Shown: in pieces, positions 1 to 64,000 of the stretch
How positions within the stretch are numbered: position 1 is the first letter of the stretch
Layout: every line of letters begins with the position of its first letter
From: Tenrec ecaudatus
Taxonomy: Eukaryota; Chordata; Mammalia; Afrosoricida; Tenrecidae
NCBI RefSeq assembly: GCF_050624435.1
Contig: NW_027459433.1
Coordinates: forward strand, 718,207 to 782,206
DNA length: 64,000 bases
Direction: 5' to 3'
Position numbers and translations under genes: made by a program
The notes under the pieces: model-generated
What the model was told of the DNA's origin: nothing
Databases searched by the model: none
What the model saw: only the letters and a program-made list of their open reading frames with translations

Positions 1-335
1 TCATCTGGGCTGTCAGAAGAACAAGCAAATCCCTCTTGGAGGAAGCACAGCCAGAATGCCCCTTAGAAGTGAGGATGGCAAGTCTTCATCTCACATCCAG
101 TGGACATGCTATCAGGAGAGACTGGTTCTTAAGAAGGGACATAATGCTTGTTAAAGTACAGGGGCAGCAAGAGGGAAGAAGACCCTTGATAAGATGGATG
201 TCCACAGTGGCTACAGCAATGGGCTCAACATGGACCAACGACTGTGGTGATGACACAAGAACAGGCAGGGTTTCATTCCGTTGTACAGTTCCGGTCTCTG
301 GTACAAAGGAAAATAATTTGCCCTATCCTGTGGGG
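1..335 (+). mobile_element. AfroRTE (BovB-type) LINE, 3' end
   Basis: Sense RTE sequence covers the last part of the reverse-transcriptase frame. A degraded peptide from 36 to 371 contains the family's C-terminal pattern (an Arg-rich run, RWMSTVATAMG). The 5' part lies outside the window. It is broken by frameshifts. Confidence 0.8.
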
Positions 336-404
336 TCGAGGCTATTGTGCCTGCTGTGTATTTTGTCCTAAGGACTTGCAGTGTTGTTCTTTATACAGTG
401 TTGT

Positions 405-603
405 TGTTATTAGCTGCTTTTCGGTCCATTTTGACTCATAGCGACCCCCATGCATTTCAGAGTAGAACTGTTCCATAGGGTTTTTAAGGCTGTGACCTTT
501 TGGAAGCAGATATTCAGGCCTACCTTCCTTAGGCACCTCTTGGATTCTGGGTGGGATTTAACTGCCGACCTCCTGGGTGCTAGTCAAACACTACCCAGGG
601 AGT
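405..603 (-). repeat. AfroSINE
   Basis: The copy reads antisense from 'cattttgactcatagcgacc' to 'aaacactacccagggagtcc', so both the 3' tail and the tRNA-like head are present. Confidence 0.85.
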
Positions 604-654
604 CCTCCCACTGAATAGTGTGAGTGTATTCCCACCTAGGGTGCTCCTCTTCCA

Positions 655-885
655 GTACTTGTTTGGACGGTATTCTCTTTTGATGCATAGGGTTCAATGG
701 ACTCATTTTCAGTAGTACATCATCAGGTCTTTCTTCCCAGTGTGTCCTAGCTTGGATGCTCTTGTGAAGCGTGTCCAGAGTGGCTTGCTCTGGTTATAAT
801 CGTAGCTGGTGACACCGCTTACAGCAATCACAGCTATAGACAAATGACAACATGATGACAAACTGACAGATGGGTGGCAGCCTAG
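655..885 (-). repeat. Long-form AfroSINE / RTE 5'-related piece
   Basis: The copy carries 'atcaggtctttcttcccagt' and ends 'caaactgacagatgggtgg', the block shared by long AfroSINEs and the RTE 5' end. Confidence 0.7.
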
Positions 886-1721
886 GGAAGGAATGATCAA
901 CACAACACAACCTGAGTGGAAATCGAGCTATGGAGTCTCTGAGAGTCCAGGCTCTTCGTCCTGGCACAGCCTGGGGCAGGGCCTGGAGCCAGGAACTGTG
1001 GCTGCTGGGGTGAGGACCCCCAGCTTCCCCACTTGTCATTCCCTCCCCAAAAACAGCTGGCAGCCTGTGGGAATTGTCTTTCCCCTTGCACATGACGGCA
1101 CTGACGAGCATAACGCAACCCTGCTGGTGGTTAATGACTGGTGACATTATGAGGCCACTGCCCACCTTTGGTTGAGGGAATTTGCCAATGCTCGGAAGTT
1201 GTTGGGCTCTAACGAAATGCAACCCCTGCAAGCAAGCACTGAGTCAAGTGCACGAGGTGTGGGGCACTCTGACATCCCCGCGTGACCGTGAAAAGCAGGC
1301 TGCGGAGCAGTGGTGGCTGCTGAGGCTCCTTTCTCCTGGCAATACTGGCATGCTGAAATGGCGGGCTGATTTGCCATGGAAAGCAGGGTTTCATGGGAAC
1401 TTGAGGATTAAGAATCCACATGCCTGCAATCAATATTGTATGTTCATCGTATAATTTACTTTGAAAGGGAGACGACACAGTTCTCCAAATTTTGGGGTGA
1501 AGTAAACCACTTTTTCAAAGGAGTAAGTGGATTTCTGTGTTTATAAATCATGCCCACCACTTGGGGGTGCAGAGGAGGATATGGGAGGATGGTAAAGAAG
1601 AGCAGCAGGAGAGGACCTGAAGACCTCATGCTTCCTCAGGGTCAGGGGCCAGGCAAAACCAATGTCCCTGGAACACCACTGTCTCTGTGGAATGGTATTA
1701 GCACAGCTTGTTACTTGCATA
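886..1721. other. No recognised feature
   Basis: Short open frames occur on both strands, but none has a recognisable domain, splice context or repeat match. The stretch looks single-copy. Confidence 0.4.
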
Positions 1722-1911
1722 CTGTACTGAGTTCATTCTGACTCGCAGCGCCCCTATAGGGAAGAATAAACATGCCTCAATGAGTCTCTGAGACTATAAT
1801 TCTTTACTCAAATAGAAAGCCTCATCTTTTTTCCATGGAGGAAATGGTGGATTCACAACTGCTGACCTGGTGGTTAGCAGGCCAACACTTAACTTACTAT
1901 ACCACCAGGAC
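1722..1911 (-). repeat. AfroSINE
   Basis: The copy is antisense, from 'gagttcattctgactcgcag' to 'tactataccaccagga', with a diverged middle. Confidence 0.8.
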
Positions 1912-2035
1912 ATTTCTGTTTAGCCTAGAGACTTTCAAATGGATAGAACAAGACCCATACCAACCCTGTTCACGGCTATCAACCCCCCTTTCTGTGAAGT
2001 CCCCACTACGTTCTGTGAAGTTCACCACTTTCTCC

Positions 2036-2060
2036 GTATGTGTGTGTGTGTGTGTGTGTT
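2036..2060. repeat. (TG)n microsatellite
   Basis: About a dozen TG units lie at the edge of the following L1 tail. Confidence 0.9.
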
Positions 2061-2064
2061 ACGT

Positions 2065-2690
2065 AACCTTACCCTTGATCATTCCCTACCAGGCCTGCCA
2101 CTTCCCCCTCACTACCATATTGAGTCCCCTGTTGTTCCCTTGTCCCTGTGTTTGTTAACACCACTTCCTTACCCCCGCACCTCCCCCTATCCCAAGTGCC
2201 CCCGGAACTCTCAGTCCTGTTGTTTTTCCTCCAGATAGTTCATCCAGCCTCTCTTATTTAGACAGACCTGTGGAGACACTAACATGCACGAAAACAAGAC
2301 AGAGGAAAACAAAGCAACAGTTTACAACCAGACAACAAAACAACAAAAACAAACCACTGACAAAGAACAAAACAAAACACATCAAGAAAGAAGACCTTGT
2401 AGTTAGTTCAAGGATCATTTGTTGGACCTTAGGAGTGTTTTCCAATCCAGTCTGTTGAGGCACCACAACCTGGCCCCAAAGTCCACTTTCAGCATTCCCT
2501 GGGGACCTTGCCACTCCATTCCCTTGCTGTTCCACTGCACTCCACCACACTTTGCCTCGGTGTGGTGGAATCAGGTTAGGTGCAATTCGCACACTGTGTC
2601 TCCAGTGCTGTCCCCTGTATCACCCTTGGTCACTGAGGGGCATCATGTCTCATAGTGGGGCCAGCCATGTTGTTCTCTTTGTGGACTGGC
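2065..2690 (-). mobile_element. L1 3' UTR fragment
   Basis: Antisense sequence matches the 3' UTR of the long L1 copy at about 60393-61010 in the same order, including 'caggcctgcca', 'tttgttaacaccacttcctt', 'ttgcctcggtgtggtgg' and 'catgtctcatagtgggg'. Neither the L1 3' terminus nor ORF2 is present. Confidence 0.85.
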
Positions 2691-2822
2691 TTCTCTGAGA
2701 CTGGAACTCTTTAGGGGAGTAGAAAGCCTCATCTTTCTCCCTTGGAGTGGCTGGGGATTTCAAATTTGCCATTTCAGACATTGCGTTTAGCAGCCCAACA
2801 CATAACCCCTATACCCCACCAT
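2691..2822 (-). repeat. AfroSINE, 3' end missing
   Basis: The copy is antisense, 'ggaactctttaggggagtag' to 'ataccccaccat'. It joins directly to the L1 fragment on its left. Confidence 0.75.
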
Positions 2823-2861
2823 AGCTACAGAAAACAATAAAGAAACAAAATCCAACAACAT

Positions 2862-3403
2862 TCATTGCCATTGGGTGCATAACAATCCTATCGAGAGAAA
2901 ATACTGCGGCCTCCTGGGTTTCCAAGGCTATAACTCTTTGTAAAAATAAAATTGTGTTATGTTTTCAGTGAAAGTTTACATAACCGATTAGATTTTCATT
3001 TAACAAATTCTCTACTTGTTTAGTGACATTAGTTAATTTTTCAATAAAAAGGAAAGCAGAAAATTAAAAAAAGAACAAATGAAAAACGTTTTAAGAGTAA
3101 AGACAAATGATAAGATGTTAATTTTTAACCTAATCATATCTGCAACAATACACTTTCTGATGTACTGACGGTGAGCAGGGTTTAATCCCATCCCTGGTGA
3201 ATGGTCCCAGGGGATTTAATGGAGGCTTATTCTCTGTGGAATCTCTGCCAATGCATTTTGAGTTTTTATACTCATCTAAGGCTATAACTCTTTATGGGAG
3301 AAGAAAGCCTCATCTTCTCCAAAGGAGCGACTGGTGAATTCCAACTGCTGACCTTGCAGTTAATAGCCCAACACATAACCCATTATGCCACCAGAAGAGA
3401 GAT
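2862..3403 (-). repeat. AfroSINE split by an insertion
   Basis: The left part (2862-2939) and right part (3294-3403) form one antisense AfroSINE. The interruption at 2940-3277 is flanked by a perfect 16-bp duplication, AAGGCTATAACTCTTT, at 2924-2939 and 3278-3293. Confidence 0.8.
2940..3277 (-). mobile_element. Retrotransposed insertion with L1-like 3' end
   Basis: The left end reads 'cagtgaaagtttacataacc', resembling antisense afrotherian L1 3' UTR. The rest is AT-rich and unassigned. The 16-bp flanking duplication shows target-primed retrotransposition. Confidence 0.55.
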
Positions 3404-3985
3404 TTGTATCTGGGTGCCTTCCAAATCAAGCACTACAATTATGCAAGGAGGATATTTTTTTCTGTACTGGAGCCAGGTCAAGTCAGAACCAGTGTGTCCA
3501 TGGTTTGCAGCGAAGTCGGAGGAAGAAGAGGGTAGACTGTCTATAACTTCTCATAGCCCAGGGAAATGCTAGGCCTGGAAGGGGGCATGTGGCTCAACCA
3601 TATTCAGAAAATCTGCACACTAACCTCCCCGGCTCAAATAATTACCAGCACCATGTCTCTGAATATCACCTGAAAGCAAAATAGTGAAAGCACCATTTCC
3701 ATTTCATAATACTTTTATTAAAAGTAAAGTTCAATTCAGTGATGTGAAGAAGCTGGGAAAATTATCTTTTCATTTCTTTCTTTTTCTTTCCCTCCCTTTC
3801 CCCTTCTTCTCCACAGAACTGAGAGGCAGAAGGAATAAAGGCAGCATGGCACCAGCTGGAGGACACCGTGGGGTCAGGGTCACCATTTAACTCATGCTTC
3901 TCCAGTTTGGAGGGGCAACTGGATGTCCTCATTTGTGAATTTGCTTATTAATCTTTTTGAGTTAACAAGGTCATGGTAAAAAATG
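3404..3985. other. No recognised feature
   Basis: This is AT-rich sequence with a pyrimidine run near 3770-3810. No coding or repeat signature was recognised. Confidence 0.4.
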
Positions 3986-3987
3986 AT

Positions 3988-4366
3988 TGTTGGCGTTTTT
4001 GTTAGGAACCTTCTAGTCCAGTCCAACTCATAGTGACTCAATGCATCAGTGCCGAGCTCTCTAGACCAATGGTTCTCAACCTGTGGGACCCTTGCACAGG
4101 GTGACTGTAACAAAATTACAGTTATGAAGCAGCAATGAGAATATTTTTATGGTTGTGGAGGTCACCACAACATGAGGAACTGTATGAAAGTGTTGTGGCA
4201 TTAGGAAGTTTGAGAACCACTGCTCTAGGCTTTTCTATGCTGTAATCTTTACAAGAATGAGTTGCCTGGTTTTTCTTCCAAGAACAGAGCCACTGGTGGG
4301 TTCAAACCTTCAACCTTTTGGATAGCAGATGAGCACTTAACCATTGTGCCTCCAGGGCTCTTTGAT
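3988..4366 (-). repeat. AfroSINE interrupted by a SPIN transposon
   Basis: The 3' tail ('cagtccaactcatagtgact') and the head ('cattgtgcctccagggctc') flank a hAT insertion, so the SINE is older than the SPIN copy. Confidence 0.85.
4067..4222 (+). mobile_element. SPIN-type hAT element, 156 bp
   Basis: The element starts 'caatggttctcaacctgtgg' and ends 'agtttgagaaccactg', near-perfect terminal inverted repeats. It carries the family's 'gaggtcaccacaacatgagg' block. The flanking 8-bp duplication is CTCTAGAC / CTCTAGGC. It is non-autonomous, with no transposase. Confidence 0.9.
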
Positions 4367-4607
4367 AAACTCTATTAGAGGGTCTTAACCATTGCAACCC
4401 CATGGATCCTTTTGGCATTTAGGATTGGCTATGGAACACCTGCCCACTCCCCAGAATAATATTTCCAAATACCTCCAATGAAATACAGAATCACAAAGGC
4501 ACAAATTGTATTGAAATGCAGTGATAAAAATAAAAGACATTGGATTTGTGGCTAATATACATGTTAATAAATCCATTAAATATGATCTGATGGTGGGTCT
4601 AATAAAC

Positions 4608-4778
4608 CAAACCCACACCATTGAGTTGATCCTGACTCACTGTGACCCTATATAAAATTCCTCAGGCTAAATCTTGACAGGAGCAGATCATCTCACCTTC
4701 CTCTCAGAGAACAACTGGTGCCTTTGAACTGCCAACCTTGAGGTTACCTGCCCAATGGCTCACCCACAGCGTCACCAT
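4608..4778 (-). repeat. AfroSINE
   Basis: The copy is antisense, 'ccattgagttgatcctgact' through 'tgaactgccaaccttgagg'. Confidence 0.8.
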
Positions 4779-5165
4779 GAGTTCTAGATAGTGATGAGCA
4801 TGAACTGTACTCAACGATGGCTGCAACGACTAGCATGGGGTGTGAAAGCATGTAGAATTTCTCTCGGTGGTAATCGCATGGCTATTCTGAACACAGCTGT
4901 GGACATGCTAAACTGCCCTACGAGCTTAGGGGAACTAACTCAACCAGGATTGTCCCTCATCCAATTTGACATTGCTCCCCAGCCTGCTGGGGCTCAGTGG
5001 TTCAGTGTTAGGGTCCCTTGTCTAGATACCAGGGCTGGCATGGAGAAAGTCATTCCTCTGCAGCCTTCTAGTGTGTGGGGGAAGATATTAGTGTTAAGCC
5101 TTGGCAGGAAATTGGTGGATTTTCCTGGCAGCCACATTCTTAATAACCATTTACTGGATACTTAT
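4779..5165. other. No recognised feature
   Basis: The stretch holds a 147-codon chance frame (4791-5234) that runs into the next SINE and lacks any domain. Confidence 0.4.
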
Positions 5166-5598
5166 TATATTCTGAGGGTAAATTGTGGTTCAGTTGTAGA
5201 ATTCTCCTTTTCCATGTGGGAGATCTGGGTTTGAGTCCAAGACAATGCAACTCATGTGCATCCAACACTCATTTGTCAGGGGGATGCTTGGTTATTGCTG
5301 TGGTACTGAACTGATTTCTGTGTTGCTATGATACTGAAATGGGGAAGCTTGGTTGGGTGCGGCTATGAGACTGAACCTGTTTCTGTGATGTGTCCAGACT
5401 AAGATGAGCGATGAAGAAGAGCCTGGTATTCTACTTCTGAAAACCAATTAACGAAAACCCCTGTGAATCACAATCTGATGCACAACCAAAGAGATGGTGC
5501 AGGACCAGGGAGAATATTGCCCATGGAGTCACTGGGAGCTGGTTGTCACAGTGAGTTGGACTGGAGGCTGACTCAACAGCAGCTAACAACCATTGTGT
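5166..5598 (+). repeat. Long-form AfroSINE, near full length
   Basis: The tRNA-like head contains 'gggtttgagtccaag' (B box). The body has 'gcctggtattctacttctga', and the tail reads 'gactcaacagcagctaacaa'. It is one of the most complete long-form copies here. Confidence 0.85.
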
Positions 5599-6160
5599 TC
5601 CAGGCACTCGATTTGCTTTAAAAATCTAGCTCAGCCTTCTGGTACAGGGAAGTGATTAATCATGCCTACTTTATAGCACACCGTGAACCCTGATAAATGT
5701 CAGGCCCTGCTTGTGTTTTGTCCCTCCTTTTCCACATTCACATCACTTCCATTCCCCTCTTCAGACTAGTACCCCCTGCTGGGTGCTTGGTGTGTGTGTG
5801 TGTCCTTATAGGCATACAGCCATGTGCACTAGACCATGCTGCCATGTGCACTAGACCATGCTGCTTGGTGAATGGGCTTTCAGCTTCCATGAATGGTACT
5901 GCAATATAAATCTCATTCAGTTTCTGACCTTTTCAACTCCTTGCAATGTCATTAAGAGTTATTGCCATGCTGCATATCAATTGCATGTGCTGCTGCGTGC
6001 CACTTGGTCATGAGCAATCATCATCTTTCTTTTGTTTCCTTCTTCAGTTGTCTGTTGATTGGCATCCAATTCGGCTCCAACTCTTCTCTACTGCAGGTAT
6101 CAGCGTGGTGACCATTCTTGTAAAAATGCCCCAAGGGCCCTGTGAATTAGATAAATAGCT
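5599..6160. other. Unassigned; contains a 22-bp tandem duplication
   Basis: The unit 'catgtgcactagaccatgct' is repeated head to tail at 5820-5863. No coding signal was found. Confidence 0.5.
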
Positions 6161-6164
6161 TGGC

Positions 6165-6358
6165 CTATATACCCAGGAATTATGCGTTGGGCTGCTAACC
6201 CCAAGGTGAGCAGTTCCAACCCACCAGCTATTCCATGGAGCAAAGAGAGGCTGTCTGCTGTCATAAGAATTTAGTTTTGTAAACCTATAGCAGCAATTCT
6301 ACTGTGCCTTGTAGGGTTGCTAATGAGGAAGAATCAACTGGGGTTCTGTTTGTTTTTA
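6165..6358 (+). repeat. AfroSINE
   Basis: The copy is in sense orientation: 'gttgggctgctaaccccaag', 'tccaacccaccagctattcc', then the 3' tail 'gtagggttgctaatgagg'. Confidence 0.85.
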
Positions 6359-6384
6359 TACATCCAGGAGAGAGCTTTGATGGG

Positions 6385-6560
6385 GGAGATATTAAGTGCT
6401 TGGCTGCTAACCCAAAGGTCAGTAGTTTGAAGCCGTCTTCCACACACTGTGGGATAAAGGCATGGCTGTCTACTTCCCAATAGAAGCCTTGAAAGCATCA
6501 TGGGACCATTCAGCTTTGTTTGATAGGGTCATGAGGAATGAAAGTCAACTCAGTGATTGC
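6385..6560 (+). repeat. AfroSINE
   Basis: A second sense copy directly follows: 'cttggctgctaacccaaagg' to 'tgaaagtcaactcagtg'. Confidence 0.8.
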
Positions 6561-6852
6561 GCTTCTTTGGTTGTATGCCCAGGAGGGGCTCACTAGGTCC
6601 CAGGGTCCATTCAATGGGCTTTCACTAAGCTCTGCCAGATTGCTGTGCAGCAAACCTGCATCATTAGCAGTGTTTCTCTGCTTTCCCCGGATCTCCAATG
6701 ACACTTGGTATGTTTGTCTTTCTAACTGTTGCCCGTTTGATGATTTTAAAAGGTCAAGCACAATAAACTCATCTATCCCAGGCACTTTATGGTTCTGTAG
6801 CAGATTCTTAGGATTGCCATGCCACATTCCTTTGACCCATCTCTGACACCAT

Positions 6853-7048
6853 CTCACTGCCTTCCAGTCAATACCGACTCATAGCGATCCTGTGGGGCAG
6901 TGTACAATTGCCCCCTGCGAGTTTCAAACACTACAACTCTTTATTGGAGTAGAAAACCCCATCTTTCTTCCTTGGAGCTAGTAGTTTTGAACTGCTGACC
7001 TTGAAGTTAGCAAACCAACTTGTAACCACTGCACTTCCAGGGCTCCTC
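6853..7048 (-). repeat. AfroSINE
   Basis: The antisense tail 'ataccgactcatagcgatcc' is well kept; the head ends 'cactgcacttccagggctcc'. Confidence 0.85.
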
Positions 7049-7050
7049 CT

Positions 7051-7514
7051 GATATCTATCATAGCAGTGGCGAATGGCTCTATGTAAGTGCAGGCTCCTG
7101 CTGAAATGGTGTCTTATCACAACTGTGCAGCACGCAGCTCTCCATGTCCTTCTGCCTCGAAGCCTTTTCAAAGGCATGGAAAGCCAAACCCAGGAAGGTA
7201 GGAGAGGTCACCTTACTAGGAGGAATGCTCAACACCACTACAGGCGAAGAAGAGCCCAGCCTCCTGTTTCTGGTAGACAATTCTAGGACAGAACCCATGT
7301 TGCTCAGAAGTCCTGGGGGAATCAAGCTCCTGTATCCTACATTAAAAGCCTCAACACCCCGTTCCCATTGTGATTGCTTCTCCCCCTAACTCAGTCTTGC
7401 GTCTGCTTTCCTATTCCCACTCCCTGCCATCAGATCTCAAATAGACTCCCTGCACCCAGGCCTGAGGAATAAGCTCGGCATGCAAGGGCACTCAATCCAA
7501 GACACACACATTAC
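7051..7514. other. No recognised feature
   Basis: Overlapping short frames on both strands have no domain. Confidence 0.35.
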
Positions 7515-7645
7515 TCTGAATCTCCAAAACAACCCTGTGGGCTACGTGTGTAATCCCCAGTTCACAGATGAGAAATGGATTGAAAAACAGTGACACACCC
7601 AAGATCACACAGGCCAGGGTTCAAGTCTGTGTCTATCAGTTATTC
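7515..7645 (-). repeat. MIR relic
   Basis: Antisense MIR core: 'taatccccagttcacagatg', 'cccaagatcacacaggccag', 'ggttcaagtctgtg'. Confidence 0.7.
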
Positions 7646-7844
7646 TTTTATTCAAGTATGCCAGAGAAGACTGGGTCTTAACACTTGAGCAATCTTCTTG
7701 GAAGAATAAGGCAAACTACAGAAAACACAAAATGAATATCGCATTTGTTCGTTTATCCATTTGCAAAAGACATAATACCTATAGTGCTAAGAATAGTATT
7801 CAAAGTACCTATTACTACCCCCTCAAAGCTTACATACTAGTCAC

Positions 7845-8012
7845 CAAACTCAAACAAATACAATGCTATCAAGTTGATTACAACTTATAGCAACCCCATA
7901 TAGGGCTTCCAAGACTATAAATCTTTACAGAAGCAGAGAGCTTCACTTTTCTCCCCCTGAGTGACTGGTGCATTTGAACTACTGACCTTGTGGTTAGCAG
8001 CCCATTGCTAAA
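7845..8012 (-). repeat. AfroSINE
   Basis: The copy is antisense, 'atcaagttgattacaactta' to 'gaccttgtggttagcagccc'. Confidence 0.8.
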
Positions 8013-8164
8013 TGATTAGTTCCATAATCATTACGCTTACTTAACTCTACATTCTTTTAATTATTTCTCTATCAGTCCAAATTGCATCTGGCTACATGGG
8101 AAAAAACAAACCGACTCTAGTGGTCTAATCACAAAAGCTTAATTTTTCTTATATTAACACCAAG

Positions 8165-8342
8165 AATACCAAACCAGTTGCCACTGAATTGATTCTGATT
8201 TACAGTTACCCCATATGATTCAGGGTAGAACTGTGCCCCATGAGGTTTTCAAGGGCTGAATTTTTAAATGTAGATTGCCAGGTTTTTCTTCCAAGGCATC
8301 TTTGTCTTAGCAGTGAATTGTGTTAACCCTTTGCACCACACA
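8165..8342 (-). repeat. AfroSINE
   Basis: The antisense copy starts 'ataccaaaccagttgccact' and is diverged throughout. Confidence 0.8.
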
Positions 8343-8345
8343 GGG

Positions 8346-8929
8346 GTTTGTCTTATACAACAGTAAGTCTTGAAATAGGTAGCCTAGGTCTGGCGTATTT
8401 GCTCAGGGACTCATCTTGGATATAGGAGAATGCATGCTTTTTGGTCTGCCAAACTCATGTAACCTATGTGACTCTCTCATCTTTCAATATTCTGACTAGG
8501 GAGCATGACAGCAGAAGAGCCAAGGACAAAAATGAAATGGGTTATGCCAGACAAGTGTTTTGCCTTAAACAACAACAAAAACTTTCTTGGGAGTCCTACT
8601 CAGTATCTTTCACCTACACATATTTGGCCCAAACTGGGTCAAATGCTTATGCATAGCTGCAAGGGAGCCTAGGAGTGAGCGATTTAAGTAGGTACATTAT
8701 CACCCTAAACAAAATTGAGCTTCTATTAGTAGTAAGAATGAGAAAAATGGATACTGTTTAGGCATATAGCAGGGTTGGATAGAATTCTATTTTGTGTCTT
8801 AATTTACATTTTGAATGAACTCAGAAAAAGTCATAGAGAGTAGAACAAAGGGATGGATGTGCATCCAACCACCTCAACTACTCATTTCTTTTCATGCTCT
8901 CCCTCTAGCTTCCCTGAATAGTTCTTGGT
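8346..8929. other. No recognised feature
   Basis: No frame, RNA or repeat could be assigned. Confidence 0.35.
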
Positions 8930-9107
8930 TACACATTGGGCTGCTAATTGCACGGTCGGTAATTTGAAATCACCGGCTGCTCTTCGGGAGAAAGATGGGA
9001 CTCTACTCTGTAAAGAGGTACAGTCTCAGAACTTCACAGGTACAATTTTACCCATGTCCTGTAGGGTCGATATGAGTTAGCATTGATTCAATGGCAGTGA
9101 GCTTGGT
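8930..9107 (+). repeat. AfroSINE
   Basis: The copy is in sense orientation: 'tgggctgctaattgcacggt' to 'ttcaatggcagtgagcttgg'. Confidence 0.8.
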
Positions 9108-9694
9108 TTGGATAGATCTGTGGAATCTTAGGATGGAATAGTTTGAATACACAGAAAAAAATTCAGTGGAATCATAACCCTCTAAATAATTACCCTCTAA
9201 AGCCACAAAGATCAACTGTGTCCAGCATGGTGACAGTTTAGCATATGCCATGGGGACATTGCTCATATCCCAGTGTTGTTAATCAACAAAAACTCACGCA
9301 CTGCCACTTATAGTGACCCTATGCACAATAGAATAAAAGCCTTTCTAGTCCTGTGACATCCTCACAATGGTCATATTTTAGCCTATTGTTACAGCCACTG
9401 TGTTGATCCATCTCATTCAGGGCTTACCTGTTTTTTGACGATGCTCTACCAAGTGTTTTGTCCTTTTCTAGGGACTAATTTCTCCTGATACCATGTTCAA
9501 AGTATATGAAATGGAGTTTTACCATCCTCACTTCTAAAATACATTCTGGCTGTACTTCTTCCGGGATAGACCTCTTTGTTCTGCTGGGCATTCATGGTAT
9601 ATTCAATATTATTTGCAACATCATATTTTAAAGGCATCATCATATTTTCTTCAGTCTTCCTTATTTATGTTCCATCTTTCACATGCATATGTCA

Positions 9695-9855
9695 AACATT
9701 ACCATCAAGTCTATTCTTATTCATAGTGACCATCTAGGGTTTCCAAGGCTGTAAATCTTTACAGGGTCAAATAGCTTCCTCTTTCTTCTGTGGAGCAGCA
9801 AGTGGGTTGAACCACCAACCTTGATGTTAGTCATTCAACCCATACCAGACACTGA
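9695..9855 (-). repeat. AfroSINE inside the RTE
   Basis: An antisense copy, 'atcaagtctattcttattca' to 'gttagtcattcaacccatac', separates two halves of the RTE 3' region; 'cacatgcat' appears on both sides. Confidence 0.75.
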
Positions 9856-10324
9856 AATTAAGACTCCTTTCACATGCATCTAAGGTGATTAAAAATATCA
9901 AGGCTAAAAGCAGGCATAATTTGCTAATCCCCAGAGTAAAACATTTGCTCTTTCACATTTTAAAGAGGTCTTTTACAACAGATTTTTCCAATGAAATACG
10001 TTGATTTATTGACTGCTGCTTCTGTGAGTATTGATTGTGGGTCCAAGTAAAATAGGGTTTAGCTACATTTCTCTATTTGTAATGATGTTGTGTGTTTATA
10101 TTTGTCAAGTTGAGAAGACATTTGTATTCTTAGTGTTGAAGACTAATTCATACTGAAGGTGTACTATATGAGCTTTATCAGTAAGTACTTCAAGGCCTAT
10201 TGACTTTCAGCCAGCAAGATTGGGTCATCTGCATAATACAGGTTGTTAATGATTCTTCCTCCAATCCAGATGCCTCAACTTCTTCATACAGAGCAGCTTC
10301 TCAGATTATTTGAATAAGTATAGT

Positions 10325-10672
10325 GTGATAGATAGGTAGGTTTATAGTGCCAACCTGGCCAATAAGAACATGTGGGATTAATAAGTTCGCAGTTTGATTC
10401 GTGGGCAAAGAGATAAATGGCTCAGCAAGCCACACCTATCTCTCAGTTGCTCTCTGGTGATCAGACCAGTGTGTGGCTGCCTTACCTAGTTCTGCAGTTT
10501 GCTGCCTGGCTGTACTGCCATATTTACTGTTGCATGGAAGTGAGTTAAACTGAGTCCTCTGTACTGCTATGTGGACTAATTAGCTGTTATATTCCTTCGT
10601 GTTCTATCTATCTATCAAATCATAAATGTCCTGGTTTTGTTTCTCTAGAGAACCCTGTCTAACACATATGGT
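10325..10672 (+). repeat. Unnamed interspersed repeat, copy 1
   Basis: It begins near 'tttatagtgccaacctggcc' and ends 'tttctctagagaaccctgtc' plus 'taacaca'. The same ending recurs at 12310, 14990 and 30945, and reversed at 38048. Class is unknown; it has no coding frame. Confidence 0.6.
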
Positions 10673-11671
10673 GAAAGGATATAACCACAACACACACTCT
10701 CCTGATTTTAAACCACGCACTATCCACTTGTTCTATTCGAACCACTTCCTGTTGGTTTGTGTACAGGTACCACAGGAGCACAATTAAATGTACGGGAATT
10801 CCCATTTTTCTCATATGTATTCATATGCTACCCAAAGTTTGTTATGATACACAGTAAAATCCTCTGCATAGTCAATAGTACATAAGTAAGCATTTTCCTT
10901 GTATCCTCTGTTTTCAGCCAAGGTCCATCTGAAACCAGCATTGATATACCTTGCCTCATGCCCTCTTTTAATACAGCCTGGATTTCTGGCAGCTTCCTGT
11001 TGACATATTGCTATAACTACTTTTAAAGGTATCGTCAATAAAATTGTACTTGCATGTCATATTAATGTTATTTTAAATTAATTTGCAAATTTTGTTGCGT
11101 CATATTTCTTTAGAATGGACACAAATATTAATCACTTCCAGTTGGTTGGCCAGATAGCTATCTTCCAAATTTCTTGACATGGACTATCACTGCATGAGCG
11201 TGTTGAAATATTTCCATTCCTATCCCTTCCTTGCTTTTCACTAATGCTTACATTGCAGCTTCAACTTCCTCTTGGCCTTTTGAACTAGTAGAACCTCAAC
11301 TAATTCTTGGGAACAGAGACTCTGTACACTCCGTCCATATTCTTTGGATTCTCCCTACATCATTCAATAGTTTGATAAATAATCCTTGAACATTGTAATC
11401 CGAGGCTTGGATTTTTTCTTCTGTTCTTTCAATTTATGATATGCTGACCGTACTCATTCCTTTTGCTTTCCTAATTCCAGGTCTTTACATGTTACAATAT
11501 AATTCTTTACTTTATCTTCTCAAGCTGGCCTTTCAAATTTTTCTGTTCAACTCTTTTATTTCATCATTTCTTCCATTTGCTTTAACTGCTTTAGGTTCAA
11601 GAGCAAGTTTCACAGTCTCCTCTGATATCTACTGTAGTATTTTCTTTCTTTCCTGTATTATTAATGATCTT

Positions 11672-11747
11672 TTTGAGGAGCCCCCAATAAAATGATTTAT
11701 GATAAATAAATAAATAGCCACAGGTGACATGACAAAAAAAAAAAAAA
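11672..11747 (+). mobile_element. Short L1 3' tail with A-run
   Basis: 'gagcccccaataaaatgat' is the L1 3' terminus, followed by AT-rich sequence and a run of 15-16 A. Confidence 0.55.
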
Positions 11748-11859
11748 AGATTGATGACCTTGATGCTATTTCACAAGTCTTCTGGTAGCTGATCATTAAT
11801 GTTCAATATGTCCGAACCATTCTTGAGATAGGCTCTAAATTCAGGTGAGATATTGTGAT

Positions 11860-12340
11860 AGTAAGGTTTGGTGTCAATTTAGCTTGACCAGGATCTTCAG
11901 AAGGTGCAGGTCACACTCTCCTTGGAGGTATGACCTATTTCATAGCTATAAGTAGACTGTGGAGAATGGGCTCACTCTTTTTCTTCCTGATGAAATGACC
12001 CTGGACCCTACGTCTGGCTTCTTGGGATGGCAATCACCATGAGACCTGCTGACCCTAAGAGCTGTCTGTGGCCTGCCAACTGCCTGTTGACTTTGGATTC
12101 TCCCAACTCTGCCTCCACCAACCTGTGGTTTTCCTGTTTCTTGGGCTATTCCTCCAACAGCTTCAGGAGTCTGGAAGGGCCTCTAGTTTGCATCTGATTT
12201 ATGGGCTGGAGTTGGACTGGGGTTTCTTGTTGTGTGGACTTCTTAATGTAAAATTCTTTATTGATATAAATTTCCTTCTTCTACATGTATCAGTATCACT
12301 GGTTTGTTTCTCTAGAAACCCCAGCCGACCACAGATATAA
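11860..12340 (+). repeat. Unnamed interspersed repeat, copy 2
   Basis: It starts 'tggtgtcaatttagcttgac' and ends 'tttctctagaaaccccagcc'. A middle section 'atgggctggagttggactgg' is shared with the copies at 14558 and 23388. Confidence 0.65.
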
Positions 12341-13158
12341 TATAGGCTGTATTTGGGCTCTTTTGCGTTCTTATTTTAATTTTCTTCAGGTTTGACTTGA
12401 ACTTGCATATTAGTAATTGATAGTCTTTTACATAGTTGGCCCCCGGTCTTGTTTTGTCTCAATGATATTGAGCTTCTCTATCATGTCTTCCCACAGATTT
12501 AATCAATTCCATTCCTGTGTTTTCCACATGTATATATGCCGCTCCTGTTGTTGAATAAAGGTGTTTGCAATGAGGAAGTTATTGCTCTTGCAGAATTCTT
12601 TCATGCAGTCTTCAGCTTCTTTTCGATCCCCAAAGCCATAGTTTCTAATTATTCTTCCTTCCTTTTTGTTTCCATGTGTGCATTCCAATTGTCAGCAATT
12701 ATTAATGCATTTTCAGTACATGTGTGGTCAATTTCAGACTAAAGAAGTTGGTACAATTCTTCATTGGCTTTAGTGGTTTGTGAGAAAATTTGAATAATGG
12801 TTCTATTAACTGGCCTTCCTTGTGTATGAAGATAGATATTATTCTGTCACAGGCAGCATTGCACTTCAAGATAGATCTAAAAATGCTCTTTTTGAGGATG
12901 AAAGAGACATTCTTTTGAATTTGTCATTGTCAGCATAGTCATTCTTATCATTTTAAGATTCAAAGGGACTATTTCAACTCACCAATGCCTAGGATATTGA
13001 TCTTTATAGGTCAGATTCCGTTTTTTTATGATTTCCAATTTTCCTAGATTCTTATTTTGCACGTTTGATGTTCTGATTATTAATGAATGGTTGCAATGAT
13101 TTTTCTCATTTTGAATTATAATCCATTAGCAAATGAAGGTGCCAGAAGCTTTAGTACA

Positions 13159-13826
13159 CTTTGTTGCTAGATGCCTTCAAGTCAGTTCTGTCTCATAATA
13201 ATGCCTACACAACAGAATGAAACATTGCCTGGTCCTACCCCATACTCAAAAATTTTGTTATGTTTGAGTCCATTGTTGTAGGAATTGTCTAGATCCATTT
13301 GATCGGGTGTCTTCCTCTTTTTGCAACCCCTCCACTGTAATGTGTATGATGTCCTCCAGGGACTGGTCTGTCCTGATAACATCTGCAAAGTACATGAGAT
13401 GAAGTCTCGCCATCCTATCTGCCAAGGAACATTTAGCTGCACTTCTTCTCAGACAGATTTGTTTGTTCTTCTCTCCACCCATGGTACTTTCAGTATTTTT
13501 TGTCAGTACCTTAATTCAAATGCACCAGTTCTCCTTCAGTCGTTCTCATTCAATGTTCAAATTTCACATGCATAAGGTGTGGCGGAAAATGCCATGCCTT
13601 GGGCCAGGCGCAACGTAATCCTAAGTGAAATTCTTGATCTTCAGTACTTTAAAGTGGTTATGTGCAGTAGATTTGCCTAATGCAATATGTTATTTGGTTT
13701 TTTGATTGTTGTTTCCATGAGCATTAGTTGTGAATCTAAGCAAGACGAAATCCTTGATAACTTCCATATTTTCTCCATTTATTATGATGTTATCTACAGC
13801 TCCTGTTGTGAGGTTTTGAGTTATCA
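13159..13826 (-). mobile_element. RTE 3' end nested inside the first RTE
   Basis: A second RTE 3' terminus ('tagatgccttcaagtcagtt') begins inside the endonuclease region of the host RTE. The host resumes at 'aaggtggactctactttgag'. The copy is 5'-truncated at about 670 bp. Confidence 0.7.
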
Positions 13827-14557
13827 TTAAGGTGGACTCTACTTTGAGGAAGCTCTCCTTCTCGGTGATATTTTGATTGTTTTGCAATCTGAGGGGCTCA
13901 TTTTCTGGCATTATATCAGACAATATTTTACTGCTATGCATAAAGTTTTCAATGGTGAATCCCTCAGAAGTGGACTGATTGTTTTGTCGTCCTGTCAGTT
14001 CTTAGTCTGGAAGCTGTGTTGAAATCTGTTCACCGTGGGTGATCCTGCCTGGTATTTGAAGTACTAGTGGACTAACTCCCAGCATCACAGCAAAGCACAA
14101 GCTACCACAGTGCAGCAAATTGACAGATGGGGCACGGGAGGGGAGTTGTCATTGTTAGACACTGTTAATTTGGCTCTAACTCATAGCACCCACAGCCTGT
14201 TTCCTCACAGTGAATGTTGGAGACCATTTTTGCAGCCAGTATGCCAATTCATCCCATTGAGGACCTTCTTCTTTTTTTCACCACTCCACTTTACCAAGTA
14301 TGATATCCTTCTCTAGGGACTATGCTCAGCTGTTAACATGTCCAAAGTATGTGATATGAAGTCTTGCCATTCTCACGTCTAGGAAGCATTCTGGCTCTAC
14401 TTCCGCCAAGAAAGATTTGTTCCTTCTTCTGAAAGTCCATGGAATAATCAATATTCTTCACCAGCATCATAATTCAAAGACATCAACTTTTATTTTATCT
14501 TTCATAATTATTGTCCATTTTCAAGTACATATGAGGTGATTGAAAATGCCATAGTAT

Positions 14558-15000
14558 GATAGTTATATAATTTTATGTCAGTTTGAAGATATGTAAAAGT
14601 GTAAGGTTGGTATCCAATCTGTCAATCACACCATAGTCTGATGGTGCCTCTTTGTGGCCATGGCCTTCTCATAAGGAGGGCCCTGGGAACCTCCCCTTCT
14701 TTTTGCATTCACCTGACTGCTTCCTGCCCACGTTGAGAGCTGCCAGAGTCTTGCCATGCTTCCATCGACCTTGGGTCCACACGACATTGCAATCACTGGC
14801 CTTTGACATCCCTGCATTCTGCATCATTGCATGTAACTGCGTAAGTTGGAAAGGAACTTATGGGCTAGTGTTGGACTTATGGACTTGAGTTGGACTGGCC
14901 TGGGATATTTCCTTGAAATAGAAATACTATAATGACTTCTTGATTAAAAACTATTTATTGCACATATATGAGTGTCACTTGATTTGTGTCTCTAGTCAGC
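14558..15000 (+). repeat. Unnamed interspersed repeat, copy 3
   Basis: It contains 'tcatgcatgtaactgcgtaa'-like and 'gagttggactggcctgggat' sections and ends 'gatttgtgtctctagtcagc'. It interrupts the second RTE. Confidence 0.65.
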
Positions 15001-15009
15001 CTGGATTAC

Positions 15010-15194
15010 ATCCAGTTCTCTGCCATCAAGTTGATTCCAACCCTTAGCAACTCTATAGGACAGGGGAGAGATATCCCTGTGGGTTTCCAATACTGGAACT
15101 TTGTATGGGAGCAGAACTGCTGATCTTGTGTTGAGCAACCCAACCGGGTTGGTTCTGATGCATTATGTTTGTAACCACTATACCACTAGGGCTC
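15010..15194 (-). repeat. AfroSINE
   Basis: The copy is antisense, 'ccatcaagttgattccaacc' to 'actataccactagggctc', inside the second RTE. Confidence 0.8.
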
Positions 15195-15245
15195 AGCTGT
15201 GCCTTATTCCTCAAAGTGACATCTTTTAACACTGGAAATTGGTCT

Positions 15246-15790
15246 TCAGCAAGATCTACCAGTGTACTCGTTCATATGACTTATTTTCTTTTTACACTGT
15301 TTTGATTGTGATGTGAGGGAAAATCTACAGAGTAAATTGATTTTCTTTACAATTCATGCAATGTTTTATGATATTGATTGCAATACCTACAATGCAATAC
15401 TACTTTTCCTATTCCCTCCCTTTGTTTGCCGTTTCCATTGGTCTTTCGTTCCCATGCCTTCCTGCCTTCTGAGTAACTCCCTGACAAATGCTGGGCTCTG
15501 AATTGTACATCGTTGACAGTATAGGTCTCCTATTTGGGGGCTGAAAGTTGAGCCATGGAGGTGAGGTCAGGTGTCAAATGGGAATTCCACTAGTGCCTAT
15601 CATATCCTAAGGTTAGTCTTCTTATTTTGAGTTCTACATTTTCCCCAGTTGATCCAGGGCCTACTACTGTGAGCACTTTCAGAGCAATCTGCAGTGAGAA
15701 CCCTATGCTACCTTGGTCTTCTGGACTCAGCGCTGTGGAGCCTGGGCTTCATGTGGTCAGTGAATCCCTTTCATCTTCTTTTGATGCTAT
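15246..15790. other. Unassigned insertion within the RTE
   Basis: This 545-bp block does not continue the RTE, which resumes near 'tgtgtaattctgtattttga'. It looks like a repeat, but its family was not recognised. Confidence 0.4.
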
Positions 15791-16347
15791 CTGTGTAATT
15801 CTGTATTTTGAATTTCTCTTCAATTTTTTCAGCTAGTGAAATGCACATGCTTTTCATTTTTGCTGTCCTAATTCCAGGTCTTTGCACCTTTTAATATAAT
15901 TCTTTATTCCATCTTTTTGAATTCCCCTTTGAAATTTTATGTTCAGCTTCTTTATTCAGCGTCTTTACTTCATCAATTATTTCTATATTTCTCTCTCTCT
16001 TTTTCGTACTTCATCATTTCTTTCATTGGCTTCAGCTACTCCACATTCAAGGTGACATCCGTTTTGTCTGTTCTTTAGTTTCTATCTTTTTAATTATCTT
16101 TGAATTTCTTTATTTATGATGTTCTTGATATTATTGCAGAACTCGTATCATCTCAGGTGATTTGTGTTCAATGTGTCAACTTTCTTCTTGAAGTAGCCTC
16201 TAATTTAGATGAGATATACTCAAATTCATACTTTGACTCTTGGGGACTTGTTTTAATTTTGTTGGAATTCAAGTTGAATTTGCCATTGATGGTTTGTTCC
16301 ACAGTTCGTCTCCAGTCTCGTGACTGATGATATTGAACTTCTTTATA

Positions 16348-16461
16348 CCGTAAATACTTGAGTATAAGCCGAGATTTTTCAGCACATTTTTTATGCTGAA
16401 AAAGCACCCCAGCTTTGGGGGGTAAAATTAGTTGCCTTGGGTTATACTCGAGTATGTATAG
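16348..16461. mobile_element. TA-flanked MITE, 114 bp
   Basis: Its ends are 'ccgtaaatacttgagtataa' and 'ttatactcgagtatgtatag', inverted repeats flanked by TA. The centre has the hairpin 'tttttcagcac...tgctgaaaaa', also present in the 427-bp copy at 62836. TA flanks suggest a Tc1/mariner-type origin. Confidence 0.7.
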
Positions 16462-17445
16462 TAGATTATTTCAACAGATATAGTTGATTTAATTCCTGTG
16501 TATTTCTATCCAATATACATAATCCATGTCTATGGTTACTGTTTACATCCCTGAAAAATAAATGTTCAATCAATAAGCCATCCTTATTGGAAAATTCTAT
16601 CATGAGATCTCCCATGTGGCTTCCATCCCCATGGCCATATTTTCTAACTAGTGATCCTCCTCCTTAGTTTCCAATTTTTGCATTCAAGTCATCAGTAATC
16701 TTGATTGCATGTTTCATCAATTTCAGACTGAAAAGGTTGGTAAAAATCCTCAATGGCTTTATTGTTAGCATTAGTGGTTGGTGTGTAAATTTGAATAATA
16801 ACTTTATTAATTATTCATCCTTGTAGGTGTAATATATCCTACACCTAACAATGGTGAACATTGGAATCGATGTTGAAACATTCTCTTTTTTAACATGAAA
16901 GTCATCCATTCCTTTCAAATTTGTTACTCTGGTATGTAAACCATATTATTGTGACATTCAAAATGGCCAATACCAGTCTATTTCAGTTCAATAACACCTA
17001 GAGTGTTTGATCTTTATGTGTTCCATTTTTTCATGGCTTCCAATTTTTCTAGATCCATATTTCATGCATCCCATCTTCTTGTTAGTGGTTATTGCAGTAC
17101 TGCTGTTTCTTCTCATTTTGAGTCATTGCCACATCAACAAATATAGGTCCTGAAAACTTTATATCACTAAGGTCAACTCTACTTTGAGGAGACAGCTCTT
17201 CCCCAATTATATTTTGAGTGTCTTCCAACTTGAGGGGTTCATCATCCTGCACTATATGAAACAATATTCCACTGCTATCAATGTGCTCCACAAACACCAC
17301 TATTTTTTTCAGATGTAGATTGGCAGGTTATTCTTTCTAGTCTATTTAGCTTGTAAGCTTTTCTGAAAATTTTCCACCACGGGTAACTATGCTTGTGTTT
17401 GAAATACCAGTGGTATATCTCACAGGATCATGATGACTTTCAAGT

Positions 17446-18324
17446 TATGATAGTTCAAGAACCTGACATGTCTGACAACTTGGCATGCTAGCCTAATTCC
17501 GAATGGCCAGCACATCTCTCTTCTTGCTTTCTCTAGTTTCTGTAGACCACTGTACCTGAGCATGCATGGCTTAGGAGGTTGTGGAGTTAATTCTTGCTTC
17601 CTGGAGTAACCCTTAACCAATGACCCATAGGAGTTGTTGGACAAATAGCCACACTCCCTCACATTCTGGGCAGAATAACTAGTGGATTTTCTACAGTGTC
17701 TCCAGTAAGATTAACCTTCAGTTGCTCACAATTTTAAATTGTTTGATAATGTACTTTTCATTGGCTGCCTTCTTTCCCTTTTCTATTTCCCATTTCCTTA
17801 TTGATATCTCCCCCAGAAAATGGCTTAATTAAAACCTTTGTCTCAGGATCTAATCCTATGGGGAACCCAAACTCAATCACACAAGACATTTGTCAAATCA
17901 TGGACTTAGTGGTTATATCTATTATATGTGTAGGTCATGGAAGAGGAGAATTCATACCATCCCTTTGAATAGTCACTCGGAGTGCCAACTGGGTCCCCAG
18001 CATAGATCCTGGACATCAAAACTCACTGTTTCCTGTATCATAACACTTCCTTTTAGACTTCAGTCATTCAAAAAACTCAACAAATAGCTTGCTGTCTCAC
18101 TTCAAATTTTGTAGTGTGCAAATATGGCTATGTTTTCATTGTGTGTTTAGCCCTGGACAAATCAGCTTTGACCAGGAAGGTGAAGTCATGTGGAAAAACA
18201 AACCAAAAACACTAGCAGCTGTGTGTTGTGGAAGAAAACCCTGTGGATGAAGTGCAATTTTTAGGGAACAGAGACCAGTAAGATAAACCAATAAGTGTCC
18301 ACTGTTCTGATGTTAAGGAGAACC
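17446..18324. other. No recognised feature
   Basis: No domain-bearing frame and no repeat family was recognised. Confidence 0.35.
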
Positions 18325-18440
18325 CTGGTGAGGCAGTAATTAAGCACTTAAGGGCTAATCAATCAGCAGTTCAAACCCACCATCTTCCCCAAGGAAGAGT
18401 TACGATGTGGCAGTCTGACCCCCTTAAGATTTACATTTAT
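18325..18440 (+). repeat. AfroSINE 5' part
   Basis: 'gaaccctggtgaggcagtaa' and 'agcagttcaaacccaccatc' are present; the 3' half is missing. Confidence 0.75.
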
Positions 18441-18489
18441 TACCACTACCAACTGATCTGAGAGGGATAGCATTAGGGGATCCTGGATT

Positions 18490-18715
18490 GCATTCTTAAC
18501 GAGCTCTAATGGCAGAGTGGACTCCTCATTGATCTCCTAACCGCAAAGAAAGTGGTTCTAACCTATCAGTTGGTCCATGTGAGAAATATGAGTTTGTCTG
18601 CTCTGGTAAAGATTTAAGCCTTGGAAAAATCAAAGGGTGAAGTTCTATTCTATCTTGTAGGGTCTCTATGAGTCAGCTTCAACACAATGATAATGAGTTT
18701 GCTTTGGAATTTTGG
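18490..18715 (+). repeat. AfroSINE
   Basis: This is a full sense copy from 'gagctctaatggcagagtgg' to 'acacaatgataatgagtttg'. Confidence 0.8.
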
Positions 18716-18774
18716 GATAGAATAGGAGAAATATGTGCAACAAAGTTTAAACTTATTTTAAATGTTCAGTGGTA

Positions 18775-19128
18775 TTGCTCAGAGAGAGATTCTTGGAACC
18801 CACAAGACTGTTGTCCTTAGGCACCTTCAGATCTGGAACTGAACTCACTCCCTTGGCTCAATCTTCAGCCAAACAATAGGTAGATCTATAAGGTAAAAAG
18901 TAACACTAATCAACTATTTGAATCAAAAGGATATAATTTATTCAAAGATAAAGTTCAGAAGGGTCAGGAAAGAAGGGGGAATGGAAACAGGAAATACAAG
19001 GAGGAAGTGCGATAAGTGATATTACGTTGAGCAGATTGCAGTCAATATCATGAAGCAAAATATGTGTGAACTGTCAAATGGAAAACGGATGTATTCTGTA
19101 AACCTTCACCCAACTCACAATAAAGAGA
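18775..19128 (+). mobile_element. Afrotherian-type L1 3' UTR
   Basis: 'tcactcccttggctcaatct', 'agccaaacaataggtagatc' and the end 'caactcacaataaagag' match the L1 3' UTR common in afrotherians. It differs from the 'gagttgtatgagccc' type. Confidence 0.65.
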
Positions 19129-19129
19129 T

Positions 19130-19235
19130 TTTTTGTCAGCCTTGGAAACCTATGAGGCAATACTATTCTGTCCTATAGGGTACCCATGAGTTGAAATTAA
19201 CTCAGTGGCAATGGGATATTGATACTGATGCTTTC
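19130..19235 (+). repeat. AfroSINE 3' half
   Basis: 'gtcagccttggaaacctatg' to 'actcagtggcaatggg'. Confidence 0.75.
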
Positions 19236-19464
19236 TGCCGATTCTAAAAAATAGGGTTATTAGCAATTATTGTGGAAATAGCATGAATGAGACTATGTAA
19301 ATGGGGTTGGTTACAGATAAATTCTTGCAAATGTTAAAGGATAAGTGATTGAGGATGGACTTACCCAAAAAGAGAAAATTATTGCAAGACTTTGTTCCAG
19401 GGATAAAATAAAAATAGGTTTCCTGTGGGTAAGACTTAAGCCTATAGATATGGAATTTAAGGAA

Positions 19465-20345
19465 CTGGTATTCCATGATGGTCACCTTCCCGACACAATC
19501 ACTCAAGACAAAAAGTGGGTGTATAAACAAATGAGGTGAAGAAAGCTTATGGAGCCTAGCTATCAAAAGATAAAGAGTCTAGGGTTTTAAAAACTAGAAG
19601 GTTCACAAGTGGCCATCTAGCTTAGAAGCAATAAAGCGCACATGAAAGAAGCACACCAGCCTGTGTGATCACAAGATGTAGATGGGATCAGGTATCAGGC
19701 ATCAAAGAACAAAAAAATCATATCATTGTGAATGAGGGGGGGTACAGTTAGGGGATCCAAGATCTATCTGTAGGCAACTGGACAACCCCTTACAGAAGGG
19801 TCGCTGGGAGGAGATGAGCCAGTCAGGATGCAGTGTAGCAACGATGAAACATATAACTTTCCTCTCATTCCTAAATGCTACCGCGCCCACTATCATGATC
19901 CCAATTCTACCTTACAAACCTGGCTAGACCAGAGAATATACACTGGTCCATATAGGAACTGGAAACACAGGGAAACCAGGACAGATGAACCCTTCAGGAC
20001 CAGTGCTGAGAGTAGCAATAACAGGAGGATGGAGGAAAGGTGGGGTAGAAAGAGGGATCTGATTACAAGGATCTACATATAACCTCCTCCATGAGGGAGG
20101 GACAACAAAAAAGTGGGTGAAGGTAGATGTCGGACAGTGTAAGATAGGACAGAATAATAATTTATAAATTATCAAGGGTCCATGAGGGAGGGGAAGGGGG
20201 AAGGAGGGGAAATGAGGAGCTACTACCAAGGGCTCAAGTAGAAAGCAAATGTTTTGAGAATGATGATGGCAACAAATGTACGCAGTGGATGTATGTATAG
20301 ATTGTGATAAGAGTTGTAGGAGACCCCAATAAAATGATTCTTTTT
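19465..20345 (+). mobile_element. L1 3' UTR and terminus, sense
   Basis: The sequence runs collinear with the reverse complement of the L1 copy at 55461-56380 and ends 'aggagaccccaataaaatga'. ORF2 is absent. Confidence 0.85.
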
Positions 20346-21074
20346 AAAAACCTCAAAGAGCAAAACACACTATGGTTTATTATACATCAATGATACTTCA
20401 ATAAAATTACATAAAAAAGGGGAAAAAGAAATGGAATTTAAGGTAAAGAAAGTATTCCCTTTGAGGACCATATTGCAAATATATATTTAGGCAGGCAATT
20501 AGATAAAGACATTTTAAGTCTGGGCTTCTATACCTGCCATCTGTCTGTTATGAATAGTATAATTAGCAACTAGAATCTCTCACACAAAATCAACTCAATA
20601 TGGTATTTCTGGTCTGACCTCCGTGGTGTTCTACTCTGCTTTGATGGAGCTCATCATATCATGACTCTATAACAAGATTGAGGAGTTATTTGCATTCTTA
20701 TGTGGAAGGTAAATCTGTTTGGCCATTCTGTTAGACTAGTTCATTTTCTTTCCTACCATCCCATCTGCCATTTTAATTCAAAACAAGGAGAAAAGCATGT
20801 ATGTGCCTTTTGAGGAAGGAGAAGATTTTGGTGTGGAAGAAATTCTCTTCTAGACTGCAAGGTAAGTATTTACCCCCTCTAGCCCTGTTGGAGGAGGGGA
20901 AAAGGAAGAGAGACAAGGCAAAGAGAACAACATAGTTAGTTTCATGCCTCCTTACTTGACCTGGGGATTGAGGGGAATATCAGTGACTATGGACCTGTTG
21001 TGCTCCCCATTTGGAAGCATGAAGAATAGAGGCTGCCAGGCAGAGCAGCCCTCTGGGAAGTCACTGAAGACAAA
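20346..21074. other. No recognised feature
   Basis: AT-rich sequence, with 20945-21074 possibly repeat-derived. No gene signal. Confidence 0.35.
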
Positions 21075-21530
21075 CATATAGAGAGTGCCATCAAGTCTAC
21101 TGTGATCCATGGAGACCTTATATGAAATGGAATGGAGTGCTGTCTGACCTTGCACCATCGTCACACATTCCTGAATGTTGAAGTCCATTGTTGCAGCGAT
21201 TAGGTCAATGTGCCTCAATAAGGATCTCCCATGTCCCTCTATTTCATCAAATATGATGTCTTCCTCTAGCAATTGTCCCCTGATAGTGTGTCCAAAACAC
21301 ATTAGTCAGTCAGTGTTCTCTTGTGATCCATAAGGTTTTCTTTCAGTAATTTTTGGAAGTGGACTAGCAGGCCCCTCTTCCTTGTCTGTCTTAGTCTAGA
21401 AGCTTCACTGAAACCTGTCCACCATGGGCAATCCTGCTGGTATTTGAAATTCTGGGAACAGAGCTTCCAGCACCATAACAATACACAAACCATTATAGTA
21501 CAACCAACTGACAGATGAGTGGAGGATATC
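21075..21530 (-). mobile_element. RTE 3' end joined to the RTE 5'-related block
   Basis: A degraded peptide (21302 down to 20952) has the RTE C-terminal pattern GHTIRGQLLEEDIIF. At about 21310 it switches to the 5'-related block ending 'ccaactgacagatgagtgg'. This is a long-form AfroSINE-like composite or an internally deleted RTE. Confidence 0.7.
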
Positions 21531-22551
21531 TATATCTATATATGGAGAGAGAGAGAGTAAAACTGGCAATGCAGTCTGATTAGGCAGTATTCTGATAATC
21601 TGCTGCTAACAGAAAGTATCCCCACAAATAACATCTTAAAGTAATGATAATATCAATTTTGCTCACAAATCTGCAATCTGGGCAGAGCTCAGCGAGGACA
21701 CTAGTTTTGGCTTCATCAAGCATTAGCTGGGGTAGCTCAAAGGACAGAGGCTGCAGCTCTCTTAAGACTCACTCCCTCACACGACTGATACTTCTATTGG
21801 TTGGAGCTCAAGAAGAACCCTATATGTGACATTTTCATTTGGCTTGGTCTTCCTTGCAACATCCTGACAGGGTCCCAATGGTGAACAACCCAATACGACC
21901 AGGTGGAAGTCACAGAGCAACACTTCTGCCATAGTCAAAGGCCTGCCAAGATGCAAGGAAGAGGGAAAGCAGGCCCTGTTTCTGGAAAAATGAACACAAA
22001 TTCATCTTGTAACAAGAGAATGTGCGATGTGCAACATTAGGACAGTCATCTTTGAAGGACACAACCTGCCATGAGCCAAGAGACAGATTTCTACGAAAAC
22101 GAAAGGGCAGGACTTAGACTTAAAGATAAAGCCACAGACTTCATAGGACAAGAGCAATAGGGAGACAAGCAAAGGAAAGCTCTAGGACGCAAGCCTAACA
22201 TGGCTAAAGATAGGGACAATGTCAGGACTGAACTGGAAGCAAGCAGACACCTGTGCAAGGCAGAACCCGTGAAGTTGTGAGTGCCTTCAAAGCTAAGTCA
22301 AAGTACCTTGGGGCGTGAGAAGGGAAGGAGCAGGAGAAGGAATTAATGGGTAGGTTTATGGAATTTGTAAGTCTGGAGACAGAGCATCAGGAATAGCTGG
22401 GTTCTGGCACTCAGTTGAGACCATCAGAGTTTGAACCTTTTCCTTTCAGAGCTGTTTCCTTTTGAGTTTCACGCAGGCTTCCTGATGACAGCTGTAGTTT
22501 TATCTAGAAGCTCAGGAATTCTATTAGAGAGAGGCTCTTTTCCTTTCTAAT
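21531..22551. other. Unassigned; short (GA)n and possible ancient repeat
   Basis: (GA)n lies at 21547-21556. The stretch 21700-21950 ('ggtggaagtcacagagcaac', 'acttctgccatagtcaaagg') resembles an old mammal-wide repeat whose class I cannot name. Confidence 0.35.
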
Positions 22552-22728
22552 CATTGGTGGTACTATCAGGTAAGCATTGGATTGCTAACTGCAAGGTTGG
22601 CAGTGCTACCCTACCAGCTACCTCATAGGGAAAAAGATGGAACTTTCTGCTCACATAAATATTTACAGTCTGAGAAACCCCACAGGGACCTTCTATGATT
22701 CAAAATGGACTCATTGGCAATGGGGCAA
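22552..22728 (+). repeat. AfroSINE
   Basis: The copy is in sense orientation: 'attggattgctaactgcaag' to 'actcattggcaatgggg'. Confidence 0.8.
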
Positions 22729-23387
22729 TTGTTTCTGGGGCATTTTTTAGGGTTAGATATCATTAACCTAGCATGAGTCTCATACTGAGTCTGACCCAGT
22801 CCCTTTGGACAGAGGAAAGTCATGCCCTGACTAGCCAGGCCTGGAGCTGGCAGATTGGGTCAATGCCAGCAGAAGCATGGAGATGGAGCATGGTGGAAGA
22901 GTGATCCCAAAGATACAAGCCATGTGCTGTGAGTGGAAGAAGGGCAAATGAATGCTGCATTAATTAACCAGTCATTGACAAAATGAGGTTGCATGACAAA
23001 TGGCTCCAAAACCCAGCAGTTCAACAAACAGCCCAACCCCTTCCCTCCCACACACACAGTTCTTAAAATTCAGGATCAGGGAGATTAACTGGAACTTTGA
23101 ACTTGGCACTTCAGGGCTTGGAAGAGGTGACAGTGCATGTAAAGGCCTTGGGGCAGGAGAGATCTTGGTGTGACTGAAAGCCCAGAAGAAGACTAATTTG
23201 GGGGAGGTGAGATAATAGGAATGGAGTTTTCAGTGAGCATTTCCTTGAGAGCCTTCAAGCGAAAGCGATTTTTCTATATTCATGTTTTAGAAGTAGATCT
23301 CCACCCATTGGGTAAAGCTTTGGGTATTGGATTGGTGTCGGTATGCAGGAAAAAAATAAATGGGCTTGTTATGGATTAGGAGCCTGT
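22729..23387. other. No recognised feature
   Basis: The stretch appears single-copy, with no supported frame. Confidence 0.35.
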
Positions 23388-23900
23388 GGTAGTCACCTAA
23401 TCTTGTGTCAAGTTAAGGATTAGGAGTGTAGGCGTGGAGTTTAGGCTGCCAATCTGGAGAAAGTCAGTGAGACTTTTATGTGGGCATAGCCTCCTTCTGA
23501 GAACTCTGAGAAATCTGGTACTTCCTCCTTGGAGGTGGAAGACACCTCTCGCTCTCTCTCTCTCTCTGCTACTCCTTGGGAGACATTGCAGAAGGCAAGC
23601 CAAATGGATGCGACCAGACCTCTGAAGCCAAAGAAGCCTCAGAGAGATCGCTGCCAGCACTGAGATGCTTACAATGCCACTGGATCCACAAGACTTTCCA
23701 CCCATTGGCCTGTGAGTATCCTGCATTCAGCATCACTGCACATGTTTTATGGGTCTGAAAAGGAATTTATAGATTGGTATCAGACATATGGGCTAATATC
23801 AGACTTATGGATTTGATGTGCACTGGGCTGGGACGTTTGCTTAATGTACAATTACTGTTTGATATAAAACTCTCTCTCTGGATTTATAAGGTAGAATTAG

Positions 23901-24378
23901 ACCAGAACATGTACTCTGGTACAGAGAGGAGCTGGAAACACAGGGAATCCACGACAGATGATCCCTTCAGGACCAGTGGTGAGAGTGGCAATACCAGGAG
24001 GGTGGAGGGAAGGTGGGGTAGAAAGGGTGAATCGATTACAAGGATCTACATAAAATCTCTGCCCTGGGGGACAGACAACAGAAAAGTGGGGGAAGTGAGA
24101 TGTTTGACCTGTAAGATATGACAAAATAATTTATATATTACCAAGGATTTATGAGGGAGGGGGAGGAGGATGGTAGTGGGGAAATGAGGAGCTGATACGA
24201 AGGGCTCAAGTAGAAAGCAAATATTTTGAGAAGGATGAGGGCAACACATGTACAAATGTACTTGACACACAATGGGTGGATGGATGATGGATGGATGGAT
24301 GGATGGATGGATGGATGGATGGATGGATGGATGGATGGAATGACTGTGATAAGAGTTGTATGAGCCCCCAATAAAATT
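23901..24378 (+). mobile_element. L1 3' UTR and terminus, sense
   Basis: The copy contains 'gaaacacagggaatccacga' and ends 'gagcccccaataaaat'. It carries a long (ATGG)n expansion just before the terminus. Confidence 0.85.
24270..24340. repeat. (GGAT)n microsatellite
   Basis: About 17 tetranucleotide units with one interruption, grown from the L1 'gatgtatggattg' tail. Confidence 0.9.
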
Positions 24379-24575
24379 ATCAAGGGTTCCTAAGGAGGGG
24401 GGAGTAGGAAGGGAGGAGAAAAATGAGGAGCAGGTGCCAGGGGCTTATGTGGAGAGCAAATGTTTTGACAATGATGAGGGCAATGAATGTATAAATGTGC
24501 CTTATAATGGATGGATGGATGGATGGATTGTGATAAGAGTTGTATGAATCCCTAATATAATGATTAAATAATAGG
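24379..24575 (+). mobile_element. Second L1 terminus repeated in tandem
   Basis: It restarts at 'tatcaagggttcctaaggag' and ends 'taatataatgatt', repeating the last 190 bp of the preceding L1 tail, with its own shorter (GGAT)n. Confidence 0.8.
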
Positions 24576-24660
24576 GAAATGATTTTTAAAAACCACCAAC
24601 TCTCTCTCATACACATGCGTCTCCCTCGATTTTCCTCTAGCATACCCAGACTAATACACA

Positions 24661-24732
24661 GTTCGCCCCTGTCCTATAGGGCCGCTATGAGTTGGCATGG
24701 ACTTGAGGGCAGTGGGTTTGTTAGGGCTTTGG
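24661..24732 (+). repeat. AfroSINE 3' tail
   Basis: 'cctatagggccgctatgagt' to 'gggcagtgggtttg'. Confidence 0.75.
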
Positions 24733-24789
24733 AGTTCAGCAGGCCTTTGTTGGTGTGTTTGAGTCTATTTTTGTAGCTGTTGTGTGCAG

Positions 24790-25222
24790 GTCAGTGGCTC
24801 ATCTTCCAGCACTCTATAGGACCATATTTTGTTGTGACCCATAAGGCTTTCATTTGTTAATATTTGGAAGTAGATCACCAGGTCTTTCTTCCTAGTCTGC
24901 CTTAGGCTAGAGCAGTGGTTCTCAATCTGTGGGTTGTGACCCCTTTTGGGGTCCAGCGACCTTTTAACACGAGTCACCTGATTCATGGCAGTAGCAACAT
25001 TACAGTTATGAAGTAGCAAGGAAAATGATTTTATGGTTGGGGGTCACCACAACATGAGGAATTGTATTAAAGGAAGGTTGAGCACCACAGGGCTCGAGGT
25101 TCCACTGAAGCCTGCCCATCATTGCTGACCCTTCTGGGGTTTGTCATATCGGTGGCACAGCTTCCAATTTCACAGCAGCACTCTAGCTACCACTGCACCA
25201 CGAACTGATAGACAGGTGGTGG
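24790..25222 (-). repeat. Long-form AfroSINE / RTE 5'-related block, split by SPIN
   Basis: 'gtagatcaccaggtctttct' on the left and 'gaactgatagacaggtgg' on the right flank the hAT insertion. Confidence 0.8.
24913..25090 (+). mobile_element. SPIN-type hAT element, 178 bp
   Basis: It starts 'cagtggttctcaatctgtgg' and ends 'aggttgagcaccacag'. The 8-bp flanks are GGCTAGAG / GGCTCGAG. Confidence 0.9.
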
Positions 25223-26849
25223 ACTGTTCTTAAAAGCCACCTGATTTACGATGCTTTGTTTTGACAGCCCTGGAAAATGGATACAGAATCTAGTTTCATA
25301 GTCAATGCAAGACACACCTTGGGGCAGTAGGGATGGCATGAAGTGAATAGATTCAAAGTATATTTTAGGGAGAGGAAGGATGACAGTTAATGCCTGGGGG
25401 GTGTGCAAGAAGGAAGGAAGCAGAGACACCATTGATATTAAGTGCCTGAGTTAAGACAGGAATTTCCAGGGAAGCTGGTGGGTCATGATGGGAGAATTTC
25501 ACACTCCCCGGGGACAGGGGGAGCATTGATTAGTTCATATGTCTGCGCATCTTCTCAGACAATAGAGGCTTTGTCATCCTCAAATGAAGCATGCAGTTGG
25601 AGCTCAGAGAGGGCATGCAGTGCAAATGAAGACTGGCTTGGTTGAGATGGGTGGACCAGGGCCACTAGTCAATTCTGAGGAGCTTCAGAAAACCTGCCCA
25701 GTGTCTCTTGGAGAGTGGGCATGTCTCATGGCCACAGAGGGCCTTTTAATGTTTCACCTCCCACTGCAGCAGCGAGAGGCTCTATCAGCTCATCCTGGAA
25801 AGGAAACATACTACCTGCCATCAGGTTCATTTCTTCAAAAAGGATGGAAGAATACAAATGAAAGACTACAGTTTGAAGGGGTCTTAGGCAGACTATCAGG
25901 CTCATTAAAGCTTCATTTATTAAAACTTCATTATTCAGAGACATTCTCCAAGTAGGATGTATGCTGGGGTGGGGGTGGGCATGAGGAGGAACGCTTGGAG
26001 CAGGGTAGGGGAACAACCCCACACCCCCAAAAAATACCTTCCCAAGAAGCAATTCCAGTGGGCACAGATTAGATAGAAGTTTCATCCTCTGGTCACTTGA
26101 TGTTTGTCCCTCTCTTTTATCTGAATGCTCTTTCCACATTGCTCAGATGAAGCATCAAATTTATATTAAAATGCAAGTTAGGAAGCATCATCCCCAACCA
26201 ACCTTGTTCATCAAAATGGTAGTGCTCTCTCCGGGTACCCTGAGTTCAGTTTGTCAACAAGCTGAAGCAGTTGAGCTGGGGCTCTGTGAGGCCCAGGAGC
26301 ATGAGTTCATTAATATCTGACCCATAATGCCTTGCTGGGTTTATGCCAACAAAGCCCTGTCACTCCTTACCTTAGGATTTACTCACTCTTTGAAACAGGC
26401 ATTTATTTACACACAGTTTGACCTCATGATGGTGTTCAGCAGATGTGGATCTTACTTATTTGCATTGTTCTGTGACAGTTGCAAAATTCGTTAGTGGCTC
26501 AGGGATCAATCCTCTGTGGACTGCCCCGAAGCTAGATGAAGCAAGCGGGTTCTCCCTGATTCATCCTCCCTCCTTAGCAATGCTTGCTAGTCAGGATAAC
26601 ATAGTGCCCATTAAAGAAACTGCCTGTGTCACTTTAAATTTGTGACCTGGGCGGGAGGGAGGGTCATGATCACAAGTGACAGAAACTGACGCTTGACTAA
26701 CTTAGGGAAAAAGGCCTAATGGTGGATAAATGTTGGGAAGACAAGAAAATGTGGCAAATGCCTGGGCAATCTCAGGGCTGTGAAGCAGGTAATGGCGAAA
26801 CACTCCTCCTGAGGCCAAAGCGTGCCCTCTGTAGTACATTAAATCACAT
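25223..26849. other. Long stretch without recognised feature
   Basis: Mostly single-copy in appearance. Two moderate frames exist (25584-25955 plus, 26139-25726 minus), overlapping each other without domains. An ATTTGCAT octamer occurs near 26458. Confidence 0.4.
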
Positions 26850-27275
26850 TCACACACACCCATTCATGTTCACATAGGACCTGAGGCTATGGCCTTACTT
26901 GGAGAGGAGGTCTTGGCAGATGTGCTTAGATAAGTATTTCAAGAGCTCCATCTTTCTGGGTTTAGATTTCAGATGGATACTACATGCACTGATTGGTGTG
27001 TTCTTATAAGAAGAGGAGTGGGCACACAGAGACCCCGTGTGAAGACACTGGCAGAGATTGGATCAGTGCATCTATAAGCCAAGAAATATCAAGGATTAGC
27101 AGCAGTGACCGGAAGCAGAGAGAGGCTACTTTGATTCTCCTTCAGAGTTCTCAGAAGGAATGAATCTTGCCCACACCTTAATTTTAACCCATTGTCCTTC
27201 AGAAAAGTGAGAGAACAAATGCCTGCTGTTTAAGTCACTCGATTGGTAGCCATTTGTTACAGCTACCCAAAAGAA
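26850..27275 (+). mobile_element. MLT1-type (MaLR) LTR relic
   Basis: 'cttacttggagaggaggtct', 'tgttcttataagaagaggag', 'aagacactggcagagattgg' and 'gaatcttgcccacaccttaa' follow the MLT1 consensus order, ending with 'tttgttacagctaccc'. Confidence 0.75.
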
Positions 27276-27385
27276 CCATTATGGATTGATCTGTAGCCCC
27301 CTCAAAATATGTGAGAAATTTGAACCTTGGTGGACATGATCCTGTTTGAAAAGAAGGGAGTTCTTTTGTAATATAAATGAGGCCG

Positions 27386-27986
27386 TATGGCCACTGGAGA
27401 TCCCTTCATAGAGGGGTTTAGAAGAGGAGATGGGTCAGTCAGGGTGCGAGGTAGTACCGATGAAGAACACAGCTTTCCCCCAGATCCTGTATGCTTCCTC
27501 CCCCCAACTACCATGATCCAAATTCTACCTTGCAGGGCTGGATAGGGCAGAGGTTGTACACTGGTGCATATGGGGGCTGGAGGCACAGGGAATCCAGGGT
27601 GGATGATACCTTCAGGACCAAAGGTGTGAGGGGCGATGCTGGGAGAGTGGAGGGTGAGTGGGTTGGAAAGGGGGAACTGATTACGAGGATCCACATGTGA
27701 CCGCCTCCCTGGGAGATGGACAGCAGAGAAGGGGGGGAAGGGAGACTCGGGATAGAGCAAGATATGACAAAATAACAATGTATAAATTACCAAGGGTACA
27801 TGAGGGAGGGGGGAGTGGGGAGAGAGGGGAAAAAAAAAAGAGGACCTGATGCAAAGTGCATAAGTGGAGAGCAAATGCTTTGAGAATGATTGGGGCAGGG
27901 AATGTGCGGATGTGCTTTATATAATTGATGTATGTATATGTATGGATTGTGATAAGAGTTGTATGAGCCCCTAATAAAATGTAAAA
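27386..27986 (+). mobile_element. L1 3' UTR and terminus, sense
   Basis: From 'atcccttcatagaggggttt' to 'gagcccctaataaaatgt' plus A-run. A 190-codon reverse-strand frame over it is accidental. Confidence 0.85.
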
Positions 27987-28105
27987 AAAAGAAAATGATT
28001 AGGGCAAAGAATGTACAGATGTGCTTTATACAATTGATATATGTATATGTATGGATTGTGATAAGAGTTGTATGAGTCCTAATAAAATGTTAAAAAAAAT
28101 GAGGC
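27987..28105 (+). mobile_element. Tandem repeat of the L1 terminus
   Basis: 'tacagatgtgctttatacaa' to 'tatgagtcctaataaaatgt' plus A7 repeats the last 110 bp of the preceding copy. Confidence 0.85.
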
Positions 28106-28432
28106 CATATGAGAATAGGCTTGAGCCTAAACCTAAACACTTCTGAGTTAAAGGCCAGGATAGACCCAGTAACACACAGTACGGGGAGAAAGATAGAGAG
28201 GAATGCCAAGGAACTTTCTGGTATCCACAAAGAAGGACCCTGACCTAGAGTCGCACCCCAAATTTGAACCTGTAAGCTCCAAAGCAGGGGGAAAAGTGTT
28301 TTAAGGCTACTGACTTGTTGGATAATTTTTGGTTAAGGAGATTAAGACAGGAACTTAAGACATCCTCCAATCCTTCCTCTGGCTTCGTTCCATTTTTCTC
28401 ACATTCAAGAGTCCTCCTAGAGGATTCAGTCA

Positions 28433-28434
28433 GG

Positions 28435-28466
<32 letters not shown>

Positions 28467-29275
28467 CAGTGTCATAGGGAGGGTTTGGATTCATTGTGAC
28501 CATACATACAACATAATCATACACTGCCCGGTCCTGTACCATTCTCACCGTTGTTCTTAAGTTTGAGCCCATTGTTGCAGCCACTGTGTCAATCCCATTT
28601 GTTGAGGGCCTTCCTCTTTTCATTGCCCCTCTACTTTCCAGAACACGATGTCCTGCTCCAGGGACTGATCTCTCCGGACAACATGTCAAAGTTAAGGCGA
28701 AGTCTCATTATCCTTGCCCTGAGGAACATTCTGGCTGTACTTCATCCAAGTTAGATGGGTTTGTTCTTTTGGCAGTCCATGGTACATTCATTACTCTTTT
28801 ACATCACTACTAATCAAATATATCTATTCTTCTTTGGTCTTCCTTATTCAGGTTTCAACTTTCACATGAATATGAGACAGTTGAAAATACCATGGCCTGG
28901 GTCAACCCGCCCCAGTCCTCAAAGTAATCTCTTGCTTTTCAACACTTTAAAGAGGTCTCGTGTAGCAGATTTGACTAGTGAAATGTGTCATTTGTTCTCT
29001 TCTCTGCTGCTTCCATGAGAATTGATTGTGGATTCAAGCAAGACAAAATCCTTGACAATTTCGATCTTTCCTCCATTTATCATGATGTTATCAATAGGTC
29101 CAGTTGTAAGGGTCTGGGCTTTCTTTACATTGAGTCATAATCCAAACTGAAGGCTTTAATCCTTCATCTTCATCAGCACGTGAATCAAGTCCTTCTCATT
29201 TTCAGCAAAATTGTGTCATCTGTATAATGCAGGTTGTTAATAGGCCTTCCTCCAACCTGATGCTCCATCAGGCAC
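28433..29275 (-). mobile_element. AfroRTE LINE, 5'-truncated
   Basis: It begins with (GTT)n, the complement of the RTE (AAC)n tail, and continues through antisense RTE to the reverse-transcriptase region ('gtgtcatctgtataatgcag'). A degraded peptide contains KRGRPSTNGIDTVAATMG. Confidence 0.85.
28434..28466. repeat. (GTT)n microsatellite / RTE tail
   Basis: About eleven GTT units mark the 3' tail of the RTE. Confidence 0.9.
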
Positions 29276-29645
29276 TGCCCCTTAATGAGTTTAGGTCATG
29301 AAGGATAGTCCTCCATAGGCACATTGATTATTACACTACCACCCTCACATAATAAATTCAGAGAGAGAAAATTTCCCCAAAGCAATGGAAAGCTTACTAG
29401 AGAAGTGGAGGGTGCTAAAAGCCAAAGGTGACACAAACTGGAAATCAATACTAGTTTTCAATACCTGCAGTCATCTAATAGTTCACTGCACTATCTAAGG
29501 AAAGGTGAGGAGAACTGGGGCAATTCCATTAAAAAAAAGACAATGCAGGGTATATAAGTCCGTCATTCCTCTGGAGAAGAAAAACACATAGTTGGGTTGT
29601 AGAGCTTTGTTTGCTAATCAACCGAATGTAGTTGTAAGGCAGGGG
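29276..29645. other. No recognised feature
   Basis: No frame or repeat was assigned. Confidence 0.35.
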
Positions 29646-29692
29646 TGTGTGTGTGCGCGCGTGTGTGTGTGCGTGCGTGTGTGTGTGTGTTG
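29646..29692. repeat. (TG)n microsatellite
   Basis: Alternating TG/CG run, potentially Z-DNA-prone. Confidence 0.9.
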
Positions 29693-30134
29693 AAGGGAGG
29701 GGCTTGCCATTCTATTTCATAGCCAGGAGAAAGATGAGCCTCTTCCCATATCTTTTGCTCTGTGGCAAGTTACTGATCTACAAGGAACTTTTATTTGACA
29801 AGGACATTGCCGAGCAAAAAACGGGAAGCTTGTGTTCATCTCTGCTGAGAGGTGGAGTCAAAGAGATGGGCTTTATGACAGACACCCTGATCGTGCAACC
29901 AAACTATGAAATGGCCTCATACATTCAACACACATTTGCTGCACCTTCCCAGTGTGCTGCCCAGATATTACCAGGCAGAGTGTTTTATGGGCAGCATTTT
30001 AGAGTTAGGCAGGCAGAGGGAGTGTCTTTGTGGGTGTTGCCTTTACCAGTCCTTGGATTGTTCTGGGACAGGCATGTCTTTTTCCTCTAAAGTAACTGAT
30101 TGCGTGTAAAGAAGGAGTCTCCTCAGTAAGACGG
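29693..30134. other. Unassigned; open frame without domain
   Basis: A 147-codon plus-strand frame starts in the microsatellite and has no recognisable domain; it is probably chance. 'acattcaacacacatttgct' resembles an L2 tail. Confidence 0.35.
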
Positions 30135-30328
30135 GTTGAACCAAACCCAACCTATGACAATCATCTCAATTGGAACACATAGCGACCCTATACAAATACC
30201 TGTAGGGTTTCCAAGTTTGTAACTCTTTTGGGGGGGTCAACTACCATATCCTTCTCTTGCAGAACCACTACAGAGTTGAGTGTTGTGTTAGCAGCTGAAT
30301 GCTTAATCACTGTGCCCATTTTGTTTGC
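30135..30328 (-). repeat. AfroSINE
   Basis: The copy is antisense, 'gaccaaacccaacctatgac'-side tail to 'cttaatcactgtgccc'. Confidence 0.8.
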
Positions 30329-30679
30329 TGAGCCGCCCTCAAAACACTGAACAGGTTTTCTGGGTACCAAGCATGTCCACTTCTATATCATGCCTAGGGT
30401 GTTTTCTCCAAGTTGATAGGAGGTGCAAATCAGTTACTAGGGGTTTGGCAGAGTCAGTATGGAAACTGGGAGGGTGTGTGAAATTTGAACCAGAGTAGAA
30501 CAATTCCAAGACACTTCCTAGGGATTCCTGGCATATAATATGCAAATGATAGTCAAGATATATAACTGTGTCTCTGTTCTTGGTTCTGTCAGTACCTGGT
30601 GTGGCCACAAAGGAGAAACCTGGTCTCCTGCTATTTTGAGCATCTAGTGTGAATGACAGGAGATAAGTCACATGCTAAT
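30329..30679. other. No recognised feature
   Basis: No supported gene or repeat. Confidence 0.35.
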
Positions 30680-30965
30680 GAACCCTGGTGGTGTAGTAGT
30701 TAAGCACCATGGTGCCCGGCTATCAAAGCATATAGCATCTGGGGTCTTAAAGGCTGGAAGATAAACAGGGGGCCATGTAGATAAGAAACAACAAAGTCCA
30801 CATGGAAAAAGCACACCAGCCTACACCAACATGATCGCTGAAGACAAAGCGGGTGCATAAGCACATGTGAGCATGTTTTCTTGATGTGCACTCACCCTTT
30901 ACATACAACTCTCTTATACATACGTGTTTCTGTGGATTTGTTTCTCGAATGCACCCAGACTAACA
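30680..30965 (+). mobile_element. L1 3' UTR module plus unnamed-repeat end
   Basis: 'tgcccggctatcaaagcata' to 'agacaaagcgggtgcataag' is the L1 3' UTR module in sense. It closes with 'tttgtttctcgaatgcaccc', the unnamed-repeat ending. Confidence 0.7.
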
Positions 30966-31047
30966 TAAGCAGCGTGGAACGCATTTTAGAAGCCTAGACA
31001 AGGGCAGGGCAGGATATTCAGAGGGACTGGATCCAGAATTAGAGAGG

Positions 31048-31190
31048 AAGGAGCCCTGGTGGCAAAACGGGCTGCTAGCTCCCTGTCCCAAGGGGGACAA
31101 TGAGACTGCTGGCTCCCATGAACATTTACAGTCTTGAAAACTCCATACAGGGTCACTGTGGTTGGAATCCACTGGACGGCAGTGACCTTT
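31048..31190 (+). repeat. AfroSINE
   Basis: 'agccctggtggcaaaacggg' to 'tccactggacggcagtgacc'; a central section is shortened. Confidence 0.85.
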
Positions 31191-31974
31191 TGGGATTGAA
31201 GGTGGAAGCCACCAATGACTTCCTGCCATTGAGCCAAGGAGCCTCCGGAGAGTGTGTGAACTTCTGGAATGCAGTGAACAACCTCTGCACATCTGCTTTT
31301 CGTGCTGCCCAAGTCATGCCCTTGGCCTTTGCTTAAACATATTCATCCAGAAGTGAACCATCACAGCTGCTCCCTCGGGAAGCTGGGGGCTGAGCTCTCT
31401 GGTTCCACTCTGTCAGCATTTCTGGTCCGGGTACCTCCCCTCTGCCCGGCACAGGCAATGTGCTTTTGGAAGCAGTGCTCCCTGGGTAGTGGGTGTGATT
31501 TGCCTCCTCTGGCCTAACATGATGAATGCTGAGAGGGGGTGGATACTAGGGGGTTAAACTCCCTGAACTTTACCTAGCCCAGGGGAAAACTTATTATTTA
31601 AAGTAAGCTTTAGACAGAATCTTTAGAAAGAGAAATGGTTAACTTTATGTACACAATTACTCCCCAACACATAGGCTCAACCTCATAGGCTGTGGATGAC
31701 CTTGAGCAGGTGCTCAGTCACAATGGGTTTCTATCAGGATTGAGAGTTCAGCTCTCTCAACTCTCCAACTGGTTATTGGCACCATAGTCTCGTTTCTATT
31801 TTTGTATTTACTTTGTTTTGAGGGGGAAAAGACTCCCATCCAACTATATTTTATTAGGAACTCCTTTGCTAAGTTTTACACAAGAAAAAGGCACAAACTG
31901 CTGTTCTGGATGAAGGAGAGGATCCGCATGAGGCCACAATGGTGTCGGAAGGACCCACAGCCACAGTGACTTAA
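31191..31974. other. No recognised feature
   Basis: Single-copy in appearance, without a supported frame. Confidence 0.35.
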
Positions 31975-32160
31975 ATAAAATGACACCCATTCTGTCCTGC
32001 TGACTCTGACTCATAGTGACTCTGTGTAGGGATCCTGAAGTTGCTACCTTTACAGGAAGCAATAACCTCATCTTTCTCCTGTGGAATGACTAGTGGCTTT
32101 GAACCAGCGACCTTGCTCTTAATAGTCCAACACTATCCAGCATTACCACCTGGGCTCCTG
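31975..32160 (-). repeat. AfroSINE
   Basis: The copy is antisense, 'tgactctgactcatagtgac' to 'attaccacctgggctcc'. Confidence 0.85.
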
Positions 32161-32462
32161 AAAACTTAAACAAGACATAGAAAACAAACAACTTTGTCAC
32201 AAAATTGTGACTGAAGACAGATCAATTCATGGAGTTTCAGGAGGGCCTGTGAGAGCATGAGCGGGACCTTCATTGGGATGTGCACACTACCGTATATCGT
32301 TGAGTGTGGCCCGGGGAGTGGATGCAAGCACACTGCTTGAGGGACAAGCTTTCCACTGCCAGTCAGCAGTAAGAAAGAACTCAATGGTGGCTGAATCTGT
32401 GGCCCCTCAAAATGGATGTAGCGTCTCCACATAGACTCGTCTGTTTCCTTAAAATAGGGTAC

Positions 32463-32942
32463 TGCCAGGAACAGCTAGAAGTCTGCATGACCTATCAGAT
32501 CTCAACGCCGATCTCAAATCACTTCACATGATCCATTCTACCAGGCATGTCAAGGACAACTAGAGGTCTGCATGAGCGAGCCCAAATCGCCTCCTCACTT
32601 ACCCATTCCAGAGGCTGTGCCTGTATAACCTATCGACTAACACATTCCCATATGCCGTGGTTATGAAACCAACCATCATGCTGGAATAAGGACCAATCAC
32701 GATGCAAGGGTCAGGGTCAATGGGAAAGCAAAATAGGGGTGAGGGGAGCCAAGAGGGGTCGCTTCACTCAATCCCTAAACCTGATCTAATGTCACTAGAC
32801 TGGGGTCTTCCTCACATCTCAAGGGCACCTGATTCATGATTGAAGTGAATTGTGCTTATTCAATCTTTGTTCTGCTTGCTGTCCTGCTGTGCTGCATCCT
32901 CTTCTTGCTTTTTTGTGCATGGCTCCCTCTGTTGTGGTGACA
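32463..32942 (+). mobile_element. Possible solo LTR
   Basis: The block starts TG and ends CA. It has a repeated 'aactagaggtctgcatga' module (32466 and 32555 areas), a CCAAT box (32692) and a T-rich downstream part. Flanking duplication is not clear and no TATA is evident, so this is tentative. Confidence 0.3.
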
Positions 32943-33087
32943 AATGGATTGAGAGGGATTTGACATAGGGAGAAAGCCCACCCACATCAACTGTCACCAG
33001 AAGCAGACACTAAGTCCATTTCTCTCACCTCACAGAACTATGCACACCAGACACTGGTAGGGCTGTCTGGGAGGGGAACACTTAGTG

Positions 33088-33271
33088 CAGTGGTTCTCAA
33101 CCTGTGGGTTGCGACACCTTTGGGAGTCATATGACCCTTTCACAGGGCTCACCCAATTCATAACTGTAGCAAAATTACAGTGATGAAGTAGCAAGAAAAT
33201 CATTTAATGGTTGGGGGAGGGGGGCATCACCACAACAAGAGGACCTGTATTAGGAAGGTTGAGAACCACTG
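33088..33271 (+). mobile_element. SPIN-type hAT element, 184 bp
   Basis: It starts 'cagtggttctcaacctgtgg' and ends 'aggttgagaaccactg'. Flanks ACTTAGTG / CCCGAGTG are a decayed 8-bp duplication. A G-rich expansion lies mid-element. Confidence 0.88.
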
Positions 33272-33434
33272 CCCGAGTGTGTTTAGGACTTTGCTGCCCT
33301 CAAGGTCATCAGACATTCCTGATGGCAGAGCCACTGCAGGAAGCCCTTCTGGGAAATGCCCTGAAGACAGGTCTCAACCAACTCCACCCTCACCCTCTGA
33401 GATCCTAATCATAGGATGCATGGAAATGCTCCCT
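33272..33434. other. No recognised feature
   Basis: A short stretch between SPIN and the next SINE. Confidence 0.3.
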
Positions 33435-33545
33435 GCCTCTTCGAAGGCTGTAAGTCCATGGGAGCAGAAAGCCTCCTCTTTCTCCCTTGGAGTGGTGGCT
33501 GGAGAGTTCAAACTGCTCACTTTCTGGCTAACATAACCCACAGAC
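33435..33545 (-). repeat. AfroSINE, partial
   Basis: 'ttcgaaggctgtaagtccat' to 'tctggctaacataaccca'; the 3' tail is missing. Confidence 0.7.
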
Positions 33546-33829
33546 CAGCTCCCCCTGAGCTCAGTTTGGTTTGCCGCACAGCACACATTGTTTGGAACCT
33601 TCTGAAATAGCTATGCACATGTGCAGGTTGGGGGGATTTCGCACAAGATGCAGTTTTCCACCCTCTCTTGGCAAAAATAATTTTTGCAAAAGGCTTGTAT
33701 TCTCTTCTGGATCTGAGTAGCAGCTACTCTCATGAAGTCATAGCACATACATTCATGCTACAGTCCTCCCAACTCCCAAATGTCTTACGCCGAGTCTGCT
33801 CCATGCTTTTCTGTGTCCTACATGGCAGC

Positions 33830-33915
33830 TGTAGGCACCCAAGGCATGGGCTCTGCAGCCTGGGTCCAAATCTCTCCTTCCCACTTCCTCACTGTGTGGT
33901 CCTAGGGTCATGACT
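33830..33915 (+). repeat. MIR relic
   Basis: 'atgggctctgcagcctgggt' and 'cactgtgtggtcctaggg' match the MIR core. Confidence 0.6.
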
Positions 33916-33958
33916 TTAGAGTTGTATGAGCCCCTAATAAATTGTTAAAAAAAAATGA
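33916..33958 (+). mobile_element. L1 terminus, 40 bp
   Basis: 'gagttgtatgagcccctaat' plus A9: a severely 5'-truncated L1 insertion. Confidence 0.8.
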
Positions 33959-34019
33959 TCCTCAATTCTATCTGAATCCTTGCCATAGCTCCAAGTTGCC
34001 TTAATAAACACGAGCAAGA

Positions 34020-34265
34020 AAAGTACCTCTGGCAGCAGACCGCTCAGGTTCAAATCCAGGCTCTCTAACTTATTGACTATGCGACCTTGGGCAAACCTGG
34101 ACCTCTCTGTGCTTCCAAAGATTCACTTTCCAAAAGGGAAGTCATAAGCCAACTTTTCTTATTCCTCACTGGGTTGCTTTGAAGATGAAATGAGACATCT
34201 GTCTAAAAATGCTTCTGACCATCCCTTGGTTCTCACAGCTCCACAAATGCTATGGATTATTGTTA
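34020..34265 (+). repeat. MIR
   Basis: 'ggttcaaatccaggctctct', 'tgcgaccttgggcaaacctg' and 'gggttgctttgaagatgaaa' follow the MIR consensus from tRNA-like head to 3' region. Confidence 0.8.
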
Positions 34266-34852
34266 TAAGATTATGAATGATTTTTTTCCAAGGGTAGTGC
34301 AAAGATTAACATCAGTGCTACTTCTCTCTGACAAAATATCAATCCAAATTTCTAAAGAGCAGGGTCTGAACGGATGCGCTGTTAACAGCATCTTGCTTTT
34401 CTCCCATCACTTGTCACAGTAAATCTGATAAGAAATGCTGGGCTAGGGCTGGCAGCCAAGCCCCTCACTGGCAGCGTGCAGGACCTCAGGTTGTTGACAG
34501 GCCAAGGGGCATCACAATGGCAAGAGGAGACTCCACAAAGAGCCCCTGATTCCTCCCCCACGCCCTCCTTCCTCACGTTCAGGGTTAAACGTCAAAATAC
34601 TATTTTTTTGTCACCTGGTGAAATAATGAGCCCCCATTCCCGTTGCCTTGGTATCATCAGAGCGCAACAGCCACGTGGGGTAATCGCTGTCTCCGTGTTA
34701 ATGCTGCTCACTTCAAACATTTTCACAGGCCCTGGCGAAATGAAACCTGTGCTTTCTACCTAGGTGGAGTTTGAGGCGATTCAGCCCATTTGCTTCTGCT
34801 GAAGAGGCTACCTCAGAAAAACAGGAAATAAAAACATAGAGGGTGCCATTGA
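34266..34852. other. Single-copy block, candidate conserved non-coding sequence
   Basis: No repeat signature was seen. The part 34580-34830 has balanced composition and retains CpGs and E-box-like CACGTG-type sites ('agccacgtgggg'). Conservation is a guess without alignment. Confidence 0.35.
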
Positions 34853-35125
34853 CATTAGGTTTCTCATTCTCTTCCTTTCTTCCCTACCTTTCTTTCTTCT
34901 TCTTGCCCTTCTCTTTCTCTTTTCTTCCTTCCCTCCCTTTGCTCACGTGTTCCTGCCTGCCTTCACCTTCCATCTTCCCTCCCACACTCCTCCATTTCTT
35001 CTTCGCTCCTCTCTTCCCACCGCCACCTTTCTCCTTTCCTTCACTTCCTTTTCCCTTCAGCCTCCCAGTCTCCCTCCTTCACTCTCTCCCTTTGCTCCTT
35101 CCTTTCCCCACCTTGTTTTGATCCA
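34853..35125. repeat. Long pyrimidine-rich tract
   Basis: About 270 bp is almost entirely C and T on the plus strand (TTCC/CTTT mixtures). It creates a spurious Phe/Leu/Ser/Pro-rich frame. Confidence 0.85.
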
Positions 35126-36124
35126 GTGATTTGTACTCCTTTCTTCCTCTCATCCCACCCCTCCCCATTGCTGGAGAAACATCAGTTCCTTGTGGTGCTG
35201 GTTTCTTGGCGCCAGACCCTGTTCTTTGGGTGTTCACAAGTTTGCGTCCTGTGTGCAAACATAAGACAGACATATGATCAGGGTTGGACAGAAGATGGGA
35301 TTTGACAGGTGTACTGCATCCCAAATCTCCAGGAGGCAAAGGTAAAGTCAGGCTCCTGCCTTTAAGGTTATGTCTCCCATTGTAACTGCATCCCACAGAG
35401 GCTCCTGCCTCCTGGCAACCTGAGGCCTGCTGCCTGCCTTCCTCTAGCTCCTGGGGAATTGGGGCAGCAGTGGCAAGAACAACAAAAATCCCCAGGAGTT
35501 GTCAAGAAGGGAGGCTGCCTTGCTCGAGAGATGGCCCCCTCACCCACCTGCATGTTGTTGAGATGCAGGTTCTCATCCCTGTGGCTGGGCAAGAAACGCC
35601 CCCTCCCCAAACGCAGTGGCTTCAAACAAGGACCATCATCGTGTGGTTGCTGGGAGGCCACTGGGTGGTGCTTGGAGTCTCCCATGAGTTGGCAGTCACA
35701 TGGGAGCTGGGGCAGGGGCCTCTGGTGACTCCAGTGCCTACATGTGCACTCAGAGGGCTGGAAGATGAAGCTGGGTGCTTAGCTGGGTTGTTGGTTGGAG
35801 TGTCTCCACGTGGCCTTTCCAGGCGGCTCAGGCTTCTTTCAGCATAGTGTCCGGGTGCTGAGAAGTGTCCTGAGAGGTAGCACGTGGAGGCTGGACATTC
35901 TAAGGGTGAGCACTCAAGAAGAAGTCTTTGAAGGGATTTTTCAGAAGCTGTGAAGCACTTTGTGGGAGGGAAGGGGGTTGCCCAAACTAGATGTCACAGT
36001 GTCATCTTCTCCATAATCTATTGGTCACAGAGGTCATGGAACATCCCAATTTAAGGGGAAAGGGCATAGACTCTACCTTCCTATAGGTAACCTGTCAAGG
36101 AATTTGGGGGTCACATACGAAGAC
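35126..36124. other. Unassigned stretch
   Basis: Overlapping frames on both strands (35368-35847) lack domains. The part around 35800-35880 resembles an old mammal-wide repeat. Confidence 0.35.
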
Positions 36125-36318
36125 TGGGAGACCCTGGGTGGCACAAATGGTTAAGGACTCAACGTATCAAGAGGTGGGCAGCTGCACCCCTCAGAAGAAA
36201 TAACTAATGGCCTGCTTCTAGAAGCCCACAGGCTTGAGAATCCTGTGATGTGTAGTTTCTCCCTGGCACCCAGGGGGTCCTCGGGAACCAGAACCAACAT
36301 AAGAGCAATGGGTTGGGT
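36125..36318 (+). repeat. AfroSINE
   Basis: 'gagaccctgggtggcacaaa' to 'gagcaatgggttgggttt'. Confidence 0.8.
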
Positions 36319-37035
36319 TTTTGTTGGTTTTGTTTGGGCTAATATTAAAACGACTAGTATGAAATTATATATGTATTGTGTTTAACTCTCAGGACTCTGA
36401 TTATGCTGAAGTTGAACAAAACCGTCTGCCTCTTCTATGAACACCAGCCGATGGAGGCAAAGGGTGAGGGTCTAGAGGAAGAATGAATGTCCCATTCCCG
36501 TCCTTATGTTTCAGTTGTCCTTAAAGGGCACAGGGGACAAACCAGACGTCTTTGATATGATTTTAGCCTAATGATGTGCTAGTATGATGATGAGCAGCCT
36601 GAAAAGTGGTTTTAACTAATGTGATCCAATATTTGAAAAGTTGACGATTTCACATCGAATTTTATATTCTCAGCATCTCAGTTACAAACAGAAAATCAGG
36701 CCTTAAAATCCTTGCATTTCCCCAAGGCAACAACAGTCTGGAGCTAGAATTTGAATGTCCCCTGTGGATGAGCTGACACGTGCCTGTTAACCACAGTCCC
36801 CATCCATCCCTATTGCCCCCAAAACAGAGGTTGGCTATAAGTATCCTTTATCTATATGGCTAAATAGGTTAGTTAGTTTGGATTGGGTTGCTAGTTTTTA
36901 CTGTTTTGTTTTGCTTACTTTTGATTTTTTGGGGGCTAGGAAATGGTGTGTATTTTGGTACCATGTCTTCCAAAGCGAGAAAACCAAACCCAGTAAGCCA
37001 AGAAGGTCAAACAGTCTAGATTAATGATGAAAGGA
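36319..37035. other. No recognised feature
   Basis: No supported gene or repeat. Confidence 0.35.
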
Positions 37036-37245
37036 GGAGCCCTGTTGGTGAGGTAGATTATGAGTTGGACTTCTAACTGCAACATCAGAAGTTCGAAACT
37101 CCCCCCACCCCAACTCCACAGGAGAAAGATGAGATTTTCTACTCCTGTAAAGATTTACAGCCTTGGAAACCCACAGGGGCAGTTCTATACTCTGTCCAAG
37201 GGGTTGCTATATGTCAGAATTGATTCCAGGGTAGTGAGGTTGTCA
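37036..37245 (+). repeat. AfroSINE
   Basis: 'gagccctgttggtgaggtag' to 'gattccagggtagtgaggtt', near full length. Confidence 0.88.
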
Positions 37246-38042
37246 TGATTGATATAAATAATTTTTGGTGAGTATTGAAAAATCCAGTCAATATTATTTT
37301 TAATACACATCAAAGAAGGTCCACATTAATTGTTCCCACAACCCTGCCACATTCTTTCTTTATTCCCTTGCCTCCCACTCTCCTTTCTTCCTCCCTATGG
37401 TCTTTTATCTCATTCATTTTCTTTCAAGGGTTAGCCTAGGAGTGGGAAAGTCTGACTAATTCTTAACCAAAAGACTAAATTGGTTTTATTGTTGGTGTTA
37501 TTACTTGGGTTAAATTTTTTTCTTTTCTCTTCTTCTATTGGTTTGCGTCATGTAACCCAGAAAATGGGGAAACATTTGGAACATCAAAACACTATCCTTT
37601 CTCAGTAGACTACAAGCATTAAAGGCAACAGAGATAAATACTCCAATAATAACAATAACATACAAGGATAGCTAGAGAGATAAATAGATAGATAGAAAAA
37701 CCACAAAATCTGAGCAGTTGTGGGAAGGGGAATGGGAATAGCCCCATGAATAAATATAGGTTTGCCAGAGAATAGTTCTATATACATATTAGCATATACT
37801 ACAAATATGACCATGAATATAATAGTGCATCCAGGAGGCATAGTTAGGAAATGTCTTAGCTAGAACAAAACCCCTTGAGGGAGCGTGTCCTAAATATCGG
37901 GGATCAGGAACATAGCTCTGAGAGACCTCAAGATCAATTGGTACAAACTAGCTCACAAAGACAATGTTCTATATCCATCAGGGAAGTGACTGGGGTCTTC
38001 AAAAGCTAGTGAGTAGCAAACTAAAAGTCGGTTCTTGGTCTC
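37246..38042. other. No recognised feature
   Basis: AT-rich, with a short (GATA)n near 37678-37696. Nothing was assigned. Confidence 0.35.
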
Positions 38043-38545
38043 ACCCTATGTGTTGGACAGGGTTCTCTAGAGAGACAAAACCATATTGCTAGTAATTATA
38101 TATAAATATATTTTTAAAGCTAGATATGCAATACAAGAAATGAACCACTAAATTAATTACAGATAGATAACACAAGAAACTAACAGTTAAATTATAAAAC
38201 AGTGAGACACTAGCAGTCCTTTAAGGCTTGAGAGCCGCCAGTTGCCAGTCCCTTTCTGTAGAGAGAGCTGGGCTATATATACCCAGGCAGCAAACAGCAA
38301 GGCAAGTCACCAACTGTCACCAACTGTCGGTCCCCAGCTCCAGAGACGAACATTCCAATCCTGTGGGATTAAATGGACCTCAACTTACAGCGACAGAGTC
38401 CACAAGCTAGGCATCCCACAGGTAGTGTACCCCTTTAAATTGAGGCATAGAACAAGCAAGGTGAGGCTCACGAAGCCATTTATCCCTCTGTCCTTTGATT
38501 AATCCTACTTGTGTTTATCGGCCAGGCTGGCACAATAAACTATTG
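38043..38545 (-). repeat. Unnamed interspersed repeat, antisense copy
   Basis: It begins 'gttggacagggttctctaga' (complement of the family's ending) and ends 'tcggccaggctggcacaata' (complement of its start). Confidence 0.65.
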
Positions 38546-39955
38546 CACCCTGTCTGGAGCGAATAACATTGAAGAAGCTCAAGATGCCTGGCAACAATTA
38601 GTCCAAATCAGTAATGGACTATGCGTACCTCAGCCTCTATGATGCTAAGGTCAGAAGAACTAAATGGTGCCTGCCTATGACAAACAGCTGCTCTGAAAGG
38701 GATCATGGTACATGGTCCTAGATAGAGTGGGGAGTAATGTGTAAGAAAACTGAAAGTCATACTACTACTACCAATAGTAATAATAATAATGGTAAAAGAT
38801 GAGGTTTATTGGTTAGATAGACTAGTGAGATCCCCACTACTATGGTCCTTCATCACCCTTCAGGTCTGGAACTGAATTCAACCCCCTGAAAAATAGACAG
38901 GTTTATAAAGTGAACCTTATGAGAAAAGATTGCAGCCCTCAGTATGGATTACAACTCAATGTCAAGAAGACACACATCCTCACAACTTGATCAATAGGTA
39001 CCATGATAAATGGAGAAGTTTGTTGTTTTTTTTACTTGGTGTTATTTGTTGAAGTTGTCCCGGATTTTTTGTCTTGATGAGGTCTATAATCAATGCTCTT
39101 GGAAGCTGCAATCATGAGATCAAATGACGCATTCCATATGGATACATTTGGTGCACAATACGTCTGTAGAGTGCTAAAAAGCAAGGATGTTACTTTGAGG
39201 ACTAAGGTGCACCTTACCCAAGCCATAGTAATTTAAATTGCCTCATAAGTATGTGAAAGTCAGACATTGAATAAGGAAGGCTGAAGAAGAATTGATATGT
39301 CTGAATTGTGGTGCTGGTGAAGAATATTGAAAGTAACATGGACTGCCAAGGGAACAAACAGATCTGTCTTAGAAGAAGTATGGTCAGAGGGCTCCTTAAA
39401 GGCAAGGATGGTGAGACTTCCTCTCACATACTTTGGTCATGTTCTTAAGAGAGACTAGTCCCTGGAGAAGGACATCATGCCAGGTGAAGTAGAGGGACAG
39501 TGAAAGAGAGGAAGCCCCTTAAGGAGATGGATTGACAGTGACTGAAACAAGGGGCTCAAGCTTGGGAACAATTAGGAGAATTATTCAGGGCTAGGTAGTG
39601 TTTCTGTCTGTTTGGCATAGGGTCAATGTGGGTTGCAACTGGCTCAATGGCACCTGATAAGAACAACTACACCAAAATGAATCATAGCACTGAGGAGCAC
39701 ACATTCCTCAGAACCATCAACCATTCAAAAGCAAATAGGCAGTATTTGCCCAAGGCCAAATTCAAAAGGCAGGCAAGGTTAGGGCAGAAGGGTGAATGAA
39801 AACAGGAAGCAGAGTTTCAATGGCATGAGTGATATTACATTGCAGGAGATTGTCATCAATGTCACATAACAAAACGTGTATAAATTGTTACGTGCAAAGC
39901 TGATTTTCTCTGTAAACCTTAACCCACCTTACAATAAAAAGTTTCTTTTTTTAAA
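38546..39955 (+). mobile_element. Afrotherian-type L1 3' UTR split by an RTE
   Basis: 'tcagaagaactaaatggtgc' and 'aggtctggaactgaattcaa' lie left of the RTE. 'ggcaggcaaggttagggcag' and the end 'ccaccttacaataaaaag' lie right of it. The order matches the L1 3' UTR at 18775-19128. Confidence 0.7.
38919..39670 (+). mobile_element. AfroRTE LINE, 5'-truncated, sense
   Basis: 'cttgatgaggtctataatca'-type coding sequence leads to 'agagaggaagccccttaagg', 'gagatggattgacagtgact' and the end 'tcaatggcacctgataagaa'. It is inserted in the L1 3' UTR. Confidence 0.8.
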
Positions 39956-40507
39956 ACAAAGACACCATCGTTCATATTATAGACACAGCCAAAGAAAGAT
40001 CTCCTGGACAATCCTAAAAGGATCTCCCAAATGATTTGGGTAGTTAGCCCTCCCCAGGGAGTTCTACCCATTGAAACGCTGGGCGGTTATGGCTGCAATT
40101 ATATTTCAGGCCAGAAGAGGCAGCAGAGGCCTGGTTGTTCAAATGCTACAAAACTACCAGACAATGGGCAAACAGTTTCTTTCCACGGACGACTAGCGGC
40201 TCTGTCATATCCATGTCTGGTGTTCAACACTTGGCGACAGAATCCAGCCCGCTGGGTTTGGGTGGGGTCTGTTTCTCACCCATGCTTGGCTTGGGATTGT
40301 TCTATGGCATCCACAAAGTGGAGTCCTTTCCTTTCTGATGTCCCGAGAAAGCTGTTTTCTCCTTTTTCTCTCTCTGGCCCTCTTCCCAAGAACCCTGGGG
40401 TTCACTCTGCTTTCCTCTGGTTGATGTTTCTCAGGCAGTTACTTGACCTCGGTTCATCTACTGCAGGTGACCATAAGCAAGTAACTGTACCGTCCTTGGA
40501 TGGTATT
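39956..40507. other. No recognised feature; long chance frame
   Basis: A 204-codon plus-strand frame (40031-40645) has no domain, lacks splice signals and runs into an AfroSINE. Confidence 0.4.
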
Positions 40508-40702
40508 GTTCATGAGCTAGGCTGCGAACTACGGGTTAAAGGTTTGAGTTCACCCAGAGGTGCCTTCCAAGAAGGGCCTGGTGCTATGCCTCTGGAAAAA
40601 AACCCACCCCAGCCATGGAAAATTCTAGGGACCGGACTTCTCTAAAACACTTGGGCTCTCCATGAGTCCGAGTTGACTCAATGGCAATTGGTTGCTGGTA
40701 TT
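40508..40702 (+). repeat. AfroSINE
   Basis: 'aggtttgagttcacccagag' to 'ttgactcaatggcaattggt'. Confidence 0.8.
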
Positions 40703-41254
40703 CCTGTAAGTAGAAGACAACAATCTTTAAGCAGTCCCTCTTGGATTCATGGGAGGAGGGTGGCTTCCTCTGAGAGAACTTCTCAGGGCTCCAAGGGCTC
40801 AATGATCTTACAAAAAATGAGAGAAATGATGAGCCTGATGACAGATGATATTGCTATGCAGGCCTCGTTTCAGGATGCTCAAGTTTCCAGGTCTTTCCCT
40901 GACTCACAGTGTAGCCCTGTGAGGTTCCAAATAGAAGGGCACCCTTGCTCCCAGGACCTGGAGCCTTGTAGCTGAGCAGAGCAGTCATGATGAGAAAGAG
41001 GACCCAAGGGGGAAGTCAGGGGGCTGCTTCACTTGTCTCAGTGTCAAGCAAACAAATGTTTTGGCAGGAAATTTCTCTTCAAGAGTGTTCTGATTTCTTG
41101 AAGGAAATATTTTTCTGAACCATTTCCTCAGGGGAAAACCACTCAACTACCTTGGGAAGGAAGATTTTTCTCCTTCCAAGCTTACCAGGCTGTGCTAACT
41201 CACAGAGGAGGTGTGACTAGCAGGCAATGAAACTGATTTCCAGACTCCTATGAA
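40703..41254. other. No recognised feature
   Basis: No supported gene or repeat. Confidence 0.35.
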
Positions 41255-41432
41255 AATCAGCAAGTGCTCGGCTGCTAAGTGAAAGGTCGGCAGTTGGAAA
41301 ACCCCAGCTGCTCTGCAGGAGAAAGTGGTGGCTGACTGTGTCTGACAAGATGACAGCTTTGGAAACCCAATGGGGCAGTTCTCCTCTGTGTTCTACAGTT
41401 GCTTTGAGTTGGAGTGGACTTGACAGTGATAG
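41255..41432 (+). repeat. AfroSINE
   Basis: 'tgctcggctgctaagtgaaa' to 'gtggacttgacagtgata'. Confidence 0.82.
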
Positions 41433-42044
41433 ATCTGATCTTTTCCCCCATGAAAATCAACTTTCACGAATACATGTGCATTCATGGATGTCTGTGTCTG
41501 CTTTGGCATGCATGTGCACATATGTGCCTATTTGCACGTGGATGAATACGTCTGTGAATGTGGGCGTCTCTATTTACTTTGCCATGTGTGTGCACATGTC
41601 TGCCTTTGTCAGTATGCATGCGGGCTCAGGCAGCATAAATAGATCACAGAGAAACTTGGAGAGAAAGAGAAAAGTAACCTATTTTCTCATGGGTCTCCCA
41701 TACCTGACGGTCTACTGGCATCCACCGCCACGAAGACCAGAGGTCACTTCATGCCATGTGTCCAGCTGCACATTGCTGGTTGAGGTAGGCAAGTGAGACT
41801 GGCCTCGCCAACCTACCACCCACCTGCAGGAGTGATTCCCACCATCTGTCCTGGAGCCCCTCCCACCTTACTCAGCCTCCCTAGACCTTGAGTGAAAGGC
41901 GTTTCCAACGTTTTTACATAAAGATTTCTGAGATTGACTGAAGAAATAATTTCATTTGACAAAACAAGAAGCTTTGAATTTAAAGATTTGAGGCAAGTGC
42001 CCTTCAGAGAGGGGGACACAGGACGGGGCCATGCTCCCTTCCGG
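41433..42044. other. Unassigned; TG-rich imperfect repeats
   Basis: 41470-41620 is an irregular 'tgtgcacatatgtgcc'-type region. The rest is unassigned. Confidence 0.4.
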
Positions 42045-42110
42045 TATGCACAGGGGTTGCTATGAGTTGGAACCAACTTGATGAGCACCTGCCAGCAACA
42101 ACAACAACCA
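42045..42110 (+). repeat. AfroSINE/RTE 3' tail with (CAA)n
   Basis: 'ggggttgctatgagttggaa' to 'agcaacaacaacaacc'. Confidence 0.75.
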
Positions 42111-42685
42111 GAAGTTGTCCAAACTTCTGTGGCCTCAACTCGGAAATGAGAATATTATTATTGCCTCCTAGAAAGAACTCAAGGTATGTACAATTGGTTA
42201 ATAGGCGTTTGGAAAGTGAGTACATTAAGTGGACTGATGACATTGATAAGGCAATAAGAAACTGAGAAGGCTTCACTAACAGGTGCTTTCACATCTGTAA
42301 CCAGTAGATTCCTTCCTTCTTCATCTCTTGCCATCTTAATCAGCTCCCACACTTTCCAGGCAGCTTGAGGGATTAAATGTTCAGTCTGATCCTAGTATAA
42401 GCCTCAGCCTCAGAATCAGAGGCTTTACCTGAGGTTTGAGGAGCTATACTGGGAATGAGGGAGAGTAACCTGTCTTTTCTATTGCTCTCCTATCGCTCCC
42501 TCTTCCCTAGCCCTTCCCTGTCTCTGGGCCTGCCTTTCCTCCCTAGAGCATTGGCTTCCGGGAGAAGGGGATGGAAACAATGAGCACAATGAGCACATTC
42601 CTGACCAGGCCTCTTACCATGCTATGTTCCAACCCTCTCTTGGAAGGGCCTCCACGAAGTCCTCTTATGTCATCTCACAATAACT
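42111..42685. other. Unassigned; weak MIR resemblance at the left end
   Basis: 'ggcctcaactcggaaatgag' resembles the MIR 3' part. The rest is unassigned. Confidence 0.35.
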
Positions 42686-42815
42686 TGTTAGATACCATTG
42701 AGTGAGCTCCTGACTCATAGCAAAAGTACACACAAGAGATTGAAGCACCACCTGGTCCTGCACCGTCCTCACAATGGTCCTTGTGTGTGAGCCCATGGTT
42801 GCAGCAGTGTGGAGG
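42686..42815 (-). mobile_element. RTE 3'-end fragment
   Basis: 'gagctcctgactcatagcaa', 'cctggtcctgcaccgtcctc' and 'gtgtgagcccatggttgcag' are antisense RTE 3' end. Confidence 0.75.
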
Positions 42816-43841
42816 AGATCCTGTCCAAGAAGGCTGCCAGTGGGTGGGAGGGGCTGCAGCTTTCAGAGACTTTGGAGGATGCCAAGGTGGATAGTTCACG
42901 GCGTATCATATGAGGTCAGCCAGCGGGCCTTGGGGCCCCTTCCCATTATCCATAGATATATGAAATAAATGGAGGCCCTCAGCACAAGATGGGCTGCAGA
43001 CACCTCCAGGACTCACTTGATCCTTGGCAAGCTCCCTTAGCCTTAGGACACCACCTGCTGGAACTGTGGCTTTGCTGCCTCTCCTGGCTCTCAACTTCCC
43101 TCCTAGAGGACTCCAGCCACCCTTCTCCTTCCAGATCCTTCCAGCAGGAGGCAGATATTGGTCTCTATGCTTTTGCATGTGGCCAGTTTTCTAGGGACAG
43201 ATCAGCCTCTCCCAAGAATTTGGGTTCACCAGAGTGAGCGTGCCCACAAGTCTGCAGAGCGTACGGCCAGGCCTCTGAAGAGAGAACTGCTGGAAGATTT
43301 GCCCCTTTTCAAAAGCGCTAATTCCACAGTTGAGAGCTCGTCTCCTGGGGACTCAGCTTGAGTCTCAAGGAGCACATCCCCTTTGACACTGCTGGCAACT
43401 CGAGGTGCTGTGGGTCATTTTCTTGCCTTTGAGGAGTGCAAGGGAAATGCTACAATATGTCCCTTCACATGAACCACCAATCCTTATCTGGAGAACTCTC
43501 TGAGATGACAGGGATGAGAGGGAGATGTTCCTGGGGCACGCTTTCACCTGCACATCTCTCAGGTGAGTCAAACATTTGACCCCCAAAAGTTGAGTATGAT
43601 GGTGAGAGTTCAGGCTGGGAGATAGAGTGTCTGGGTTCAAATCAAGAGACTGCACATCTCAACTCCCATGGTTCTCCTGCATAAAACCCAAGCCAAGCAG
43701 TTTATCACTTCCCGGCTGAGTATCCTACTGAGGCCAGCTAAACTCATTCTTTGCTGATGACAACGTTGCTTGTACCAAATGGCTTTGCCATGTAGCCCTT
43801 AGCAATGGCCAGAAGGGCTGCTCATCAAACCGCAGAGCAGG
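42816..43841. other. Unassigned stretch
   Basis: Looks single-copy. 43595-43690 ('gtctgggttcaaatcaagag') resembles a MIR fragment. Frames present lack domains. Confidence 0.35.
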
Positions 43842-44022
43842 GCTTCTGGCGCACACGTTAAGAAGGGGGCTATTCACAACAAGGTCAGTAGTTCAGAACC
43901 CACTAGCTGTTTCTCTGGAGAAAAACTGTGGCTGTGTGCTTCCATAAAGATGCCCAGCCATGGAACCCCCCTGGAGAGGGCCATGATGAGCTGGAGTGAG
44001 CTCTACAGGAGTGGGATTTTTT
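43842..44022 (+). repeat. AfroSINE
   Basis: 'gggcttctggcgcacacgtt' to 'gagtgagctctacaggagtg', diverged. Confidence 0.75.
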
Positions 44023-44652
44023 ACTGTGGATGTAATCCCACCTGGGCAGAGATTTTCTTTGTGACTTAAAGAGGCTGTACCTTACACCAATGACTTGGCT
44101 GATACAAAAGGATTCAATTCAACACTGAAGCAAACCAACTCCAAGGGAAGAAGGCAGCTGCCATGCAGAGAGCTCCAAGGACCACCAACCATGGAGGTCA
44201 TTGAAGCCAAAACAAGAATACCGCCCACCAGCCCTCAGCCCCCAGGGATGGACAAAGAGAGCGTGCCCATCAAGCTGGTGCACTGGCATGATGCTGTCAG
44301 CCTCCGGTGCTGTGAGAACATTGACTTTGGTGTGTTAAAGGCACCCACTTGCGGTATGTTTGTGATGTCAGCGTGTGGAAACTATGGCAAGCCCCCCTCC
44401 CTGCCTCACAGCAGCAAAGCCTCGGCATTAAAACCCTGTGCCTTCTGTGGCGCTTGCCAGCTGTGAGAGGGCAGGAAATGCCCTTGGCTTTTCTGCTCCT
44501 TGTTGCGACCTCCCTCTGAGGCAGGGAGCAGAGGATTTGAGGTTGGAATCTGTTTTGTTTCATCACTACCCTTTGTCATCTCTCTGAACACTGTCATGTG
44601 CTCCTCACCAGTGCTTCGCCCTCTCTATCACCACGCCATGTGCTCTTTAAAA
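44023..44652. other. Single-copy block with a 123-codon open frame
   Basis: The plus-strand frame 44095-44466 is not in a recognised repeat but has no known domain. It is recorded as an unassigned frame and not a gene. Confidence 0.3.
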
Positions 44653-44656
44653 CATG

Positions 44657-44687
<31 letters not shown>
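44653..44687. repeat. (CA)n microsatellite
   Basis: About 17 uninterrupted CA units. Confidence 0.93.
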
Positions 44688-44688
<1 letters not shown>

Positions 44689-45221
44689 ATGTTCACATTT
44701 TGAGGCACATTTGTCTTTAATTCACTAATAATAACAATAATTATTCAAAGCCACTTTACCATCTGAAAAGAAATCTCTATGCATACACTTAGATCATGGA
44801 TGCCAACTGCCTTCTTAACAACATTTCCCAATGAAATATTCAGCAGCGATTATATTAAGCCTGAAGTTGTTCATCCAGTTTGTGTTAATCAAAACAAAAA
44901 CAAGAGACGAAGGGATCCAAAAGGACATGTAAGATCATAGACTGAAAGTAGCCCCATCGAGCACCAAAGGCTTGTCCAGAAGGGCAGAGCCACAGGGTAA
45001 AGCTACATCTCTCTGGAGTTGCTGGCATTTAACTAGATGCAAAATGTCAGCGCAGGAAATGGCTTGCCCAATGCAAATACTAACAAGGGAGGCATGTGTT
45101 CCTGTGTAAATGGAGCTTTAGCCAATCCGGGCCTTCAGGATCCAGCTCTCATCGCACCATCCACGGGAAGCACCAGGGGAATGTTCCGTTTGCTTATTTT
45201 CCCTCTCTTTGCTAAGAAGAA
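44688..45221. other. No recognised feature
   Basis: No supported gene or repeat. Confidence 0.35.
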
Positions 45222-45424
45222 AAAGAGCCTTTGTGGCCTAGTGGCTACAAGTTGGGCTGCTAATTGCTATATCAGCAGTTTGAAACTACCAGCTGCTTTG
45301 TGGGAGAAAGATAAGGCATTCTGCTCCCATAAAGAGTTCGAGTCTCAGACACTCACAGGGGCAGTTCTACGCTGCCCTATAAGTTGGCTGTGAGTCAGCA
45401 TGGATTCGATGGCAGTGAGTTTTC
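45222..45424 (+). repeat. AfroSINE
   Basis: 'ttgggctgctaattgctata' to 'ggattcgatggcagtgagtt', near full length. Confidence 0.88.
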
Positions 45425-45439
45425 TAAGAGTAAGAAGTA

Positions 45440-45562
45440 TCTAGGGGTGTAAACAGTTAATGAGCTCTGCTATTAAGGGAAAAGTTGTCATTCCCAACCC
45501 ACTTAGAGGAGCAGTGAAAGAGAAGCCTGGCAATCTTCTTCAGAATCCTCGGCCATTGAAAA
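45440..45562 (+). repeat. Long-form AfroSINE, truncated
   Basis: 'gaagcctggcaatcttcttc' and 'ggccattgaaaag' are from the long-form body; the tail is missing. Confidence 0.65.
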
Positions 45563-45985
45563 GTTTATAGAATGTATTGACCTAGGTTGTTAAATAGATA
45601 CAGGTATATGGTGGAGCATACAGGGACCAATGTCATAAAACGGGGTGGGGGTGGAAAAAATCTCTGAGACAGATGCAAAAACTGTGAGGGAATGAGTTTT
45701 TGAGGCTGGGGGATCAGGACCATCGTCTCTGGGATTTTCAAAGTTCCTGAGCAATCAGGAACGGGGCAAGAGTTGGTCTCTCCCCATCCAGAGGACAGCA
45801 GAAGAGGAGAACTGATTGGGCACAATGAATCAATGACTAGTGACTCAAGCAATGATCACCCTCCAACACTGGAGACCAGAAGAACTAGATGGTGCCTAGC
45901 TCTCACTATCGACTGCTATGAAAGAGATCACATTAGAAGGGCTTGATTAGAGTAGAAGGGAAATGTGGGGCTAAACTCAAAATCA
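45563..45985 (+). mobile_element. Afrotherian-type L1 3' UTR fragment
   Basis: 'gaccagaagaactagatggt', 'ggagcatacagggaccaatg' and 'atcacattagaagggcttga' match the L1 3' UTR. It ends next to the ERV LTR, so the provirus lies inside or beside it. Confidence 0.65.
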
Positions 45986-46051
45986 TGATTGTCGCGCGCC
46001 AGGTCTCGCCAGCAAGAAAAGACGCACCACAACAGGATTCTTCCACAAGCA

Positions 46052-46057
46052 TTTAAT
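46052..46057 (-). terminator. LTR polyadenylation signal ATTAAA
   Basis: The minus strand reads ATTAAA, followed within 10-30 nt by GT-rich sequence (GCTTGTGG and TTGTGGTG). Transcripts through env would be cleaved near 46030-46045, leaving a 3' UTR of roughly 630 nt. Confidence 0.65.
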
Positions 46058-46102
46058 TTTTCATAATGCGGTAAAAGACCCCGAAACCCCAAACTACTGC
46101 TG

Positions 46103-46112
46103 CTTATATATG
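46103..46112 (-). promoter_or_regulatory. LTR TATA box
   Basis: The minus strand reads CATATATAAG. It lies 57-65 bp downstream of the nearer CCAAT box end and about 45 bp upstream of the ATTAAA signal, so transcription would start near 46075-46080 and proceed towards lower coordinates, away from env. R would be short, about 40 nt. Confidence 0.75.
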
Positions 46113-46137
46113 CTCTATGGGGACGTGCTGTGCCCTG

Positions 46138-46173
46138 ATTGGTGCATTTGCCAAAACCTCATGCATTGATTGG
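46138..46173 (-). promoter_or_regulatory. Paired CCAAT boxes (NF-Y type) in U3
   Basis: Two ATTGG cores (CCAAT on the minus strand) lie at 46138-46142 and 46169-46173. They sit in a direct repeat of about 31 bp, each followed on the plus strand by a 'gtgcatttgcca'-like sequence. Spacing close to three helical turns between CCAAT boxes is typical of cooperating NF-Y sites. Binding itself is inferred. Confidence 0.65.
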
Positions 46174-46220
46174 TGAGTTCGCCAGAACCTTCGTTTGCAT
46201 ACTCCAGGGTGGAGTTATGA

Positions 46221-46248
46221 CTACGTCATCTCAGCATCACGCATGCGC
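46221..46248 (-). promoter_or_regulatory. CRE-like and NRF1-like motifs in U3
   Basis: CTACGTCA (46221-46228) is close to a cAMP-response element, and ACGCATGCGC (46239-46248) is close to the NRF1 site. Both are CpG-containing and lie upstream of the CCAAT pair. Confidence 0.4.
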
Positions 46249-46310
46249 TAAGTGGTTGTTTATCACTTAGTTGGACCACCGCCCTGACTGCCCGGCGCCA
46301 TCTAGTAATG

Positions 46311-46385
46311 GCGGCGAGAGCTGCGGCTACCCACATCACGAGAGCTGTGGCTTCCCACATCTCGCGAGAGCTATGGCTTCCCACA
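46311..46385 (-). repeat. Three tandem 24-26 bp repeats at the U3 start
   Basis: The minus strand carries three copies of TGTGGGAAGCCATAGCTCTC with small changes, at 46385-46360, 46359-46336 and 46335-46311. The first copy ends in the palindrome TCTCGCGAGA; the other two carry degraded versions. The first copy also forms the terminal bases of the LTR. The third runs into GCCGCCATTA, a YY1-like core. Such U3 arrays commonly act as enhancers. Confidence 0.8.
46360..46369. promoter_or_regulatory. TCTCGCGAGA palindrome
   Basis: The exact ten-base palindrome sits in the first U3 repeat. In mammals this motif marks many CpG-island promoters and is bound by BANP; Kaiso has also been linked to it. 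Occupancy here is inferred only. Confidence 0.6.
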
Positions 46386-46403
46386 TCTCCTCCTTTCTTT
46401 TTT
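46386..46403 (-). other. Polypurine tract
   Basis: AAAAAAGAAAGGAGGAGA directly abuts the U3 start on the minus strand. This is the expected primer site for plus-strand DNA synthesis and fixes the LTR boundary. Confidence 0.88.
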
Positions 46404-46419
46404 ATTTTAAGCCTAATCG

Positions 46420-46529
46420 ATCGATCAATTCCAGAGCCTCCATCAGCTCCAAAAGATCAAGATGGATATAAAGTCCATCGATCCATCCCGGAGCCTCCAG
46501 CAGCCCCATGAGATCAAGATTGATATAAA
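46420..46529 (-). repeat. 57-bp-period direct duplication between env and LTR
   Basis: Blocks 46420-46472 and 46477-46529 align without gaps over 53 bp with 8 differences. They lie in the untranslated stretch between the env stop and the purine tract, the position of the constitutive transport element in simple betaretroviruses. Confidence 0.85.
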
Positions 46530-46541
46530 AACCCAAATCTG

Positions 46542-46658
46542 GTCACTCTAATGTGTGCAATGAGCAAAGCTCCACATGGTGCAAGCGCTGACCAAGATCC
46601 AATTTCTGTCACTCTTCCCAGTGCAATGGGACAATTCCCTTGGGGTGCAGGAGCTGAC
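46542..46658 (-). repeat. 66-bp-period direct duplication next to the env stop
   Basis: Blocks 46542-46592 and 46608-46658 align without gaps over 51 bp with 17 differences. The shared core includes GTCAGC, TGCACC and ATTGCAC on the minus strand. It is older or more diverged than the neighbouring 57-bp duplication. Confidence 0.65.
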
Positions 46659-46670
46659 AACTTATGGGGG

Positions 46671-48461
46671 TTAATTTTCTCTTAACAAAGAAAGCCAAAG
46701 ATCATGGGAACCACCGCGCTCAATCGCTAAGAGCGCCTGCGTGATGATGACTTTGTCACGTTTTTGCTGGGCTTTAAGCTTGCAGAGCAACCATAGCAAC
46801 AACACTCCTCCACAGCACATTATTGCAGCAAATGTAAACACCCCCACCCACTCTTTAAAGTAGGAAAAGGCAGTAGAAAGCCAAGAAGTAAAATCTCCAA
46901 CAGTTATGGGTTTCATTCTTGTGCCATTAAGAGTCGTAATCTGCATCCGGAGTTGTTCTTGAAGTTCTTCCAGCTCAGCTGTCCATTGTCCTGTAAGATA
47001 CTGGGATATATTCTTGCTGCTAAAAGAAGACTCATTCAAGAATTTTAAAGGTGTTATGCACAAATTAGGTGTTGAAGAAACACAACTTAATTGCACCATG
47101 CTCGTAAGAGTATCCACTTGGTGTTGTAATAAATCAACTCTCTGGTTCACTAACAGTAAACCAGACATTAATCGAGCATCCAACATATGGACTGTAGATA
47201 AAGCTTCTGATGTAGATTGTGTAATATTGCTAATGACATTTGCTGTCATTACTTGATTAGACATAGCCAATCCTGCTGTAACCGCTGCTGCAGCTGAGAT
47301 AGTAATAGCTGTAATAATTGCTGCGGTAATGCCAAAATCTCTTTTATATCTATAAAGTGTAGCAATAGGAAAAGTATTGGGATCTGCTTCAACCGGTACA
47401 GGTATCATAGTGGGAATCTTTACTATCAAGGCAAATGCCTCAGAGCCATTCCAACATTCAGTAAGCCAACACTGACTGCTAAATCTATTACATGAAGCTT
47501 CCCAAAATGTATCATTTGCATGACTAAAGTTGAATGTTAACAGAAAGAAAAATGGGGGCTGGACACAAACAGGTGATGGCTGAAATTGCACTCTTGATAT
47601 ATTAACCATAGTATTTACTTTCAGCCTCTTTGTAGTGGTATTGTATACACCAGTGACATTGTATAAAGTATCATTAATTCCAAACATTTTTGCAAAAGGA
47701 GTTACTATCGTAGATGCTCCACGTTGATTATATACCATCCATTCATACCATGGCCAGGTATTATCAGGACCAGTGGTATTAGTATTACTATTCCATTTTG
47801 CTTTACCTAAAGTCGGAGTCATATCAAAACCTGGTATAATAAGGTTGCTCCGATAATTTGGAGACTGACATTGAGTAAAAGTAGGCGGAAAACTTTTTTC
47901 AGGTGAGCAACTAGGTAATATGACACGTCTGGTCACATTAGGTGGCACTACTGATCCATTAATGGGCCCAGAGGGCCTGGATCCTTCACGAATCACCGTA
48001 AGTGTTGTTGTATTTACACGTTTTCCTTTCTCAGAGGTGCCACTTCCACCTGTAGCACCTTGTGCAACTTTCATAAGGGTGGATATAATATTATTAAATG
48101 TAGAGTCTCCAGAAGGATCCACCCAATTGACTAAAGATCCATTTCTTACAGATATACAAGGTGCACTAGTATTGATGGTGGTAAAACACAAACTATATGC
48201 CAATGTAAAATTGCTTGCATTATATACTTTAGGAGGCTCCCCTCTAGGCGTAATACATGGTATTCCCAAATCACATTGCGTTGATAAGAATAAGGGTAAT
48301 ATTGACGCATTCGAGTGTATGGGAATAGGTACAGGCCAAGTTTTAGCTATGGCCCATAAAAAAACTCCTTTAACTATTGGGGTCCATATTACCATCAGTA
48401 TCAGCAACATTATTAGGTTGATCATCGTCTTCTTCATTCTTCCTGCTCGCACGATCTTCAT
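46671..48461 (-). CDS. env: Endogenous retrovirus envelope glycoprotein, complete 596-codon ORF (class II, betaretrovirus-like)
   Basis: This is an uninterrupted Env precursor that would be made in the secretory pathway, cut into surface (SU) and transmembrane (TM) subunits, and mediate receptor binding and membrane fusion. Visible landmarks: a basic leader and hydrophobic signal segment at residues 14-27; SU to residue 374 with about 16 N-X-S/T sites; a furin-type site RYKR at 371-374; an Ala/Ile-rich fusion peptide at about 376-400; a heptad-like coiled-coil region at about 401-455; a C-X7-C disulfide loop at 460-468; four more glycosylation sites in TM; a Trp-rich pre-membrane segment; a membrane span at about 539-560; and a 36-residue tail. 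The C-X7-C loop, and no CX6CC, is the class II arrangement. The first Met is chosen because it is the first AUG after a candidate splice acceptor and overlaps integrase in another frame, as in betaretroviruses; Met9 and Met13 are alternatives. Length suits class II Envs. Function and expression are unknown. Confidence 0.93.
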
Positions 48462-48690
48462 CCTCCTTAATTAATCTCACCAGTCTCTCTGGCACCCAGA
48501 TGGGGTTTTCTTCTTTCTGTGGAAAAACACAAATTGCTCCCCTGGACCTGATTAATATGGGGTCCGGGCCATACCATTTGTTGTCTAGGACATTTTTCCA
48601 TCGGGCCATTTCCTTTGGTGGCTTTGGCCATTGTCCATGTCTGTCTGCAGCTGATTGGCCTTTCTCATCCAGATTTAAAAAAATTTCAGT
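48370..48690 (-). pseudogene. pol: Retroviral pol remnant: integrase C-terminal end
   Basis: The frame reads the end of a betaretroviral integrase. A segment with [12 protein letters not shown] is followed by a basic, Trp-containing DNA-binding domain ([19 protein letters not shown], then WVPERLVRL) and an acidic tail ending at 48370. Its last 92 nt overlap the start of env in a different frame, a normal pol/env arrangement. Everything upstream (catalytic core, RNase H, reverse transcriptase, protease, gag) is missing, because the frame runs into antisense L1 sequence at about 48675-48690. It cannot encode an active enzyme. Open sequence continues a few codons past the likely junction, so the exact edge is uncertain. 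Confidence 0.85.
48516..48533 (-). other. Candidate env 3' splice site
   Basis: The minus strand reads TTTGTGTTTTTCCACAG then AAAGAAG, a strong pyrimidine tract with CAG; the exon would begin at 48516. The env ATG lies 55 nt downstream and is the first ATG after the site, as in a spliced env mRNA. No matching donor is in the remaining provirus. Confidence 0.55.
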
Positions 48691-49065
48691 TTCTCCCTAT
48701 TGAGTAAGATGCTGGCAGTTGGTTTTTCATATATGTCCCTGATTTCATTGAGAATTTCCCTTCGATTCCTATTTTTTAGTATTTGTATCTAGAATGGCTG
48801 TTAGATATTATCAAATACCTTTTCTGAATCAATTGAAATGCTCATGTGGTTGTTTTTCTTTTTTATATGGTAGATCACATTCATTATTTTTCTCATTTCA
48901 AACCATCTTTGCATCCCTGGAACCAATCTCACCTGCTGTGGTTCTTTTGCTTAGCTTTTTGATAGATTGTTGGATTCTGTTGGCCAGGATTTTGAGATTT
49001 TGCCCCTATATTCATAAGGGATATTGGTTTACAGTTTTGTTTTGTTTGAAATATTTATTTCTGTT
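48687..49065 (-). mobile_element. Antisense L1 ORF2 fragment (reverse transcriptase region)
   Basis: The plus strand reads typical antisense L1 ORF2, for example 'gatgctggcagttggttttt' and 'ctttgcatccctggaacc', with stops in all frames. It starts abruptly at the integrase remnant; the rest of ORF2 and the 3' end that should precede it are absent. Confidence 0.75.
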
Positions 49066-49534
49066 GACAAATAAATGAAATTTTGTCTTAAAGCATGGTG
49101 CAGCATGGGTAACAATGTTCACTCACGGTACTCACATGTGGGTGTATCTGCATGTGGGCGGACCCACCTAGAGACAGATAGAGGAGCGGTGTCTTGGTTC
49201 CTAAGAACATTGGTAACACAGAAAAATATGAGAAAAAAGACAAAAAGGATGGTAATAGAAATAAATTAATAAAAATATCTATTAAAGGCTACAAAAGAGA
49301 GACAATGGGAAGAAAACATAAAATTTAAATTTACAAGACATATTTTTGTTTTAAATTCTATACCATTGGCTAAATTAACTACACCATCAATAAAATTGCC
49401 TTATGCCCAAGGGGATGATTGATAATGTTCTCTAACAGAAAATAACAATTATATCTCTGAGGTGAACCAGAGCCAGATGAACCATAAATATGTGAATGGA
49501 TTTTGCACTTGCACTTAATTCTAGCCTCAATCTA
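49066..49534. other. No recognised feature
   Basis: AT-rich, with no assignable repeat or frame. Confidence 0.35.
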
Positions 49535-49765
49535 AGTACAATTAGTTCTTATGAAATGGCCCTATTTGATGCTCGTCCTCATGAAGAAATCACTCAAGAC
49601 ATGAATGCTATAGGAAAGTGTAATGAAGAAACTAGATGGTGCCCACCTATCAGAAAAAAATAGCCTCTGGGGTCTTAAAAGCTGGTCTTAAACAGCCATC
49701 TAAGTGAGGGATCAACTAAGTCCATGTGGAAGAAGCACACCAGCCTGTAAGGTCCTAGGATTTTA
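49535..49765 (+). mobile_element. L1 3' UTR fragment
   Basis: 'aaactagatggtgcccacct', 'ctctggggtcttaaaagctg' and 'tggaagaagcacaccagcct' belong to the L1 3' UTR module. Confidence 0.7.
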
Positions 49766-49979
49766 ACTCATGAAATTCAAATCTGAAGGAGGGAATGATA
49801 TCAGCTTCAATTATGAACACCTGGTTTTAAGGTTGTGGATAACATTTGCAAGCTCTGGGGAATCCTCTCTGACCAGAGCCATGGGGTGTGAACAGCCCTG
49901 TTATCAGACAGATAGCATTGTAAAATTGGTTATTGCAGATGTATTTAAGTTAAAATTTATACATCTCCCTTTTGACTCA

Positions 49980-50880
49980 TTTTAAATATATTCCAGTTCT
50001 TTTAACCTCTGCTTTCTTTTCTAGAGCTTTTTTTAATCTGTTTTCTTTGTTATTGTTGTTAGGCTTTTAAAAATACATTTTTCTGTATATGAAATCCAGG
50101 ATAACTAAATCTATATAGACAATGGTTTGGGGGCTATGGCAGGGGAGGTTGGGGGAAATAACATGAATACAATAAAGAAAAAATGTTCTAAAATTGATTG
50201 TGGTGATAATGATTATTACAATTTATCTTAATATAATTGAGCTATTGTATGGCATGTGAGTCATATGCCAATAAAAGTGTTTTTGTAAATGAATTAAAAC
50301 AATTTTTCCAAGCTGTTCTCAGCCTGCTAATTGTTTCTGTCTTGGAAATTTCAACGACAATATGTTCCAGTGTTTTCTTTTGGGATCTGTGGTGTTTTGG
50401 GTTCTCTCTGCTTCCTGGAGAATTATTTTCTCCTCCTCTGTTCTGTTAAGGAAGTATTATTCCGGAATTTCTTATATGGATAGAATCCCACTTCATTCTT
50501 ATGTTTTCTTCAGATTCTTTTGTTCTTTTAGCTGATTGTATCACTCATAAATTGGAGTTAAGAGATATGCCTTCAAACTCACCAATTCAGCTTTCCATTT
50601 CTTCAATTCTCTTACTCTGTTCTTCTAAATTGTTGCCTAATTCTCTTATCTTAATATTTTCTGCATTTCTTTTTAGAGGTTTTTGTTGAAGATATCTAGC
50701 TTTTCTATTCTGACCATTGTTCTCGCAGACTCTTTGTTGAAAGTACATGACAACATTTTTCTGAATTCAATTTATGATAGTTTCAGAGCCTGTTCTTTTT
50801 AAGAAAATTCCTTGAGATCTGAGTGTTGTTCATTTGTTAATCCTTCTTCTGATGAATCAGGAGTGACTGCTGCCACTGCA
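49980..50880 (-). mobile_element. Probable old L1 ORF1/5' region, antisense
   Basis: AT-rich antisense sequence such as 'ccatttcttcaattctctta' and 'gttgcctaattctcttatct' looks like the coiled-coil part of an L1 ORF1. Family unresolved. Confidence 0.4.
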
Positions 50881-51544
50881 GCATCGTGGCCGGGTATTAC
50901 GCTTGGGAGGGCTGCTAGATTTTGTGGGAGTCGATGACTTTGTTGAGTAGTGCCAGAAATGAATAATAGAAGAGGGACGGGGGAGGGAAAAAAGGCTTTG
51001 GGCAGTAAAAGGCTGTACTAAGAAAAGTTGGGAGGGGGAGGAACACTGTACTTGAGTGTATTCTTCCCTAAGGCCTAGAGCTTCTTAACATAGTCCGTCA
51101 AAGCACAGGCAATCTTCAGGAAAACCATCATGGTGCCAAGTTTGTCCTTGGGATAGCCTAGGCTGGTCCTTTGGGACCTATGCTCCGGGAACTGTGCAGG
51201 CCAGCTTGCTTGGAGAGCTGGAAGCCACATGGGACCTGCGTGCTTATTACACGTGAAGCTTTGGACCCTGCTCACAATGATAGTCTTTGAGGAGTGGAGC
51301 TGGGTTGCTGTAGCCAGCAGTGCAGAATGGAGCTACAGATGGGTAGCAGGAGACCACTGGGCGCCTCTTCAGTGGACCTGCTCTTTCCTTCCCTTCTCTG
51401 CTTGCTCCCACAGTCTCTGATATATGGAAGCCTCCTTTTACTTCACTTTCAAGCCATTGTCTGAGATCACAGGCCACCTGTCTTTTCTTAGGGCCTAGTC
51501 TATCCTGGTTGTTACATAAGGATCTACCTGTGTGTATGTGTTCA
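50881..51544. other. Unassigned
   Basis: GC-richer than its flanks. It could be an L1 5' UTR continuing from the left, but no landmark is decisive. Confidence 0.3.
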
Positions 51545-53335
51545 GTTGGACATGTTCTAGTCCCCTTTCTTTAATGTTTTTAAAAGTTTCTATAGAACTG
51601 GTGTCAGCACTTCTGAATTTTTTATGAAATATCCCAGTGAAGCCATCTTGCCATTGACTTTTCTTTTTATATATATTTTTGGTCTTTTTTGAAGGGGTGG
51701 AGCAGGGGGTTAATCACATTCTGAATTGCTTATTTCATAATTACTCTGCTTAAACCTATTTCTATTCATATTAGTTTAGGTATGTCGTATATTTTCAGGA
51801 ATTTGTCCCATTCATCTGCACTTTCAAATCTGTTGCAGTTCTTTTTCATAGTGTTATGATTCTTTATTCAATGAATATGTTGTGTTGTCTCCAGATTCAT
51901 TTCTTTTGATTATTTGCCCTCCCCCCCCCCCACCCCCCCAGTATATCCAGTAGTTTGTTTCAGTGATTCTTTTCAAAGAACCAACTTCTGGTTTGATTGA
52001 TTTTTTTCTGTTGTTTAACTGTATTCTATTTCATTTCTTTCTCACTGGTATTTATTATTCATTTCAGCTAGTATCTTTGGCCTCTTGCTCTTCCTTTCCT
52101 TTTTGTTCAAGTTTTCATTTAAACAATTGATTTTCATCCATCTTTTTAAATATGGGCATGTATTGCTATGAATTTCCCTCTGAGAATGGTTTGCGCTGTG
52201 TCATAAAGGATTTGGTATGTTGTGCTTTCCTTTATATTTGATACCAAGTATATTTTTATTTCACTTTTAATTTCTTACATAGAGAAATTGTTTTCTAGTC
52301 GTACAATATTTAATTTTGGTATAATAATAATTATTCATTTTTATTCTTCCTGTGATTGATTTCTTACTTCATACCATTATGGTCAGAAAGTATGCTTTGT
52401 ATGATTTTAATGTTTTAAAACTTGAGATTTGTGGCATAATCTGTAGTTGGTTCTGGAAAAATTATCCTGTGAAAATGTCTGCTGATGATGGATGGAGTGT
52501 TCTAAGTTAAATTGGCTTATGATTTTCTTTATGTTCTTAATGTCCTTATTGATTCACTTTTTAAATGTTCTGTCGAGAACTGAAATTGAAGGTTTCAAAA
52601 CTACAAATATTAATAGCGGCACTGTAATTTTTTTCTTTGATATTAGTGTTTGTGTCATGTTTTTGGACAGGTTAGGTGAATATATGCTAATAATTGTTGT
52701 ATCTTCTTGAAGTATTAGCCCTTTTATTATGTAATAGCCTTTATCAGTATGACCACACTCCTTTTTTTGGGTGCTGGTTGCACGGAACATTTTTTCCATC
52801 CTTTATTTTCAGTCAGTTTGTGTCCTAATGTGAATGTGTGTTTTGTGTAGGTAACAAAAGATGAATCATGTTTTTTATCCAGTCTATCACTCTGCCTTTT
52901 GTGTAAATATTTTGGCTATTTACATTTTCTTCATTCTTTTAGCTAATTGGGTTTTGAGTTTCTTTTATCTGGTTTCTCTTTTTATCAATTTTCCTGTTAT
53001 TTTTTGTATTTAGCATCTTTTGTTATGAGCTTTAATTCCTCTTTACATATTCTCTTAGTGGTTACTACAAATATTATACTATACAACATGCAATTACAGT
53101 AACATTTAGCATGCAATCAACAATGAATGTGAAATATTAAGTATTCCTGGTTTACTGTTCCCTCTCCTTTTTCTGTTGGTGAACCTCCAGTGACAGTAAT
53201 GTACACCCTACATCCAGTAGTCGTAATATGTACTTATTTTCTGAGATCTCTGTCTGACTCCTTCCTCCCCCTTTGTGTACATTTGAGTGTTTGATTAATG
53301 TTCTTTCCTTTCCATTTAGAAAACTTCCTTAAGTA
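51545..53335 (-). mobile_element. Old L1 ORF2 (N-terminal half), antisense
   Basis: 'gtgaagccatcttgccattg', 'caaagaaccaacttctggtt', 'catttctttctcactgg' and 'cataccattatggtcagaaa' are successive antisense ORF2 landmarks. The frame is destroyed. A poly-C run sits at 51921-51940. Confidence 0.8.
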
Positions 53336-53505
53336 CATGTAGGGCTGGTCTGGTATTGCCAAATTCCCAAGGCTTCTGGTTATTTGGGACTCTTCTTCCC
53401 TGTTTCAAAGAAATGCCTTGACTTAGTGCTTTTCTGTTGTTTCCTTTTTAATTAAAGTAGGGCGATGCCATCTATCGGTTGGCGTGTGTCACATATTGGT
53501 ATAAG

Positions 53506-53724
53506 GAGCCCTGGTGGTGCAGATTGGTGTGATACTGCTAACCACAAGTCAGCAATTCACATCCATCTTTCTCTGTAGGGGAAAGATCAAGCTATTGCTC
53601 CCATAAACATGTACGCTCTCAGAACTCTAGGGTAAAAAAAGAAACCAAGAAACCATGGGGAGCAGTTTTACTCTTCCCATAGGGACACGAACAGTCAGAA
53701 TCAACTTGAAGGCAGTGGGTTTTT
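53506..53724 (+). repeat. AfroSINE, near full length
   Basis: 'gagccctggtggtgcagatt' to 'cttgaaggcagtgggttttt', with an A-rich insertion in the middle. Confidence 0.9.
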
Positions 53725-54897
53725 ACCTGTTGTTATGGAATTAAAGAATTTCCGATTTATTACCAAAGGTTTATAATTCATTACTGTGCTTAGATTTCTG
53801 GTGTTCAAATTGTGCCAGACAGGTCAACCTATCTGCTAAGTTTTTGCACTGCACCATCATTGTTTTGGTTGTTTTATTACGTGGTTCCTGAGATACTCCA
53901 GATTTACCTTGTACATTGCTGCCATTTACCCCAGAATCAGCCATTTCTCCAATGACTGCCGGTTCATTTGACAAGAGAATGATTCTTGAGGTCGATTAGG
54001 TTACCAGATGGGCTCATTGCTACAGGGATATCCTTGCTTGTTGGCTGAACTCAGTGTCTTACACTCATTCTACAGAAGGAGAAATAGCATGACCTTTCCC
54101 CCTGCGTAGCGCCCATTCTTTTCCAAATTTTAGCGTAAAGTTTCACTGTAATTTACAATGCATATTGCAAAGCACAACAACCATGCTTCTTCCCTTTGTC
54201 GCTGAATTTTCCTCCAATTTAGCTAACATTTTAACTTTCTTTCTCTTTCTCTCAGCTGGTAATCTTTGTTTTCTCGATGAGGCTGCCCTTGGCAAATATA
54301 AGATTTTAGTCAGATCGCTTTCAGTGGCAGTTTTTACTGCTATTGTGGACACTACAATGGATTTATCAAATGTTCTTTCTCTTTAAGCATCATTTCAGCT
54401 TTTTCTTTTTTTTCCCCAACTGTCCATCTTGATTTTCCTGGTGAGGCTGCCTTTGATAAAAGGAAATATAAGATGGTAACCCGCTATCTTTGGTTTGATA
54501 CTTTTTTCTGCTGTGTATTTTGCTGGACACCATAATGGCTTTCTGTGGCCTCTGTAAGAAACCCAGAGTCCTTTGTTCTTAATGCTGTGATAGACCTGAG
54601 TGGACTTGCTACTTCACAAGACTTTCCCCAGATTCCTTATCACCTTCAACATCCACAGCCACCCACTTAAGCAAGTGATAACTTAAAAACAGTAGTCTGA
54701 CTTCCATCCTTCCAGAGAGCCACCAAGTAGACGTGCTAAGGCCCTGCTGCTCCAGCTCAGGCTCCACACATCTCTACCAGTTGTAATGGACTATGCTCCT
54801 AGGTTTTGTGTTACTAAATCTCAAGACAGAGAGACTTCGACTCGTTGTATATCAGGCATCAGCTTTCTCACACTGCTGAGTGGTAGGGATGTGTCTA
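53725..54897. other. Unassigned; possible ancient repeat and a diverged tandem duplication
   Basis: 53760-54060 ('cagaatcagccatttctcca') resembles a mammal-wide relic, perhaps HAL1/L1. 54245-54375 and 54415-54545 look like diverged copies of one segment. Confidence 0.35.
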
Positions 54898-55098
54898 AAG
54901 GAGTCCTAGTGGTACTTAGTGGCTATGTTTGGGTGCTGTTAAAATCTAGGTCAGTCGTTCAAACCCATCAGCCAGTCTGTGGGAGCGAGATGAAGCCGTC
55001 TGTTCCTGTAAAGATTTTCCACCTCAAAAACCGAAAGAAGTAGTTCTCTGCCCTATATGGTCGTTGTGAGTCAGAATCAACTTGTTATCAGCAGTGGA
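54898..55098 (+). repeat. AfroSINE
   Basis: 'ggagtcctagtggtacttag' to 'aatcaacttgttatcagcag'. Confidence 0.85.
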
Positions 55099-55214
55099 CA
55101 TTTTCAGAATACCTATTTGGAATATAAGAAGAACCACACAAGAAGCAGGCCACCAGATAAATATGACTGTGGATGTTGCTTCCAAGATCCGTGCTGCCCA
55201 GTGGAAAGGGAAAT

Positions 55215-55410
55215 GAGCTGCAAGTGCACACAGTTGATGCATCCCACTGCCGACTGCGAGGCTGGCAGTTTGAGTCCACCCACATTGAAAGGGATATTGA
55301 AAGAAAGACCTGGTGATCTACTTCTGAAAAATCACCATCGAAAACCCTGTGAAGCACAGTTCTACTCTGACACCCATGGGGTTGGCAGTACTACTCAACC
55401 GGGTGCCTAG
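55215..55410 (+). repeat. Long-form AfroSINE
   Basis: 'ggcagtttgagtccacccac' (B box), 'acctggtgatctacttctga' and a diverged tail. Confidence 0.8.
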
Positions 55411-55460
55411 CAAGACACCATTCTTTGTGGGATTTTTCCTATTTTAATTACCATCCATTG

Positions 55461-57790
55461 CTTTTTATTTTTTTAATCATTTTACTGAGGGCTCGTACAA
55501 CATTTATCACAATCCATACGTACATCCATTGTGTCAAGCACATTTGTACATTTCTTGCCATCATCATTCTCAAAATATTTCTTTCTGCTTGAGCCCTTGG
55601 TATCAGCTCCTCATTTTTCCCCTCCCTCCTAACCCTTCTCCCTCATGAATCCTTGATAAATTTATAAATTATTATTATTTTGCCATGTCTTACACTGTCC
55701 AGCATCTTCCTTCACCCACATTTCTGTTGTCTGTCCCCCAGGGGGTGGTTATATGTAGATCCTTGTGATCAGTTCCTGCTTTCTACCCCTCCGTCCCTCC
55801 ACCCTTCCTGTTTCGCCGCTCTCACCACTGGTCCTGAGAGGGTCATCTGTCCTGGAGTGCCTCTGTTTCCAGTTCCTGTGTGTACCAGTATACATCCTTT
55901 GGTCTAGCTGGATTTGTAAGGTAGAATTGGGATGATGATAGTGGGGAGGAGGAAGCATTGAAACTAGAGTAAAGTTGTATGTTTCATCATTGCTACACAG
56001 CACCTTGACTTGCTCATCTCCTCCCTGCAACCCTTCTGTGAGGGGATCTCCACTTGCCTACAGATGGGCTTTGGATCCCCACTCTGCACTGCCCCTCAAT
56101 CACAGTGATAATAATATTTTTGTTCTTTGATGCCTGATACCTGAACCCATCAACATCTCATGATCACACAGGGTAGTGTGCTTCTTCCATGTGGGATTTA
56201 TTGCTTCTCAGCTAAATGGCCTCTTTATTTTTAAGCCATTAAGACCCTAGGTGCTATATCTTTTGATAGCCAGGCACTACCAGCTTTCTTCACCACATTT
56301 GCTTACGCACCTGTGTTGTCTTCAGCGATCGTGTTGGGAAGGTGAGCCTTATGGAATGCCAGTTTAATAGAACAAGTGTTCTTGCATTGAGGGAGTACTT
56401 GAGTAGAGGCCCAATGTCCATCAGCTACGTTAATACTATAAATATATGCACATAGATCGATTATTTCCCCATTGTCATATATAAATATGTTTGCATATGT
56501 ACATGCCTGTATTTAGACCTCTATAAATATCCTTTGCCTTCTAGTTCTTTCCTCTATTTCCTTTTACTTTTATCTTGTCCCTCTATCATGCTCAGCCTTC
56601 ATTTGGGTTTCAGTAATTCCTCTCAGTTACATTACCCTTGAACAAGCCCTACCAGGCCTTTTACACCCTCCTCATCACTGATTTTGGATCACTTGTTATT
56701 CCATTGTCCCTGGGATTTATTAACACCACTTCCTTTCCCCCACCTCTCCCTCTACTATGTCCCCTGGAACCTTCGGTCCTGTTGTTTTCTCCTCCAGATT
56801 GTTTATCCAGACTCTTTTATCTAGACAGACCTGCAGAGATAATACTATGCACAAACCAAGACAGAGCAAAACAAAGCAACAAAAAAGAAAATAGCTCAAG
56901 GTCTATTGACATTTAGGAGTGTTTTCTGGTGGAGTCTGATGGAGTGCCACACCATGGCCCCAAAGTCTATTTTTGGTATTCCCTCGAGACGTCCTTGCTC
57001 TGCTCCCCTTGCTGTTCTGTTGCACGCCTTTAGTGTTTTGCCTCGGTGTGGTGGGGTCTGATCAGGCATAATTCCCTCACTGTGTATCCAGTGTTGTCCC
57101 CTATAGGGCTATGGGCCAGTGAGGGATGTCATGTCTCATAGTGGGGTTGACCATATGGCCCTCTCTAGCTATTGGCTGCTCTGAGCAGGGATATCATCTT
57201 CAAGTCTTGGTGGGCCAGGATGTGCTCCACTCTCTCTTCCTCCCCCCTCATTTGCTCCTGTGTGCTCTGATCAGACATGTCCCTCTCCCTGAGCTGTAGC
57301 TTCAGTGCTGCCCCTAAGGTAAATTCTTCAGGGGGCAGGGGTGGTTGTCCACATAGTTGGGATTGGGGCCTGTCTCTCAGACCCCTCTACTGGTTCCCTG
57401 CTTCATGCCAGTATGTTGCATTCACATCTTAGAGCACCGCTTTGTAGTCTGGTCCCTCTTTCCCTGAGAAGATATGAATAATACACTCCCCTTGGGGGAG
57501 TTAGTGCCCTGTTCCCCAACTACTCATTTGTTTTTTCTCTCTTTCCCCTTCCTTTTTAGTTGTCTACCATATGTATTCCTGGATTTGGTCTGGTCCCTGC
57601 CATACTCCCTGAACCTGAACCCAGGAATGTTTATATACAATAGTTTTTTCCCTAAGCCCGTTTTGCACTTTTTTTTTTTAAAGCTTTCCTCATCAGACTC
57701 ATATAGTACTTCTCATTTTCTGCTTGGCTTACTTCGCTTAGTATAATTTCCTCCAATTCTTTCCAATGTGCTTCATGCATTCATCACTAC
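55461..57790 (-). mobile_element. L1 copy A: 3' UTR and last bases of ORF2
   Basis: Reading leftwards it ends at poly(T) 55461-55475 and 'tttactgagggctcgtacaa'. The 3' UTR is about 1.9-2.3 kb with one copy of the 240-bp module (56106-56365). The right edge has 'cttacttcgcttagtataat'-type ORF2-end sequence. 5'-truncated. Confidence 0.85.
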
Positions 57791-58983
57791 TTTTTTTCTT
57801 ATTTTTTTAATCATTTTATTGGGGGCTCATAGAATTCTTATCACAATATGTTCTTGATCCATTGTGTCAAGAACATATGTACATTTGTTGCCATCATCAT
57901 CCTCAAAACATTTGCCTTCTATTTGAGCCCTTAATATCTGCTGCTTATTTTCCCCCTCCCTCCCCACTGTCCCCTACCTCATGAACCCTTCATCATTAAT
58001 AAATTATGATTATTTTGTCATATACTACACTGTCCGATGTCTCCCACCGCCTTCTTCTCAACTGTCCCTCCCCCAGGGAGGAGACTATATGTAGATTCTT
58101 GTAATCAGTTCCCCCTATCCACCCCACATTCTCTCCACCCTCCAGGCATCGCCACTCTCACCACTGGTCCTGAATGAGTCATCTGTCCTGGATTCCCTGT
58201 GTTTCCAGTTGCTATCTGTACCAATGTACATCCTCTGGTCTAGCCAGATTTGTAAGGTAGAATTGGGATCATGATAGTGGAGGAGAGGAAGTATTTAAGA
58301 ACTAGAGGAAAGTTATATGTTTCATCGCTGCTACCCTGCACTCTGACTGGTTCATCTCTTCCCCACAACCCTTCACTAAGGGGTGTCCGATTGGCTACCA
58401 ATGGGCTTTGAGTCTCCACTCTGCACTCACCCACATTTTCAATGATATGATCTTTTGTTCCTTGATGCTTGAAACCTGATCCCTTCGACAGCTCGTGGTC
58501 ACACAGGCTGGTGTGTTTCTTCCATGTGGGCTTTATTGCTTTTGAGCTAGATGGCCACTTGTTTATCTAAGAACCTTTAAGAACACAGACGCTATATCTT
58601 TTGATAGCTGGGCACCATCACTTTTCTTCACTACATTTGCTTACACACACGTTTGTCTTCATTGATCGTATCAGGGAGGTGGGCACCCATTGATATGATT
58701 TTTAGTTCTTTCATGTCTGATAACCAGTCCCTTCTGCACCTTGTGGTCAGACAGGCTGTGTGCTTCTTCCATGTTGGCTTTGATGCATCTCAGCTAGATG
58801 GCCGCTTGTTTATCTTCAACGCTTTAAGATCCCAGACGCTTTGATAGCCACGTACCATCAGCCTTCTTCACCACATTTGCTTATGCACACATTTTTCTTC
58901 AGCAATCATGTTGGGAATGTATGCATCCTGGAATGCCAATTTAATAGAACAAAGTGTTCTTGCATTGAGTAAGTGGAAGCCTA
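57791..58983 (-). mobile_element. L1 copy B: 3' UTR only
   Basis: It starts with poly(T) and 'tttattgggggctcatagaa'. It is truncated within the 3' UTR, after two tandem module copies (58449-58945). Confidence 0.88.
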
Positions 58984-61189
58984 ATTGTTTTATTAGGAGT
59001 TCACACAACTCTTATCACAATTCATACATACATCAGTTGTGTAGAGCACATTTGTACATTCATTGCCCTCATCATTCTCAAAACATTTCCTCTCCACTTA
59101 AGCCCTTGGCATCAGGTCCTCATTTTGTCCCCTCCATCCCTGCTTCCCCCTCCCTCATGAACCCTGGATAATTTATAAATTATTATTTTGTCATATCTTG
59201 CCTTGTCCGACATCTCCCTTCACCCACTTTTCTGTTGTCCACCCCCTAGTAACAAAGTCAAATGCAGATCCTTGAAATCGATTCCTCCTTTCCAACCTAC
59301 TCTCCCTCTACGCTTCTAGTAGTGCCACTCTCACCACTGGACCTGAAGAGATCATCCACCCTGGATTCCCTATGTTTCTGGTTCCTTTCTGCACCAGTGT
59401 ACATCCTCTGGTCTAGCCAGACTTGCAAGGTAGAAATCAGATCATGATAGTGCAGGAGGATGAAGCATTTAGGAACTAGAGGAAAGTTGTATTTTTCATT
59501 GTTGCTACATCACACCTTGACTGGCTCGCCTCCTCCCCTACACCCCTCTGCAAGGGGATTCCGGTGACTGACAAATGGGCTTTGGATCTCCAATCTGCAC
59601 CCCGCCCCCCTACCTCATTCACTATGGTAAGATTTTTTGTTCTGATGATGCCTGATACCTGATCCCTTCAACACCTTGTGATCGCACGGGATGGTGTGGT
59701 TCTTCCATGTGGGCTTTGTTGCTTCTGAGCTAAGTGGCTGCTTGTTTGCCTTTAAGACACCAGACGCTATACCTTTTGATATCCGGGCACCATCAGCTTT
59801 CTTTGCCACATTTGCTTATGCACCCATTTGTCTTCAGCGATCATATCATGGAGGCAAGCACAAAATGTTATGATTTTTTGTTCTTTGATGCCTGATAACT
59901 GATCCCTTTGGCACCTTGTGATCACACAAGCTGGTGTGCGTCTTCCATGTGGGCTTTGTTGCTTCAGAGCTAGATGACCACTTGTTTATCTTCAATCCTT
60001 TAAGACCCCAGACGTTATATCTTTTGATAGCCGGGCACCATCAGCTTTATTCACCACATTTGCTTATGCACCCGCTTTGTCTTCAGCAGTTGCGTTGAAA
60101 AGGTCAGCATCACAGAATGTCAATTTAATAGAAGAAAGTATTCTTGCATTAAGGGAGTACTTGAGTGGAGGCCCAATGTCCTTCTGCTACCTTAATACTA
60201 AACGTATAAATATATGCACATAGATCTATTTACCCATCCTCATATATAAATATATTTGCATATATACATGTCTTTATCTAAACCTCTATAAATGCCCTTT
60301 GTCTCCTAGCTCTTTCCTCTATTTCCCTTGACTTTCCTTCTGTCCCACTATCATGCTCAGTCCCGACCAGGGTTTCAGCAAATCCTCTTTGTTACATTAC
60401 CCTTGATCATGCCCTACCAGGCCTCCCAGCCCCTCCTCACCACTGATTTAGATCACTTGTTCCCTTGTCCCTGGGTTTGTTAACACCACTACCTTTTCCC
60501 CCACCTCTCCTATGTCCCTCCTGAACTGTCGGTCCTGTTGTTTTATCCTCCAGATTGTTCATCCAGCCTATCTTATTTAGAAAGACCAGCGGAGATAATA
60601 ACATGCACAAAAACAAGACATAAAAATACCAAGGAACAATATACAACCAACCAACAACAATAAATCAATGACAAAAAAAAAACACAAGAAAGAAAAGTTT
60701 GTAGTTAGTTCAAGGATTGTGTGTTGGCCTTTAGGAGTGTTTTCCAGTTCAATCAATTGGGGTACCACACCCTAGCCCCAAAGTCCACCTTCATCATTCC
60801 CTGAGGACCTCGCCGCTCCATTCCCTTGCTATTCTGTTGCACCCCCTTAGTGTTTTGCCTCGGTGTGGCGGGATCAGATCAGGCATAGTTCCCACACTGT
60901 GTCTCCAGTGTTGTCCCCGGTAGAGCTATGGGTCAGTGAGGGGCGTCATGTCTCATAGTGGGGCTGGCCATGTGGTCCTCTCTGTGGACTGGCTGCTCTA
61001 ATCAGGATAATCGTCCTCAAGACCTGGTGGGCCAGGATGTGCTCCACTTTCTCCTCCTCCTCCTTCATCATCACCCATGTGCTCCCATCAGATATGTCCC
61101 TCTCCTGGAGCTGCAGATTCAATGCCGTCTTTTGAAATAAGTTCTTCTGGTGGGAGGGCCAGGCGTCCTCTTAATATTTGTCATCACTG

Positions 61190-64000
61190 CTTTTTAGTGA
61201 TGTGTAGTACTCCATTGTATGTATATACCACTGTTTTTTAATCCAATCATTTGTTGGTGGAAATTTGGGTTGTTTCCAACTCCTTGCATTCGGATTTGTA
61301 CCCTTGTGGAACTGCTGTTCAGGTCCTTTGCCCACCTCCTCGGTGGGCAATTAGTTTTTTTTTCTCTTTGGAAACTAGCAGAGTATTGTAGATTTTAGTA
61401 ATAAGGCCTTTGTCTGATGTGTCAGGCTAAAGATGTTTTCCCAGTCCGTGGGCTCTCTTATTACTCTCTTGGTGAATTATTTTGATGTACACAGATGTTT
61501 TATCTTCAGTGTATCCCACATGTCAATTTGTGACTCATGTGCATTTGTGTCCTTCCCTGTTTCTGCTATCCCATGTATTCCCAGTGCCAAAATTCTCAGA
61601 TTGGTCCCAGTTCCCTTATTGATGGACCTAATAGTTTGGAGTTTTACCTCAAGGTCTGTGATTTACCTTGAGTTTATTCTTGTGCATGGAGTCAGATAAG
61701 GGTCATGCTTCATTTTTCTGCAGGTAGATATCCATTTTTTCCAACACCGCTTGTTAAAGAGGGTGGTACCTGCTTTTGATATTTTGGGGGCTTTATCAAA
61801 AGTGAGTTGTCTGTATCCTGATGATTTTATTTCTGGGTTTTCAGTTCTTTTCCAGTAGTCTAAGTATCTGTCATTATACCAATACCTCCCAGTTTTGACC
61901 ATGATGGCATTATAATATGTGCTAAAGTCAGGTAAAGCAAGCCCTCCCACTGTGTCCTTCTTAGGGAGTCTCTGCTAATTCTGGGCTTCTTCCCTCTCCA
62001 TATGAATTTGGTAATCAGTTTTTCCATTTCTTTCAAGAAAGATGAGGGTAATTCTCTCAGGATTGCATTAAAGTTATATAGTGCCTAGGAGAGAACTGAC
62101 ATCTTTACTATATTGAGTCTTCTGATCGACAAAAATGGGATATTCTCCCATTTGCTGAATCACTCTTGGTTTCTTGTAATAGTGTTCCATAGTTTTCCTC
62201 ATATAAATCTTTTGTTCTTTTAGTCTGCTATTTCCCTAGATATTTTAATTTGTGCTTGGCTATTGTGATGGGTACCACCTTTTTGACCTCCTCTTCTGTT
62301 ATTTTAGCTGATATGTATAGCAGTCCAGTGGACTTCTGTTTGTTGATCTTGTATCCTGCCACTCTGCCCCTTTTGGATCTTTTGGGATTTTCCATTTATA
62401 AAATCATGTCATCTACATATAACGATAGTTTTACCTCTTCCTTCCCCAGACGAATACCTTTGATGTCTCTCCTTTGCCTTATGCTGCGAGCTAAAACCTC
62501 CAGTACGATGTTAAATAAGAGTGGGGACAAGGGGCATCCTTGTCTGGACCCTTTTTCTGTGGAATTGTGTTCCTCTTTTCTGCATTGACTACCATGTTGG
62601 CTGTTGGTTCTTCATATATAGCTTGTATTGTCTTGAGGAATTGTCCTTCCATTCCTATCTCCTGACGTGTCTTAAAAAGGAATTGGTGTTGGATGTTGTC
62701 GAATGCTTTTTCCACATCTATCAATATTATCATGTGGTTCTTAGAGTTTTTCATGTCAATGTGGCACATGATACTAATGGTCTTTCGTATGTTGAACTAT
62801 CCCTGGTATGAATCTTGCTTGGTCATGGTGAATTACCATATATACTCGTGTATAAGCTGAATTTTTCAGCACAAAAAATGTGCTGAAAAACTGGGGTTTA
62901 ACTTATACGAGGTGTAATATCTCACAGGTGATTGTCGTTCCTCCGCTGTTCATTCAAAGCCCCACTGATACTGCAGGGCTTTGAATGTTTGTTACTCACA
63001 TCTAACCAATCAGAGCCATCCTATGACGTGGAAGGCTCCAATTTGCAGAAGCACCCATAGTGATTCACTTACGCTGGCAGCTGAACTGGTCAGGATGTGT
63101 CCGTGGCTGCGCTCCGTCTCTCCCCTCTGGTCTCTGTGTTAATTCACATCCTGCATTTCCCACCATAGGCTTATACTCAAGTCATCAGTTTTTCTAGTTT
63201 CCCAGGTAATAACTAGGTACCTAGGCTTATACTCACGTCGGCTTATATTCAAGTATATATGGTATTCGTTTTATATACATTTGTATTCTATTGGCAAGTA
63301 TTTTGTTAACAATTTTTGCATCTGTGTTCATTAAGAATATTGGTCTGTAGTTCTCAATTCTGGTAGGATTCCTGCCCTGTTTGGGTATCATATTTATACT
63401 TGCTTCAAGAGGTTGCCGTCTTTTCTAGGTTCTGGAAGATTTTGTGTAGGATTGGTGTCATTTCTTCCCTAAATGCTTGGTAGAATTGTCCTGTGAAGCC
63501 ATCTGGTCCAGGGAATTTGGGGTTGGTAATCCCTTGATATCCTTGTCTATTTCTTCTATTGCTATGGGTCTATTGACATTCTTGATGTTCCTCTGGGACA
63601 TTCGAGGGAGGGATTGTTTTTCAAAATTTGACCATGTCTTCCAAGTTGTTGAATTCATTGGAGTACAGTCCTTCGTAATACTCTTTAATTATCATTTTGA
63701 ATTCATTAGAGTCTGTTGTAATGTCCCCTCTTTCATCCCTCATTCTTGCTATTGAAATTTGTTCCCGTCTTTCTTTGGTTAGGTTTACCCACGATATGTT
63801 GATTCTGTTTATCTTTTCAAAGAACCAACTTTTAGCAGCATTAATTTTTTCCATAGTTTTCTTATTTTCCCTCTCCTAAATCTCAGCCCTGATTTTTATT
63901 ATTTCTTTTCTTTTGCTATTAGCACGATTGTGCTGTTGACTCAGCCCTAGTTGCTGTAAATTTTGTGCCAGCATATCAATCATATGGCTTTCTTCCTTTC
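61190..64000 (-). pseudogene. L1 ORF2 pseudogene (reverse transcriptase to C-terminus)
   Basis: Frame fragments on the minus strand show ORF2 in order. 63854-63621 is the post-endonuclease region. 62769-62491 is RT motif A, IDVEKAFDNIQHQF. The catalytic box reads YVDD at about 62406-62417. 61950-61663 is the C-terminal region with KAGTTLFNKRCWKKW. Stops and frameshifts separate them, so no full enzyme is encoded, but similarity is high enough to suggest a moderately young copy. Confidence 0.85.
62836..63262. mobile_element. TA-flanked MITE, 427 bp
   Basis: The ends 'ccatatatactcgtgtataa' and 'cttatattcaagtatatatg' plus 'g' are inverted repeats, flanked by TA on both sides. It shares the 'tttttcagcac...gtgctgaaaaa' hairpin with the 114-bp copy at 16348. 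It interrupts L1 ORF2 and has no transposase. Confidence 0.82.

Follow-up and report, generated by a model that had tools for sequence, protein, structure and literature searches.

The window, by which we mean the whole 64,000-nucleotide stretch of DNA analysed here, carries an open retroviral env frame on its minus strand, at exactly the coordinates that a first-pass annotation had given; none of its 596 codons is an internal stop, and so many open codons would be expected by chance, given the local base composition, with a probability of about 5e-18. The features at and around this frame are as follows:

45990..46385, minus strand: 3' LTR (396 bp, TG...CA); TATA-like and ATTAAA signals by inspection
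46386..46412, minus strand: purine-rich stretch ahead of the LTR, a putative polypurine tract
46671..48461, minus strand: env open reading frame, 596 codons plus stop, encoding a HERV-K-like (betaretroviral-type) Env
47058..47084, minus strand: C-X7-C loop of TM, residues 460-468
47340..47351, minus strand: furin-type cleavage site RYKR, residues 371-374, followed by a fusion-peptide-like hydrophobic stretch (DFGITAA...)
48373..48696, minus strand: open frame with an integrase C-terminal DNA-binding domain (PF00552, E 2.8e-18)
48659..48696, minus strand: junction 38-mer, where L1-like DNA meets the provirus remnant; 157 genome places
48700..52900, minus strand: ruined L1-like sequence (labelled L1 by inspection), longest minus-strand frame 107 codons

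The envelope landmarks listed in the first-pass annotation were all recovered: the RYKR site with its DFGITAA stretch, the C-X7-C loop, N-X-S/T sites (exactly 20) and, by inspection, a hydrophobic span at residues ~540-562. The N-terminus is signal-peptide-like, again by inspection, and the motif RDFG-TA is nearly or fully invariant in an alignment of 16 sequences. Judged from its sequence, a translated product, if there is one, would be a class I fusion glycoprotein led by a signal peptide, cleaved by furin and anchored in the membrane. At 48517, 56 bases ahead of the env ATG, a splice-acceptor-like stretch comes to an end; it may serve as the env acceptor.

The description of the provirus as broken was also accurate; what was seen of it comprises the integrase end, env, the purine-rich stretch and one LTR, and no second copy of the LTR was found within the window. 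The integrase frame overlaps the start of env by 89 bases and has its stop inside env, in a different frame, and its first codons fall on the L1 side of the junction. The L1-like sequence is as ruined as had been claimed, with 73-97 stops in each minus-strand frame across 48700-52900. The contrast between an open env and ruined neighbours had been read as a hint of capture; a simpler cause would be a provirus younger than the L1 that it adjoins. Host genes that might drive amplification were sought with Pfam, which gave no match in 10 of the 34 stop-to-stop frames of at least 110 amino acids in the window, and the window yielded no tRNAs (with a bacterial-code tool) and no Rfam matches.

When used as a phmmer query, the window Env matched the TM of HERV-K (E 6e-8), and a profile of 16 sequences (the window Env and 15 relatives) matched HERV-K TM at E 4e-16 and HIV gp41 at E 1e-3; Pfam returned GP41, Fusion_gly and EIAV_GP90, all three under their cut-offs. 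The AlphaFold2 model was weak (mean pLDDT 52, better at residues 241-310) and was used for fold ranking only; the top four Foldseek matches in the PDB were all HERV-K SU/spike chains (E 9e-7 to 5e-5), and the next match had an E of 0.013. The Env of HERV-K (HML-2) (PDB 9nnd, 9mla, 9sya) is thus like the window Env in TM sequence alignment and in SU/spike fold ranking, and its loop cysteines are equally spaced in the phmmer alignment, whereas the fold alignments, made with this weak model, reached 11-12% identity and TM-scores of 0.21-0.39. A C-X7-C loop and an env that overlaps the end of pol in another frame are typical of class II ERVs. Both are present here together with SU/TM homology of HERV-K type, and on these sequence features the window Env is classed as HERV-K (HML-2)-like, of the class II betaretroviral type.

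The protein search returned 18 relatives; those that are named and full length are env proteins of rodents, at 36-42% identity. These proteins (from Arvicanthis, Callospermophilus, Marmota, Ictidomys, Cricetulus and Phodopus) are 576-583 amino acids long and cover 90-99% of the window protein; those that were aligned have the RDFGITAA start of TM in common with it, but they belong to other hosts and carry no functional annotation. Within the same genome, a diverged locus at C139:106.09 Mb codes for a 38% identical Env, and no relative was found among viral contigs. A database protein of Manis pentadactyla named 'Olfactory Receptor 2G6' is fused to related env sequence; the gene model is probably wrong.

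The assembly from which the window comes (3.92 Gb in 2140 contigs) was then searched for copies of the locus. The best 73 of 1434 candidates in a protein search were all full length and 99-100% identical, 71 of them stop-free and two with one TGA; this set is biased, since similarity and intactness both raise the score. The junction 38-mer was located at its 157 places with at most one mismatch, an exact 44-mer of the TM loop, carried by all 53 copies whose env was read, at 167 places, and an exact 34-mer from the L1 side at 189, from which it follows that some blocks may be without the provirus or have a changed junction. A captured Env would be expected at few places, and many near-identical copies had been named in the first-pass annotation as an observation that would speak against capture; on both points the number of junction places speaks against capture. 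Four further junction-bearing copies have frames of 565-567 codons instead of 599.

Copies taken with about 4 kb on each side all aligned to the window (20 of 20) over 9.2-9.9 kb at 99.57-99.97% identity. Both flanks are common to these 20 copies at such identity, and the locus was therefore multiplied by segmental duplication and not by retroviral spread. Neighbouring copies are repeatedly ~158-159 kb apart, a period that is clearest in an array on C133 (24.0-27.6 Mb) and is seen on C22 as well, alongside other spacings. Long contigs (C22, 304.6 Mb; C40, 221 Mb; C62, 175 Mb; C133) carry copies, as do many short scaffolds, which makes some assembly redundancy possible. A 46-mer at positions 500-545 of the window, 46 kb away from env, was matched at 512 places with at most one mismatch, which indicates that the block with env is part of a larger family of duplicated DNA. 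Clusters of env were also noticed on C119 (68-103 Mb) and C152 (4-16 Mb), where exact matches to the loop number 11 and 19, respectively, the latter within 12 Mb; our guess is that these could be sex-linked or low-recombination regions.

The parent ERV family extends beyond these blocks. A 39-mer of the LTR was found at 707 places with at most two mismatches; among the first 100 of these there were 13 neighbouring pairs, on one strand and within 12 kb, and 12 of the 13 were spaced 5445-5524 bp apart. Gag_p24 was detected between the LTRs of two of the 13 pairs (C1:16032775-16038298 and C41:64241211-64246656), in open frames of 481 and 364 codons; the best 150 of 2976 candidates were scored in this search, and absence at the other pairs means nothing. 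The copy at C1:16.03 Mb has ~1.5 kb between p24 and env, a spacing from which most of pro-pol must be missing. Dispersed members may therefore represent an ERV with gag and env but with pol deleted, for whose spread polymerase was provided in trans. Reinfection or retrotransposition is the likely origin of the dispersed relatives. A search with a piece of the relative on C119 gave, among the best 96 of 1302, 10 near-identical C119 copies including the query and 20 copies that carry one TGA and have a frame of 452 codons. Open env frames of 599 codons were present at C40:40.0 Mb and C102:125.1 Mb, where the exact L1 flank probe is absent; these are probably separate insertions, judging by that absence, although they could be duplicates with a changed flank probe. 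Open env frames are hence not special to the window locus. Pairs of env copies separated by exactly 5482 bp occur on C1327, C1507 and C1515, a distance that tandem proviruses with an LTR in common would produce.

In order to compare variation in env with neutral expectation, env was read from 53 of the best 73 copies (that of the window, and sets of 20, 20 and 12), a sample that leans towards similar and intact copies. These comprised 25 nucleotide haplotypes and 21 proteins, with a stop at codon 5 in two of the 53. Relative to the window copy there were 26 nonsynonymous variants, 14 synonymous and one nonsense; the neutral expectation at kappa 2 is 70.7%, 25.2% and 4.1%, respectively. The resulting dN/dS was 0.58-0.71 for kappa 1-3 (p 0.10-0.29). 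RYKR had become RYKI in nine of the 53 copies, with loss of the furin site, and Cys102 was lost in two. Among the 21 aligned copies, variable columns made up 10 of 1791 in env versus 60 of 7339 elsewhere (odds ratio 0.68, p 0.29).

Two relatives lie elsewhere in the genome, one on C1 and one on C119. Their env sequences are 96.4% and 95.4% identical, respectively, and in each the frame is shifted by a one-base gap. When changes were assigned by parsimony, the nonsynonymous to synonymous counts were 11:6 on the amplified lineage (17 changes, fixed in the 53 copies), 22:16 on the C1 relative and 24:30 on the C119 relative, and the dN/dS point estimates were 0.57-0.70, 0.43-0.53 and 0.25-0.31, respectively. 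The amplified lineage is thus the least constrained of the three by point estimate, although it does not differ significantly from the other two pooled (Fisher p 0.30). Taken together, the lineage and 53-copy tests gave dN/dS of 0.57-0.71 with p of 0.10-0.59, on small numbers and with low power. On the dN/dS criterion of the first-pass annotation, the ratio is below 1, but it is not distinguishable from 1 either on the lineage or among the copies. Env variation among the copies is not distinguishable from neutral, and weak constraint on env is possible, the point estimates being below 1. Without selection, the expected probability of an intact frame is 0.34, given 17 changes, the share of nonsense changes and the rate of gaps in the C1 and C119 relatives; an open frame needs no selection at this value.

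With substitution rates of 1.5-4e-9 per site per year, the greatest flank divergence among the 21 aligned copies (0.39%) would correspond to ~0.5-1.3 My, and gene conversion would make this figure too young. The 17 lineage changes would correspond to ~2.4-6.3 My; since some of them may be viral evolution, this is a maximum for the age of the insertion.

We consider it very likely that the window holds the 3' remnant of a young class II HERV-K-like ERV which was multiplied by segmental duplication, and whose env is open through youth and not through maintenance by the host. A young provirus would have come to adjoin an old L1 and to lose its 5' part, leaving the integrase end, env and the 3' LTR. 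The surrounding block would then have been multiplied by segmental duplication, partly in tandem arrays of ~159 kb period, to at least 157 junction-bearing copies, and recent insertion and amplification would account for the open frame, with Env probably serving no host function. The first-pass annotation had left a choice among a syncytin, a restriction-type envelope and a young ERV, and it is the last that the many near-identical copies, and a dN/dS not distinguishable from 1, favour.

Its headline, a possible captured envelope, is not supported. A captured Env of syncytin or restriction type, under selection and with the copies as later by-products or as a selected amplification of dosage, would fit the intact landmarks, the openness of nearly all of the best-scoring copies and the point estimates of dN/dS below 1. 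We regard it as unlikely, given that nonsynonymous and synonymous changes are not distinguishable from neutral, that nine of the copies read have lost the furin site, that env is as variable as its flanks, that intactness is expected about one time in three without selection, and that other loci are open too. As the main reading, a captured syncytin was rejected on copy number and the near-neutral ratio of changes. It is quite unlikely, too, that part of the reason for the block's amplification was that additional Env, or some other block product, was useful or selfishly favoured; some of the more than 70 open copies would then be transcribed and act through dosage, for example by blocking a receptor or as fusogens.

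The many short scaffolds, and pairs of scaffolds with equal spacing (C30/C1453, 262 kb; C29/C31, 486 kb), are what one would see if the copies were mainly an assembly artefact, with one or a few loci present as uncollapsed haplotypes or repeated contigs; this is highly improbable in view of the copies on long contigs (C22, C40, C62) and in the C133 array, the 25 distinct env haplotypes and the clustering of SNP groups in the flanks. Reinfection or retrotransposition of a provirus carrying env is barely credible as the source of the copies even though a dispersed family with paired LTRs exists, since new integrations would not share the one L1 junction of the junction-bearing copies or the flanks common to the 20, and for the copies read with flanks it was rejected on these grounds.

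It follows that a single window can make a young, mass-duplicated ERV env resemble a captured gene, and a simple test is offered by a common junction, neutral-like variation and broken sister copies. The window lies within a very high-copy family of large duplicated blocks, as the 512 places of the 46-mer and the C133 array attest, and since env is open in 71 of the 73 best-scoring copies, its expression would be of interest. Among the titles listed from open-licence literature, none concerned this locus or its parent ERV family.

Cornelis and colleagues reportedly described in 2014 a tenrec syncytin, syncytin-Ten1, that is conserved and placentally expressed. It is like the window Env in being a retroviral Env with an open frame; the window locus differs in occupying more than 150 places and in lacking detected selection, and its copy number argues against identity with syncytin-Ten1. 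None of the 18 Env relatives is a tenrec-named protein, a set in which not all are named and whose database may lack syncytin-Ten1. The entry in a review table gives syncytin-Ten1 as fusogenic and from Tenrecidae. Resemblance among SINEs may point to an afrotherian host for the window.

The nearest precedent is HERV-K (HML-2) K222/K111 of human pericentromeres. According to PMC4425911, K222 is a 5'-truncated HERV-K (HML-2), without 5' LTR and gag, that was copied over the pericentromeres of nine human chromosomes. K222/K111 and the window locus are alike in being HERV-K-type proviruses that were spread by copying of the surrounding DNA, and K222, like the window locus, has lost its 5' part; the window locus differs in host and retrovirus, in an env open in 51 of the 53 copies read, in a flank of L1-like DNA instead of centromeric repeats, and in a truncation further 3', inside integrase. 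As with K222, one truncated provirus with common flanks was found at many places (157 junctions; 20 copies read with flanks). The window locus is a further striking case, after human K111/K222, of a HERV-K-like provirus multiplied by duplication of host DNA.
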